Source of the DNA: Bacteroidales bacterium
GTDB taxonomy: Bacteria > Bacteroidota > Bacteroidia > Bacteroidales > F082
Direction of reading: 5' to 3'
Length of the DNA: 51,920 bases
NCBI GenBank assembly: GCA_015489465.1
Contig: WFZS01000112.1
Location: forward strand, 1 to 51,920
Each line of letters opens with the position of its first letter. The stretch's first letter is position 1. A program made the translations under genes and the position numbers. A model generated the notes under the pieces. It ran no database searches, had not been told where the DNA came from, and saw only the letters and a list, made by a program, of their open reading frames with translations. Positions 1-51,920 of the stretch are shown here, in pieces.

Positions 1-1254
1 CCCATTGCATTCGTAACCGAGACATCCTACTTGGACGAAAATCTTGAAAGCGGTCAATACACATATTGTGTAAGCGCTGTTTATGACGAAGGCGAATCAC
101 AAAAAGTATGTGCTGATCCCGTAACAATAACACAACCCGTATTTCCGCCTCCAATGAACCTCACAGGACCTACTACCGTTGAAAACGGTGATCCCATCGA
201 CTTAACATGGGAAGCTCCCGGTTCGTCGGAAGGATGGATTAAATGGGACAGCGGTGAAAACAACAACGGTATCGGTTTGACAAACGGAGGCAGCTTTATG
301 GTTGCATCACACTGGATGCCCGAAGACCTTGCTCCTTATGCCGATGAATACATAACCAAGATACTGTTCTACAATGCTTCATCCGCAGGAACGGCAACCT
401 TTACCATTAAAGTATGGCAAGGTCCCAATGCATCTACCGAACTTGTAAGTCAGGATGTAACGGCCGATACCGAATGGAATGAAATCACTCTTGACAACCC
501 TGTACAAATAGACGCATCACAAGAATTGTGGTTCGGATATCAGGTAACACACGATGGAGGTGATTACCCGGCAGGTGTTGACGAAGGTCCTGCAATTCAA
601 GGTAAAGGTGATATGATTACTCTTGACGGAAGTTCATGGAGTTCATTGTACGAATTAACGGGAGGCTCACTTGATGCAAACTGGAATGTTGAAGCATATG
701 TTGTACCGAGTACAAACAGTCCTTCAGCCACACCTTTGGTTAAATCAACCATTGAAAATCCTGCTGAAGCTGTATTTACAATGGTACCGACCAAACCTGC
801 AACTCCTGTATATGAAGCTTCCGCATCCAAAGGACCCGACAGCTACAATGTATATCGCGACGGTACATTAATCGGTAACACAACCGAAACAACTTACAGT
901 GATACCGATTATCCGGGAGAAGGACAATACAGCTACTATGTAACTGCCGTTTATCCTGACGGAGAATCGGAACCTTCAAATACTGTTACAGTTGATGTTA
1001 TTACGGGAGTTGATGAAAATGCAGTATCGGGACTTAACATTTATCCTAACCCTGCACAAGACCACTTGAACATAACAGCCGATGATATCATCAACAATGT
1101 TCTTGTTTACAACTTTGCAGGACAGGTAGTTGTTAACGATAATGTTAAAACCAAAAATTACACGCTTAACGTTTCAAATATGAACCCGGGTGTGTATATG
1201 GTTAAGATTTCTACCGAAAAAGGTAGTGTTACTCACCGTATAGTTGTTAAATAA
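1..1254 (+). CDS. C-terminal part of a secreted T9SS cargo protein (5' end outside window)
   Basis: The frame is open from base 1 with no convincing start, so this is the 3' part of a longer gene. What is visible is fibronectin-III/adhesin-like modules: one ends near VTITQP, a second carries a jelly-roll-like stretch (about 60-220 of the visible part), a third repeats the YSYYVTAVYPDGES pattern. The last 75 residues (from about ISGLNIYPNPAQ to THRIVVK) are a typical type A sorting domain of the type IX secretion system: YPNP motif, a V-Y-N-F-A-G-Q strand, and a PGVYMVKI end. By family knowledge this domain drives export across the outer membrane and is then cleaved. The module style resembles the adhesin part of gingipain-like peptidases, but the catalytic part, if any, lies upstream and cannot be judged. 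Confidence 0.85.
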   Translation, partial: PIAFVTETSYLDENLESGQYTYCVSAVYDEGESQKVCADPVTITQPVFPPPMNLTGPTTVENGDPIDLTWEAPGSSEGWIKWDSGENNNGIGLTNGGSFMVASHWMPEDLAPYADEYITKILFYNASSAGTATFTIKVWQGPNASTELVSQDVTADTEWNEITLDNPVQIDASQELWFGYQVTHDGGDYPAGVDEGPAIQGKGDMITLDGSSWSSLYELTGGSLDANWNVEAYVVPSTNSPSATPLVKSTIENPAEAVFTMVPTKPATPVYEASASKGPDSYNVYRDGTLIGNTTETTYSDTDYPGEGQYSYYVTAVYPDGESEPSNTVTVDVITGVDENAVSGLNIYPNPAQDHLNITADDIINNVLVYNFAGQVVVNDNVKTKNYTLNVSNMNPGVYMVKISTEKGSVTHRIVVK

Positions 1255-1270
1255 CACAAACCTTATAAAC

Positions 1271-1307
1271 ACAAAAAACGGGGTGCCGGAAGCATCCCGT
1301 TTTTTGT
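1271..1307. terminator. Bidirectional intrinsic terminator
   Basis: A 16-bp stem (1271-1286 with 1292-1307, one G-T pair) with a 5-base loop CGGAA. It is flanked by an A-run on the left and a T-run on the right, so it can end both the T9SS cargo gene (+) and miaA (-), which converge here. Confidence 0.9.
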
Positions 1308-1325
1308 TTATCTTTTTAAATATTT

Positions 1326-2237
1326 TTACCTGATTATTTTTAAAGCGGCTCCCAACTTCTCTTCCAATGTAAGATTTCCGTCAATCCAGTAAATTTTAGT
1401 TCCTTTTTTCTCCATCCTTCTGAACCAGGTAACTTGTCTTTTGGCAAATTGATGTATAGCAGTATTAAGTTTTGTAAACATCTCGTTATAATCTATCTCT
1501 CCCGTAACATACATTGTCACCCATTTATATTCCAAACCGTAAAATTTCAATTGTTCCGGCGACAACCCGCTATCAAGCAACGTTTTTACCTCCTCAATCA
1601 TACCGCCGTTTTCGAGTCGCTCGGCAAGTCTGGCGGTTATTCTTTGCCTGAGTTCTTGCCTGTCAAAATGAATTCCTATATTAACAGCATCTATTTTAGG
1701 TAAATCTACTACTTTATCCGGGTTTCTTTTTTCATAATCCCTTATTTCAATGGCACGAATCAACCTTTTACGTTCAATTAAATCCGTCGTATTGTGCAAC
1801 GGCCCGTACGACCTCAACTTTTCCCTAAGCTCGTCGTCACTCGATTTTTCAAGGCTTTTTCGCAAAAACTCATCTTCGGGGACTATTGAAAGATTGTATC
1901 TATTAAGTACGGAATCAATATACATACCGCTGCCACCGCATAAAACGGGAATTTTGTCCCTTGAAACAATATCATTGAAAACTTTACTGAAATCACGTTG
2001 ATACTCAAAAATGTTATATTCATAGCCCGGCTCAACAATATCTATCAAATGATATGGAACTTTTATTCCGTTATACTCATAATCTTGCAAATCTTTTCCC
2101 GTGCCGATATCCATTCCTTTATACACTTGCCTTGAATCGGCACTTATTATCTCCCCTCCTATCATTGCCGAAAGTGCTACTGCCAGTTTTGTTTTTCCCG
2201 TTGCGGTAGGACCTATTACAGTAATTAAATTTTTCAT
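1326..2237 (-). CDS. miaA: tRNA dimethylallyltransferase MiaA
   Basis: MiaA transfers a dimethylallyl group to N6 of adenosine 37 in tRNAs reading UNN codons, the first step of ms2i6A formation. The P-loop GPTATGKT is at residues 9-16, the catalytic ISADSRQVY segment at 32-39, and the CGGSGMYIDS stretch and the conserved C-terminal QFAKRQVTWFRR motif are present. The 303-aa length is normal. I start at the ATG at 2237 (MKNLITVIGPT), because the only longer reading needs a TTG at 2243. The gene is divergent from ruvX and converges with the T9SS gene over a shared terminator. Confidence 0.96.
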   Translation of the reverse strand: MKNLITVIGPTATGKTKLAVALSAMIGGEIISADSRQVYKGMDIGTGKDLQDYEYNGIKVPYHLIDIVEPGYEYNIFEYQRDFSKVFNDIVSRDKIPVLCGGSGMYIDSVLNRYNLSIVPEDEFLRKSLEKSSDDELREKLRSYGPLHNTTDLIERKRLIRAIEIRDYEKRNPDKVVDLPKIDAVNIGIHFDRQELRQRITARLAERLENGGMIEEVKTLLDSGLSPEQLKFYGLEYKWVTMYVTGEIDYNEMFTKLNTAIHQFAKRQVTWFRRMEKKGTKIYWIDGNLTLEEKLGAALKIIR

Positions 2238-2247
2238 AATCAATAAG

Positions 2248-2255
2248 CAAAATTA
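2248..2255 (-). promoter_or_regulatory. -7 promoter element of miaA (TAATTTTG)
   Basis: On the minus strand the site reads TAATTTTG, a match to the Bacteroidota -7 consensus TAnnTTTG, 10 bases upstream of the miaA ATG. Only 3 bp separate it from the divergent ruvX element. Confidence 0.6.
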
Positions 2256-2258
2256 GAT

Positions 2259-2266
2259 TATTTTTG
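2259..2266 (+). promoter_or_regulatory. -7 promoter element of ruvX (TATTTTTG)
   Basis: TATTTTTG matches TAnnTTTG and lies 17 bases before the ruvX ATG, giving a leader of roughly a dozen bases. Its -33 region would fall on the start of miaA. Confidence 0.65.
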
Positions 2267-2283
2267 CACTCTTATAAGCACTT

Positions 2284-2703
2284 ATGGCAAGAATTTTAGC
2301 AATAGATTACGGACAAAAAAGAGCCGGGCTGGCTGTTACGGACGAAATGCAGATAATAGCCACGGGACTTACCACGGTTCACGTGAAAGATATTTTCAAC
2401 TTTTTGAAAGATTATCTTTCGAAAGAAAATGTGGAAACGATTGTTGTGGGAGAACCCAAAGACATGAAAAACCGTCCGTCCGATTCTGCCAGGTTTATCG
2501 AACCTTTCGTTAAAAAACTGAAAAAAACGTTTCCCGGTGTTAAAGTAGAACGTTTTGACGAACGCTTCACCTCCGTAATGGCACAAAATACCATACTGGA
2601 AAGTGGTGTCAACAAAAAAAAGCGCCGTGACAAAGCACTCGTCGATACCGTAAGTGCAACTCTAATATTACAATCGTATATGAATTCATTATCAAGATTT
2701 TAA
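2284..2703 (+). CDS. ruvX: RuvX/YqgF family pre-16S rRNA nuclease
   Basis: RNase H-fold enzyme of the YqgF family, implicated in 5' maturation of 16S rRNA and earlier proposed as a Holliday junction resolvase. The first strand carries the acidic residue in ILAIDYG (Asp8), followed by VVGEPKDM and RFDERFTSVMA, and the C-terminal acidic residue in DTVSATLILQSY. The 139-aa length is normal. It is first in a cluster with def (3 bases downstream) and a lipoprotein; def next to an RNA maturation gene fits a translation-related transcript. Confidence 0.95.
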   Translation: MARILAIDYGQKRAGLAVTDEMQIIATGLTTVHVKDIFNFLKDYLSKENVETIVVGEPKDMKNRPSDSARFIEPFVKKLKKTFPGVKVERFDERFTSVMAQNTILESGVNKKKRRDKALVDTVSATLILQSYMNSLSRF

Positions 2704-2706
2704 AAA

Positions 2707-3279
2707 ATGATGTTACCGATAACAGCATACGGACACCCTACTTTAAAGAAAAAAGGAGAAGAGATAACCAAAGACTATCCGGATTTGGAAAAACTTATCT
2801 ATGATATGTTCGAAACAATGTACCATTCCAAAGGAGTGGGTCTTGCAGCTCAACAAATAAACAGAGCCATAAGATTATTCGTTATAGATGCCACTCCCTA
2901 TGCCGACCAGGATAAAGATTGCGAAAACTTCAAAAAAGTATTTATAAATGCAAAAATAACCGGTGAAGAAGGTGAGGAATGGGAATTTGAAGAAGGATGT
3001 CTGAGCGTACCCGGAATCAATGAATACGTAAAAAGAAAACCCGTTATCTATATCAGTTATTACGATGAAGATTGGAATTACCACGAAAACGAAAAATACG
3101 ACGGTATAATAGCAAGAATAATTCAGCATGAATACGACCATACGGAAGGAATTGTTTTTGTGGAAAGGTTACCAAACATTAAAAAAGTATTGTTAAAAAG
3201 AAAGTTAAGCGATATTTCAAACGGAAAAGTTAACCCCGGATATAAAATGATTTTTCCGAGAAAGAAAAACAGAAAATAA
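2707..3279 (+). CDS. def: Peptide deformylase
   Basis: Removes the formyl group from the N-terminal methionine of new proteins. All three family motifs are present: GVGLAAQQ (43-50), EEGCLSVP with the metal ligand Cys98, and HEYDH with ligands His141 and His145 around the catalytic Glu142. The 190-aa length is typical. The start is at either of two adjacent ATGs (2707 or 2710); the first is annotated. It follows ruvX by 3 bases and is probably cotranscribed. The C-terminus is lysine/arginine-rich. Confidence 0.97.
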   Translation: MMLPITAYGHPTLKKKGEEITKDYPDLEKLIYDMFETMYHSKGVGLAAQQINRAIRLFVIDATPYADQDKDCENFKKVFINAKITGEEGEEWEFEEGCLSVPGINEYVKRKPVIYISYYDEDWNYHENEKYDGIIARIIQHEYDHTEGIVFVERLPNIKKVLLKRKLSDISNGKVNPGYKMIFPRKKNRK

Positions 3280-3315
3280 GAGATATTATAAAAAACACAT
3301 TAACCTGTACACGCC

Positions 3316-3852
3316 ATGAAGAAGTTATTGACAGCATTTGTTTTCCTGGCATTTTTTACCGTATCGTGTAACAACACCGATACAAAAAAAGACACGACAA
3401 AACTTGACAAACAGGCATTGGGTCAACTGATTAAAAATTTCGAAAAAGAAGTTTTTAATGTCCCTCCCGACAAGTTAAGCAAGGAAAAAACGGTAAAACT
3501 TGCGGACTATTACGTTGAATATGCAAAATATAAAGATTCATTGGCACCTGAGTATCTTTACAAGGCTTCCGGAATATATATGAATACGGGTAATCCTGAA
3601 AAAGCAGCAGAACTTCTAAACCGTTTAATAAAAGAATATCCGGATTTTGACAAAACAGAAAATTGTTATTTTCTAAGAGCTTTTGTTTACGATGACAAGT
3701 TGAAAGATTACGACAAAGCCAAAGAATATTACGAAATATATCTCAAAAAATATCCCAAAGGCGAATTTGCCGACGATGCTAAAATTTTAAAAGAAAATTT
3801 GGGCAAATCCACCGAAGAGATTTTCAAAGAACTTCAAAAAAAGAAAAAATAA
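3316..3852 (+). CDS. TPR-type lipoprotein
   Basis: The signal peptide ends in a lipobox (FFTVSC, lipidated Cys18), so this is a lipoprotein. Residues about 55-160 form tetratricopeptide-like helices, including YLYKASGIYMNTGNPEKAAELLNR and DYDKAKEYYEIYLKKYP. The size and layout recall BamD/YbgF-type TPR lipoproteins, but at 178 aa it is shorter and no specific family can be named. It lies 36 bases after def and may share its transcript. Confidence 0.8.
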   Translation: MKKLLTAFVFLAFFTVSCNNTDTKKDTTKLDKQALGQLIKNFEKEVFNVPPDKLSKEKTVKLADYYVEYAKYKDSLAPEYLYKASGIYMNTGNPEKAAELLNRLIKEYPDFDKTENCYFLRAFVYDDKLKDYDKAKEYYEIYLKKYPKGEFADDAKILKENLGKSTEEIFKELQKKKK

Positions 3853-3984
3853 AGCATAAATATTTCTCAAGCTCCAAAACCAAGTTATTTTCATAAAACG
3901 GAAATACTTTAGTTTTTTAACCTCCTTTTATTCGTTTGGAATATATTTTGCAATGGTTTATAGCAAGCGTAAAATATTGAAATG

Positions 3985-3992
3985 AAAGGAGG
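3985..3992 (+). promoter_or_regulatory. Strong Shine-Dalgarno site before AMMECR1 gene
   Basis: AAAGGAGG, fully complementary to the usual anti-SD core CCUCC, with 9 bases to the ATG at 4002. This is unusual here, since nearly all other genes in the window have no recognisable SD. Confidence 0.85.
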
Positions 3993-4001
3993 AAAACTGA
4001 A

Positions 4002-4559
4002 ATGTTGTCAAAACTTGAAAAAGTTATAATTGACATCGCAAAAAAAGCCATATTAGAAAAGTTTACAGGTAAAAAACTTATAGATAAAGAGGAGTTGATA
4101 CAAAAATATCCGGAACTTAAAGAACCGGGAGCCGTTTTTGTCACTTTGAATAAAAATAATAACTTAAGGGGTTGCATCGGCAGTATCGAGGCACACCGTC
4201 CGCTTATTGACGACATTATCCATAATGCCAGGGCAGCGGCTTTCGGTGATCCGAGATTTAACAATGTACAGCCCGATGAATGGCCCGAGATAACCGTTGA
4301 AGTTTCAATACTTTCAAAACCTGAATATGTGGAAAACGAATCCGTTGAAGACCTTAAAAAGAAACTGGTTCCTTTTAAAGACGGAGTAATCCTTGTAAAA
4401 GGCTTCAACAGGGCGGTATTTTTACCTCAGGTGTGGGAACAGTTACCCGATTTTTTTATGTTCTTTAAACACCTTTGTAGAAAAGCCGGATTGGAAGACG
4501 ATTGCATTTGGTCGCATCCCGACATTTACCGTTTCAGGGTAAAAATTATTGAAGAATAA
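4002..4559 (+). CDS. amrA: AmmeMemoRadiSam system protein A (AMMECR1 domain)
   Basis: AMMECR1-family protein, whose biochemical role is unknown. The family signature LRGCIGSIEAH and the AAAFGDPRF motif are present, and nearly the whole 185 aa is the domain. It is the first gene of a compact cassette: a radical SAM enzyme follows with its start 16 bases past this stop, then a Memo protein. This three-part set recurs in many bacteria and archaea and is named for its parts in protein-family databases; human AMMECR1 and MEMO1 are distant homologues. The start at 4002 is fixed by the SD site. The symbol follows the system name and is only a convenience. Confidence 0.92.
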   Translation: MLSKLEKVIIDIAKKAILEKFTGKKLIDKEELIQKYPELKEPGAVFVTLNKNNNLRGCIGSIEAHRPLIDDIIHNARAAAFGDPRFNNVQPDEWPEITVEVSILSKPEYVENESVEDLKKKLVPFKDGVILVKGFNRAVFLPQVWEQLPDFFMFFKHLCRKAGLEDDCIWSHPDIYRFRVKIIEE

Positions 4560-4565
4560 AGGAGG
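4558..4565 (+). promoter_or_regulatory. Strong Shine-Dalgarno site before radical SAM gene
   Basis: AAAGGAGG overlapping the stop codon of the AMMECR1 gene, 10 bases before the ATG at 4576. It sets the start: a TTG at 4549 would precede the SD, and a GTG at 4570 would be too close. Confidence 0.85.
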
Positions 4566-4575
4566 AAAAGTGATT

Positions 4576-5562
4576 ATGAAATTTTACAAAAAAACGGAAA
4601 AAGGAATACAATGTTTATTGTGCAGGCACTATTGTAACCTGAAAGAAGGTCAAACGGGAATTTGCGGTGTTAATAAAAACGAAAACGGAAAACTGAAAAA
4701 CCTTGTTTACGGTAAATTGGCTGCCATAAACATCGACCCCATAGAGAAAAAGCCTTTGTATCATTTTTTGCCGGGTACAACGGCACTATCCATCGGAACA
4801 GTGGGATGCAACCTTCAATGTCCATTTTGTCAAAATTGGCAGATATCACAAACAAACGACATATCATTCTCAAAAGAAGCTACTCCTGAACAATTGGTTT
4901 CGTTGGCTTTGAAAAATAATTGCAAAACAATAGCATATACATACAACGAACCGACGGTTTTTTATCCTTTTGCAAAAGATACAGCGGTAGTGGCAAAAGA
5001 ATACGGTATTAAAAACATCTTTGTATCCAACGGTATGGAGTCACCCGAAGTTCTAGATGACATGAAAGGAATTATAGATGCGTTTAACATCGACCTCAAA
5101 AGTTTTAACCCGGATTATTACAAACGCACGTTAAAAGGAAAACTTGAATATGTAACCGAAACCTTGAAAATTATCAGGAAAAACGGTTTTTGGCTCGAAG
5201 TAACGACGCTTGTGGTCCCGGGAGAAAATGACTCTACTGAAGAACTTTCGGAAATTGCAGGTTTTATTTCCAAGGAGTTGGGCAACTTTACACCCTGGCA
5301 TATCTCCGCATTTTATCCGACATATAAAATGACAAACAAAAGCCGAACAAGTTTCGAGTTATTACAAAAAGCTCATGATATAGGTAAAAAAGCGGGGCTT
5401 AAATATATTTACAAAGGAAACGTTGCCGAACCCGGTATAACGTATTGTAAAAACTGCGGTAAAGAGCTAATCGTAAGAAACGGATATATCGTTACCAAAT
5501 ATTTAATAGAAGAAGGAAAATGTCCTTATTGCGGAACTAAAATCGAAGGAGTATGGAAATAA
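4576..5562 (+). CDS. amrS: AmmeMemoRadiSam system radical SAM enzyme
   Basis: Radical SAM protein of 328 aa. The [4Fe-4S] motif CxxxCxxC is at Cys78, Cys82 and Cys85 (GCNLQCPFC). Two further cysteine clusters flank the barrel: Cys13, Cys16, Cys20 and Cys30 at the N-terminus, and a zinc-ribbon-like CxxC...CxxC (291/294 and 316/319) at the C-terminus. The family resembles pyruvate-formate-lyase activases, but the substrate is unknown. The gene sits between the AMMECR1 and Memo genes, and its stop overlaps the Memo ATG at 5562 by one base, suggesting coupled translation. Confidence 0.93.
   Translation: MKFYKKTEKGIQCLLCRHYCNLKEGQTGICGVNKNENGKLKNLVYGKLAAINIDPIEKKPLYHFLPGTTALSIGTVGCNLQCPFCQNWQISQTNDISFSKEATPEQLVSLALKNNCKTIAYTYNEPTVFYPFAKDTAVVAKEYGIKNIFVSNGMESPEVLDDMKGIIDAFNIDLKSFNPDYYKRTLKGKLEYVTETLKIIRKNGFWLEVTTLVVPGENDSTEELSEIAGFISKELGNFTPWHISAFYPTYKMTNKSRTSFELLQKAHDIGKKAGLKYIYKGNVAEPGITYCKNCGKELIVRNGYIVTKYLIEEGKCPYCGTKIEGVWK
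5546..5551 (+). promoter_or_regulatory. Shine-Dalgarno site before Memo gene
   Basis: AAGGAG ten bases before the ATG at 5562, inside the end of the radical SAM gene. This spacing matches the other two genes of the cassette and argues against the ATG at 5553, which would be one base away. Confidence 0.75.
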
Positions 5563-6362
5563 TGGAAAAAATAAGAAAAGCGGGAAACAGAGGCGCATTT
5601 TATCCTCACGAATGTGCCGGTATAGAAAAATATATAAATATCTTCAACAAAAATGTAGATAAAGTACTTGAAGGAAAAGAAGGGATAAAACCCGTAGCGA
5701 TAATTTCGCCTCATGCAGGCTATGTTTACAGCGGTTTTACGGCAAATGCAGCACATAAGTTGTTATCCAACTCAAAACCGGAAACCGTTGTTGTAATAGG
5801 TCCGAGTCACTATGTATATTTTGAAGGAGTTAGTATTGCCCGTACCCGGTATTACGAAACCCCCTGTGGCAACTTGGAAACCGACTTGATATTGGCTGAG
5901 GAGCTTATTAATGAATTTAGTTTGGGATATTCCGGATATGCCCATTTTAAAGAGCACAGTACCGAAACACAGATGCCGTTTATAGCGCACTACAATCCGC
6001 AAGCTAAAATAATCGAACTTATTTACGGAAAAACAAATTATTATGAAGTTGCAGGAATTATCAACTTCCTTTTGTCAAAAAAAGATGTCGCCATAGTAAT
6101 AAGTAGCGATTTGAGTCATTTTTACCCGCTTTCAACGGCAGAGAAACTGGACTCAGTTTGTATAGAAGCCGTTGCAAAAAAAGACCTCAACATTTTACAT
6201 TCGGGTTGTGAAGCCTGCGGTATTACAGGTATTGAGGCAATGATATCCGCAGCTTTATCAAATAACCTGAAAAGTACTATTATCGACTACAGAACTAGTG
6301 CCGATGCTTCAGGAGACACTTCACGTGTAGTTGGATATTTGAGCGCTGCATTTTACTCCTAA
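5562..6362 (+). CDS. amrB: AmmeMemoRadiSam system protein B (Memo family)
   Basis: Memo-family protein with the LigB (class III extradiol dioxygenase) fold. The three residues that bind metal in the family are recognisable: His51 (SPHAGY), His83 (GPSH) and Cys219 (CEACGI), almost the same spacing as His49, His81 and Cys244 of human MEMO1. The STETQMPF and SSDLSHF motifs are also present. The length is 266 aa from the SD-supported start. The activity is unsettled; metal binding and redox roles have been proposed for the human protein. It is the last gene of the cassette, 100 bases before the next gene and its own promoter. Confidence 0.92.
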   Translation: MEKIRKAGNRGAFYPHECAGIEKYINIFNKNVDKVLEGKEGIKPVAIISPHAGYVYSGFTANAAHKLLSNSKPETVVVIGPSHYVYFEGVSIARTRYYETPCGNLETDLILAEELINEFSLGYSGYAHFKEHSTETQMPFIAHYNPQAKIIELIYGKTNYYEVAGIINFLLSKKDVAIVISSDLSHFYPLSTAEKLDSVCIEAVAKKDLNILHSGCEACGITGIEAMISAALSNNLKSTIIDYRTSADASGDTSRVVGYLSAAFYS

Positions 6363-6426
6363 CCTAAATAATTTCGGAAATAAGAACATTTATTTTTCAG
6401 CAACTGTAATTTACAGCGTTAAATTT

Positions 6427-6434
6427 TACTTTTG
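6427..6434 (+). promoter_or_regulatory. -7 promoter element (TACTTTTG)
   Basis: TAnnTTTG match 28 bases before the ATG of the TPR lipoprotein gene, in the gap after the Memo gene. No clear -33 TTG is visible. Confidence 0.55.
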
Positions 6435-6462
6435 CAAACAAATTTAAAAATCATAATAAAGA

Positions 6463-7371
6463 ATGAGAAAGAACATCACTTCAACGGCATTTACAATTAT
6501 AGCTCTTTTTGTTGTCGTTTCAATAACATCCTGTTCAACGGGTAAAAAACTTACATCCGACAAACAAAATGCCGACAAAATGTTTAACGAAGGAAATTAC
6601 GGCGAGGCACTTAAATATTATGAAGAAATAATCAAAGATTACGAATCAAAAGGCAAACAACAAGAATGTCCGGCTTATTCAAAAGCGGGTATTGCAGCTT
6701 ACAAATCGGGAAATGCGGAAAAAGCCGTTCAATATCTTAACAGTGCTGTGAATTCAAATTTTAATACCCCCGAAACACTGTTAACCCTTGCCGATATTTA
6801 TCATAAGGAAGACAACCTTTCAAAAGAACTTTTGACGTTGGAAGAATTGGTTAAAAAATTTCCCGAAGCAAAAAATTCGACCGAGGTAAAAAAAAGACTT
6901 TTCAAACTGTATGTTGAAAGCGAAAACTTTGATAAAGCTTTAAAGCTTTGGCCGGAGATAAGCACCACATCGGAAAATAATACCGAATTATTAACAGAAT
7001 ATTTTATAGTATTAACGGGAGCAGGAAAAAACAAAGAAGCTTCCGTATTGGCAAAAAAGATATTAAAGCTTGATCCGGACAATGTTACCGTACTTGAATG
7101 GCAAGCCAAAAGATATTATACAAGGGCTGAAAAATTGTACGGAAAAGAGATGAAGGCCTATCAAAAGAACCGCACAAACGCTCAATACAACAAACTTATC
7201 GATGCTCTCGACATAGTTAGTAAAGACTTTAACAAATCGCTTAAGATATTTGAAAAGCTTTATAAAATGAGCCCTAAAAAAGAATATGCAAAATACCTGT
7301 ATTACATTAACGACAGGTTAGACAACAAACAAAAAGCTAAATATTATAAATTGAAAGCGGGAATAAAATAG
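6463..7371 (+). CDS. TPR-repeat lipoprotein
   Basis: Lipoprotein signal with lipobox SITSC (lipidated Cys24). It is followed by at least five TPR-like helical pairs, for example ADKMFNEGNYGEALKYYEEI, KAGIAAYKSGNAEKAVQYL and KKILKLDPDNVTVLEWQAKRYY. It is probably a periplasm-facing scaffold. Lysine-rich, 302 aa; no specific family can be named. The nuclease gene downstream begins 5 bases after its stop. Confidence 0.8.
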   Translation: MRKNITSTAFTIIALFVVVSITSCSTGKKLTSDKQNADKMFNEGNYGEALKYYEEIIKDYESKGKQQECPAYSKAGIAAYKSGNAEKAVQYLNSAVNSNFNTPETLLTLADIYHKEDNLSKELLTLEELVKKFPEAKNSTEVKKRLFKLYVESENFDKALKLWPEISTTSENNTELLTEYFIVLTGAGKNKEASVLAKKILKLDPDNVTVLEWQAKRYYTRAEKLYGKEMKAYQKNRTNAQYNKLIDALDIVSKDFNKSLKIFEKLYKMSPKKEYAKYLYYINDRLDNKQKAKYYKLKAGIK

Positions 7372-7376
7372 AAATT

Positions 7377-8159
7377 TTGGAAAAACATATTTTATCAAAA
7401 TCAACTTTTATCAGAGGCGTACAATGTCTTAAATCGTTATATCTTCATAACAAAAGACCTTATTTACGCGACAAACTAAGTCCAGAACAACTGGCCAAAT
7501 TCCGCAGGGGAACGAAACTCGGGATAATTGCTCAAAGGTTATTTCCGGGAGGAATAGACCTTCGTCCCCGCTCTTACAGACAATATGCTCAAAAGCTGGA
7601 ACAAACCCGTAATTACATTGAAAGTGATAACGAAAATATCATACTTTATGAAGCCGGATTTCAATACGACGGGTTACTTTCTTTTATTGACGTTTTGGTA
7701 AAAGACAGAAACGGGTGGACGGCTTACGAGGTAAAAAGTTCTACAAAAATCAGTGAAACATTTCTAATTGATGCGGCTTTTCAGTACTATGTTATAACAA
7801 ATTCCGGTTTACAACTTAACGACTTCCAAATAATATACGTTAACGAAAATTACAAATACAACGGAAACGAGGATGTAAACCTGAACGACATTTTTATCAA
7901 AAAAAGTGTTTTGGATGAAGTGTTAAAAAGACAAAAATTTATTACCGACAAGGTTGAAGAGGAAAAGAAAGTATTTGAATTGGAAAAGTCGCCGCAAATA
8001 GAACCCGGAGAACACTGCACAAACCCTTATCCTTGCGATTTTATCGGTCACTGCTGGAAAAAGATTCCGAAAGAAAAATGGCCTGAAATCGAGTATAAAG
8101 ATGAAAGTTTTTACGACTTTGTCGATGATATTTTAAATATCGCCGGTGGCAAACGGTAA
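7377..8159 (+). CDS. PD-(D/E)XK nuclease, RecB/Cas4-like with Fe-S cysteines
   Basis: The nuclease core is visible as Glu92, Asp105 (SFIDVL) and the E-x-K pair Glu118/Lys120 (AYEVKSST). Four cysteines in the Fe-S arrangement of Cas4/AddB-type nucleases are present: Cys17 (QCLKS) and Cys214, Cys220, Cys226 near the C-terminus. The N-terminus resembles DUF2779 proteins (LSKSTFIRGVQCLKSLYL), which are usually about twice as long and carry a second domain; only the nuclease half is here. There is no Met anywhere in the 260 residues and no in-frame ATG upstream before a stop, so TTG at 7377 is the likely start. No cas genes are nearby. Confidence 0.8.
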   Translation: MEKHILSKSTFIRGVQCLKSLYLHNKRPYLRDKLSPEQLAKFRRGTKLGIIAQRLFPGGIDLRPRSYRQYAQKLEQTRNYIESDNENIILYEAGFQYDGLLSFIDVLVKDRNGWTAYEVKSSTKISETFLIDAAFQYYVITNSGLQLNDFQIIYVNENYKYNGNEDVNLNDIFIKKSVLDEVLKRQKFITDKVEEEKKVFELEKSPQIEPGEHCTNPYPCDFIGHCWKKIPKEKWPEIEYKDESFYDFVDDILNIAGGKR

Positions 8160-8234
8160 ATCACTATAAATACGGAAATTAAACCGTCGTTAATTTTTTT
8201 TATTAACAATTACCGTAAATTAAGTTTCTATAAT

Positions 8235-8242
8235 TACCTTTG
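8235..8242 (+). promoter_or_regulatory. -7 promoter element of dnaB (TACCTTTG)
   Basis: TAnnTTTG match ending only 4 bases before the dnaB ATG at 8247, which predicts transcription starting at or within a few bases of the start codon. Confidence 0.5.
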
Positions 8243-8246
8243 AAAT

Positions 8247-9797
8247 ATGGAAGCCAACAAAAATAAATCGCTTAAAAGAAGCTCATTATCAGCATCAAAC
8301 GAGATTGATCAAGCCATACTTGAGCAAGGGAAAATACCTCCGCAAGCCGTTGACTTGGAAGAAGCCGTTTTAGGTGCCATGATGCTTGAAAAAGATGCCG
8401 TTACCGCAGTTATCGACATCTTAAAACCCGAAGTTTTTTATAAAGAAGCTCATCAAAAGATTTTCAAAGCAATATATAATCTCTTTTCACGCTCTGAACC
8501 GGTAGATATCCTTACGGTTACCAACGAACTGAAAAGTAACGGCGAACTTGATATGGTAGGCGGTCCTTATTACATAACCATGCTTACCAGCCGGATTGCC
8601 TCGGCAGCTAACATTGAATATCATGCGCGTATTATCCTGCAAAAGCACATCCAACGCGAACTGATAAAAATTTCCACGGAAATAATAAAAGAAGCATATG
8701 AAGACACAACGGATGTTTTCAATCTTCTGGACAAAGCCGAGCAAAACCTTTTTAATGTTTCGGAAACTAACCTGAGGAGAAATTACGAGGATATGACATC
8801 CCTCGTAAGACAAGCCATTCAAGATATTGAAAGTGCAAAAAATGCCGACAACTCGTTCAGAGGTGTACCTTCGGGATATACCGAACTTGACAGAATAACA
8901 TCGGGTTGGCAAAAATCCGATCTTATAATACTTGCCGCACGTCCTTCTATGGGTAAAACTGCTTTTGCCCTGTCGATAGCGCGTAACGTTGCGGTGGATT
9001 TCGACATGCCCGTTGCCGTTTTCTCGCTTGAGATGTCTGCCGTGCAACTTGTTACAAGATTGATTTCCGCAGAATCGGAAATACCGGCAGACAAATTAAA
9101 AAAAGGTGACCTTGCAGAACACGAATGGCATCAGTTAAACAGCAAAATAAGTAACCTTTCCGAAGCCAAAATTTTTATAGACGACACCCCTGCCCTGTCA
9201 ATTTTCGAGCTTAGAGCAAAATGCCGCAGATTAAAACAGCAACACGATATCCAAATGATATTTATTGACTACCTGCAATTGATGACTTTGGGTGGCGACA
9301 GCAAAGGTAACAGGGAACAGGAAATAAGTCAGATTTCCAGGTCGTTAAAGGCATTGGCAAAAGAACTTGACATACCTATTCTGGCATTGTCCCAGCTTAG
9401 CCGTCAGGTGGAAAACAGACCGGGACAAAGTAAAAGACCAATATTGTCAGACTTGCGTGAATCAGGTGCAATTGAGCAGGACGCCGACCTTGTTTTATTT
9501 ATTTACCGTCCCGAATATTACAAACTTGATGAGTTTGAAGACGGAACACCGACTGAAGGTATCGCAGAAATTTTAATAGCAAAACATAGAAACGGCGCAG
9601 TGGGCGATATAAAACTTAAATTTATCAAACATCTCGCTAAATTTGAAAACCTTGACAACGACCCGGCTCTTCAATCCGGGGGATACGGTGTTACGGATGT
9701 GTCAGCCGGAATTATCACCAAAGCGTCCAAAATGAATGACTTTGACGATTTCGATGATATGGAAGATGGAAATTTTGACAAAGGCAACCCTTTTTAA
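8247..9797 (+). CDS. dnaB: Replicative DNA helicase DnaB
   Basis: Hexameric helicase that unwinds DNA ahead of the replisome. The N-terminal DnaB domain (about 30-130, PPQAVDLEEAVLGAMMLE) is followed by the RecA-like ATPase: Walker A ARPSMGKT at 231-238, Walker B IFIDYLQLM, and the LSQLSRQVENR and SDLRESGAIEQDADLV motifs. The length of 516 aa is normal, with an acidic C-terminal tail (DDFDDMED). hldD begins 15 bases downstream and may be cotranscribed. Confidence 0.97.
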   Translation: MEANKNKSLKRSSLSASNEIDQAILEQGKIPPQAVDLEEAVLGAMMLEKDAVTAVIDILKPEVFYKEAHQKIFKAIYNLFSRSEPVDILTVTNELKSNGELDMVGGPYYITMLTSRIASAANIEYHARIILQKHIQRELIKISTEIIKEAYEDTTDVFNLLDKAEQNLFNVSETNLRRNYEDMTSLVRQAIQDIESAKNADNSFRGVPSGYTELDRITSGWQKSDLIILAARPSMGKTAFALSIARNVAVDFDMPVAVFSLEMSAVQLVTRLISAESEIPADKLKKGDLAEHEWHQLNSKISNLSEAKIFIDDTPALSIFELRAKCRRLKQQHDIQMIFIDYLQLMTLGGDSKGNREQEISQISRSLKALAKELDIPILALSQLSRQVENRPGQSKRPILSDLRESGAIEQDADLVLFIYRPEYYKLDEFEDGTPTEGIAEILIAKHRNGAVGDIKLKFIKHLAKFENLDNDPALQSGGYGVTDVSAGIITKASKMNDFDDFDDMEDGNFDKGNPF

Positions 9798-9812
9798 CAA
9801 ACAGAAACGGAT

Positions 9813-10778
9813 ATGATAGTCGTTACAGGAGCTGCAGGATTTATAGGCAGTGTTCTTACCGGAAAATTAAACGAAGAAAGACTAACGGATCTTATCCTTG
9901 TTGACAAATTTGACAATCCCGAAAAAAATAAAAACATAAAAGGAAAATTATTTTCGGAAAAAATCGACAGAAATTCGTTTTTTTCGTGGCTTGACAGCAA
10001 TCACGAAAATGTGGATTTCATTTTACACATCGGAGCCCGTACCGACACAACCGAATTCGATAAATCTGTTTTTGATAAGCTTAACCTTAACTATTCAAAA
10101 AAAGTCTGGGAAAAAAGTTCGGAATACGAAATACCGTTAATTTATGCATCTTCGGCGGCAACATACGGTATGGGAGAGTTCGGCTACAAAGACGACCATG
10201 ATATAGTTTACAAACTGAAACCCCTAAACCCTTACGGTGAATCGAAAAACGAATTTGACAAATGGGCTTTAAAACAAGATAAAAGGCCACCTTTTTGGGC
10301 CGGATTAAAATTTTTCAATGTTTACGGTCCAAATGAATATCATAAAGGACGCATGGCATCTGTTATCTTCCATGCTTATCGGCAGATAAAAAATACAGGA
10401 AAAGTAAAATTATTCAAATCACATAATCCTGATTTTAAGGATGGTGAACAATTAAGGGATTTTGTTTACGTAAAAGACGTTGTTGATGTTATCGTGTATT
10501 TAATGAATACCCAACCCGAATCCGGATTGTACAATCTGGGTACCGGCAAAGCAAGAACGTTTTTAGACCTTGCAAAAAACACTTTTGAAGCTCTTGATAT
10601 GAAACCGGACATTGAATTTATAGATACTCCCGGAGACATCAGGGATAAATATCAATATTTCACTCAAGCGGATATGTCCAAACTGATCTCAACCGGATAC
10701 AACAAGCCATTTACCGCACTGGAAAACGGTATCGACGATTACGTAAGAAACTATCTTACGGAAAACAAATATTACTAA
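9813..10778 (+). CDS. hldD: ADP-L-glycero-D-manno-heptose 6-epimerase
   Basis: Short-chain dehydrogenase that epimerises ADP-D-glycero-D-manno-heptose to the L-glycero form used in the LPS core. The NAD(P)-binding GAAGFIG is at residues 6-12, the catalytic Y-x-x-x-K is in NPYGESK, and the family-typical FFNVYGPNEYHKGRMASV stretch is present. Length 321 aa. The last bases overlap the end of the convergent lpxD-like gene (stop codons interlocked at 10775-10778), so no terminator fits between them. Confidence 0.95.
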   Translation: MIVVTGAAGFIGSVLTGKLNEERLTDLILVDKFDNPEKNKNIKGKLFSEKIDRNSFFSWLDSNHENVDFILHIGARTDTTEFDKSVFDKLNLNYSKKVWEKSSEYEIPLIYASSAATYGMGEFGYKDDHDIVYKLKPLNPYGESKNEFDKWALKQDKRPPFWAGLKFFNVYGPNEYHKGRMASVIFHAYRQIKNTGKVKLFKSHNPDFKDGEQLRDFVYVKDVVDVIVYLMNTQPESGLYNLGTGKARTFLDLAKNTFEALDMKPDIEFIDTPGDIRDKYQYFTQADMSKLISTGYNKPFTALENGIDDYVRNYLTENKYY

Positions 10779-11713
10779 AATTTGTTTTTTCGTATTATTC
10801 CGGGAAGCTGTTTTAAAGCAACGTGACGTTTCCAATATTCCCTAACCTCCACGGCAGGTGAGCCCATATAAGTTTTTCCCGTTCCGGACGGAATACTTTT
10901 ATCAACGGCTGAGGTAGCCAATATTTGCGCTCCTTTACCGATTACAATATCTTTATTTATAGAAACATTAGCCCACAAAATAACATCGTCTTCAATAACG
11001 GTAACTCCAGCTATTGCCGCAAATGCTCCGATAAGGCAATTTTTACCTATTACGGTGTCATGACCTACCTGGCAATGATTATCAAATTTGGTCCCTTCAC
11101 CTATTCTGGTATCGGCTGTAACGCCTTTATCTATGGAGCATAAAGCTCCTATTTCAACATTATTCTCAATTACCACCCTTCCTGCGGAATGGAATTTTTT
11201 GTATCCTCCGGGTCGCCGTTGGAAATAATATGCATCGGCACCTAAAACCGAACCGGAATGAATTATAACATTATCACCGATAACCGTATTATCGTAAATA
11301 CTGACATTGGCATGAATAATACAATTTTTACCTATCTTAACATTATTGCCTATGAAAGTACCCGGCTGAATGATTGTCCCCTCTCCTATTTCAGCTGTTT
11401 CACTAATCAACGACGATGAAGGCTTAAAAGGTTTGAATTTTAATATCAGTTTGTTGAAAGCGTCAAAGGGTGATTCGTGATAAAGCAAGACTTTATTTTC
11501 GGGTGCTTCCATACGTTTATTGATAATAATCACGGAAGCTTCCGAGTTTAAAACCTTGTCATAATATTTGGGATGGTCCACAAAAGTAACATCGCCTTTG
11601 CGCACCACATGAAGTTCATTAAGACCTTTAGACACAAAACTGCCATCACCAATGATTTCGGCATTGATAATGGCAGCAATTTCTTTAACGGTTAAAGGTT
11701 TGGGAAAGTCCAT
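10775..11713 (-). CDS. LpxD-like acyltransferase, second paralogue
   Basis: Left-handed beta-helix protein with the LpxD N-terminal domain and hexapeptide repeats (about 105-265). The catalytic His of LpxD aligns with His218 (QVGHDTVIG). The second LpxD active-site histidine (His276 of E. coli, His277 in the other copy here) aligns without gaps to an Asp at 255 (SINKDIVIG). It is therefore probably an N-acyltransferase or acetyltransferase of changed specificity. It lies last in the lpxC-fabZ-lpxA-efp operon, and its ATG overlaps the efp stop by one base. Genomes of this phylum often carry this copy next to efp. Confidence 0.8.
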   Translation of the reverse strand: MDFPKPLTVKEIAAIINAEIIGDGSFVSKGLNELHVVRKGDVTFVDHPKYYDKVLNSEASVIIINKRMEAPENKVLLYHESPFDAFNKLILKFKPFKPSSSLISETAEIGEGTIIQPGTFIGNNVKIGKNCIIHANVSIYDNTVIGDNVIIHSGSVLGADAYYFQRRPGGYKKFHSAGRVVIENNVEIGALCSIDKGVTADTRIGEGTKFDNHCQVGHDTVIGKNCLIGAFAAIAGVTVIEDDVILWANVSINKDIVIGKGAQILATSAVDKSIPSGTGKTYMGSPAVEVREYWKRHVALKQLPGIIRKNKF

Positions 11714-12279
11714 TATTCTTTTACTCTTTCTGAATATTCTCCCGTTCTGGTATCAACTTTTATTTTATCACCGGTGTTAATGAACAACGGCACTTTAACG
11801 GTGGCACCCGTTTCAACGGTAGCATCTTTAAAAGTATTTGTTGCCGTATTTCCTCTTTCACCGGGTTCGGTATAAGTAACTTCAAGAGTAACATAAGCCG
11901 GCATTTCGACATATAAAGGGGTTTCGGTTTCGGCATGATAAGCTATCATCACCTCTTGCCCTTCTTTCAACAATTCCGGAGCAGGTATTAAACTTTTGTC
12001 AACAAAAGTCTGCTCATAATTTTCCATATTCATAAAGTGGTAGGTATCACCTTCGTTGTACAGAAATTGGAAAGGCCTTTTTTCCACTCTTTGAACGTTA
12101 ATTTTTACACCCGAATTAAATGTGTAAGGAAGGACCCTTCCTGTTTTCAGGTTTTTAAGTTTTGTTCTTACAAAAGCGGAACCTTTTCCCGGTTTAACAT
12201 GCTGGAATTCAACAATTGTCCATAACTCTCCGTTATGTTCAATTACGAGTCCGTTTCTAAAATCTGATGTAGTAGCCAT
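11713..12279 (-). CDS. efp: Elongation factor P
   Basis: EF-P relieves ribosomes stalled at proline runs. The three beta domains are complete (188 aa). The modifiable tip residue is Lys32 in HVKPGKGSAF, and the C-terminal GDKIKVDTRTGEYSERV signature is present. It sits between lpxA (25 bases upstream) and the lpxD-like gene (one-base overlap), an order common in Bacteroidota. Confidence 0.97.
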   Translation of the reverse strand: MATTSDFRNGLVIEHNGELWTIVEFQHVKPGKGSAFVRTKLKNLKTGRVLPYTFNSGVKINVQRVEKRPFQFLYNEGDTYHFMNMENYEQTFVDKSLIPAPELLKEGQEVMIAYHAETETPLYVEMPAYVTLEVTYTEPGERGNTATNTFKDATVETGATVKVPLFINTGDKIKVDTRTGEYSERVKE

Positions 12280-12304
12280 ATTCGTTTTTTTATTTTTTCT
12301 GTAA

Positions 12305-13099
12305 TTATACTCTGTCTCTTATACTGACATAACCCTTCATTATTCCTCTTTGGGAATTATTGATGAAGCTTAATATTTCATCCCTGTCGGGTGTTGCCGG
12401 TACATTTGCTTCGATATATCTCACGGCTTGGGTTATATTTCTTCCTTTCAAATAAAGTATCCTGTAAATTTCCTGGATTGCATTAATACGTTCATTAGTA
12501 AAGCCGCGTCTTCTCAAACCAATTGAGTTAACACCCACAAAAGAAACGGGCTCTCTTCCCGCTTTTGTAAAAGGAGGCACGTCTTTCCTCACCATACTAC
12601 CTCCCGAAATCATAGAATGGGCGCCGATATGAACAAATTGGTGTACCGCCGACAATCCTCCTAAAATAGCCCAATCGTGAACCTCAATATGTCCTGCAAG
12701 ATTACATGCATTGGCAAGAATGACGTTATTACCGATTCTACAATCGTGAGCTATATGAACGTATGCCATCAGCAAACAGTTATTACCGATAACAGTTTCC
12801 ATACTGGCTTTTGTTCCGCGGTTAATGGTAACAAATTCACGGATAGTCGTATTGTCACCGATTTTAACTATCGTTTCTTCCCCTGCAAATTTAAGGTCTT
12901 GCGGTATTGCCGAAATAACCGCCCCGGGAAATATTTTACAATTTTTTCCTATGCGGGCACCTTCCATTATGGTAACATTGGAACCTATCCAAGTACCTTC
13001 TTCTATCACCACATTTTTTTCTATGTTCACAAACGGCTCTATTACCACATTGGGAGCTATTTTAGCCTGCGGATGAACATAAGCCAAAGGTTGATTCAT
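12305..13099 (-). CDS. lpxA: UDP-N-acetylglucosamine O-acyltransferase LpxA
   Basis: First step of lipid A synthesis: transfers a 3-hydroxyacyl chain from ACP to UDP-GlcNAc in the cytoplasm. The left-handed beta-helix repeats run to about residue 185. The catalytic His is His118 in MAYVHIAHDC, matching E. coli His125. The C-terminal helical domain (from RRRGFTNERINAI) is complete, and the 264-aa length is normal. It is in operon with fabZ (16 bases) and efp. Confidence 0.96.
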   Translation of the reverse strand: MNQPLAYVHPQAKIAPNVVIEPFVNIEKNVVIEEGTWIGSNVTIMEGARIGKNCKIFPGAVISAIPQDLKFAGEETIVKIGDNTTIREFVTINRGTKASMETVIGNNCLLMAYVHIAHDCRIGNNVILANACNLAGHIEVHDWAILGGLSAVHQFVHIGAHSMISGGSMVRKDVPPFTKAGREPVSFVGVNSIGLRRRGFTNERINAIQEIYRILYLKGRNITQAVRYIEANVPATPDRDEILSFINNSQRGIMKGYVSIRDRV

Positions 13100-13115
13100 T
13101 TTTTAATCTTTTCTA

Positions 13116-13601
13116 TTATTTATTCTTTATTATCTGAGCCGTCAGATTGGCTTCCATAACAACTTTATCACCTACAAAAATCTTTCCATAAGTTGTTGTT
13201 ATTCCTCTTTTTGCCGCCGTTAACAGCAAAGAGAAAACCAAAACATCTCCCGGCACAACTTTAGAACGGAATCTTACGTCATTTATTTTTAAAAAGTAGG
13301 TGGAATATTTTTCGGGCTCATCAACTTTGCTGAGGAAAAAAACACCTCCGGCTTGTGCCAATGCCTCTACCTGTAAAACACCGGGCATTATGGGTTCATC
13401 CGGAAAGTGACCCGCAAAAAAAGGTTCGTTCATCGTAACGCTTTTTAGTGCCACTATCCGTCTGTCATCTACATATAAAACTTTGTCTATCAACAAAAAA
13501 GGAGGCCTGTGCGGAATAATCTTTTTGATATCGTTAATATCATACACAGGATCTGCATAAATGTCAAAAGGGGGTTGAATAATTTCTAAATTTTCACTCA
13601 T
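13116..13601 (-). CDS. fabZ: 3-hydroxyacyl-ACP dehydratase FabZ
   Basis: Hot-dog-fold dehydratase of fatty acid synthesis. The catalytic His65 (FFAGHFPDEPIMPGV) and Glu79 (VEALAQAGG) and the PHRPPFLLID motif are present. In many Bacteroidota this domain is fused to the C-terminus of LpxC. Here it is a separate reading frame whose ATG overlaps the lpxC TGA by four bases (ATGA), so its translation is likely coupled. Residues 1-20 look like the former linker. Confidence 0.93.
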   Translation of the reverse strand: MSENLEIIQPPFDIYADPVYDINDIKKIIPHRPPFLLIDKVLYVDDRRIVALKSVTMNEPFFAGHFPDEPIMPGVLQVEALAQAGGVFFLSKVDEPEKYSTYFLKINDVRFRSKVVPGDVLVFSLLLTAAKRGITTTYGKIFVGDKVVMEANLTAQIIKNK

Positions 13602-14515
13602 AATCGTTTTATTTTGTGTTTTAATTGTTTTGCAAATTCAGTGTTCGTGTAATGACCCGGGCGTACGGCTTTAATTTTTCCCAAAAGATTTCCTCCCAAC
13701 AGTTTAAGGTCACCTATCAAGTCAAGTAATTTATGCCTTGCCGGCTCATTGTCAAAATATAAATCCAAATTATTTAATATTCCTATATCTTTTACTTTTA
13801 CTTTCGGTTTATTAAAAAGTTCCGCAAGGCGGTCAAGTTCTTCCTGTTCAACAACTTTATTGACAAATACGATGGCATTACTCATATCCCCGCCTTTTAT
13901 CAGGTTGTTATTGAGCAGGTACTCCAATTCGTGTAAAAACACAAAAGTCCGGCATTTTGCTATTTCCGTTTTAAAATCTTTTAAATCGTCAAGTTTAGCA
14001 TATTGTTTGCCCAAAACTTTCGTTTCATAGTCTATCTCCACCTCAACGGAAAACTTTTCGGCAGGTTCTATTGAAATGTATATCTTTTTCTCCGGGATTT
14101 CGAAAACCACTTTTTCGTCAACAGTATAATATATTTTAGGTTCGTTTTGTTCCCGTATTCCCGCTTCTTCCAATATCTCCACATATTTTATAGCCGAACC
14201 ATCCATTATCGGCATCTCCTCCATGTCAATGTCAATCAACACGTTGTCTATTCCCGTGCCCGATAATGCCGCCAATACATGTTCAATAGTGAAAATCTTT
14301 ACACCGTTTTTTCCCAATGTCGTACCTCTGTCCGTGGAAATAACATTGTCGATAGTTGCATCAATAACGGGTTGTCCTTCCACATCAACCCTTCTGAATT
14401 TAATACCGTGATTTTCTTTGGCAGGTCTGAAAGTTAATGTTCCGGTTTGTCCTGTATGTAGTCCGCTTCCGGTAATGGAAACGGTTTTATTTATCGTCTT
14501 TTGAGAATCTGTCAT
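13598..14515 (-). CDS. lpxC: UDP-3-O-acyl-N-acetylglucosamine deacetylase LpxC
   Basis: Zinc-dependent, committed step of lipid A synthesis. The zinc ligands are His79 (IEHVLAAL), His261 and Asp265 (ARHKLLDLIGD). The catalytic Glu78 and His288 (RPGHYTN) are also present. The protein ends at residue 305, about where the FabZ part begins in fused LpxC-FabZ proteins. It is the first gene of the operon lpxC-fabZ-lpxA-efp-lpxD2, with a promoter just upstream. Confidence 0.95.
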   Translation of the reverse strand: MTDSQKTINKTVSITGSGLHTGQTGTLTFRPAKENHGIKFRRVDVEGQPVIDATIDNVISTDRGTTLGKNGVKIFTIEHVLAALSGTGIDNVLIDIDMEEMPIMDGSAIKYVEILEEAGIREQNEPKIYYTVDEKVVFEIPEKKIYISIEPAEKFSVEVEIDYETKVLGKQYAKLDDLKDFKTEIAKCRTFVFLHELEYLLNNNLIKGGDMSNAIVFVNKVVEQEELDRLAELFNKPKVKVKDIGILNNLDLYFDNEPARHKLLDLIGDLKLLGGNLLGKIKAVRPGHYTNTEFAKQLKHKIKRL

Positions 14516-14540
14516 TTAGACTTTTATAAATTTAAAGTGG

Positions 14541-14548
14541 CAAATTTA
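14541..14548 (-). promoter_or_regulatory. -7 promoter element of the lpxC operon (TAAATTTG)
   Basis: Reads TAAATTTG on the minus strand, 25 bases before the lpxC ATG, just after the terminator-like hairpin of lpxD. Confidence 0.6.
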
Positions 14549-14551
14549 AGA

Positions 14552-14603
14552 AAAAATAAAAACATACCTTATAATACCCGTAACACGTTATTTTACAAGG
14601 TAT
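14552..14603 (-). terminator. Likely terminator of lpxD
   Basis: A 7-bp stem (14564-14570 with 14597-14603), extended by ATAA/TTAT (14571-14574 with 14588-14591), is followed on the minus strand by a T-rich stretch (complement of 14551-14562). It separates lpxD from the lpxC operon. Confidence 0.5.
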
Positions 14604-14630
14604 TAAAGCTTTACTGATTTTACCGAAAGA

Positions 14631-15653
14631 TTACTTTCTTTTAATTATTTTTTCCAGTTCATTTAAACGTTTTACAATCGCCCCCAAGTTTTTAAAATGT
14701 ACGTATGAGCGCCTGAAATCCGACATTTTAAATGCAGGCGACCCTTCAACGGCTTCACCGGATTTAAAGTTTTTGGAGATACCCGATTGTGCCTGAACCA
14801 TTACTCCGTCGGCAATGTTCAAATGTCCCGAAAATCCAACCTGACCGCCAACCATCATGTTTTTACCCAGTTTGGTGGAACCTGATATACCCGTTTGGGC
14901 AGCTATAACGGTATTTTCGCCGATAACAACATTATGTGCAACTTGAATAAGGTTATCCAGCTTAACTCCTTTTTTTATTATTGTTGAGCCCAAAGTAGCC
15001 CTGTCAATAACGGTATTACTTCCTACCTCGACATTATCCTCAATAACAACATTTCCTATTTGCGGGACCTTTTTATATTCTTCATCATGTGGTGCAAAGC
15101 CGAAGCCGTCGCTGCCTATAACAGCTCCCGCATGAATGGTACAATTATCTCCTATAACACAATCGTCATAGATTTTAACACCGGCATAAATTGTGGTTCC
15201 TTTACCGATTTTAACATTATCACCCACGGTAACATTTGGATAAATTTTGGTGCCGTCACCTATCACACTGTTTTCACCTATTACCGCAAATTCCCCAACA
15301 TAAACACCGGTCCCCGTTTTAGTCGTTTCTGCGATATGCGACTTTTCCGAAATGCCGGTTTTTTGTTTTTTTTGACTGTTATAAAACTCCAGAAGACTTG
15401 CAAAAGCGGAATATGCATCTTTTACTCTTATCAATGTTGACTTAACGGGTTTTTCGGGATTAAAATCATCATTAACTATAACAATCGATGCATCAGTGTT
15501 GTAAATATATTTTTCGTAAGCGGGATTTGCAAGAAAACTTAATGTTCCGGGTTTACCTTCTTCTATCTTCGAAAGATTTGAAACTTTAACGTTTTCGTCA
15601 CCGTCAATTTTACCGTTAAGCACTTCAGCTATCTGTTTTGCAGTAAATTCCAT
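14631..15653 (-). CDS. lpxD: UDP-3-O-acylglucosamine N-acyltransferase LpxD
   Basis: Third step of lipid A synthesis: N-acylation of UDP-3-O-acyl-glucosamine. The catalytic His240 (IQVAHNVV) and second His277 (SGHLNI) are both present at nearly E. coli positions (239 and 276), so this is the canonical copy. The N-terminal uridine-binding-type domain, beta-helix and C-terminal helices are complete at 340 aa. The start is the ATG at 15653 ([12 protein letters not shown]); a longer reading to 15680 lacks support. Confidence 0.95.
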
Positions 15654-15679
15654 AACCTTTTGTTTTAAAACCAAATGCA

Positions 15680-15724
15680 AAAAAACAAAAAATAAGCCGC
15701 TTCCACGGATGGTAACGGCTTATT
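15680..15724 (-). terminator. Terminator of gdhA
   Basis: A 9-bp stem AATAAGCCG/CGGCTTATT (15691-15699 with 15716-15724), with an inner CCA/TGG pairing, lies 25 bases past the gdhA stop. It is followed on the minus strand by a T-rich run (complement of 15680-15690). Confidence 0.8.
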
Positions 15725-15749
15725 GTTGATAAATATTTGTTAAAAGATA

Positions 15750-17087
15750 TTAAATAATACCCTGATCATACATTGCGTTTGCAACTTTCAGGAAAGCGGC
15801 AACGTTGGCTCCTTTTACATAATCAACGTAACCGTCGTCGCATTTACCGTATTTAACGCAATTGTCATGAATACTCTTCATTATATGTTTCAATTTGGCA
15901 TCCACCTCTTCGGCCGTCCACATAAGTTTCATTGAGTTTTGAGTCATTTCAAGACCCGAAGTGGCAACACCACCTGCATTTACGGCTTTTGCCGGTCCGA
16001 ATAAAATTTTATTTTCTTTAAAAACTTCAATAGCTTCAGGTGTTGAAGGCATATTAGCTCCTTCCGCAACACAAATAACACCGTTGCTTACAAGTTTTTC
16101 GGCATCTTCTTTGCCCAGTTCGTTTTGTGTTGCGCAAGGCATTGCAACATCCACTTTAACTTCCCAAGGACGTTTTCCGCTGTAGAATGTAGCTTCAGGG
16201 AATTCCTCTGCATAAGGAGAAACGATATCCTGGTTTGTTGCACGCAATTCGAGCATATAATCTATTTTTTCACCTGATACACCTTCAGGATCATAAATAT
16301 ATCCGTCGGGTCCCGAAAGTGTAACAACCTTACCTCCGAGCTCGGTAATCTTTTTAACGGCTCCCCATGCTACATTACCGAAACCCGAAACGGCAACCGT
16401 TTTACCTTTAAAAGATTCGCCGATAGTGGCAAGCATCTCCTGGGCAAAATATACGGCTCCGAATCCCGTTGCTTCGGGACGTATCAAACTACCTCCCCAA
16501 CCTGTTCCTTTTCCGGTGAGAACTCCGTTATGCTCACGTTGCAGTTTTTTGTACATTCCGAAAAGGTAACCTATCTCTTTTCCTCCCACACCGATATCGC
16601 CTGCCGGAACATCGGTTTCGGGACCGATAACATGCCAAAGCTCAAGCATAAATGCCTGGCAAAATCTCATTATTTCCGCATCTGATTTACCCTTCGGATT
16701 AAAATCGGAACCTCCTTTACCTCCACCCAAAGGTAATGTGGTAAGGGCATTTTTGAAAATCTGTTCAAAACCCAAAAATTTTAAAATACTGATTGTTACG
16801 CTGGGGTGAAACCTCAATCCGCCTTTGTAAGGTCCTAAGGCATTGTTAAACTGAACACGGTAACCGATGTTAACTTGTACATTACCTTCATCATCAACCC
16901 ACGGCACTTTAAAAGTAAATACACGGTCCGGTTCTACCAGCCTTTCGATAATTCCGGCGGATTCAAAATGCGGATTTTCGTTAACTACGTCAACGATAGT
17001 TTCCAAAACTTCGCGAACAGCTTGAAGATATTCGGGTTCTCCCGGATGCCTGGCTTCAAGGTTGTTCATAATTTTATCAAGGTTCAT
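15750..17087 (-). CDS. gdhA: Glutamate dehydrogenase (hexameric, probably NADP-dependent)
   Basis: Interconverts 2-oxoglutarate plus ammonium and glutamate. The substrate-binding GPYKGGLRFHP and LPLGGGKGG stretches, the catalytic-region PAGDIGVGGKEIG, and the Rossmann segment VAVSGFGNVAWG are present. I start at the ATG at 17087 (MNLDKIMNNLEARHPGE), giving 445 aa, the normal size. Another 14 residues would be possible from 17129. A long leader and a promoter-like site lie upstream. Confidence 0.96.
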   Translation of the reverse strand: MNLDKIMNNLEARHPGEPEYLQAVREVLETIVDVVNENPHFESAGIIERLVEPDRVFTFKVPWVDDEGNVQVNIGYRVQFNNALGPYKGGLRFHPSVTISILKFLGFEQIFKNALTTLPLGGGKGGSDFNPKGKSDAEIMRFCQAFMLELWHVIGPETDVPAGDIGVGGKEIGYLFGMYKKLQREHNGVLTGKGTGWGGSLIRPEATGFGAVYFAQEMLATIGESFKGKTVAVSGFGNVAWGAVKKITELGGKVVTLSGPDGYIYDPEGVSGEKIDYMLELRATNQDIVSPYAEEFPEATFYSGKRPWEVKVDVAMPCATQNELGKEDAEKLVSNGVICVAEGANMPSTPEAIEVFKENKILFGPAKAVNAGGVATSGLEMTQNSMKLMWTAEEVDAKLKHIMKSIHDNCVKYGKCDDGYVDYVKGANVAAFLKVANAMYDQGII

Positions 17088-17179
17088 CGCTTTAATATTT
17101 TTATTTAAAGTTTTAATTACTGTTAACAATACAACGGAATGAATTGATTACGTGTATCGTAACCCCCTTTTTACCATTG

Positions 17180-17212
17180 GGACTTACGGTTGGTTTATAA
17201 TAGTCCGCCAAC
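17180..17212 (-). other. Possible pseudoknot in the gdhA leader
   Basis: Two interleaved complementary pairs: GGACT (17180-17184) with AGTCC (17202-17206), and GTTGG (17189-17193) with CCAAC (17208-17212). They give an H-type pseudoknot arrangement in the roughly 170-base leader predicted between the promoter at 17261 and the gdhA ATG. The stems are short and could be chance. Confidence 0.3.
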
Positions 17213-17260
17213 TACAAAAGAGAGTTTATCACTCCCGTTATATTGTTAATCTTTTCACTG

Positions 17261-17268
17261 CAAATGTA
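17261..17268 (-). promoter_or_regulatory. -7 promoter element of gdhA (TACATTTG)
   Basis: TAnnTTTG match on the minus strand, about 173 bases before the gdhA start. It is the only exact match in this gap. Confidence 0.45.
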
Positions 17269-17342
17269 TAAGTGAATTTCAAATATTTAACTGATTTTTA
17301 ATCAATTTTAGAGAAACATATAAAATTACGTGAATAACTTAG

Positions 17343-17993
17343 TTAATACCCGTTTTTTACCTTTCCGTTTTCCCAGTAAATTACATCTTTAAGATTACCG
17401 TTGATATCATAAGACTTTTCGGGACCGTCTTTTTTATTGTTTTTGTAATGAACCTCTCTTTTAGGTTTTCCGTTCGGCCACCAGGCTTTTAAGACGCCTG
17501 TACCATTGTTAAAACTACCCACTCCTTGAATGTTACCGAATTTGTCATAGTAAACCCATCTGCCTTCGTACAATCCTTTTTTATAAAAACCTTCTACTTT
17601 TACTTTACCGCCCGGAAACCATTGGACCGCTCTCCCTTCAAGAGTATCGTGTATATAGTTTTCTTCCGATATTTTATTACCGACAACATCATAATTAACG
17701 GTTTTTCCTTCCTTTTTTCCATTAACATAATGCGTAATACTTTCCACTTTACCGTTTTCGTAATATCGAATCATGTCACCGTCAAGGATATTATCGCGGT
17801 AAAAAGCCTTTTGTTCCATATTGCCGTTTTCGTAAAACCAAACGGCTTCACCGTTTAGCTTACCGTGTTTATATGTCAGCTTGGATTTTACAAAACCGTT
17901 ATTCCAATGTTCCACTTTTGTATCCGAACACGATGTTAACGGCAATAAAAAAACAGAAACCAAAATGATTATTAAAACACTGTTAATCCTCAT
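17343..17993 (-). CDS. MORN-like (YwqK-type) repeat lipoprotein
   Basis: Lipoprotein with lipobox LPLTSC (lipidated Cys22). The mature part is about eight repeats of the MORN_2/YwqK type, each reading roughly G-x-x-x-x-Y-Y-x-x-G-x-x-x-x-x-x-x-Y (e.g. GEAVWFYENGNMEQKAFY, GRWVYYDKFGNIQGVGSF). These repeats make an elongated beta-sheet surface. Databases often label such proteins 'YwqK family antitoxin', but no toxin gene is adjacent. Its ATG lies inside the last codons of the upstream LysM gene (11-base overlap), so the two are made together and probably act together in the envelope. Confidence 0.85.
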   Translation of the reverse strand: MRINSVLIIILVSVFLLPLTSCSDTKVEHWNNGFVKSKLTYKHGKLNGEAVWFYENGNMEQKAFYRDNILDGDMIRYYENGKVESITHYVNGKKEGKTVNYDVVGNKISEENYIHDTLEGRAVQWFPGGKVKVEGFYKKGLYEGRWVYYDKFGNIQGVGSFNNGTGVLKAWWPNGKPKREVHYKNNKKDGPEKSYDINGNLKDVIYWENGKVKNGY

Positions 17994-20481
17994 TTTTCTT
18001 TTTATAAATAACCGGAGGAATAAGGTCGCTTTCCGGTAATCTTGTTACTTTATAATCTTGTATTTTTAAAATATTCCACATTACATTTTCAAATCCATTA
18101 CCATCACTTTTAACATTGATAAATTTAAATCCGTTTTCCATCATCATTTCATCGACGAAAGGAAGACATTTAAAAAACTTTTTGTCATAGTCGGCAAGAT
18201 GTTTGGCAAAAAACCAGGTAATATCATAACCGGCAAAGGCATACTTGCCGGGGTAAGTAAAATAAGAGGTTATAAAATTATCAATAAAGTTTTTCACATC
18301 GTAATCAGTGGTATCAACATAATAACTTGAAAAGTAGGTAAGAGAAAAGTTATTGTATAATTTATAATCGGGTCTGTTAACGGTTTCCCAATAAGGCATG
18401 CCGACAACGTTAATATCAAATGTGTCTTTGAGAACATTCAGGCGGTTTAAAACATCCATAATAAACGGCTTATTGTTTCCGTAAACTATAACAAGGTTTT
18501 TTCTTACCGTGGAGCCGTTTTTTTCCAAAGACGCAATACCTTCTTTATTATAATCTATGTAAACCAATTCGTTGTCAAAAAGCGTGCTGTCAAACAAATC
18601 AGCGGTTACCGACTCAGGCAAAACGGTTTTTCCTTCAACTGAAAAGCCCTCCTTTTTCTCCTCGTCGTCCCTTTGGGAATATTCAATATATGCATTGTTT
18701 ATTGCAACATTTGAGATTTTCACGGTTCGGGGAATTACCGAAATAACGGAGTCTTTTAACTTTTTAATTAAGTCGAAATCCTTATATGAATTTTGAGTTA
18801 TCAAAAAAATCTTGTCGTGAAGGTGTCTGTCTTTAATTACCTTTTGCAATAACGGTATTTCAAAAACTTTTCCGGGTTTAACCTTTACGATATTATTATA
18901 TTTTTCAGTCATATCCTCCCTGAAAGTAAACGGATTTACCAAAGGAATGTTAAAGTTTTCGGCAAAAAGAGCAACTTGATCAAAGCTGTTACTGTAAAAC
19001 GGACCTATTATCAAATCCATATCTTTCAATTCCGGAGTTTGAAGAGTTTTAATGGTTTTTGTAACCTTATCGTCAACATCACAAACATAAAACTCTAAAT
19101 TATATCCCTGTTTTTTTAGAGAATCCATGGCAATAAATGCTCCTTCAATAAATTCGACAAACCAAAAAGGTTTGAAATTTCCCTGATAACGACCCAAAAA
19201 TTCGTCGTAATCCAAACTGTCGAGTTCCTCTAAAAACAACGGCACCATTAATGCTATTTTATAAAGCCTTGATTTATCGGGAGACGGAACACATTTTTTC
19301 TCATTTGTTTTTCCCGATAAAAATTTTTCCGGATTTTCCTCTTCACTTTTCTCCTTAGTAACAATAGCTCCGTGTCCCGCTCTTATTTTTACAACCTGAC
19401 CCGGCAATAGTTTATTTTTAATATCGGGATTATCCGCTTTTATTTGCTCTTTTGACACACCGAATAATTGAGCTACTTTTTTAACCTTTGTTTTATATGG
19501 GATTTTATAAAGAATAAACTTTCTTTTCGACTTCACTTCGGGTATTCGCAATTCATCGCCCGGTTTAATCTCTTTATTAAACAACTTACTATTAAGTTCA
19601 TAAAGTTCATCCAACTGAACACCGAACTTTCTTGCAATCTTAAAAATATTATCTCCTTTGAGTGCTTTATAAACAAAATAACCGGGGGTCTGCTCTTTTT
19701 GAACAATTTCTTTTTTCCCGTAAACATCTGAAATAGTACTGTTTTTCGTTAATGCCGCCGATGCAGTTTCGGGAAGACGCAACCTGTCACCGGGATGTAA
19801 AACGGCCAAACCCGGATTTACCTCTTTTATATCGTTGACCGAGATACCGTATTTTTTGGCGATACTGTAAAAAGTTTCACCTTTTTTTACCACATGCCTG
19901 TAGTTTTCAAGAACTTTAATATCAGGGTTAAAACTGACGTTTCCGGTCTCTATTTTTTCAGTATTACCGTTTAAATTCAAATTATTATTACGGATATTTT
20001 TATCCAATAAAGAAAATGACGATTCCACGGGTATTTTAATATATTGGCCTGTTTTAAGAGGTTCTTTTATACCCGGATTAGCGAGACGAATATACCTTTC
20101 GGGTATATTATAAATTTTTGCAATCGCCCCTAATGTTTGATTTTTTTTAACAATGTGATAAAAGTAATCGAACTTTGCTTGTTTTCGTTCGTTCACCAGT
20201 TCCGTATCCTTGTTTATAGTTGGTATCCGTAACTTCTGTCCTATTTTAAGATTATTGTTTTCAAGTTCGGGATTTTCAAATTTAAGCTCATCAACGGTAA
20301 CATTGTAAGCTTTTGCTATGGAATATAAAGTTTGACCTTTGGTAACGGTATGGATGTAATAAGATTTGCCGTCTATCTCTTCAATAACATTACTTTTTCT
20401 TATTTCAACTTTTTCTTGCGAAACAACAGTTCCGAAAAACGTTAAAAAAAATATTAGTGATAATAATACTTTAGTTTTCAT
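17983..20481 (-). CDS. LysM-repeat protein with periplasmic-binding-like C-terminal domain
   Basis: An exported protein (signal peptide ending near VVSQ) of 832 aa. The N-terminal half has five LysM modules (starting about 42, 108, 193, 268 and 321; e.g. HTVTKGQTLYSIAKAYNVTV), which bind peptidoglycan glycan chains. The C-terminal half (about 405-800) looks like a type 1 periplasmic-binding fold (LYKIALMVPLFLEELDSL, DLIIGPFYSNSFDQVA), as in ABC-receptor or LpoA-like proteins. This suggests a peptidoglycan-anchored sensor or activator rather than a transporter component, as no permease is nearby. It overlaps the MORN lipoprotein gene downstream. Confidence 0.88.
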   Translation of the reverse strand: MKTKVLLSLIFFLTFFGTVVSQEKVEIRKSNVIEEIDGKSYYIHTVTKGQTLYSIAKAYNVTVDELKFENPELENNNLKIGQKLRIPTINKDTELVNERKQAKFDYFYHIVKKNQTLGAIAKIYNIPERYIRLANPGIKEPLKTGQYIKIPVESSFSLLDKNIRNNNLNLNGNTEKIETGNVSFNPDIKVLENYRHVVKKGETFYSIAKKYGISVNDIKEVNPGLAVLHPGDRLRLPETASAALTKNSTISDVYGKKEIVQKEQTPGYFVYKALKGDNIFKIARKFGVQLDELYELNSKLFNKEIKPGDELRIPEVKSKRKFILYKIPYKTKVKKVAQLFGVSKEQIKADNPDIKNKLLPGQVVKIRAGHGAIVTKEKSEEENPEKFLSGKTNEKKCVPSPDKSRLYKIALMVPLFLEELDSLDYDEFLGRYQGNFKPFWFVEFIEGAFIAMDSLKKQGYNLEFYVCDVDDKVTKTIKTLQTPELKDMDLIIGPFYSNSFDQVALFAENFNIPLVNPFTFREDMTEKYNNIVKVKPGKVFEIPLLQKVIKDRHLHDKIFLITQNSYKDFDLIKKLKDSVISVIPRTVKISNVAINNAYIEYSQRDDEEKKEGFSVEGKTVLPESVTADLFDSTLFDNELVYIDYNKEGIASLEKNGSTVRKNLVIVYGNNKPFIMDVLNRLNVLKDTFDINVVGMPYWETVNRPDYKLYNNFSLTYFSSYYVDTTDYDVKNFIDNFITSYFTYPGKYAFAGYDITWFFAKHLADYDKKFFKCLPFVDEMMMENGFKFINVKSDGNGFENVMWNILKIQDYKVTRLPESDLIPPVIYKKKNED

Positions 20482-20503
20482 AAAATATTTTTCTAAAACT
20501 TAC

Positions 20504-20511
20504 CAAAGTTA
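20504..20511 (-). promoter_or_regulatory. -7 promoter element of the LysM gene (TAACTTTG)
   Basis: TAnnTTTG match on the minus strand in the 45-base gap between guaA and the LysM gene, 22 bases before its ATG. Confidence 0.6.
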
Positions 20512-20526
20512 AAAAACTATTTATTG

Positions 20527-22056
20527 TTATTCCCATTCGATAGTTGCGGGAGGTTTTGAACTAATGTCATAAACCACCCGGTTCACACCTTTAACCCTGT
20601 TAATTATCTCGTTTGACACTTTGGCTAGAAATTCATAAGGCAATTTCGACCAGTCGGCAGTCATGCCGTCTGTGGATTCCACAGCTCTGAGAGCAACGAC
20701 ATTTTCATAAGTTCTTTCATCACCCATAACACCTACCGAGTTGACAGGCAACAAAATAGCGCCGGCTTGCCATACCTTGTTGTACAAACCTTGTTTTTTC
20801 ATTTCCTCAATGTAAATGTAGTCAACTTCCTGTAAAATCTTGACCCTTTCGGGAGTAATTTCTCCCAATATCCTTATTCCCAGTCCGGGACCCGGGAAAG
20901 GATGTCTTTCAAGCAAATGTGAAGGCATTCCCAACGCTTTTCCTATTCTTCTTACCTCATCCTTAAAAAGCGTATTCAAAGGCTCAACGACTTTCAACTT
21001 CATAAAATCGGGAAGTCCGCCTACATTATGATGTGATTTTATAGTTGCCGACGGTCCTTTTACCGAAACGGATTCTATTACATCCGGATAAATTGTTCCT
21101 TGAGCAAGCCATTTTACATCTTCAATCAACTTTGCTTCGTGGTCAAAAACTTCAATAAAAGTTTTACCGATAGCTTTACGTTTCTCTTCCGGATCTGTCA
21201 ATCCTTTTAATGCATCGTAAAACTTACGCGAGGCATCCACACCTTTAACATTAAGTCCCATATCTTTGTAGGAATGGAGGACATCTTTAAATTCATTTTT
21301 TCTCAGCAGCCCGTTATCTACAAAAATACAATAGAGATTTTTTCCGATGGCTTTATTAAGTAACACGGCTGCCACCGAGGAATCGACACCTCCGGACAGA
21401 CCTAAAACGACTTTATCGTTACCTAGTTTTTCTTTCAGGTTTTTAACCGTTGTGTCGATAAACGAATCCGGAGTCCAATTTTGATGACAACCGCAAATGT
21501 CAACAACAAAATTCTTTAAAAGTTGCGTTCCTTCTTTTGAGTGATATACTTCGGGATGAAACTGGATGCCGTAAGTTTCTTCACCTTCAACTTTAAAACC
21601 TGCAACATCAATGTTATTTGTACCCGTTATTATTTTAAAATTACCGGGAAGTTTTAAAATAGTGTCTCCGTGCGACATCCAAACTTGGCTGCCGTCGGAG
21701 ATACTTTTCATCAAGCTGCAACTTCTGTCTATATATCTTAGATTTGCCCTTCCGTATTCGCGTATTTTTGAAGGCATAACCTCTCCCCCGTCGTTCTGTG
21801 CAAGAAACTGAGCACCGTAACAAACACCTAACAATGGCAGCTTTCCCCTTATGTTACTTAAATCGGGTACGGGAGCATCTTTATCACGAACCGAATAAGG
21901 ACTTCCGGATAATATAACACCTTTTATATCTTCCGTAATTTCGGGAATCTTATTATAAGGATGAATTTCACAATAAACATTGAGCTCTCTTACTCTTCTG
22001 GCTATCAATTGTGTATATTGAGAACCAAAGTCTAAAATAAGGATGGTTTCTTTCAC
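20527..22056 (-). CDS. guaA: GMP synthase (glutamine-hydrolysing)
   Basis: Converts XMP to GMP with glutamine and ATP. Class I amidotransferase triad: Cys79 (GVCYGAQ), His167 and Glu169 (FHPEV). The ATP-pyrophosphatase loop SGGVDSS is at 221-227, and the C-terminal dimerisation domain ends in the conserved KPPATIEWE. The 509-aa length is normal. The start codon is GTG at 22056: an in-frame TAA lies seven codons upstream with no ATG between. Confidence 0.97.
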
Positions 22057-22091
22057 TTCGGGTGATAATTTATGTTAATATTAATTGGCGA

Positions 22092-22099
22092 CAAAGATA
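22092..22099 (-). promoter_or_regulatory. -7 promoter element of guaA (TATCTTTG)
   Basis: TAnnTTTG match on the minus strand, 35 bases before the guaA GTG start. Confidence 0.55.
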
Positions 22100-22192
22100 A
22101 AGTTTTACAACATTGCGGGAATAAATATTTCATTTTATAATCCACAATTTAATAACCTTTTAAACAGTTGATTTATTGTACAAACCTTTTTC

Positions 22193-22200
22193 TAACTTTG
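22193..22200 (+). promoter_or_regulatory. -7 promoter element of tamL (TAACTTTG)
   Basis: TAnnTTTG match 28 bases before the ATG, with a TTG at 22168-22170 (22-base spacer) as a possible -33 element. Confidence 0.65.
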
Positions 22201-22228
22201 CAGCTGATTTTTATTACATATTTGTATT

Positions 22229-24565
22229 ATGCGCACAATACTTTTGACAATAATCACATCTTTTGCTTTACTGTTTTTAAGCAATTGCTCGGTGCGTAAA
22301 TACATCCCCCGGAACGAGTTACTGTTAAGAAGCTATAAAATAATCTACGATTCCACTAAAAACAACGCCATCAGCACATATGACGTAAGAGGATATTTAA
22401 AACCTAAGCCCAACAAAAGGTTTCTGGGAACCTATTTCGGTCTTTCCATTTATTACAGGGCACAAAAACATCCTACAAAATTCAGAAAATGGCTAAGCAG
22501 TAAGTTCGGTGAAGAACCCGTTTACCTTAATGATATCGACATCGACAAACAACAATCAAATATTACAAAGTTTTTGAATAATTCAGGATTTTTTAAAGCA
22601 AAGATAAAACACAAGGTAAAAAAGACGAAAAAGAAAAAAGCAGATATTATTTATTTTATACACCCGGGGAAGCCTTACATTATCGATTCGATTTCTTACG
22701 ACATAAATGATTCCCTGATAAAAAAATTCGTTTTGGAAACCAAATCCAAAAGCCTCGTAAAAAAAGGTGACATCTTCAATACTTACACCCTTGACGACGA
22801 ACGCACAAGAATAACTAATGTTTTGAAAAATAACGGATACTATTTTTTCACCCCCAATTACATAAATTTTGTAGTTGACAGCAATTTTAACAGGTATATA
22901 GTTAGAATAACAACCGTAATAAATGATATAAAAGTACCCGACGACAATGACCCTAAAAAATTAATTACCAAACCACATAAAAGATATTTTATCAAAAACG
23001 TTTTTATAACACCTGACTTCGACCCGTTAAAATACAGTGAATACAAGCCTTTTACCCATAAGATTAACTTTGTCGAGGATTCAATTTATACTTATACATA
23101 TTATTGTCACCCGCCCAAACCGCGATTTAAAATAAACACTTTTGACCAGGCAATAAAAATAAAACCCGGTAATGTTTATTCATTATCCGATGTTCAGGAT
23201 ACTTACAGAAGACTGTTTAAATATCCGATAATAAAAACCACAAACATAACTTTTGACACGGTTAACATTACAGATGACACTACCGGTAAAAATTACCTGA
23301 ATACCAATATTAAGATGCAAACCGGTAAACTGAACTATTTCGGAGCTGAAGGCGTTTTGACCAACAGTAGCGGTGATCCGGGCATACGCAGTAATGTTAT
23401 GGTGGTAAACAGAAATCTTTTCAGAGGTGCCGAAGTATTCAGAATCAGGTTAAACGGCGGTTTTGAAATGCAAACGGTTTTCGACTCGACAGGCGCTTCC
23501 TCGTGGTTTAACACTTTTGAAACCGGTGTGGACATGTCTATCATGTTTCCCAGATTCATATCTCCCGTCAGAATGAGAAAATTCACCCAGATGTATAACC
23601 CTACAACAACTTTGAATCTGGGATTTAATTTCCAAAGAAGACCCAATTATCACAGAAATTCATCAAATGTTACGGTAAGTTATTTTTGGAAAAAGAATAA
23701 AAAATTAAGCTATTTATTATCACCTTTTGTATTGAATTTCGTTAATATATATCCTACTCCGGCATTTGAAGAAATACTTGAAGAAGAAACCAATAAAAGA
23801 TTAAAAGAACAATATTCCGACCACTTTATTTTAGGTATATCGGGAAGTATTATATATGACAACCAAAAGGTAAAAAAATCACATAATTTCGATTATATAC
23901 GTTTGGATTTCGAATCGTCCGGTAATGCCCTGTACGCTTTGCAATCGATGGTTCATGCACAAAAAAGCGACGAAGGATTTTACAGAATGTTCGGAGTTCC
24001 CTATTCCCAGTATTTCAAAATAAAAGTTGATTACAGACATTATTATCATTTTTCGGAAGCGGATAATGTGCTGGCTGTAAGGGGGTTGATAGGGACGGCA
24101 ATACCTTATTTAAATTCCAATGAAATACCTTACGAAAAAGGATTTTACGGAGGCGGTGCCAACGATATGCGTGGCTGGAAGTTCAGAAGTTTGGGACCGG
24201 GAGCATATCAAGGCGGAAGTAACGATTACGAAAGAATAGGTGACATTCAGCTCGAAGCCAATCTCGAATACAGGTTTACCATTTACGACTGGTTTAAAGG
24301 AGCGGGATTTATTGACATGGGTAACATTTGGACTTACAACGACAACTCTTTCCCGGGAGGTGAATTCAAATTCAATGAATTTTACAAGCAAATAGCTATG
24401 GATATGGGAATAGGTGCCCGTTTTGACTTTACCTATTTTATTTTCCGTTTGGACGCAGGTATTCCATTCAGAGACCCGGGAAAACCCGCCGGTATGGTAT
24501 GGAGATTTAAATACTGGCACTTTAGAGATATTTTGCTTAACTTCGGTATCGGTTATCCTTTCTAA
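22229..24565 (+). CDS. tamL: TamL-type outer-membrane lipoprotein, BamA/TamA (Omp85) family
   Basis: Omp85-superfamily protein with a lipobox (FLSNC, lipidated Cys20) in place of a plain signal peptide, the mark of the Bacteroidota TamL variant of TamA. POTRA-like segments occupy about residues 95-330 and the C-terminal beta-barrel about 400-778, ending in the aromatic strand GIGYPF. TamA/TamB-type systems help insert outer-membrane proteins or move lipids to the outer membrane. The usual partner tamB is not next to it here. 778 aa; the RecD-like helicase follows after 13 bases. Confidence 0.88.
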   Translation: MRTILLTIITSFALLFLSNCSVRKYIPRNELLLRSYKIIYDSTKNNAISTYDVRGYLKPKPNKRFLGTYFGLSIYYRAQKHPTKFRKWLSSKFGEEPVYLNDIDIDKQQSNITKFLNNSGFFKAKIKHKVKKTKKKKADIIYFIHPGKPYIIDSISYDINDSLIKKFVLETKSKSLVKKGDIFNTYTLDDERTRITNVLKNNGYYFFTPNYINFVVDSNFNRYIVRITTVINDIKVPDDNDPKKLITKPHKRYFIKNVFITPDFDPLKYSEYKPFTHKINFVEDSIYTYTYYCHPPKPRFKINTFDQAIKIKPGNVYSLSDVQDTYRRLFKYPIIKTTNITFDTVNITDDTTGKNYLNTNIKMQTGKLNYFGAEGVLTNSSGDPGIRSNVMVVNRNLFRGAEVFRIRLNGGFEMQTVFDSTGASSWFNTFETGVDMSIMFPRFISPVRMRKFTQMYNPTTTLNLGFNFQRRPNYHRNSSNVTVSYFWKKNKKLSYLLSPFVLNFVNIYPTPAFEEILEEETNKRLKEQYSDHFILGISGSIIYDNQKVKKSHNFDYIRLDFESSGNALYALQSMVHAQKSDEGFYRMFGVPYSQYFKIKVDYRHYYHFSEADNVLAVRGLIGTAIPYLNSNEIPYEKGFYGGGANDMRGWKFRSLGPGAYQGGSNDYERIGDIQLEANLEYRFTIYDWFKGAGFIDMGNIWTYNDNSFPGGEFKFNEFYKQIAMDMGIGARFDFTYFIFRLDAGIPFRDPGKPAGMVWRFKYWHFRDILLNFGIGYPF

Positions 24566-24578
24566 CGGAAATTTCATT

Positions 24579-26021
24579 ATGACCAAAGAACAATTCGAGA
24601 GTAATTTTCTGTCGGCTTTCCCTTTCAACCCCACTTCCGACCAAAAAATTGTTGCCCGGCACCTCGCCGCATTTCATTTCAGCGATAAAACAAACCCTTT
24701 GTATCTTTTGAAAGGATATGCCGGAACAGGAAAAACCACGGTAATAAGCACTTACATCAAAGAGGTTCGTAAATTAAAACAAAAATTCGTTTTATTGGCA
24801 CCTACCGGAAGAGCCGCCAAAGTCCTGACCAAATATACGGGTTTCGGTGCTTTTACCATACACCGTTTTATCTACACCGTAAGAACAGACACCTCGGGTA
24901 AAACAAGAATCATACTTAATAATAACAAACTTAATAACACCCTATTTGTTGTTGATGAAGCTTCAATGATAGGCGATGCTACTCAAGGAAACGAATATTT
25001 CGAACAACGCAATTTGTTGGATGACCTTTTGCAATATGTTTTTTCGCAAAAAGGAAACAAACTGATATTTGTCGGCGACACGGCGCAGCTTCCTCCCGTA
25101 GGTTTAAACATCAGTCCCGCCCTCAATTTGAAATATCTTAAAAGTATTTTCAACATTACCGCCTATGAATACGAGATGAAAGAGGTAATGAGACAATCCC
25201 TTGAATCGGGCATATTGCTTTCGGCAACAGAACTCCGGAAAAGAATAGTTAATAATGATTATACTTTACCTTTATTAAAGAGCACTTTTTTTAAAGATGA
25301 TGTTAAACCGGTTACCGACAGCATGGAGATGCAAGAACTGTTTCAGGAATATTTTTACGGTGACAACTATTTAAACAGCATTGTAATAACAAGGTCCAAT
25401 AAAAGAGCCAATATTTTCAACGAACAGATAAGAAACCGAATCCTTCAAAGGGAAAACGAACTGGATGCCGGCGACCTTTTGATGGTGGTAAAAAACAATT
25501 ACTTCTGGCTTACATCCGAAAAGAAATCGAATTTCATAGCTAACGGCGACATTATAGAAATTGTAAGGGTAATGGGAATCTACGAAAACCACGGTTTTAA
25601 ATTTGCCGATGCGGAAATAAGGCTAACGGACTATCCCGGCGAAAAAAATTTAAGGGTAATGCTTTTGCTCGATACCATTTATTCCGAAAAAGCAAACCTC
25701 GGCTATGAAGAACAATCGAAACTTTTTGAATCGCTTAAAGAAGAATACGCATTTTTAAAATCAAAAACCAAAATACTTGCAGCCGTAAAAAGCGACATGC
25801 ATTACAACGCATTGCAAGTAAAATTCGCTTACGCGATGACTTGTCATAAAACACAAGGGGGACAATGGGAAAATGTATTCATCGATCAGGGTTACATTAC
25901 CGGAGACATGATAAACAAAGAGTATTTGCGGTGGCTTTATACTGCTTTCACACGTGCTACCAAAAACCTCTTTTTAATGGGTTTCGGCAATCCTGTTATT
26001 GAAACCGGAGAAGATTTTTAA
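24579..26021 (+). CDS. RecD/Dda-like superfamily 1 DNA helicase
   Basis: SF1 helicase of 481 aa. Walker A GYAGTGKT at 46-53, motif Ia LAPTGRAAKVL, Walker B VVDEASMIG, motif III FVGDTAQLPPVG, VMRQ, and the UvrD_C_2 end with YAMTCHKTQGGQWENV and YTAFTRATKNLFL. It lacks the N-terminal helix-hairpin domains of RecD2 and the RecBC partners, so a Dda-like or stand-alone 5'-3' helicase is the best fit. The start is the ATG at 24579, since the extension to 24414 overlaps the tamL barrel. Confidence 0.9.
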   Translation: MTKEQFESNFLSAFPFNPTSDQKIVARHLAAFHFSDKTNPLYLLKGYAGTGKTTVISTYIKEVRKLKQKFVLLAPTGRAAKVLTKYTGFGAFTIHRFIYTVRTDTSGKTRIILNNNKLNNTLFVVDEASMIGDATQGNEYFEQRNLLDDLLQYVFSQKGNKLIFVGDTAQLPPVGLNISPALNLKYLKSIFNITAYEYEMKEVMRQSLESGILLSATELRKRIVNNDYTLPLLKSTFFKDDVKPVTDSMEMQELFQEYFYGDNYLNSIVITRSNKRANIFNEQIRNRILQRENELDAGDLLMVVKNNYFWLTSEKKSNFIANGDIIEIVRVMGIYENHGFKFADAEIRLTDYPGEKNLRVMLLLDTIYSEKANLGYEEQSKLFESLKEEYAFLKSKTKILAAVKSDMHYNALQVKFAYAMTCHKTQGGQWENVFIDQGYITGDMINKEYLRWLYTAFTRATKNLFLMGFGNPVIETGEDF

Positions 26022-26103
26022 GGCACTTTATTGCCGATAACCCCCCTTTAAAATTTAGAATCAATAAAATCTGAAAAACACTTTCAATCTTTAAAATTTA
26101 AAA

Positions 26104-26111
26104 TAAATTTG
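26104..26111 (+). promoter_or_regulatory. -7 promoter element before FMN riboswitch (TAAATTTG)
   Basis: TAnnTTTG match ending 6 bases before the first helix of the riboswitch, which places the transcript start right at the aptamer. Confidence 0.7.
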
Positions 26112-26117
26112 CGCCGA

Positions 26118-26238
26118 TTTTCTTCGGGGCGAGGTGAAATTCCTCACCGGCGGTATAGCCCGCGACTCCCGTAAAAATACGGGACTGATTTGGTGAAATT
26201 CCAAAGCCGACGGTTAAAGTCCGGATGGGAGAAGAAAA
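26118..26238 (+). ncRNA. FMN riboswitch (RFN element)
   Basis: The conserved FMN aptamer is recognisable throughout: P1 is a perfect 8-bp helix (TTTTCTTC 26118-26125 with GAAGAAAA 26231-26238). The core blocks are GGGGCGAGGTGAAATTCC, TCACCGGCGGTATAGCC, CGCGACTCCCG with a variable hairpin (CCCGTAAAAATACGGG), GGTGAAATTCC, AGCCGACGGTTAAAGTCC and GGATGGGAGAA. It lies 131 bases before a TonB-dependent receptor gene, not before rib genes. In the family, bound FMN normally switches expression off. Downstream pairing suggests control of translation (see the helix at 26305-26373). Confidence 0.95.
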
Positions 26239-26304
26239 CATAACGGCTGCTTTTTTTGTTTGCCGTTGCTTAGGATATTTACGGTAAAAGTATATCCTGA
26301 CATA

Positions 26305-26373
26305 TCATGTGTTTGATTCCCCCGTCATTTTCCCTGAAGTAGTAAAAACCGTTTAACAAATTAAAACACATGA
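26305..26373 (+). promoter_or_regulatory. Start-codon-hiding helix downstream of the riboswitch
   Basis: TCATGTGTTT (26305-26314) is the exact reverse complement of AAACACATGA (26364-26373), which contains the receptor ATG at 26370. The 10-bp helix with a 49-base loop would bury the start codon. A smaller hairpin AACGGC/GCCGTT (26242-26247 with 26262-26267) lies between aptamer and helix, and the segment CGGCT (26244-26248) could also pair with AGCCG in the aptamer core (26205-26209), giving a possible switch. Confidence 0.6.
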
Positions 26374-28940
26374 AAAGGATAAATTTATTTTTTATTGCCG
26401 TAATTTTTTCAATAAGTGCAAATGCACAATACGTTTTATCCGGAAAAGTTGTCAACGAAAAAAGTAAAAAACCCTTAGAATCCGTGCAAATAACCTTAAA
26501 GGGTACAAACAACGGGACGGTAAGCGATAAAAACGGAAATTTCAAAATCGAAACGAAAAACAAAAAGGGTGTTCTTCAATTTTTTTCGCTCGGATTTACT
26601 CCCAAACAAATAAAATTTTCGCTTGGAAAGAAATCAAAGAACTTGGGTATTGTTGAACTCTCGCCCTCTTCATATTCTCTTGACGAGATAACGATTTCAG
26701 CCGGACTGGCGGATAAAACCAATTCACCTGTAACGGTTTACGAAATTCCGTCACAAGAAATTAAAGAAAAATTGGGGACCCAACCGCTACCTCTTGTATT
26801 AAATGACATTCCGGGAGTTTTCAGCACATCAACAGGCGGCGGAACAGGCGATGCTCAAGTCAGCATCAGAGGGTTTAAACAAGAAAATATAGGAGTTTTA
26901 ATAAACGGTATTCCCGTTAACGGAGAAGAAAACGGATTGCTTTACTGGAGCAATTGGCAAGGTCTTGCCGAAGCATCGGCAAAAATACAAGTACAAAAGG
27001 GTCCGGGAGTCGCAAATATGGCTATTAACGCCGTTGGCGGCAGTATCAATATTGAAACCATAAATCCTTCAAATAAAAAAAGCGGAACGGCTTCTGTGGG
27101 GATATCCTCGTTCGGAAACACAAAAATGACCGTTGCAATAAACACAGGCAAAATGGATAACGGGTGGAAAGTTTCTTTTTTAGGTAGTTACGAACACGGG
27201 CCCGGTTTTGTGGATGCCACTTACGTTAGAAGTTGGGCATATTATCTTAGCGCAACAAAAAAAATAAATAAAAGAAACAAGATTAACATCACTTTTCTAG
27301 GTTCCCCTCAAAAGCACGGTCAAAGAACCCTTAGACTGACATACGACGAAATAAGAAAACACGGCTATTTTTTCAATAAAGATTGGGGAGGATATAACGG
27401 TAAAATAAAAACTGCGTCCGAGAATTTTTATCACAAACCGTTTTTTACATTAAATCACATATTTGCAATAGATAAAGGTAAAAAACTGACGACAACATTG
27501 TATATCGTACACGGTAGCGGCGGTGGATTATGGTCGGAAAGCTTTAATTACGCGCCTTCAATTTTTACGTACAGAAATGCATCGGAACAAATAGATTGGA
27601 ATACCATTTACAATAACAATGCAAATAATACGGATATATACGTTTTGGCAAATGGCGATACCGTTACCGGATTTTCTAAAAATATCCAAACAAAATTTCT
27701 AGCAAGTCATATCATTACAGGCATAATGTCAAATTACAGTCAAAAGCTAAGCAACGGATTAACTTTCAAAACCGGTATCAATTACAAATATTTCAACTCG
27801 TTTTTACGTGAGGAAGTTTATGACCTTTTGGGAGGCGACTTTTTTATTGAAGATTATTCATGGTCGTTAGCCGGAGTCTCGAACAGAAACCAGATAAAAT
27901 TACCCGGCGATATCGTAAAAGTTGACAACAATTCTATTATAAACTTTGTCAGCTGTTATACTCAACTGCTTTTTAAAAATTACAAGTGGAACGGATACAT
28001 ATCATTAAACGGAAACAGCAATTTTTACAAAAGAATAGACAGGTATAATTACATTACCGATATCTCCAGCGATTTAATTGTTAAGCCCGGTTTCGACGTC
28101 AGAACGGGGTCGGCATATAAAATCAACGACAATAACAAACTATACATAAACGGTGCATATTTCAGTAAAGCACCTTATTTTAAATACGTTTTCGGAAACT
28201 TCAACAACACTCCCGTTCAAAATCTTGAAAATGAAAAGGTGACAACAATAGAAGCGGGATATACGCTAAACAAATCGGATATTTCATTTTCCTTAAACGG
28301 TTATATCACCTCTTGGAAAAATGTTTCGATGCTTTCAAACGAATATATTCAATTGGAAGACAACAACTATTCAAGAGCTATGGTAAACGGTTTAAACTCA
28401 TTACATCAAGGCGTTGAAAGTACATTGACGTATAAGCTGAATAACGGTTGGAAACTTTCCGCTTTTGCATCATTGGGTAATTTTAAATGGACCAATGATG
28501 TGGAAGCCACCTTAATTAATAACGATAACATTGTCGTAGATACCGTTTTTGTTTATGCAAAAGACCTTTATGTGGGAGGAACGGCACAGCAACAAGCCGG
28601 AGCAAATTTCAATTTTAATGTTTTTAAACTAATCAATGTAAATGCGGAATGGATTTGGTTCGGAAAACTTTATGCCGATTTTAACCCGTTAAACAGAAAT
28701 AACCCTGATGACAGAACCCAACCTTACAAATTTCCCGATTACAATATTTTCAACATGTATTTAAACATACCGTTTTCCTTAAATGATAAACAAGCCGGAG
28801 TGGATATGGGTTTTTACAACATTTTTAATAAACATTATATCGAAACGGGAGAAGACGGAGAAAATCACGATTTATACTCTTTCAAAGGATTTTGGAATCC
28901 GGGATTTAACTTCAATATCAAGTTGAGTTTTTATTTTTAG
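26370..28940 (+). CDS. TonB-dependent outer-membrane receptor under FMN riboswitch, candidate flavin receptor
   Basis: TonB-dependent receptor of 856 aa: signal peptide to about residue 19 (SANAQ), a CarboxypepD_reg-like domain (about 20-95, SGKVVNEKSKKPLESVQITL), a plug domain (about 120-225, VSIRGFKQENIGVLINGIPV), and a 22-strand barrel ending in the aromatic IKLSFYF. No SusD partner is adjacent, which points to a small-molecule receptor rather than a glycan system. The riboswitch ties its synthesis to cellular FMN, so riboflavin or another flavin is the likely cargo (inference). The next gene is a paralogue with a different leader. Arginine is mostly coded by AGA, as in neighbouring genes. 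Confidence 0.9.
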   Translation: MKRINLFFIAVIFSISANAQYVLSGKVVNEKSKKPLESVQITLKGTNNGTVSDKNGNFKIETKNKKGVLQFFSLGFTPKQIKFSLGKKSKNLGIVELSPSSYSLDEITISAGLADKTNSPVTVYEIPSQEIKEKLGTQPLPLVLNDIPGVFSTSTGGGTGDAQVSIRGFKQENIGVLINGIPVNGEENGLLYWSNWQGLAEASAKIQVQKGPGVANMAINAVGGSINIETINPSNKKSGTASVGISSFGNTKMTVAINTGKMDNGWKVSFLGSYEHGPGFVDATYVRSWAYYLSATKKINKRNKINITFLGSPQKHGQRTLRLTYDEIRKHGYFFNKDWGGYNGKIKTASENFYHKPFFTLNHIFAIDKGKKLTTTLYIVHGSGGGLWSESFNYAPSIFTYRNASEQIDWNTIYNNNANNTDIYVLANGDTVTGFSKNIQTKFLASHIITGIMSNYSQKLSNGLTFKTGINYKYFNSFLREEVYDLLGGDFFIEDYSWSLAGVSNRNQIKLPGDIVKVDNNSIINFVSCYTQLLFKNYKWNGYISLNGNSNFYKRIDRYNYITDISSDLIVKPGFDVRTGSAYKINDNNKLYINGAYFSKAPYFKYVFGNFNNTPVQNLENEKVTTIEAGYTLNKSDISFSLNGYITSWKNVSMLSNEYIQLEDNNYSRAMVNGLNSLHQGVESTLTYKLNNGWKLSAFASLGNFKWTNDVEATLINNDNIVVDTVFVYAKDLYVGGTAQQQAGANFNFNVFKLINVNAEWIWFGKLYADFNPLNRNNPDDRTQPYKFPDYNIFNMYLNIPFSLNDKQAGVDMGFYNIFNKHYIETGEDGENHDLYSFKGFWNPGFNFNIKLSFYF

Positions 28941-28955
28941 AAACCACATTAAAAA

Positions 28956-28984
28956 ATGTAAAAAAATGCACTTTTATTTTACAT
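28956..28984 (+). terminator. AT-rich hairpin after the first receptor gene
   Basis: ATGTAAAA (28956-28963) pairs with TTTTACAT (28977-28984), 16 bases past the stop. The stem is weak and no T-run follows, so termination is uncertain. The rest of the 316-base gap to the next gene is AT-rich, with GTTAAC-type palindromes and a promoter element. Confidence 0.3.
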
Positions 28985-29186
28985 AAAACTTATGTATAGC
29001 AGCCGTTAAACCTGTTAATAACATTAAAACATTACAATATAAAAAAAATAAGAAAATCTCTTATAACACCCGTATCGCGTTGATAATCAGTTTAGTTAAC
29101 AGGTTCTTTAAGGTGTATCATGCAATAAAGCTTTAAATGTTAACATTTTTTTAACGTTTGCATTAATATTTATTGGGATAATTACA

Positions 29187-29194
29187 TACATTTG
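29187..29194 (+). promoter_or_regulatory. -7 promoter element of the second receptor (TACATTTG)
   Basis: TAnnTTTG match 62 bases before the ATG. A palindromic TTAACA-TT-TGTTAA follows at 29201-29214 and could be an operator near the transcript start. Confidence 0.5.
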
Positions 29195-29256
29195 ACGACA
29201 TTAACATTTGTTAACAAAAAATTGAAAACCAGAATTAACAATCAAAATTTTAGCTT

Positions 29257-31857
29257 ATGAAAAGAAAAAATTTACTTCTTTTGGTAGTTGCGATGATGTT
29301 TGCAATTACCACATTCGCACAAGGAGTTATTCAAGGTGTTGTTAAAGACGCCAATACCGACGAAACTCTTGTCGGTGCAACAGTAATGGTTAAAGGAACC
29401 ACAATAGGTGTTACTACCAACCTCGACGGTAGCTTTTTATTAGTGGCTCCTGCAGGTGACATTACACTTGAAGTATCCTATGTTGGTTATGAAACCGTTG
29501 ACAAAAATCTTACTGTTAAAGACGGTTCGACTTACAACATCGGGGACATCAAACTTAAATCGAGTGCTATAGGTCTTGACGAAGTTAGCGTTATGGCTTC
29601 TGTGGCTGTTGACAGAAAAACACCTGTTGCAGTTTCAACACTTGACGCTCAAACCATCCAAGATCAACTCGGAAGCCAGGAGTTTCCGGAAGTAATGAAA
29701 ACCACTCCCAACGTTTACGTTACAAAACAAGGTGGTGGTTTTGGTGACGCACGTATCAATGTTCGTGGTTTCGACCAAAGAAACGTAGCCGTTATGATTA
29801 ACGGTATTCCCGTTAACGACATGGAAAACGGTTGGGTATATTGGTCAAACTGGGCAGGTTTGGGCGATGCAACACGTACCATTCAGATTCAAAGAGGTCT
29901 CGGAGCTTCAAAACTTGCCATTAACTCCGTTGGTGGTACAATTAACATTATCACAAAAACCACCGATATGAATAAAGGCGGTTCTTTTGAAGCGGGACTT
30001 ACTTCATACGGACGTTACAAAGCAATGTTAACATTGTCAACAGGTAAACTGAAAAGCGGAACAGCCATTACTTTTGTAGGTTCAAGAACAGCAGGCAAAG
30101 GTTACATCGACGCAACTTATGTTGATGCTTGGTCATACTTCCTTTCGGTTTCTCAAGACATAGGTAAAAAACACCAGTTGGTATTTACAGCTATCGGTGC
30201 ACCTCAAAGACACGGACAACGTGACGGATATTACATGCTTGACTCTACTCAATTTGAAAAATACGGTCCCAAATACAACCGTAACTGGGGTTGGTTAGGC
30301 GGAGAATTACTTAACATCCGTGAAAATTATTACCACAAACCTCAATTCGCTTTAAACTGGTACTGGACAATCAATGAAAAAGCTTTCTTGGCTACATCAT
30401 TATATTATTCATTCGGCCGTGGTGGCGGTTCAGGTCCTTTGGGAATGAAACCTTACAAATACGAACCTCCTTTGACAAATTACGGTCAATATGACTGGGA
30501 TGCTATGGTTGACATTAACGCTGAAAACGTTGATACGGCTTTAGCTATAGAAGCAGGCGAATTTACGGTAAACGACAATGGCGATACAACTTTCAACCAT
30601 AATTCAAAACACATTATCCGTAACTCCGTAAACAACCACAACTGGTTAGGATTACTTTCAACTTTGAATTATGATTTCAATATTCACTGGACATTAACGG
30701 CAGGTATCGACTCACGTCACTACAAAGGTGAACACTACCGTGAAGTTAAAAACCTTTTGGGTGGTGATTACTGGTACGATTCAAAATTCGGTGCTGCACG
30801 TCGCGGTGATAAAATCGCTTACTGGAACGACGGTATAGTTAATTATGCAGGACTGTTTGCACAAATGGAATATTCAGCAGGTAACTTCAATGCTTTCCTT
30901 GCAGGAACATTCTCAAACACCTGGACTCAAAGAATCGACTACCGTACATATTTACCCGATAATCCGGAAGCAAAAAGTGAAACCCTTTCAAATTCGGGTT
31001 ATAACTTTAAAGTAGGTGCCAACTATAACTTCAACGAACATAACAATATCTTTGTTAACGGCGGATACTATTCACGTGTTCCGTTCTTCCGTTTCCATTT
31101 CTTAAATTACAGAAACGATGTTAACCCTGATCTTAAAAACGAAAAAGTTTATGCCGCTGAAGTTGGTTACGGTTTGAAACTCGCCAAATTTAACTTGAGA
31201 TTCAACGGGTATTATTCCGTATGGGATGATATTTCACAGCTTGCAGGATTCCGTGCAGATAACGGAACTCACGTTAACGCATTTCTGTCATCACTTCAAG
31301 AAATCCACATGGGTCTTGAACTTGACATGAAATATAAGGTTTCAAGATGGTTAAGATTAGGTGCTTTAGGTTCTTTGGGTAACTGGTACTATGGTAACAA
31401 CCCTCAAGCCACTCTGTATGATGACAATACACATCAACCGATTGGTCAAGGAACCATTTATTTGAAAGATGTTAAAGTTCCCAACCAACCTCAATCGATG
31501 GCCGGTGTTGACGGTAAAGTTAACGTAACCAAAAATATAGATTTGGGCTTCAACTGGTTGTACTATGCAAATATTTATGCAGACTTTACACCTGAAAAAC
31601 GTCAAAATCCCGACCAAGAAGGTATGCAAGCTTGGAAACTTCCCAACTACGGAATGCTTGACATGAGATTAGGATGGAGATTTAAAATCGCCGACACAAA
31701 AGCTTATTTCAACTGGAATGTTTATAACGTAACCAACAACATCGTTCTTGTTGAAGCAGAAGACCGCTATGACAGCCATGCTAATGCATTCGTATTCAAG
31801 AAAGGTTTCTGGAGCTGGGGACGTAACATGAACTTCTCATTGAAGATTTATTTCTAG
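29257..31857 (+). CDS. TonB-dependent outer-membrane receptor, tandem paralogue
   Basis: 866-aa receptor with signal peptide (ending near TTFAQ), CarboxypepD_reg-like domain (about 22-100), plug (about 125-230, INVRGFDQRNVAVMINGIPV) and barrel ending in MNFSLKIYF. It is clearly paralogous to the upstream receptor: both share WSNW, LAIN-VGGTINI-type plug segments and a KGFW ending. It has no riboswitch. Codon choice differs visibly, with frequent CGT for Arg and GGT for Gly, the pattern of a strongly expressed gene. It may be a major outer-membrane receptor; cargo unknown. Confidence 0.9.
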   Translation: MKRKNLLLLVVAMMFAITTFAQGVIQGVVKDANTDETLVGATVMVKGTTIGVTTNLDGSFLLVAPAGDITLEVSYVGYETVDKNLTVKDGSTYNIGDIKLKSSAIGLDEVSVMASVAVDRKTPVAVSTLDAQTIQDQLGSQEFPEVMKTTPNVYVTKQGGGFGDARINVRGFDQRNVAVMINGIPVNDMENGWVYWSNWAGLGDATRTIQIQRGLGASKLAINSVGGTINIITKTTDMNKGGSFEAGLTSYGRYKAMLTLSTGKLKSGTAITFVGSRTAGKGYIDATYVDAWSYFLSVSQDIGKKHQLVFTAIGAPQRHGQRDGYYMLDSTQFEKYGPKYNRNWGWLGGELLNIRENYYHKPQFALNWYWTINEKAFLATSLYYSFGRGGGSGPLGMKPYKYEPPLTNYGQYDWDAMVDINAENVDTALAIEAGEFTVNDNGDTTFNHNSKHIIRNSVNNHNWLGLLSTLNYDFNIHWTLTAGIDSRHYKGEHYREVKNLLGGDYWYDSKFGAARRGDKIAYWNDGIVNYAGLFAQMEYSAGNFNAFLAGTFSNTWTQRIDYRTYLPDNPEAKSETLSNSGYNFKVGANYNFNEHNNIFVNGGYYSRVPFFRFHFLNYRNDVNPDLKNEKVYAAEVGYGLKLAKFNLRFNGYYSVWDDISQLAGFRADNGTHVNAFLSSLQEIHMGLELDMKYKVSRWLRLGALGSLGNWYYGNNPQATLYDDNTHQPIGQGTIYLKDVKVPNQPQSMAGVDGKVNVTKNIDLGFNWLYYANIYADFTPEKRQNPDQEGMQAWKLPNYGMLDMRLGWRFKIADTKAYFNWNVYNVTNNIVLVEAEDRYDSHANAFVFKKGFWSWGRNMNFSLKIYF

Positions 31858-31878
31858 AATATTTATAGAATATTCATC

Positions 31879-31910
31879 AAAAAAGGCGGCATCCGAATGT
31901 CGCCTTTTTT
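31879..31910. terminator. Bidirectional intrinsic terminator
   Basis: A-run plus GGCGGCAT paired with ATGTCGCC plus T-run (31879-31892 with 31897-31910, one G-T pair), loop CCGA. It serves the second receptor (+) and the convergent beta-helix gene (-). Confidence 0.9.
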
Positions 31911-31921
31911 ATTTACCTTTT

Positions 31922-33991
31922 TTATTTTGAAAGGTTTTTATTTACAACTTCATCAAACTCCATTAAAATTTTTTCAGGAAGTCCTGCCTTTTTTTTCCAT
32001 TCATCACTACCGTAAACACCGGCTTTTTTAAAATCAAAAGGTTTAAAATTTATCAGCTTTACCTTTTTGCCGGTAATCAAGTCAAAATTAAACTTCCGGG
32101 CATCAACAAATCTCGGATTATTAATAAAACTATGAATATCATGCCCCGTTTTTCTTTTCCATTGCCCGAATCTTTTGCCTAAAAAATAAATCTTTTTCCG
32201 TTCCGTGTTCCAATAAATATTGCTATCCATTTCTATATTCATCTTAAACCAAGGCCCTTTCAAAAGTTCTCCCCTGTCAAAAACAATAATATTATGTTTT
32301 AGAACAAAAGACAAATGGTTTTCAACCCGTGTACATTGTAATTGATACAGCTTGGCAAAAGCAAAAATATTGTTTCGTATTATGTTGTTTTTGCCGTAAT
32401 GCTGGTGAAAGCTACCCGTTTTAGTACTGTAAACAAGATTATTTTCCATTAAAATTCCGGAAGAACCTTCATCGGTATATAATCCCCAACCGCCGTAACT
32501 ATAAGCATTGATATGATGGATTACATTATCACTAATTACCGTACCTTCAGACTTTCCCAAAGTATATACACCCGCCATATCACTCAGCAAATCCCAACCT
32601 ATGTGATGAATATTATTAAACTTTATGATATTTCTTTTTGAAAGGCTTTCCGAGTAACCCCATACCCAACCAACCGATATACCCGTGTAAAACAAATCAC
32701 AAATATCGTTGTGTAATATTTTGTTATCAGAACTTTTACCTATCCATATTCCTACTGCCGGCGGGTACTCCCTGCCACCGCTCATAATTATATTATTATC
32801 GGCTGTTATGTTTTTTGTTAAACCGTAATCTTTTTCAACATCAATATCACCGATATAAATTCCTCCACCTCCTATATCGTGTATAAAACAATGCTCCACA
32901 AGGCAATTCCGGGCTCCTTTATCAAACTTGATAGCATGTTGCCCCGTGTTGGTAACTTCGCAATTTAAAAACGTGACATTATTTGCCGCCTCAACGGTTA
33001 TGGCTGCATCTTCCGAAACCGCCGCCTGATTGGGTTCAAAACCTTTTTTATCAAAAGGATAACCGCAAAAGGTAAATTTTATCCCGTCAAATGTCACGTT
33101 ATTTACAAAATGTATAGGTGTTCCTTTAATTTCAATAAACTTATTCAAAACGGGTACGGTAAAAACGGTATTTTCAGGAGTTTGATTTTTTTCAGGATAA
33201 TAAAACAATGTTCCTTCACCGTTATAAAACCATTCTCCCGGTTTGTCAAGAGCTTTTTTGAAATTTTCAAAATATAAACGCGAGCCTTTTTTCCAACTGT
33301 TCCATGGTTTCATTCCTTTTCCGGAAGTAATAACATAACCTTTGGCATAATTTATCGAATCAACATAACGCAATGAAAAATCCCATTTATGAAAAACCCT
33401 GAAGCGTAAATTCCCGGTTTTTACATTTTTCAAATATTTAAAAACATCATTATCCAAATAAATACGCTGAATTGCCTTTAAAGGTACCCGCCCTTCCCCT
33501 TTTTCAATAATTATTTCTTCAACTTTAACTATTTTTAAAAATCCCGAATCGGGATATCTTGCCAAAACAGCCTTGTTCCCATTTACATAAAGCCGGTCAA
33601 ACCTTTTGTTTTTCAGAGTGTCGGGCAAAATAACTTTCCAAATACCGTTTTCAGTTTTTTCAAAGTTTTTGAGTTCATATCCTCCGCTAATAACGGGTTG
33701 AATACTATCGTTTGCCTTAAAAATAATTTTGCCGTTTCCGGGTCCGAATAACAACGGTTTTTTAAGTCGATAAACTCCTCCTGACAATTTAACCGTTGTA
33801 ATACTGTCTCGACTTGCCCTAATAACCCTCATAACTTTTTCAATACTTTTAAACGGCAGTTGTTCAGTTCCAGGATTATTGTCGTCGCCAGCCGGCGAAA
33901 CATATATTTCTTGACCTGTTGCTCTATATAGGTGTAATGATAAAATAAAAGTATAAACAATAAATTTTATCAGGCGAGTTTTATACATCAT
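31922..33991 (-). CDS. Secreted right-handed parallel beta-helix protein
   Basis: Signal peptide (ending near YRATGQ), then the typical start IYVSPAGDDNNPGTEQLPFKSIEKV of pectate-lyase-like and DUF1565-like proteins. Repeated N-x-I/V strand turns run from about 300 to 600 (VTFDGIKFTFCG, NVTFLNCEVTNTG, HNDICDLFYTGI, NNLVYSTKTGS). The fold is that of polysaccharide lyases and beta-helix glycosidases. I cannot assign a catalytic family, and no SusC/SusD pair adjoins it. The 689-aa protein starts at either of two adjacent ATGs. Confidence 0.82.
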   Translation of the reverse strand: MMYKTRLIKFIVYTFILSLHLYRATGQEIYVSPAGDDNNPGTEQLPFKSIEKVMRVIRASRDSITTVKLSGGVYRLKKPLLFGPGNGKIIFKANDSIQPVISGGYELKNFEKTENGIWKVILPDTLKNKRFDRLYVNGNKAVLARYPDSGFLKIVKVEEIIIEKGEGRVPLKAIQRIYLDNDVFKYLKNVKTGNLRFRVFHKWDFSLRYVDSINYAKGYVITSGKGMKPWNSWKKGSRLYFENFKKALDKPGEWFYNGEGTLFYYPEKNQTPENTVFTVPVLNKFIEIKGTPIHFVNNVTFDGIKFTFCGYPFDKKGFEPNQAAVSEDAAITVEAANNVTFLNCEVTNTGQHAIKFDKGARNCLVEHCFIHDIGGGGIYIGDIDVEKDYGLTKNITADNNIIMSGGREYPPAVGIWIGKSSDNKILHNDICDLFYTGISVGWVWGYSESLSKRNIIKFNNIHHIGWDLLSDMAGVYTLGKSEGTVISDNVIHHINAYSYGGWGLYTDEGSSGILMENNLVYSTKTGSFHQHYGKNNIIRNNIFAFAKLYQLQCTRVENHLSFVLKHNIIVFDRGELLKGPWFKMNIEMDSNIYWNTERKKIYFLGKRFGQWKRKTGHDIHSFINNPRFVDARKFNFDLITGKKVKLINFKPFDFKKAGVYGSDEWKKKAGLPEKILMEFDEVVNKNLSK

Positions 33992-34018
33992 TGTTTGCCG
34001 AAATGATTAATAGATTTT

Positions 34019-34026
34019 CAAACTTA
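34019..34026 (-). promoter_or_regulatory. -7 promoter element of the beta-helix gene (TAAGTTTG)
   Basis: TAnnTTTG match on the minus strand, 27 bases before the start codon. Confidence 0.5.
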
Positions 34027-34144
34027 AAATAAAATTCCATTGAAATAGAATAATGTAAAATAATTAGTAGTTCAACAGTTTCTGAAAAGGTTTTAATCTT
34101 TCAACCTCTTTAATATTTAAAAAAATAAATGTAAAAATATTGAG

Positions 34145-34152
34145 TAACTTTG
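34145..34152 (+). promoter_or_regulatory. -7 promoter element of the DUF3667 gene (TAACTTTG)
   Basis: TAnnTTTG match 18 bases before the ATG at 34171. It overlaps the TTG at 34150, which is another reason not to start the protein there. Confidence 0.6.
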
Positions 34153-34170
34153 TTAAAACTCTTTTTATTT

Positions 34171-35001
34171 ATGTCAACAAAAACAGTTTGTAAAAACTGT
34201 AATAACAGTTTTGACGGCGATTTCAAATACTGCCCCTATTGCGGTCAAGAAAACCGCGATCAACCTCTTAAATTCAAGGATTTCATATCGGAATATTTAT
34301 CCGCCAATTTCAATTTGGATTCAAAATTTATCTTAACCCTTAAAACTTTAATATTGAAACCGGGGTTACTTACAAAAGAAATCTTGGATGGTAAAAGAAC
34401 CAAATATGTCACACCTGTACGTTTGTATTTACTGGTGAGTCTTGTTTACTTTTTTGTTATTTCATTTGAAAAAGATTCCGGAATAGTTATAAACAGCAAA
34501 GACATTGGAAAAAGCGGTATTGTTTTGACAACAAAAATTCACGGTGCCGACACATTAACGGGTTTTGAGAAAACTCTATATAATAAACTAATCTTACTGA
34601 ATTCCAAACAAGGAAAAAAAGAGTTCAGAAGGCTGTTTAAAAAGAGTGTATCAATGGGTATGTTCTTTTTCATTCCGTTAACCGCTTGGATTTTTTACCT
34701 GTTTTTCAGAAAACGTTATCACTATTACATTCCGCATTTGATTTTTTTAATACACTTACAAACGGTTGTTTTTATAATACTTACGGTTTTCAGTCTGATT
34801 CGCCTGCTATATGACAATGATTTTATTTTTATAACCGAGGTTGTAATACTTATTTATCTTATCTATAAATGGCTCAAAAATTTTTACGGCTTGTCAGTTA
34901 AAAAAACAATAACAAATATGATTCTGCTATCGGGCATATTCACCTTGTTGACACTGGTATTTTTAGCTACAATCAGCACGATAAGTTTTTACTTTTTTTA
35001 A
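34171..35001 (+). CDS. DUF3667-type membrane protein with N-terminal zinc ribbon
   Basis: 276-aa protein starting MSTKTVCKNC. Two CxxC pairs (CKNC near residue 7 and CPYC near 22) form a zinc ribbon. A conserved block KFKDFISEYLSANFNLDSKFILTLKTL and GKRTKYVTPVRLYLLVS follows, and then about five membrane segments (about 85, 165, 190, 215 and 250). This is the DUF3667 layout, common in Bacteroidota and without known function. It appears to be a single gene with its own promoter. Confidence 0.85.
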   Translation: MSTKTVCKNCNNSFDGDFKYCPYCGQENRDQPLKFKDFISEYLSANFNLDSKFILTLKTLILKPGLLTKEILDGKRTKYVTPVRLYLLVSLVYFFVISFEKDSGIVINSKDIGKSGIVLTTKIHGADTLTGFEKTLYNKLILLNSKQGKKEFRRLFKKSVSMGMFFFIPLTAWIFYLFFRKRYHYYIPHLIFLIHLQTVVFIILTVFSLIRLLYDNDFIFITEVVILIYLIYKWLKNFYGLSVKKTITNMILLSGIFTLLTLVFLATISTISFYFF

Positions 35002-35068
35002 GCATTACTACCTTTTATCTTTTAATGTAGTTAACAATTTCGAGTACTATTCCCAACTTATACCAGCG

Positions 35069-35157
35069 GTGTAAATGCTGTATTATAAAATCATAACTTG
35101 GCAAGAAGTTTGTTCATTTGTGACATCATTTACACAAAACCTCCACATATTGAGGTT
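35069..35157. repeat. Inverted repeats in the gap before the DUF2795 gene
   Basis: GTGTAAATG (35069-35077) is the reverse complement of CATTTACAC (35127-35135), 49 bases apart. A second hairpin, AACCTC/GAGGTT (35138-35143 with 35152-35157), follows and precedes an AT-rich stretch. This may be a terminator for the gene upstream or a small structured RNA; nothing decides between them. Confidence 0.3.
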
Positions 35158-35180
35158 ATTTTATAATTTTTTATATTTTC

Positions 35181-35210
35181 TTTGAAAAGAATTAAAAAAA
35201 ATTATTTTTG
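35181..35210 (+). promoter_or_regulatory. Promoter of the DUF2795 gene (TTTG-N18-TATTTTTG)
   Basis: TTTG at 35181-35184, an 18-base spacer, and TATTTTTG at 35203-35210: one of the best full matches to the Bacteroidota -33/-7 promoter in the window. Confidence 0.8.
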
Positions 35211-35236
35211 CAAAAAATTAAAAGAGGGAATAGATT

Positions 35237-35458
35237 ATGTATTGGACATTAGAACTTGCTTCAAAACTGGAAGATGCACCATGGCCGGCTACAAAAGACG
35301 AGCTTATAGAATGGTGCTTAAGAACAGGCACACCGCCTGAAGTAATTGAAAACCTGCGTGAAATTGAAGACGAGGGCGAAGTTTATGAAAAGATAGAAGA
35401 TATCTGGCCCGACTACCCCACAAAAGAAGACTTCTTTTTTAATGAAGACGAATATTAA
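35237..35458 (+). CDS. Small acidic DUF2795 protein
   Basis: 73-aa protein with a DUF2795 core (MYWTLELASKLEDAPWPATKDELIEWCLRTGTPPEVIENL, cited here only as the region of residues 1-40). The tail (DIWPDYPTKEDFFFNEDEY) is strongly acidic and aromatic. DUF2795 proteins are small and of unknown function. The gene has its own strong promoter and a strong terminator, so it is probably well expressed and monocistronic. A weak SD-like AGAGGG lies about 10 bases before the ATG. Confidence 0.85.
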   Translation: MYWTLELASKLEDAPWPATKDELIEWCLRTGTPPEVIENLREIEDEGEVYEKIEDIWPDYPTKEDFFFNEDEY

Positions 35459-35460
35459 TA

Positions 35461-35488
35461 AAAAAAGCCGCTCGAAAGCGGCTTTTTT
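35461..35488. terminator. Bidirectional intrinsic terminator
   Basis: A-run plus GCCGCT, loop CGAA, AGCGGC plus T-run, immediately after the DUF2795 stop. It also ends the convergent MazG-like gene. Confidence 0.93.
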
Positions 35489-35817
35489 TATTTCTTCAAT
35501 TTATCGTTGTTTTTATGACGCTCTTTATCCCTTAACGTCTTTTTTTCCAAATTCTTTTTTAATGCTTCCGTAAGGTCAACACCCGTTTGATTAGCAAGAC
35601 ATATCAACACAAAGAGAACATCAGCCATTTCATCACCTAAATCATGTCCTTTATCCGATTCCTTAAACGACTGCTCTCCGTATTTCCGGGCTATTATTCT
35701 GGCTAATTCGCCAACCTCTTCCGTCAAAAGCGCCATATTTGTCAGCTCGTTAAAATACCTGACTCCGTGGGTTTTAATCCATTTATCAACAACCTTTTGA
35801 GCTTCTTCCAAAGTCAT
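35488..35817 (-). CDS. MazG-like nucleotide pyrophosphohydrolase
   Basis: Single-domain all-alpha NTP pyrophosphohydrolase (109 aa). The metal-binding EExxE motif is at Glu33, Glu34 and Glu37 (TEEVGELAR), and ExxD is at Glu63 and Asp66 (DEMADVLF). Such enzymes hydrolyse (d)NTPs, often damaged ones or dCTP/dUTP. Its ATG directly abuts the pyrG stop (TAA-ATG), so it is translated with CTP synthase; a role in keeping the CTP/dCTP pool clean is plausible. The C-terminus is lysine-rich. Confidence 0.88.
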   Translation of the reverse strand: MTLEEAQKVVDKWIKTHGVRYFNELTNMALLTEEVGELARIIARKYGEQSFKESDKGHDLGDEMADVLFVLICLANQTGVDLTEALKKNLEKKTLRDKERHKNNDKLKK

Positions 35818-37494
<1,677 letters not shown>

Positions 37495-37563
37495 TCAATA
37501 TAAGTTAAAAAGAACAAAAATGTTTAACAAAAAAATCAACAATATCAGCTCAAAACAATTTTG

Positions 37564-37571
37564 TATTTTTG
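37564..37571 (+). promoter_or_regulatory. -7 promoter element of the ferritin gene (TATTTTTG)
   Basis: TAnnTTTG match 27 bases before the ferritin ATG. No iron-box-like palindrome is obvious next to it. Confidence 0.6.
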
Positions 37572-37598
37572 TAATGAAAAAATAAAAAAATTATACAG

Positions 37599-38105
37599 AT
37601 GAAAAAAGTTATTGAAGATGCGTTAAATGCACAAATTGAAAAGGAAGAATACTCATCCAGATTTTACCTTGCAGGCGCAATTTGGTGCGAAACCCACGGT
37701 TTACCCGGTGCGGCAAAGTTTTTATATGCACATTCCGAAGAAGAAAGAATGCACATGTTGAAAATAATCTCGTTCGTTAACGACCGTGGCGGTGTCAGCA
37801 AATTGGGGGCTATGGAAAAACCTCGACAGGAATTCGAATCCCTTGAAGAGCTTTTTACCAAAATAAAAGACCACGAAGTTTTTATAACAAACTCTATCAA
37901 CGAACTTTACGGTTTGACAATTCAAGAAAAAGATTACACCACCGGTAATTTCTTGCAATGGTTTATTTCGGAACAAATTGAAGAAGAAAGCACTTTCAAT
38001 AACATTTTGGATAAAATAAAACTAGTAGGCGAAAGCAATATTTCCCTTTTCCATATCGACAAGGAGTTGGAAGCAATGGCCGGAGCAAACAATAATTTGG
38101 GTTAA
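37599..38105 (+). CDS. ftnA: Non-heme ferritin
   Basis: Iron-storage four-helix protein of 168 aa that oxidises and stores iron in a 24-mer shell. The ferroxidase ligands are recognisable: Glu16 (EKEEYSSRFY), Glu49 and His52 (EEERMHM), and the second-site residues around EEEST in helix 4. It is a FtnA-type protein rather than bacterioferritin (no haem-ligand methionine context is apparent). It is followed by a hairpin terminator that touches the next gene, a cytochrome c peroxidase. Confidence 0.93.
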   Translation: MKKVIEDALNAQIEKEEYSSRFYLAGAIWCETHGLPGAAKFLYAHSEEERMHMLKIISFVNDRGGVSKLGAMEKPRQEFESLEELFTKIKDHEVFITNSINELYGLTIQEKDYTTGNFLQWFISEQIEEESTFNNILDKIKLVGESNISLFHIDKELEAMAGANNNLG

Positions 38106-38126
38106 AATAGATGAAATAAATCATTC

Positions 38127-38172
38127 AAAGTGGCAAGCTTATTGTTATTAAACAACGGTTTGCCACTTTTTA
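38127..38172 (+). terminator. Hairpin terminator between ferritin and cytochrome c peroxidase genes
   Basis: AAAGTGGCAA (38127-38136) pairs with TTGCCACTTT (38160-38169). An inner stem TTGTT/AACAA is at 38142-38146 with 38151-38155, and a short T-rich tail follows. It ends 5-7 bases before the next ATG at 38177, so it also forms the leader of that gene. Confidence 0.75.
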
Positions 38173-38176
38173 TTTT

Positions 38177-39328
38177 ATGAAAAAGAAGATTAACATACTT
38201 TTTTGGTTTCTATTTTCCGTAATTATTTGGAGTTGTAACCGTACCAATACTCCCGCACCTTCACCTTACGAACCTACTCCCTATGAAATAAAAATTCCCA
38301 AAGGGTTTCCAACAAATCTTAACATTCCCGATGATAACCCTTTAACCGTCGAAGGTGTTGAATTGGGCAGATATCTTTTTTACGACGGCAGACTTTCGGG
38401 AAGAACCGACCCCGATTCTCTTATGAGTTGCGCAACGTGTCACCTGCAGAAAAACTCCTTTGAAGCCGGTATCGACAATCCTCAATTCCCCGGAGGTATA
38501 GTTCACGGGATTACAGGCGATACAACTCATCACGTTATGTTACCTATGATTAATCTTGTATGGAATTTCGAAGGTTACGGTTGGAACGGTTTTATTTACC
38601 GGGACAATCCCGACAAAAACCTAAGAAACATAGAGGATATGGTAAGACTTGCCGTAACAGCGGAAAACGAAATTGACGGCGACACCGTAAGGGTTAAAAA
38701 CCTGTTTCAAAATATAGACGGGTATCCCGAATTATTCGAAAAAGCTTTCGGTAGTAAAACCGTTACATTTAAAAATATCGAAAAAGCCATAGCGCAGTTT
38801 GTGAGAACTTTAATTTCGGCAAATTCGAAATTCGACAAATATTTGAGAGGTGAATATCAGCTGTCGCAATCGGAATTACACGGTTATGTTCTTTTCACCA
38901 CCGAGCAAGGTGCCGACTGTTTTCATTGCCATGGTGGTGCAGGCAACCCGCTTTTTACCACAAACCTGTTTTATAATAACGGAAAAGATTCCGTATTTAC
39001 CGACCCCATGGACAGATTTGCTGTAACCGGAGATCCTATGGACCACGGTGCATACAAAGCTCCTACTTTACGTAATGTTGAACTTACCGGACCGTATATG
39101 CACGACGGAAGATTTAAAACCCTTGAGGAAGTCATCGACTTCTATTCTGAAGGTTTGATAAACACTCCTTACGTTGACCCGCTAATGCACCATGTTGCAA
39201 ACGGCGGCGTACACCTTACTCCACAAGAAAAAAAGGATTTACTGAATTTTATAAAAACCTTGCGCGATGATGACTTTCTAACAAATCCGAAGTTCTCAAA
39301 GCCTGATAAATTTCCTGATGAGAAATAA
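38177..39328 (+). CDS. Di-heme cytochrome c peroxidase, lipoprotein form
   Basis: MauG/CcpA-family peroxidase of 383 aa reducing hydrogen peroxide in the periplasm. Two haem c sites are visible: CATCH (Cys85, Cys88, His89) and CFHCH (Cys248, Cys251, His252). The N-terminus is a lipoprotein signal (IIWSC, Cys20), so it is membrane-anchored. The conserved RTPTLRN-like segment appears as YKAPTLRNVELTGPYMHDG. It lies behind ferritin; both act against iron/peroxide stress. No promoter is evident between the ferritin terminator and its ATG. Confidence 0.92.
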   Translation: MKKKINILFWFLFSVIIWSCNRTNTPAPSPYEPTPYEIKIPKGFPTNLNIPDDNPLTVEGVELGRYLFYDGRLSGRTDPDSLMSCATCHLQKNSFEAGIDNPQFPGGIVHGITGDTTHHVMLPMINLVWNFEGYGWNGFIYRDNPDKNLRNIEDMVRLAVTAENEIDGDTVRVKNLFQNIDGYPELFEKAFGSKTVTFKNIEKAIAQFVRTLISANSKFDKYLRGEYQLSQSELHGYVLFTTEQGADCFHCHGGAGNPLFTTNLFYNNGKDSVFTDPMDRFAVTGDPMDHGAYKAPTLRNVELTGPYMHDGRFKTLEEVIDFYSEGLINTPYVDPLMHHVANGGVHLTPQEKKDLLNFIKTLRDDDFLTNPKFSKPDKFPDEK

Positions 39329-39360
39329 TAGGCTTTTACACGTAAAACAGGATATTACCA

Positions 39361-39470
39361 AAATTTTTTCAATAATTGGTAAATGACGTTATACAAGGGT
39401 GAGAGGGCTGTCACTCCGAGAGGGAAGAAAAAAAATTTTCAACAATCGGTAAATGACGTTGTAAAAGGGA
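39361..39470. repeat. Two imperfect 40-bp direct repeats, 70-bp period
   Basis: 39361-39400 and 39431-39470 match at 33 of 40 positions by my count, with an identical core GGTAAATGACGTT. They sit in the 320-base gene-free gap between the peroxidase gene and aroE. Confidence 0.75.
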
Positions 39471-39480
39471 AGATAAGGCA

Positions 39481-39555
39481 GTCATGGTGAGCTTGTCGAA
39501 CCATGGCAGTGAAAGCCACCGCACACACGGTTCAACTTACCTGCCATCCGGCAGG
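39481..39555. repeat. REP-like palindromic elements
   Basis: Two hairpins: GTCATGGT/ACCATGGC (39481-39488 with 39500-39507) around GAGCTTGTCGA, and CCTGCC/GGCAGG (39540-39545 with 39550-39555) with loop ATCC. GC content is higher than in the surroundings. The GAGCTTGTCGAA core resembles dispersed palindromic repeats seen in many genomes. Confidence 0.65.
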
Positions 39556-39648
39556 ATGTTCATTGTCACAATCCCCGTCTAATTTTTTACAGCTTGAAAC
39601 ATAATTATTTGCAAACCACATTAATTAATAACATAAACAGCAGTTAAG

Positions 39649-40401
39649 TTAAGCCGTTCTTAAATCATTCCAAATTTTCCAGGCAGCCTCCGCTTGTAAA
39701 TGAAGCATCTCCAGACCGTTTTTAACAATGGCACCTCGTTCTTTCCCTTTTTTCAGGAAAAGAGTTTCCACCGGATTGTAAATCAAGTCATACAAAACAT
39801 GTGATGAAGAAATATGTTCAAAAGGTATTCCAGGAGCTATATCAACATCAGGGTACATACCCACAGGAGTTGTGTTAACAATCAACTTATGATTTTTAAT
39901 AATATCTCGGTTTAACTCATCATAAGTTAAAACACCGTCTTTTTTTCTTCGGCTCACAAAAAGTGATGGTATCCCAAGCTCTTTTAAAACATACTCAACA
40001 GCTTTTGAAGCACCACCGGTTCCAAGTACCAAAGCTTTAACATCACTTTTATCTTTTAACAGAGGTTGAAGTGATTTTTTAAAACCTATAATATCAGTAT
40101 TAAATCCTTTTAAAATATAGCCGTCTTCTCTCCTGAATATTTTTACAACATTAACGGCGCCAACGGATTTTGCCGAATCATCTATTTCATCCAGATATTT
40201 TTTTATTTCCGTTTTATAGGGTATTGTAACGTTGAAACCTTTCAATCCAGGGTTCACTTCTATTACATGCAAAATATCCTCCACATTGTCGAGATCGAAC
40301 AATTTGTATTCGGCATTGATATTTTCACGTTTAAATTTATCATTAAAATAACCGGGTGAAAACGAATGTGAGATATTTTTACCCAGCAAACCGAAAATCA
40401 T
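39649..40401 (-). CDS. aroE: Shikimate dehydrogenase
   Basis: Reduces 3-dehydroshikimate to shikimate with NADPH in aromatic amino acid synthesis. The substrate motif GKNISHSFSP is near residue 7, GFNVTIPYK near 60, the nucleotide-binding VLGTGGASKA, and DLIYNPVETLFL. I start at the ATG at 40401 (MIFGLLGKNISHS), one base after the DUF368 stop and with a GGAG 7 bases upstream; an ATG at 40413 is the alternative. Last gene of a five-gene operon. Confidence 0.94.
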   Translation of the reverse strand: MIFGLLGKNISHSFSPGYFNDKFKRENINAEYKLFDLDNVEDILHVIEVNPGLKGFNVTIPYKTEIKKYLDEIDDSAKSVGAVNVVKIFRREDGYILKGFNTDIIGFKKSLQPLLKDKSDVKALVLGTGGASKAVEYVLKELGIPSLFVSRRKKDGVLTYDELNRDIIKNHKLIVNTTPVGMYPDVDIAPGIPFEHISSSHVLYDLIYNPVETLFLKKGKERGAIVKNGLEMLHLQAEAAWKIWNDLRTA

Positions 40402-40402
40402 T

Positions 40403-41338
40403 TTATTCTCCATCGACAGATTTTGATTTTGCAACTCTTTCCACAACAACAATCGTAAGATAGCCGAGAATTATAAAACCGAATCCCAAAATAACTTCGG
40501 TATTTATGCTGTCAGGAAAAACCACACTATATTTTGCAACAACCTTTTCTCCGTGTTTCATCACGAAATCGCCGGCACTGTTTTTAAGATAAACCGCTTC
40601 TTTCCATGGCCACAAAACAGTTAACGACCCCAAAATAAATCCTGTTAAAGTTGCTATTGTTTGGTCTTTGTATTTTTTCAGAACCCACGAAAGCAAGTGT
40701 GAAAATGCTATTAAACCTATTATTGCACCAAACGAAAAAGGAATCAACACATGATAGTCGAGGTTGTTGATGGCACGTATTGCTATCAGTTGATAATTTC
40801 CCATCAAAATCAATACAAAAGAGCCTGACAAACCGGGTAATATCATCGAACATATCGCCACAATTCCACATAACATAACATACAAGTAGTTATCGTTTTC
40901 GTGGGCGGGATTTATTATTGTAACGGCCGCAGCAACGGCTGTTCCCAAAATGAAGAATGTAATGGAACTGAAATTCCATTTTTCAACGGTTTTTCCAACA
41001 TAATATACCGATGCAAGCACAAGTCCGAAAAAGTATGCCCAAATATAAACCGGATAAGTATGAAATAGATAATCAAATAATCGCGCAAGAGAAACTATGG
41101 CAGCCAAAGCCCCGAGAAAAACAGACGAGAGAAAATAAAAATCGGTTTTTTTAACAAATGCATCCCATTGCCCCGTAAAAAGCAATTTTGCAGCCTTTAA
41201 ATCAAACGATTTTATGGAATTTATCAACCGTTCGAAGATACCTGTAATCAACGCTATCGTTCCTCCCGAAACTCCGGGTATAATATTGGCAATACCGACT
41301 GCCATACCTTTGAAGAACAGACCAATATACTCTTTCAT
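40403..41338 (-). CDS. DUF368 polytopic membrane protein (PopT-like lipid-carrier transporter)
   Basis: 311-aa protein with about eight membrane segments and the two DUF368 signatures: GMAVGIANIIPGVSGGTIAL near the N-terminus and CSMILPGLSGSFVLILMG in the middle, an inverted-repeat-like pair. Members (PopT) have been shown to recycle undecaprenyl phosphate across the inner membrane for wall and LPS synthesis. It is in operon between the aldehyde dehydrogenase (10 bases) and aroE. Confidence 0.9.
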   Translation of the reverse strand: MKEYIGLFFKGMAVGIANIIPGVSGGTIALITGIFERLINSIKSFDLKAAKLLFTGQWDAFVKKTDFYFLSSVFLGALAAIVSLARLFDYLFHTYPVYIWAYFFGLVLASVYYVGKTVEKWNFSSITFFILGTAVAAAVTIINPAHENDNYLYVMLCGIVAICSMILPGLSGSFVLILMGNYQLIAIRAINNLDYHVLIPFSFGAIIGLIAFSHLLSWVLKKYKDQTIATLTGFILGSLTVLWPWKEAVYLKNSAGDFVMKHGEKVVAKYSVVFPDSINTEVILGFGFIILGYLTIVVVERVAKSKSVDGE

Positions 41339-41348
41339 GGATTTTATT

Positions 41349-42728
41349 TTATTTCATCAATTTTTTTAAAACGGCAAGTTTACTCTTTACATACGGAGCA
41401 TAACGTATAGGGACATCCATCCAGGTTCCTCTTTTAACAAAAGGTTTGTTGTTTGAAAATGTTTTAAAAGAGTAAAAGCCGTGATACCCTCCTATACCGC
41501 TGTTACCCACACCCCCGAAAGGCACTTTATTGTTAACGATATGCATTAAAGTATCATTAACCGTTGCACCACCGGCTGGAACTTCTCTCAAAAGTTTCTT
41601 TTGTATTTTTCCGCTTTCCGAAAATATGTATAATGCCAAAGGCTTTGGTCTTGAATTAACCGTTTTTATAACATCATCAATATTATCGTATTCAATAACC
41701 GGAATTACGGGACCGAAAATCTCCTGCTGCATAACGGCGTCATCAAACGTTACATTATTTAAAATCGTAGGCTGAAAATATTTTGATTCCACATCATATT
41801 TACCGCCGTAGTAGATCTCGGCACCGTCTATTAACATTTTTAGGCGTTCGATATTAGGTTTACTGATGATATGCGGATAGTCTTCGTTTTTAAACGGGTC
41901 TTTACCGAAAAATTTCTCGATATATTCCACAAGTAACGGTAGCAATTTATCTTTTACCGAACTGTGAACCAAAATATAATCGGGAGCAATACATGTTTGA
42001 CCGGCATTCAGTAACTTTCCCCAAATTATTCTTTTTGCCGATAATTTCAGCTTGGCTGTATTATCAACAAAACACGGACTTTTTCCTCCCAGTTCAAGAG
42101 TAACGGGAACCATGTTCCGGGCTGCCGCTTTATAGACTATATGCCCTACCCTCGGACTTCCCGTAAAGAAAATATGATCGAACTTTAACTCTAAAAGTTC
42201 TTGCGAAACCTTAGCATCGCCGGTAATGATTTTAATATATTCCTCGGAAAAGTTATCATTTATAATTTTTTCCAATACCGCCGAAGTGTTTTCCGAATAT
42301 TCCGAAGGTTTTATAATTGCCGTATCTCCTGCGGAAATGGCACCAATTAAAGGAGCTATGGTTAATTGAAACGGATAATTCCATGGCGATATAATCAAAA
42401 CATTTCCCAACGGCTCGAAATTATCATACGTTTTTGCCGGAAACATGGTTATTCCGCTCGGCACTTTTTTAGGCTTCATCCAGCCTTTGAGTTTTTTAAT
42501 ATGAAAGCTTAACTCTTCCAGCACAAAACCTATTTCAGACATATAAGATTCGAACTGCGACTTATGAAGATCTTTCCATAAAGCGTCCATTATTAACTTT
42601 TCATTGTCAATAATGACTTTTTTAAGCTTTTTAAGTGCTTTTACACGAAAATCGTACGAAAAAGTTATTCCCGTATCAAAGTAATGCTTTTGTTTATCAT
42701 AAATCTTTATTATGTCTGAATTTGACAT
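41349..42728 (-). CDS. Aldehyde dehydrogenase, class 3-like
   Basis: NAD(P)-dependent dehydrogenase of 459 aa. The catalytic Cys246 is in NAGQTCIAPDY and the general base Glu212 in LELGGKSP. The cofactor-binding SPWNYPF and FFTGSPRVG motifs are present. The short N-terminus and C-terminal hydrophobic stretch place it with ALDH3-type enzymes for long-chain or aromatic aldehydes. In operon after the ComA-like gene (10 bases); whether it shares a pathway with it is unknown. Confidence 0.92.
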   Translation of the reverse strand: MSNSDIIKIYDKQKHYFDTGITFSYDFRVKALKKLKKVIIDNEKLIMDALWKDLHKSQFESYMSEIGFVLEELSFHIKKLKGWMKPKKVPSGITMFPAKTYDNFEPLGNVLIISPWNYPFQLTIAPLIGAISAGDTAIIKPSEYSENTSAVLEKIINDNFSEEYIKIITGDAKVSQELLELKFDHIFFTGSPRVGHIVYKAAARNMVPVTLELGGKSPCFVDNTAKLKLSAKRIIWGKLLNAGQTCIAPDYILVHSSVKDKLLPLLVEYIEKFFGKDPFKNEDYPHIISKPNIERLKMLIDGAEIYYGGKYDVESKYFQPTILNNVTFDDAVMQQEIFGPVIPVIEYDNIDDVIKTVNSRPKPLALYIFSESGKIQKKLLREVPAGGATVNDTLMHIVNNKVPFGGVGNSGIGGYHGFYSFKTFSNNKPFVKRGTWMDVPIRYAPYVKSKLAVLKKLMK

Positions 42729-42738
42729 GAAGCAAGGG

Positions 42739-43515
42739 TTATTTTTGTTTCTTTAACTCGTCGGGAAGAAAATTGAAAAACGTGTCACCTCTCAATCCCA
42801 ATCTCAATGTTTCCAAAGGAATAATCTCTGCCGGAGCAATGTTACCGAGATTAACATCCGAACCGAAATGCCGGATAAACCAAGCCTGTTGTTTTTTTAG
42901 GGGAGCTTCCCAAATGATATCTGTCAAGGGTATTGAATGAGTAAGAATCTCTATCAAGGCAAAATCAGGTTTTCCCGTTGAGTCGTAAATACCTACGGTT
43001 CCGCTTTCGCGGGCTTCGGCAATAACCTTGAAAGAGCCGGCTTCGCGTTCGGTTTTCATCTGGTTAGCCCATTCGGATGTTGACATCTCTACACCCGCCT
43101 GTTTGGAGCCTACTTCCGAAACTACGGTAAAGTTTTTAGCCAATTTATTTATGTATTCACACTTCTTGTCATGATTCATTTTCATCGAACCGTCCGACAC
43201 TTCTACCGCATCAAAGCCAAGTTTATCAACATAACGTAAAAAATCTTCGAACTGACCTCGAATAACGAACGCTTCGAAAAGTGTTCCTCCCGGATATACT
43301 TTTATCTTATTCCTTTGATAAAGTCTTACTTTCTTTTTAACATCCGTATTCACATAAGATGTTCCGAATCCTAATTTTATAAAATCAATAAGGTTTCCGC
43401 CCATCTCCACGAGATCTTCCGCTTGGTTCATACCCAAACCTTTATCCATTACCATTGTAATTCCCGTATCTCTCGGCTTTTTTGTCCTTTCGGGGATATG
43501 ATTTAGTTCTACCAT
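42739..43515 (-). CDS. comA: Phosphosulfolactate synthase-like protein (ComA family)
   Basis: TIM-barrel protein of 258 aa in the ComA family, which adds sulfite to phosphoenolpyruvate in coenzyme M synthesis of methanogens. Recognisable segments: RDTGITMVMDKGLG, DFIKLGFGTS, KVYPGGTLFEA, FDAVEVSDGSM, VVSEVGSK and VIAEARESG. The later coenzyme M enzymes ComB and ComC are absent here, so the product in this organism is uncertain. It follows the TPR gene by 3 bases in the same operon. Confidence 0.88.
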   Translation of the reverse strand: MVELNHIPERTKKPRDTGITMVMDKGLGMNQAEDLVEMGGNLIDFIKLGFGTSYVNTDVKKKVRLYQRNKIKVYPGGTLFEAFVIRGQFEDFLRYVDKLGFDAVEVSDGSMKMNHDKKCEYINKLAKNFTVVSEVGSKQAGVEMSTSEWANQMKTEREAGSFKVIAEARESGTVGIYDSTGKPDFALIEILTHSIPLTDIIWEAPLKKQQAWFIRHFGSDVNLGNIAPAEIIPLETLRLGLRGDTFFNFLPDELKKQK

Positions 43516-43518
43516 AAT

Positions 43519-44928
43519 TTAACTGTTTTTATATATTTCAAGAAGTTCTATAAATCGTGTCTCTTTTTCAAGTTCAGGCATATAAGCCAACAGTTCGGCA
43601 TATTTATCAAAATCCATTGTTAATGCTTTTTCGATAAATACATATGCCTGATGTACTTTACCTGATTTATACAAATAGCCTCCGAGCCTGAACCAAAGGG
43701 ATGCATCATCTTTGTTGTGTTTTAATGCTTTTTCTATAATCTCAATAGCTTTGTCTATATCCCCCGAACGCTCAAAACCCAACGAGTAATTTAACCAGGC
43801 AGCACCGAATTCAGGTCGTTTTTCAACTATTTCACTGTAAATTTCAATTGCTTTTTCCGGTTCCCCGGTTTTTAAAAAGAGAACCCCGAGTTCATAATTA
43901 AACTCTTCATTTTTAGGTGACAGTTTAACGGCTTGTTCAAAATTCTTTATTGAAATTTTCAGTTCGCCCACCTTGGAAGCAACCCTGCCTATTCCGGCAT
44001 ATGCCTCGGCCAGGTCGTCCTCAAGTTCAAGAGCAAACCTGTAATGTATTACGGCTTTATCAAATTCTTGCAGATTCTCGTAATTCTCTCCTATGTAATA
44101 ATGTGTAATAGCTTCGGGCGATTCGTATTTAAAAGTTTCCTCGTAACATTCAATTGCTTTTTTATACATCTCAAGATTTGAATAGGAATTAGCCATATTG
44201 AAATAAGCTAACGAAAACTCTTCGTCAATGGCTAATGCGTAACCGTATGCGTCAATGGCTTTTTCATAAAGTTCAAGGTTATTGTAAAAAATACCCAAAT
44301 TAAACCAAGCCTCTTTGGAATAGGGATATTTGTCCAGAAACTCGTGTAAAAATTTAATCCCCTCTTCCTCTTTACCGGTCATCTCAAAGAAAAAAGCTAT
44401 CTCATGTATTAACGAAAAGGATTCCGGATTGGTAAACAGCGCTTTTTTCAAATATGTTATGGCAGTGTCGTAATCGCCCATATTCTCATATTCAAAAGCA
44501 ATATCGGCATATAGTTCATCAATATTTTCCGAAATCTGCAAAGCTTTTTTATACTCTTCAATAGCCAACTCGTGGTTATTCATTAACGAATATATCTCTG
44601 CTTTAGTAAGAAAAATATCCTCATCTTCGCGTTCAATCTGTTCAATTTTACTTAGCAACTCCAACGCCTCATAATGCTTGTCATCATATGCCATACACCG
44701 CGCTTCCCTGATTCTGAACTCGGAGCTGTAAGGATGCTGTTCTTTAGCAATTTCCAGAGCGCGCCATGCCATCCCGGTGTTATGCATATCAAGGTAATAA
44801 TCGATTATAACCTCAAGATCTTCAACGTCAAAAAAATATCGCTGACCTTCAGCTACCATCTGCTCAAAACGTTTGATAAGGTCAATCGCGTTTTCGCCGT
44901 CTTCCTGCCAATCAAAATTTTCTCTCAT
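43519..44928 (-). CDS. Cytoplasmic TPR-repeat protein
   Basis: 469 aa made almost wholly of tetratricopeptide repeats (about 12), with canonical examples such as AWFNLGIFYNNLELYEKAIDAYGYAL and ALAYFNMANSYSNLEMYKKAIECYEE-like units. There is no signal peptide or membrane segment and the protein is very acidic, so it is a cytoplasmic scaffold or adaptor. First gene of the operon with the ComA-like gene, aldehyde dehydrogenase, DUF368 and aroE; a minus-strand promoter lies just upstream. Confidence 0.9.
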   Translation of the reverse strand: MRENFDWQEDGENAIDLIKRFEQMVAEGQRYFFDVEDLEVIIDYYLDMHNTGMAWRALEIAKEQHPYSSEFRIREARCMAYDDKHYEALELLSKIEQIEREDEDIFLTKAEIYSLMNNHELAIEEYKKALQISENIDELYADIAFEYENMGDYDTAITYLKKALFTNPESFSLIHEIAFFFEMTGKEEEGIKFLHEFLDKYPYSKEAWFNLGIFYNNLELYEKAIDAYGYALAIDEEFSLAYFNMANSYSNLEMYKKAIECYEETFKYESPEAITHYYIGENYENLQEFDKAVIHYRFALELEDDLAEAYAGIGRVASKVGELKISIKNFEQAVKLSPKNEEFNYELGVLFLKTGEPEKAIEIYSEIVEKRPEFGAAWLNYSLGFERSGDIDKAIEIIEKALKHNKDDASLWFRLGGYLYKSGKVHQAYVFIEKALTMDFDKYAELLAYMPELEKETRFIELLEIYKNS

Positions 44929-44950
44929 ATCTATATTTAAAACAAGGCTG

Positions 44951-44958
44951 CAAAAGTA
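44951..44958 (-). promoter_or_regulatory. -7 promoter element of the TPR-comA-aroE operon (TACTTTTG)
   Basis: TAnnTTTG match on the minus strand, 22 bases before the TPR gene, with a TTTG (44975-44978 on the plus strand as CAAA) 16 bases further up as a possible -33 element. Confidence 0.65.
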
Positions 44959-45000
44959 CTGAAAACTGTTTACTCAAAGGTAATAAACTTTTCTTAAAAA

Positions 45001-45378
45001 TTACTTCTCAAGAATAACGGAAGCAACGGCTGTTTCCTTGACGTGAGAAATGGATATATGTATGTTTGTAATACCGTTTTCAGCAATAAACTCCTTCACC
45101 TTTCCCGAAGGTTCAACAAAAGGTTTTCCGAGCTCATCGTTTTTCACCTCAATTTCGGTAAATGACATGCCGTAACGGTAGCCGGTACCCAAAGCTTTGA
45201 AAAAAGCTTCTTTTACGGCAAACCTGGCGGCATAACACTGAAAAACCGCAGCTTTTCTGCTATCGCAATAATCCTGTTCAAACCGGGTAAACAGTTTATT
45301 TTTTAAGCCTTCACCATTTGTCAGGCTTTTTTCTATCCTTTTTACTTCGATGATATCAATACCTGTACCGAAAATCAT
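45001..45378 (-). CDS. acpS: Holo-[acyl-carrier-protein] synthase
   Basis: Transfers 4'-phosphopantetheine from CoA to ACP. The magnesium ligands are Asp8 (GTGIDIIEVKRI) and Glu57 (FAVKEAFFKALGTG); the C-terminal HISISHVKETAVASVI signature is present. The 125-aa length is normal. It lies between kbl and the TPR gene on the minus strand; a strong hairpin separates it from kbl. Confidence 0.96.
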   Translation of the reverse strand: MIFGTGIDIIEVKRIEKSLTNGEGLKNKLFTRFEQDYCDSRKAAVFQCYAARFAVKEAFFKALGTGYRYGMSFTEIEVKNDELGKPFVEPSGKVKEFIAENGITNIHISISHVKETAVASVILEK

Positions 45379-45414
45379 AATTTGACATTTGACTGTTTAC
45401 CTTTTGAGAAGTCG

Positions 45415-45455
45415 AAAGGCTGCACCGCCATTGTAAAAATAGCGGAACAGCCTTT
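45415..45455 (-). terminator. Hairpin between kbl and acpS
   Basis: AAAGGCTG (45415-45422) pairs with CAGCCTTT (45448-45455), with an inner CCGC/GCGG stem. Only three T follow on the minus strand, so termination may be partial. Confidence 0.5.
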
Positions 45456-45471
45456 AAACAAATATCATTAT

Positions 45472-46662
45472 TTACTTTATAACACCAAGCTCTTTACCGA
45501 CTTTGTTAAATGCAGAAATTGCCTTGTCAAGATGTTCTTTTTCGTGTGCTGCCGAAAGCTGAACCCTTATTCTGGCTTTACCTTTAGGTACTACGGGATA
45601 ATAAAATCCGATAACGTAAATACCTTCGTCTAAAAGTCTGGCTGCCATATCTTGCGAAAGTTTGGCATCATACAACATGACGGCGCAAATGGCAGACTGA
45701 GTCGGTTTGATATCAAATCCGGCTTCTTTCATTTTACCTATAAAATAATCGGTATTTGCATGAAGTTTATCTTGAAGTTCATTGGTTTCGTCCATCATCT
45801 CGAACATCCTTATACCTGCATTTACAACCATTGGCGGCAAAGAATTTGAGAAAAGATAAGGACGGGAGCGCTGACGCAACATTTCGATAATCTCTTTTTT
45901 ACCGGTGGTAAAGCCACCTATGGCACCTCCGAAAGACTTACCCAACGTTCCGGTAATCATTTCAACTTGTCCGCGTATGTCGAAAAGTTCGGTTACTCCG
46001 CGACCCGTTTCACCCACAACACCTGCCGAATGACTTTCGTCAATCATAACCATGGCACCGTATTTATTACCAAGCTCAACCATCTTTTTCACATCCGGAA
46101 CATGACCGTCCATTGAGAAAACTCCATCCGAAACAATAACTTTAAAACGGGCATCTTTTGCAGCTATAAGCTGTTTTTCAAGGTCTTCCATATCGGCGCT
46201 TTTATATCTGAACCGTTGCGCCTTACAAAGCCGTACACCGTCTATTATCGATGCATGGTTTAATTCATCCGAAATTATTGCATCCTCTTCGGTCAACAAA
46301 GGTTCGAAAACACCTCCGTTGGCATCAAAAGCTGCAGCATAAAGAATGGTGTCTTCAGTACCGAAGAAATCGGCAATTTTTCTTTCCAGTTTTTTGTGCA
46401 AATCGGTAGTACCGCAAATAAACCTTACGGACGACATTCCGTAACCGTGCGTATCCATCCCCTCTTTTGCAGCTTTAATAAGCTCCGGATGATTGGAAAG
46501 TCCCAAATAGTTGTTTGCACAAAAATTCAACACTTTTTGACCGGACTCGAGAGTTATTTCAGCGCCTTGAGGGCTTACTATAATCCTCTCTTCCTTGTAT
46601 AGCCCCGCATCTTTAATAGATTGTATCTCTTTTACAAGATGTTCTTTAAAATTATCGTACAT
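45472..46662 (-). CDS. kbl: 2-amino-3-ketobutyrate CoA ligase (glycine C-acetyltransferase)
   Basis: PLP-dependent alpha-oxoamine synthase of 396 aa that splits 2-amino-3-ketobutyrate into glycine and acetyl-CoA in threonine breakdown. The PLP lysine is Lys242 (TLGKSFGGA), Asp208 and His211 lie in IDESHSAG, and FCANNYLGLS and SSVRFICGT are typical of Kbl. The threonine dehydrogenase partner (tdh) is not in this window. A serine palmitoyltransferase is a possible alternative within the fold, but the length and N-terminus favour Kbl. Confidence 0.92.
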   Translation of the reverse strand: MYDNFKEHLVKEIQSIKDAGLYKEERIIVSPQGAEITLESGQKVLNFCANNYLGLSNHPELIKAAKEGMDTHGYGMSSVRFICGTTDLHKKLERKIADFFGTEDTILYAAAFDANGGVFEPLLTEEDAIISDELNHASIIDGVRLCKAQRFRYKSADMEDLEKQLIAAKDARFKVIVSDGVFSMDGHVPDVKKMVELGNKYGAMVMIDESHSAGVVGETGRGVTELFDIRGQVEMITGTLGKSFGGAIGGFTTGKKEIIEMLRQRSRPYLFSNSLPPMVVNAGIRMFEMMDETNELQDKLHANTDYFIGKMKEAGFDIKPTQSAICAVMLYDAKLSQDMAARLLDEGIYVIGFYYPVVPKGKARIRVQLSAAHEKEHLDKAISAFNKVGKELGVIK

Positions 46663-46691
46663 AGCTGTTTTTATTTATATTATTGAATTGT

Positions 46692-46699
46692 CAAATGTA
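46692..46699 (-). promoter_or_regulatory. -7 promoter element of kbl (TACATTTG)
   Basis: TAnnTTTG match on the minus strand, 29 bases before the kbl ATG. Confidence 0.55.
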
Positions 46700-46755
46700 A
46701 AAAAACTTTATTGTTTATTAACAGACTGCAGTGCAAAGTTTAACCTTTTTTAGAT

Positions 46756-46763
46756 TATTTTTG
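46756..46763 (+). promoter_or_regulatory. -7 promoter element of the M13 peptidase gene (TATTTTTG)
   Basis: TAnnTTTG match 43 bases before the ATG at 46807. Confidence 0.6.
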
Positions 46764-46806
46764 CGCGGATTAAATTTTAGATTAAACTTTTTTAAAATCA
46801 CATATA

Positions 46807-48876
46807 ATGAATAAAAGAATTTTATCTCTTTCGGTATTGTTAAGTTTTGTGTTTATAGTGACAATATCATATTCTGAAAATAAAAAAACAAAAACGGAAA
46901 AGAAAGGCATGGAGGAACAAACAAAAGCATTAGACCCGAAGAATATGGATACATCGGTAAAACCCGGTGATAATTTTTACCGATATGTAAACGGCGGGTG
47001 GATAAAAGCCCATCCGGTACCTCCGGAATACAGTCAATACGGAGCTTTTACGGTTTTGTACGAACAAAATCAGAAAAAGCTTAAATCATTGATAGATGAA
47101 ATTTCGAATAAAAAGGATGCCAAGAAAAAAACCGCCGCGCAAAGAATACGCGACTTTTATAACAGCGGTATGGATACAGTAACCATAAACAAAAAAGGTG
47201 TTTCACCGTTAAACAAATACTTTAACGACATCAACAACCTTAAATCAAAAGACGATGTTGTAAAATACACGGCATATCTGCATCGTAAAGGGATTTATCC
47301 GCTGTTTTACTTTTTTGTGGAGGCCGACCAGCGAAACAGCTCGATGAATATAGCAAACCTCTATCAAGGCGGATTGGGATTGCCCGATGTTGATTATTAT
47401 ACTAATGATAATGACGCTACAAAAAGACTCAGAAAAGCTTATACCGATAATATCAAGAAGATTTTAATGTTAAAAGGCGAAGATGAAAAAACAGCCGGAA
47501 AGCATGCACAAAACATCTTGAATCTGGAAACAAAACTTGCAAAAACCTCGTTTACCAGAGTTGAGCAGAGGGATCCGTTAAGGAATTACAACAAGATGCC
47601 TTTAAAAGAACTTGAAAAGTTATCTCCCGATATTAACTGGAATGAATATTTTAAAACATTGGGAGCCGCCGATCCGGGTGAAATTAACGTGGGACAAAAA
47701 AAATTCTTTAAAGGTATAGGAGACATTCTTAACGAAACGGATATGGACACTTGGAAAGCATACTTGACATGGAATGTTTTAAACGCTACAGCTCCTTACC
47801 TTAGTGACGATTTTGTAAATCAAAACTTCGATTTTTACGGTAAAACTCTATCGGGAACACAAAAACTTCAACCCAGGTGGAAAAGAGTTCTTAACACGGT
47901 ATCGGGAAACCTCGGTGAAGATTTGGGAAAATTGTATGTTGAAAAATATTTCCCTGCATCTTCTAAAGAAAGAATGGTTAAACTCGTAAATAACCTGAGA
48001 ACAGCTTTCGGTCAACGTATTGAAAAACTTGACTGGATGAGTGATGAGACAAAGAAAAAAGCCCTTGAAAAACTTGATGCCATAACCGTTAAGATAGGTT
48101 ATCCGGATAAATGGAAAGACTATACACCTCTTATTATTTCACCCGACGATTACCTGGGTAATGTAATTTCTTCAAGCGAATTTGAATTTAACAGAAATCT
48201 TAAAAAATTAGGAAAACCAGTTGACAAAACAGAATGGGGAATGACTCCTCAAACAGTAAATGCATATTATAACCCTTCAAATAACGAGATTGTTTTTCCG
48301 GCAGCCATATTACAACCTCCGTTTTTTAATCCCGATGCCGATGATGCAGTTAATTACGGTGCCATAGGAGTTGTTATAGGTCATGAAATGACTCACGGAT
48401 TTGACGATCAGGGAAGGATGTACGACAAAGACGGGAACCTTAACGATTGGTGGACAAAAGAAGATGCCGAAAAATTCAAAAAGAAAACGAAAAAACTTGT
48501 GGATCTTTACGACAACTATGTTGTACTCGATTCGTTGCACGTTAACGGAAAACTTACACTAGGTGAAAACATTGCCGACCTGGGAGGTTTGAACATTTCT
48601 CATCAGGCATACATTAATTCGCTGAACGGTAAAACGCCTCAACCGGTTGACGGTTTTACGCCAGAGCAACGTTTTTACATGGGATATGCTCAAGTATGGA
48701 GACAATCCATTAGACCCGAAGAGCTTAAAAGAAGGCTGAAAGTTGACGTACACAGTCCCGGAGAAGCAAGGGTTAACATTCCTCCCTTCAATATCGATTC
48801 ATTTATAAAAGCATTTGATATTAAACCGGGGGATAAACTTTTTATACCCAAAGAAAAACGTGCTTATATTTGGTAA
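46807..48876 (+). CDS. pepO: M13-family zinc metallopeptidase (PepO/neprilysin-like)
   Basis: Exported endopeptidase of 689 aa with a signal peptide (hydrophobic 5-20). The zinc site is HEMTH at 526-530 with the third ligand in ENIAD at 587-591. The NAYYNPSNNEIVFPAAILQPPFF and C-terminal YAQVWR...R..DVHSPGEARVN segments are M13 signatures. It probably trims peptides in the periplasm or at the surface. Lysine-rich linker after the signal. The acyltransferase gene follows after 35 bases. Confidence 0.94.
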   Translation: MNKRILSLSVLLSFVFIVTISYSENKKTKTEKKGMEEQTKALDPKNMDTSVKPGDNFYRYVNGGWIKAHPVPPEYSQYGAFTVLYEQNQKKLKSLIDEISNKKDAKKKTAAQRIRDFYNSGMDTVTINKKGVSPLNKYFNDINNLKSKDDVVKYTAYLHRKGIYPLFYFFVEADQRNSSMNIANLYQGGLGLPDVDYYTNDNDATKRLRKAYTDNIKKILMLKGEDEKTAGKHAQNILNLETKLAKTSFTRVEQRDPLRNYNKMPLKELEKLSPDINWNEYFKTLGAADPGEINVGQKKFFKGIGDILNETDMDTWKAYLTWNVLNATAPYLSDDFVNQNFDFYGKTLSGTQKLQPRWKRVLNTVSGNLGEDLGKLYVEKYFPASSKERMVKLVNNLRTAFGQRIEKLDWMSDETKKKALEKLDAITVKIGYPDKWKDYTPLIISPDDYLGNVISSSEFEFNRNLKKLGKPVDKTEWGMTPQTVNAYYNPSNNEIVFPAAILQPPFFNPDADDAVNYGAIGVVIGHEMTHGFDDQGRMYDKDGNLNDWWTKEDAEKFKKKTKKLVDLYDNYVVLDSLHVNGKLTLGENIADLGGLNISHQAYINSLNGKTPQPVDGFTPEQRFYMGYAQVWRQSIRPEELKRRLKVDVHSPGEARVNIPPFNIDSFIKAFDIKPGDKLFIPKEKRAYIW

Positions 48877-48911
48877 ATAATTACCTGTTTAAGCTGTAAG
48901 TACAAAAAAAT

Positions 48912-49490
48912 ATGACCAAGTTATTATCTAAAATAATATTAAAGATAATCGGTTGGAAAATTGTTGGTGAAATACCCGAAAACGTTAAAAAAGCCGTAGT
49001 TATCTCGGCTCCCCATACCAGCAACTTTGATTTCATCATTGGAAGATTAGGTCTTTGGGCCAAAGGTTATCCCGTTTATTTCCTTATTAAAAAAGAAGCT
49101 TTCAAACCGGCTTTTGTGGGATGGATTTTAAAAAAAGCCGGGGGCATACCCGTTGACAGAGGCAGAAGCGGAAATGCAACTTTAAAGATTGCACACGAAT
49201 TAAAAAGGCGTAAAAGAATTTATTTGATTATTACTCCGGAAGGGACCAGAAGTCTTGCTCGTTCATGGAAAAAAGGGTTTTATTATATTGCATTGGAAGC
49301 CGGTGTTCCGATAGTTTTAGGATTTGTAAACTACCCTAAAAAAGAAGCCGGTTTCGGACCTGTTTTTTATCCTACGGGAGATTATAAAAAAGACATCAAA
49401 GAAATTTGGAAATTTTACTACGACAAAGGGGCCAAACATCCCGAAAATTTCAACTTGTCACCCGAAAACAGAAAAAATATCAAGGAGTAG
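48912..49490 (+). CDS. 1-acyl-glycerol-3-phosphate acyltransferase-like protein
   Basis: PlsC-superfamily acyltransferase of 192 aa. The HX4D motif is His35/Asp40 (APHTSNFD) and the PEGTRS block is at 109-114; GIPVDRGR is the third family block. There is a short hydrophobic N-terminus but no clear transmembrane domain. It is smaller than housekeeping PlsC and resembles the short acyltransferases common in Bacteroidota; the exact acceptor is unknown. Confidence 0.88.
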   Translation: MTKLLSKIILKIIGWKIVGEIPENVKKAVVISAPHTSNFDFIIGRLGLWAKGYPVYFLIKKEAFKPAFVGWILKKAGGIPVDRGRSGNATLKIAHELKRRKRIYLIITPEGTRSLARSWKKGFYYIALEAGVPIVLGFVNYPKKEAGFGPVFYPTGDYKKDIKEIWKFYYDKGAKHPENFNLSPENRKNIKE

Positions 49491-49539
49491 GCGGGATTTG
49501 TATTTATGGCAATTTTTTTGAAAAAAGTTAAAAAAAATG

Positions 49540-49569
49540 TTGCAGATATAAAATAAGGATTTATCTTTG
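49540..49569 (+). promoter_or_regulatory. Promoter of tRNA-Val (TTG-N19-TATCTTTG)
   Basis: TTG at 49540-49542, a 19-base spacer, and TATCTTTG at 49562-49569: an ideal Bacteroidota promoter, with the mature tRNA starting 36 bases downstream. Confidence 0.85.
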
Positions 49570-49605
49570 CAACCGCTTTTACAGCAAACGAGTTCTAAAA
49601 GCACC

Positions 49606-49680
49606 GGGAGTTTAGCTCAGTTGGTTCAGAGCACCTGCCTTACAAGCAGGGGGTCACAGGTTCGACTCCTGTAACTCCCA
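49606..49680 (+). tRNA. tRNA-Val(UAC)
   Basis: A full cloverleaf can be drawn: acceptor GGGAGTT/AACTCCC, D-arm GCTC/GAGC, anticodon stem CCTGC/GCAGG with loop CTTACAA (anticodon TAC at 49641-49643), T-arm ACAGG/CCTGT with TTCGACT, and discriminator A at 49680. The CCA end is not encoded. Confidence 0.97.
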
Positions 49681-49681
49681 C

Positions 49682-49709
49682 AAAAGCCGCTACAAAAGCG
49701 GCTTTTTTG
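49682..49709 (+). terminator. Terminator of tRNA-Val
   Basis: AAAAGCCGC (49682-49690) paired with GCGGCTTTT (49698-49706), loop TACAAAA, followed by more T, directly after the tRNA. Confidence 0.92.
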
Positions 49710-49798
49710 TTTATAATCCATAATAATAGTTCCGGTAAATATATTTCACCTCCCTTTTTTAACAACTATTAACGATAAAAGTTATAAAATCTTCATTT

Positions 49799-49817
49799 TA
49801 CGACAATGTGTGTCGTA
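49799..49817. promoter_or_regulatory. Operator-like inverted repeat TACGACA-N5-TGTCGTA
   Basis: A perfect 7-bp inverted repeat with a 5-base centre, placed in the -33 region of the promoter element at 49839. This is a likely dimeric repressor or activator site; the regulator is unknown. Confidence 0.5.
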
Positions 49818-49838
49818 TTATAACCGGAAACTACCGTT

Positions 49839-49846
49839 TACTTTTG
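49839..49846 (+). promoter_or_regulatory. -7 promoter element (TACTTTTG) upstream of the NfeD operon
   Basis: TAnnTTTG match 351 bases before the nfeD-like ATG. It is the only exact match in the gap, so the transcript may have a long leader, or the promoter may serve a lost gene. Confidence 0.45.
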
Positions 49847-49849
49847 CCA

Positions 49850-50197
49850 GATAATTTTAAAAACAAATTTTTAAATGATAAAATTTTTTATTGGAGCAAT
49901 CGACTATTACCGAGGCAAATGCTGAGAACGGAAAACTAACGGCAATATCCTCATTAAAAAATTTACTTTTCAAAACGGATCATAACTCCGAATAGATTCC
50001 TGCAAACAACTTAAATAATCTTATGGAATTGTTTAAAATTTAAAAAGAGAAAAACTTAACAAGGATGAAATAAAGGTTTTGAGAGTGATTTCAAGATAAA
50101 GAGTGAATTGAATACATCAAAATTTTTTGCAAGGATTTAGAAGTAATATGAATACAAAGTTTATGAATATATTTTAAATATCAAACAAATAATCAAA
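49850..50197 (+). other. Gene-free stretch, possibly a decayed gene
   Basis: No open frame longer than about 35 codons. Some fragments read like protein: 49891-49995 gives LEQSTITEANAENGKLTAI and onward to a TAG, the same frame then gives ANNLNNLMELFKI before a TAA, and another frame gives KREKLNKDEIKVLRVISR. This may be an eroded small gene with frameshifts, or chance in AT-rich DNA. Confidence 0.3.
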
Positions 50198-50632
50198 ATG
50201 GAAGCCTGGCAAATTTTAATAACATTGGGAATAATTGCATTTATCGTAGAAATTTTTTCTTCCGGATTTATTGCTGGAACCATCGGTATAGGTTTGTTTT
50301 TTGCAGCAGCGGGAAATTATTTTAATCTCGAAATCAAATGGCAAATTCTTCTGTTTGCAACCGGCATTGCCTTTACATATTTTTTTATTCGTCCGGTGAT
50401 AAATAAACTGGGTTTTAGAAAAAATCATGTTAAAACAAACAGGGATGCTTTAATCGGAAAAACGGGAATCGTAATACAAGGGATTAACCCCGCAAAAAAT
50501 ACCGGCAGGGTGAAAATCGACGGAGACGATTGGAAAGCCGTTTCGTTAAATAAGGAATTCATCGAAATAGGAACACAAGTAAAAGTTATTGATATCGACA
50601 GTATTGTATTATATGTTAAACCTTTAAAATAA
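50198..50632 (+). CDS. NfeD-like membrane protein
   Basis: 144 aa with membrane segments at about 5-25, 28-40 and 48-66, followed by an OB-fold domain (about 80-140, ALIGKTGIVIQGINPAKNTGRVKIDGDDWKAV spanning its first half). This is the short NfeD form that accompanies SPFH proteins. It is 6 bases upstream of the stomatin-like gene; the two together are the usual NfeD/SPFH pair associated with membrane microdomains. Confidence 0.88.
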   Translation: MEAWQILITLGIIAFIVEIFSSGFIAGTIGIGLFFAAAGNYFNLEIKWQILLFATGIAFTYFFIRPVINKLGFRKNHVKTNRDALIGKTGIVIQGINPAKNTGRVKIDGDDWKAVSLNKEFIEIGTQVKVIDIDSIVLYVKPLK

Positions 50633-50638
50633 ATTATT

Positions 50639-51616
50639 ATGGGATTTATTCTTATTGCAGGAGCTATTGCTCTTTTTATATTAATCTTTGCCATCGCAGG
50701 ATTTAAAATTATTCAACAATCGGAGGTTATGATTATCGAACGGCTGGGTAAATACAACCGTACATTAACTTCCGGTATTAATATCATTTGGCCGATAATT
50801 GACAAACCGAGAGAAATAACATGGCGTTATGTAGTGGAAGACACTTACGGACAAAAACAAATCCTTTTCAGACAAAAAACAAAAATAGATTTGAGAGAAA
50901 CCGTTTATGACTTTCCAAAGCAAAATGTTATCACAAAAGATAATGTTAATATTCAAATTAACGCTTTGTTGTATTTTCAAATAATGGATCCGGTAAAAGC
51001 TGTATATGAAATCGAAAACTTGCCCGATGCAATTGAAAAATTAACACAAACAACGTTGAGAAACGTTATAGGCGAACTTGAGTTGGATGAATCGTTAAGT
51101 TCAAGGGATACCATAAACACGAAATTGCGTTCGATATTGGATGATGCGACAAACAAATGGGGAGTTAAAGTCAATCGTGTTGAACTTCAAGACATTGCTC
51201 CTCCGCCCGATGTTATGGCAGCTATGGAAAAACAAATGAGGGCCGAAAGAGACAGAAGAGCTGCCGTCTTGGAGGCTGAAGGTAAAAAGAAAGCAAAAAT
51301 TCTGGAAGCCGAAGGAACCAAAGAAAGTGAGATAAAAAAAGCGGAAGGGGAAAAACAAGCGGAAATCCTAAAAGCCGAAGGACTTGCACAAGCTAAAATA
51401 AAAATTTCCGAAGCCGAATCCGAATCGATAAAACTTGTTTCGGGTGCCATAAAAACAGACAACGGAGACCCTGTTAATTATTTGGTTGCAACAAAATACA
51501 TTGAAACTTTACAAAAGATGGTTGAAGGAAACGATAATAAAACCGTTTATATGCCTTACGAAGCTACAGGTGTTTTAAGCTCATTGGGAGGTATAAAAGA
51601 GATGCTTAACCGGTAA
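50639..51616 (+). CDS. SPFH-domain (stomatin/slipin/QmcA-like) membrane protein
   Basis: One N-terminal membrane segment (about 1-22), then the SPFH domain (about 25-190: QQSEVMIIERLGKYNRTLTSG, NVQINALLYFQI-like core, VELQDIAPPPDVMAAMEKQM). A long Ala/Glu/Lys coiled coil follows (about 190-265), with repeated EAEG/KAEG units, and then the conserved NYLVATKYIETLQKM. The family forms ring-like membrane assemblies that influence proteases and lipid domains. 325 aa, in operon with NfeD. Confidence 0.93.
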   Translation: MGFILIAGAIALFILIFAIAGFKIIQQSEVMIIERLGKYNRTLTSGINIIWPIIDKPREITWRYVVEDTYGQKQILFRQKTKIDLRETVYDFPKQNVITKDNVNIQINALLYFQIMDPVKAVYEIENLPDAIEKLTQTTLRNVIGELELDESLSSRDTINTKLRSILDDATNKWGVKVNRVELQDIAPPPDVMAAMEKQMRAERDRRAAVLEAEGKKKAKILEAEGTKESEIKKAEGEKQAEILKAEGLAQAKIKISEAESESIKLVSGAIKTDNGDPVNYLVATKYIETLQKMVEGNDNKTVYMPYEATGVLSSLGGIKEMLNR

Positions 51617-51657
51617 TAAAACGATATTTTTAAAATGTAATTAAAAACCAAAAAACA

Positions 51658-51855
51658 ATGGATAATTCCGGAGCGGCTTTCTTTTTAATAATTTTAATCA
51701 TTGCATTTATTTGGTTTATCCCGATATTATCAATCCTTTTTTCATCCAAAACAACCGCCGGTGAAAAGTTGGCTTGGATTCTTGCGGTACTTTTTATTTC
51801 GTGGTTTGCTTGGATATTTTACCTTTTATTAGCACCTATTAAAAAGAAAAATTAA
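51658..51855 (+). CDS. Small two-helix membrane protein (PLDc_N-like)
   Basis: 65 aa with two membrane segments (about 6-28 and 38-58), a short polar turn KTTAGEKLAWILAV and a lysine tail. This matches the PLDc_N (phospholipase D/cardiolipin synthase N-terminal) hairpin found alone in many Bacteroidota. It lies 41 bases after the stomatin-like gene and is likely the third gene of that operon. Its function is unknown. Confidence 0.8.
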   Translation: MDNSGAAFFLIILIIAFIWFIPILSILFSSKTTAGEKLAWILAVLFISWFAWIFYLLLAPIKKKN

Positions 51856-51920
51856 AAACCTAAATAATAACCGCAGCAGGTTACGCTTTACTTAACGAAA
51901 AACAATAACACGTAATAAAC

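Follow-up and report, generated by a model that had tools for sequence, protein, structure and literature searches.

TonB-dependent receptors (TBDRs) under vitamin-sensing riboswitches have been described. In Bacteroides, a TPP riboswitch precedes the thiamine TBDR OMthi (BT2390), an experimentally supported case with pnuT nearby, according to the relevant portions of two reports (PMC6977713, PMC5317091). BtuB is likewise a TBDR for a cofactor precursor, regulated by a cobalamin riboswitch, and PqqU (YncD) is a TBDR for the small redox cofactor PQQ, for which the excerpted sections of PMC11658791 report no riboswitch. Regarding flavins, parts of PMC3766115 place ribU, ribXY and pnuX under FMN riboswitches, and passages of PMC6593275 name the riboflavin importers RibU, PnuX/RibM, RibN, RibXY, RibZ, RfnT and ImpX, whereas the terms TonB and outer membrane are absent from the main text of PMC4418817. 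Our literature search returned TBDRs under B12 and TPP riboswitches and no flavin case. To our knowledge, all of the named riboflavin importers are inner-membrane proteins, and no outer-membrane flavin route has been assigned in riboflavin-auxotrophic Gram-negatives.

The locus considered here lies in a window of 51,920 nucleotides, the whole stretch of DNA that was analysed, and places an FMN riboswitch in front of a TBDR (P0001). With a probability of roughly 85%, P0001 is a TonB-energised outer-membrane importer of flavin (riboflavin, FMN or FAD) in a riboflavin auxotroph, repressed by FMN and replacing lost synthesis. The initial annotation had drawn an analogy to B12 riboswitches and BtuB, which is apt, and OMthi offers the closer parallel: there, too, a vitamin-cofactor riboswitch precedes a TBDR, and the vitamin of the sensed cofactor is taken up, as far as the excerpts of PMC6977713 and PMC5317091 describe it. 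The two systems differ in riboswitch, vitamin and receptor, and OMthi is encoded near pnuT, whereas no inner-membrane transporter was recognised next to P0001. BtuB shares the fold of P0001 (1nqh, rank 23) but only 12% identity in the fold alignment, and the genes beside P0001 include no recognisable BtuF/CD-like or BtuG-like partner. PqqU is the best fold match (9c4o, E 2.1e-38), although at 14% identity, and such a match is common to TBDRs generally. The known riboflavin importers differ in that none is a TBDR. Finally, the aptamer is the same RF00050 element as in the RFN elements of rib operons, but the gene predicted to be controlled here encodes an outer-membrane receptor and not ribDEBH, ribB or an inner-membrane transporter.

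The receptor and its relatives

P0001 combines a signal peptide (read by eye), a plug domain and a large beta-barrel, as expected of a TBDR. A domain search returned CarbopepD_reg_2 (CarboxypepD_reg-like) and Plug (PF07715), and an AlphaFold2 model built with 20 relatives (pLDDT 85, pTM 0.82) contains the barrel strands and has solved TBDRs as its top fold matches. Energisation by TonB is predicted, with residues 104-110 (LDEITIS) being by eye what we take to be a TonB-box-like segment. Identity with BtuB was rejected (38.4 bits against the TIGR01779 cut-off of 599.7), as was a SusC/SusD glycan system (67 bits against the TIGR04056 cut-off of 368.25, no adjacent SusD).

Table 1. Features of the riboswitch-receptor locus, in coordinates of the window
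Feature	Position	Strand	Remark
Promoter-like Bacteroidota -7 element TAAATTTG	26104..26111	+	At -12 relative to the aptamer start of the match
FMN riboswitch aptamer (RFN element), RF00050	26116..26240	+	Rfam match
P1 5' strand CTTCGGGG, predicted partner switch	26122..26129	+	Complementary to 26332-26339
Predicted anti-P1 element CCCTGAAG	26332..26339	+	30 nt before the start codon
TBDR P0001, predicted outer-membrane flavin importer	26370..28940	+	856 aa
Second TBDR	29257..31857	+	866 aa; sister clade to the riboswitch-linked receptors

Several claims of the initial annotation concerned this arrangement. The aptamer, described there as complete, matches RF00050 from end to end (model positions 1-138 of 138, E 8.3e-28); its 121 bits exceed the gathering score of 66.2, and the 2.74 Mb draft genome yielded no other FMN riboswitch. 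The reported lack of a SusD partner is confirmed, the next ORF encoding a second TBDR and the following one lying on the opposite strand. That P0001 is the only gene controlled by the riboswitch is likely but uncertain, because a separate promoter-like TACATTTG stands at 29187, ahead of the second TBDR. This second TBDR shares 71% identity with its counterpart, the second receptor, in locus L131, is placed in the tree beside second receptors of riboswitch operons elsewhere and is perhaps part of the same system as P0001.

The initial annotation had named homologues that never carry the riboswitch as grounds for refutation; instead, it was found upstream of 75 of the 80 nearest receptor relatives. 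Three of the other loci are truncated at the end of a contig, and two (Flammeovirga, 33% identity) truly lack it. In this conserved linkage, P0001 matches the type of the vitamin-riboswitch TBDRs. A tree of 76 rows, which included 51 of the 75 riboswitch loci plus the window, gathered 51 of the 52 riboswitch-linked receptors in one clade (SH-aLRT 100), and the riboswitch state changes only twice on it. A residue comparison between the two receptor clades yielded clade-specific positions, e.g., W707, R506, Y603 and W842, which by themselves, with no ligand, prove nothing.

Signals in the riboswitch leader

Leaders were scanned for 72 of the 75 riboswitch loci, leaving out L101 (cut off) as well as L142 and L149 (weak matches with uncertain ends), and expected numbers for promoter, terminator and anti-P1 signals were taken from mononucleotide shuffles. 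The motif TANNTTTG, which we take to be the Bacteroidota -7 promoter motif, occurs at most 60 nt upstream of the aptamer in 64 of the 72 related leaders (3.8 expected). A terminator is present in 29 of the 72 (0.75 expected), and in these relatives a sequence like the anti-P1 element is often the 5' arm of the terminator. No terminator was recognised in 43 of the 72 or in the window's own leader, and a generic promoter and terminator scan of the latter gave nothing above shuffles. With the window leader added to the 72 relatives, the anti-P1 signal was found in 42 of 73 leaders (3.7 expected); the P1/anti-P1 pairing of the window itself was equalled by 1 of 100 shuffled leaders. The aptamer, the promoter motif and the terminator or anti-P1 signals are conserved well above chance.

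The promoter and terminator or anti-P1 features are probably the signals of a working leader, for which a ligand response is predicted. When FMN is scarce in the cytoplasm, the P1 5' strand would pair with the downstream anti-P1 element, so that the mRNA would be read on and the receptor made. Plentiful FMN would bind the aptamer, P1 would form and expression would stop; in a sizeable share of the relatives, the terminator could fold once P1 has formed. A separate transporter would carry imported flavin across the inner membrane, and the RibF-like flavokinase still present would convert it to FMN and FAD.

Riboflavin synthesis genes across the order

The observation that no rib genes are nearby proved to be an understatement, since ribH, ribB and ribE were found nowhere in the host assembly (98.34% complete, 3.29% contamination). 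A search for RF00050 located 53 FMN riboswitches in an order-level sample of 247 genomes: 23 stand before TBDRs of the P0001 family, 21 before ribD-led genes, 8 before ribB and one before a cut-off gene. Wherever a riboswitch search covered more than 40 genomes, stricter filters were applied, at the cost of some weak matches. Moreover, several of the 80 relative loci are contigs of the same sample (e.g., L138 and G224), and the two sets are not independent because of these shared contigs.

In the sample, ribH is missing from 22 of the 23 genomes with a TBDR-type riboswitch, compared with 27 of the remaining 224 (p = 7e-17). At genus level, the corresponding counts are 16 of 18 and 13 of 156 (p = 5e-13), and the association is phylogenetically structured. 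The same 22 genomes, the host included, have neither ribB nor ribE, and all of them retain the flavokinase; the sampled genomes are mostly drafts, and among these 22 one is 76% complete and the other 21 at least 92%. Loss of the synthesis genes alongside a kept flavokinase is the pattern that a flavin importer would predict. In the one exception, G216, the rib genes are present and the receptor linked to the riboswitch is fragmented. Among the 29 other riboswitch genomes, the switch precedes rib genes in 28, and ribH is kept in 28 of 28. In three families (f1, f9 and f77), a riboswitch-rib arrangement in one genome is matched by a riboswitch-receptor arrangement in another. Over evolution, the same riboswitch stands before rib biosynthesis genes in makers or before a P0001-type receptor in scavengers. 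In a phylum sample of 395 genomes, 28 had a riboswitch match (27 over the cut-off); ten loci of these genomes checked outside the order, labelled by similarity and known motifs, comprised ribB in seven, ribD in three and a TBDR in none.

A riboswitch-receptor of the P0001 family did not appear in 16 genomes without ribH and ribB. One of these begins mid-operon at a contig edge (G045), in another the switch precedes a different, cut-off gene (G148), and a third, 78% complete, has ribE (G154); the remainder must import flavin another way. For passage across the inner membrane, the Pnu family (PF04973) is a candidate and no more: it occurs in 56 of 70 genomes and in 21 of the 22 receptor-type auxotrophs, with a single copy in the host (contig C16), and the contrast between 34 of 38 genomes without ribH and ribB and 22 of 32 prototrophs is too small to decide. 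By these counts over 70 genomes, no dedicated inner-membrane transporter was found. Neighbours of the MFS, SSF and SDR types were noted among the loci of the analysis, and some upstream neighbours recur.

Substrate of the receptor and significance

The link to rib gene loss, the kept flavokinase and the linkage in 75 of 80 relatives support and strengthen the reading of P0001 as a flavin receptor. Riboflavin (376 Da) might pass porins, which counts against the need for such a receptor.

As a refinement, the true substrate may be FAD or FMN, cut outside the cell or in the periplasm by a lipoprotein pyrophosphatase and a PhoD phosphatase, after which riboflavin would enter; we place this somewhat short of an even chance. 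To be counted for genes downstream of the riboswitch-receptor, a locus had to offer 3.5, 5.0 or 5.9 kb of sequence. On this basis, a second receptor follows in 24 of 63 loci, a nucleotide pyrophosphatase (NPP) is present in 17 of 60, and 12 of 57 have PhoD. This minority operon order suggests a putative processing of FAD via FMN to riboflavin, yet the neighbours are missing at most loci with room, and the second receptor may be driven by a promoter of its own. The NPP aligns with ENPP3 and keeps intact what we take to be the metal-site and nucleophile motifs, and an NPP-PhoD pair lies on a separate contig of the host genome. NPP matches above 250 bits, a cut-off set after the scores were seen at the gap from 255 to 159, are commoner in receptor-type auxotrophs (15 of 22) than in prototrophs (5 of 22; p 0.006). 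On the other hand, the prototroph G022 carries a second receptor and an NPP without riboswitch, so that the receptor-NPP unit may serve general nucleotide scavenging.

It is improbable that P0001 takes up another nutrient that tracks flavin status (iron, heme, a siderophore or another cofactor), with FMN only as the signal. Siderophore receptors are among its closest sequence and fold matches, and TBDR folds do not reveal the substrate; still, this would leave unexplained why switch and receptor are paired almost only with rib loss and why the receptor is fragmented in the prototroph G216. Less credible again is a riboswitch left over from a rib operon since lost, with the receptor behind it by deletion accident, which would fit the lost rib genes and the riboswitch-rib operons of the same families but neither one receptor family behind the switch at 75 of 80 loci, nearly all of one clade among those in the tree, nor the preserved leader signals.

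Returning to flavin import by P0001, bacteria lacking genes for vitamin B2 synthesis keep an FMN-sensing switch before an outer-membrane gate, which suggests that the gate imports this vitamin. Beyond the initial annotation, the analysis adds the link to auxotrophy, the exchange with rib genes, the pyrophosphatase-phosphatase operon and the proposed leader mechanism. Tentatively, at slightly less than even odds, these parts may form a complete flavin-salvage system at the outer membrane, in which an FMN-riboswitch operon of two TBDRs, an ENPP-like lipoprotein FAD pyrophosphatase and a PhoD-like FMN phosphatase would capture FAD and FMN that neighbours release and turn them into riboflavin for a rib-less cell, auxotrophy across Bacteroidales having come about by exchange of the gene behind one riboswitch. 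If P0001 does import flavin, vitamin B2 would gain a counterpart of BtuB and OMthi, and the flavin scavengers of anaerobic communities would have a marker in their genomes. Likewise, flavin cross-feeding would become testable, and one riboswitch would be recognised whose attached gene tracks the shift from synthesis to uptake.

The riboswitch-receptor locus and its leader

The claim of the initial annotation that a complete FMN riboswitch precedes a TonB-dependent receptor (TBDR) was confirmed, since the aptamer belongs to RF00050 and the next ORF encodes such a receptor. The riboswitch is the only one found in the 2.74 Mb draft genome (completeness 98.34%), of which the window represents one entire contig (C112). 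An AlphaFold2 model of the receptor featured a confident barrel (pLDDT 85, pTM 0.82), and its top fold matches were solved TBDRs, with PqqU bound to PQQ first, followed by FecA, Fiu and others, and BtuB at rank 23. Such matches of a predicted structure establish the fold, not the substrate. Assignments to BtuB and to SusC were rejected, leaving a TBDR of neither type.

Features of the window, with strand and basis or remarks
Feature	Position	Strand	Basis or remarks
-7 motif TAAATTTG	26104-26111	+	motif scan upstream of aptamer
FMN riboswitch, RF00050	26116-26240	+	Rfam full-length match, 121 bits (gathering score 66.2)
P1 5' strand CTTCGGGG	26122-26129	+	complementary to CCCTGAAG, p = 0.01
Anti-P1 element CCCTGAAG	26332-26339	+	complementary to CTTCGGGG, p = 0.01
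TBDR, 856 residues, CarboxypepD_reg-like domain and plug	26370-28940	+	next ORF after riboswitch
Second TBDR	29257-31857	+	same strand as first receptor; own promoter-like motif at 29187
ComA-like (phosphosulfolactate synthase family) protein	42739-43515	-	adjoins TPR protein and aldehyde dehydrogenase

Of 72 leaders, 64 (3.8 expected) feature the motif TANNTTTG, which we take to be the Bacteroidota-type -7 motif, within the 60 nt preceding the aptamer, mostly 11-15 nt ahead of it, and thus the riboswitch transcripts probably start with the aptamer. Of the 72, 29 (0.75 expected), e.g., that of locus L097, have a GC-rich hairpin with a T-run after the aptamer, and the 5' arm of this terminator often shows complementarity to the P1 5' strand (P1 being a helix of the aptamer). 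The best complementarity to this strand reached p <=0.05 in 42 of 73 leaders (3.7 expected). In the window's own leader, a search for a terminator revealed none that is recognizable. In the absence of FMN, the P1 5' strand would base-pair with the anti-P1 element, with the gene then being read, while in its presence P1 would form and release the anti-P1 element, so that the terminator, if any, could fold. Another group of leaders (e.g., L135, L138, and L139) has a likely start codon right at the aptamer end, which would fit translational control.

Genes behind FMN riboswitches and relatives of the receptor

Within a sample of 247 genomes of the order, FMN riboswitches were found at 53 sites in 52 genomes, and the flanks of all sites were inspected (52 fetched, the window being the remaining one). 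The first downstream ORFs formed four groups by sequence similarity, with Pfam confirming examples of ribD, ribE, ribBA, and ribB: ribD-led operons at 21 sites (each with ribH on its contig), ribB or ribBA at 8, homologues of the window receptor at 23, and another gene at 1. At the single other site (G148:C157; L053:3255-3755), the riboswitch lies directly ahead of a gene truncated by the contig end, which starts with a CarboxypepD_reg-like domain like the receptors in this set; ribH, ribB, and ribE are all missing from this genome. By eye, the gene start resembles second receptors of the OMP_b-brl_4 type in other operons. Families f1, f9, and f77 each feature a riboswitch-rib arrangement in one genome and a riboswitch-receptor arrangement in another. 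Across the phylum, an FMN riboswitch match was obtained in 29 of 395 sampled genomes (28 above the cut-off), one being the window genome; outside the latter, 10 loci inspected of the 28 genomes had no TBDR behind the riboswitch and instead ribB (7) or ribD (3).

Among the nearest receptor relatives in a species-genome collection (best 80 of at least 563 confirmed stretches), 75 carry the riboswitch upstream according to a covariance model built from 37 of the 53 sites. Three of the remaining five (L103, L140, and L161) start at a contig edge, and in two Flammeovirga loci (L157 and L160, 33% identity) the riboswitch is truly absent upstream. Phylogenetic analysis of 76 proteins grouped 51 of 52 riboswitch-linked receptors into a single clade (SH-aLRT 100), and the riboswitch state changes twice across the whole tree. 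The second receptor of the window belongs to the sister clade, where it lies close to second receptors encoded in riboswitch operons (it is 71% identical to the L131 one), and one member of this clade, L162, carries a riboswitch itself. Other members occur in G002 and G010, two prototrophs in which no FMN riboswitch was detected; thus, the sister clade overall need not be flavin-specific. A protein of 470-480 aa is encoded at most about 30 nt after the receptor gene in both Flammeovirga loci (L157:8551-9990, L160:8560-9996) and likewise in two riboswitch loci (L115:8592-10007, L052:5829-7241), with no match to Pfam (L052) or NCBIfam (L157, L115).

Loss of riboflavin biosynthesis and its exceptions

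The ribH gene was detected in 198 of the 247 genomes. It is absent from 22 of 23 receptor-type genomes, i.e., those with the riboswitch ahead of a homologue of the window receptor, versus 27 of 224 others (Fisher p = 7e-17), and at genus level, counted from genus codes, from 16/18 versus 13/156 (p = 5e-13); among the other 29 riboswitch genomes, only G148 lacks it. Likewise, none of the 22 had ribB (search of 50 genomes, 12 positive) or ribE (search of 56 genomes, 18 positive, including 16 of 17 prototroph controls). Auxotrophy was judged on these three genes. Flavokinase is kept in all 22 (48 of 50 genomes searched). Besides the normal RibF, seven genomes of families f6, f49, and f119 (G005, G048, G119, G124, G158, G217, and G222), six of them receptor-type auxotrophs, gave another flavokinase match of lower score (58-80 bits); G095 and G162 likewise have one.

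The receptor-type exception, G216, keeps its rib genes in an intact, ribD-led riboswitch-ribDEBH operon. Behind its second FMN riboswitch (L076; G216:C51, about 134700-135900), the receptor gene lies in pieces; downstream of it are a second receptor, which is intact, and a pyrophosphatase. The locus is perhaps a decaying uptake locus beside the intact operon, as a broken receptor is expected if a prototroph has no more need of the importer; the pieces may also represent an assembly fault. Against a simple rule speak 16 genomes without ribH and ribB in which no riboswitch-receptor of the window receptor's family was found, three of which (G045, G148, and G154) are partly explained by contig edges and genome incompleteness. 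Neither an FMN riboswitch nor a close receptor homologue was detected in G003, G073, G075, G083, G091, G177, G179, G187, G201, and other genomes that lack ribH and ribB, with G201 belonging to the same family as the window. These genomes must acquire flavins by another route.

Proposed flavin salvage and comparison with known systems

A second receptor follows the riboswitch-linked one in 24 of 63 loci with room for it. In addition, an ENPP-like type I phosphodiesterase/nucleotide pyrophosphatase (NPP; PF01663) occurs in 17/60 and a PhoD-like phosphatase (PF09423) in 12/57 riboswitch loci with room, counted among named riboswitch loci by similarity to Pfam-identified proteins. By eye, most NPPs have lipoprotein-like N-termini and most PhoD-like phosphatases have signal peptides. 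One NPP aligned with ENPP3 over 378 residues (E 2e-73) and kept TFPNH, EPDxxGH, SDHGM, and GxHG, presumably the catalytic stretches. The obvious reading of these gene sets would be a stepwise conversion of FAD to FMN to riboflavin. In the window genome, an NPP-PhoD pair is located on a separate contig (C138). NPP matches above 250 bits, a cut set after the scores were seen, were obtained in 15/22 receptor-type auxotrophs, 6/16 other ribH/ribB-less genomes, and 5/22 prototrophs. Nevertheless, the absence of NPP, PhoD, and second-receptor genes from most riboswitch loci counts against salvage, as does the prototroph G022, which has a second receptor and NPP without a riboswitch.

Riboswitches ahead of TBDRs are known for B12 (BtuB) and TPP (OMthi, BT2390) (PMC6977713; PMC5317091). 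FMN regulons were reported to comprise biosynthesis genes and transporters, with none in Bacteroidaceae, in a paper whose main text lacks "TonB" and "outer membrane" (PMC3766115), and both terms are likewise absent from the main text of a riboflavin transporter survey (PMC4418817). Transporters listed in PMC6593275 include RibU, PnuX, ImpX, RibN, RfnT, RibZ, and RibXY, and the main text of a 2024 review on TBDR substrates contains neither "riboflavin" nor "flavin" (PMC11658791). Among the literature matches listed, none described a TBDR under an FMN riboswitch; an earlier prediction may exist, e.g., in a subscription journal, a preprint, a supplement, or a regulon database. By analogy with BtuB and OMthi, the window TBDR would work alike, and its genetic context strongly suggests, with a probability of roughly 85%, that it takes up a flavin, be it riboflavin, FMN, or FAD.
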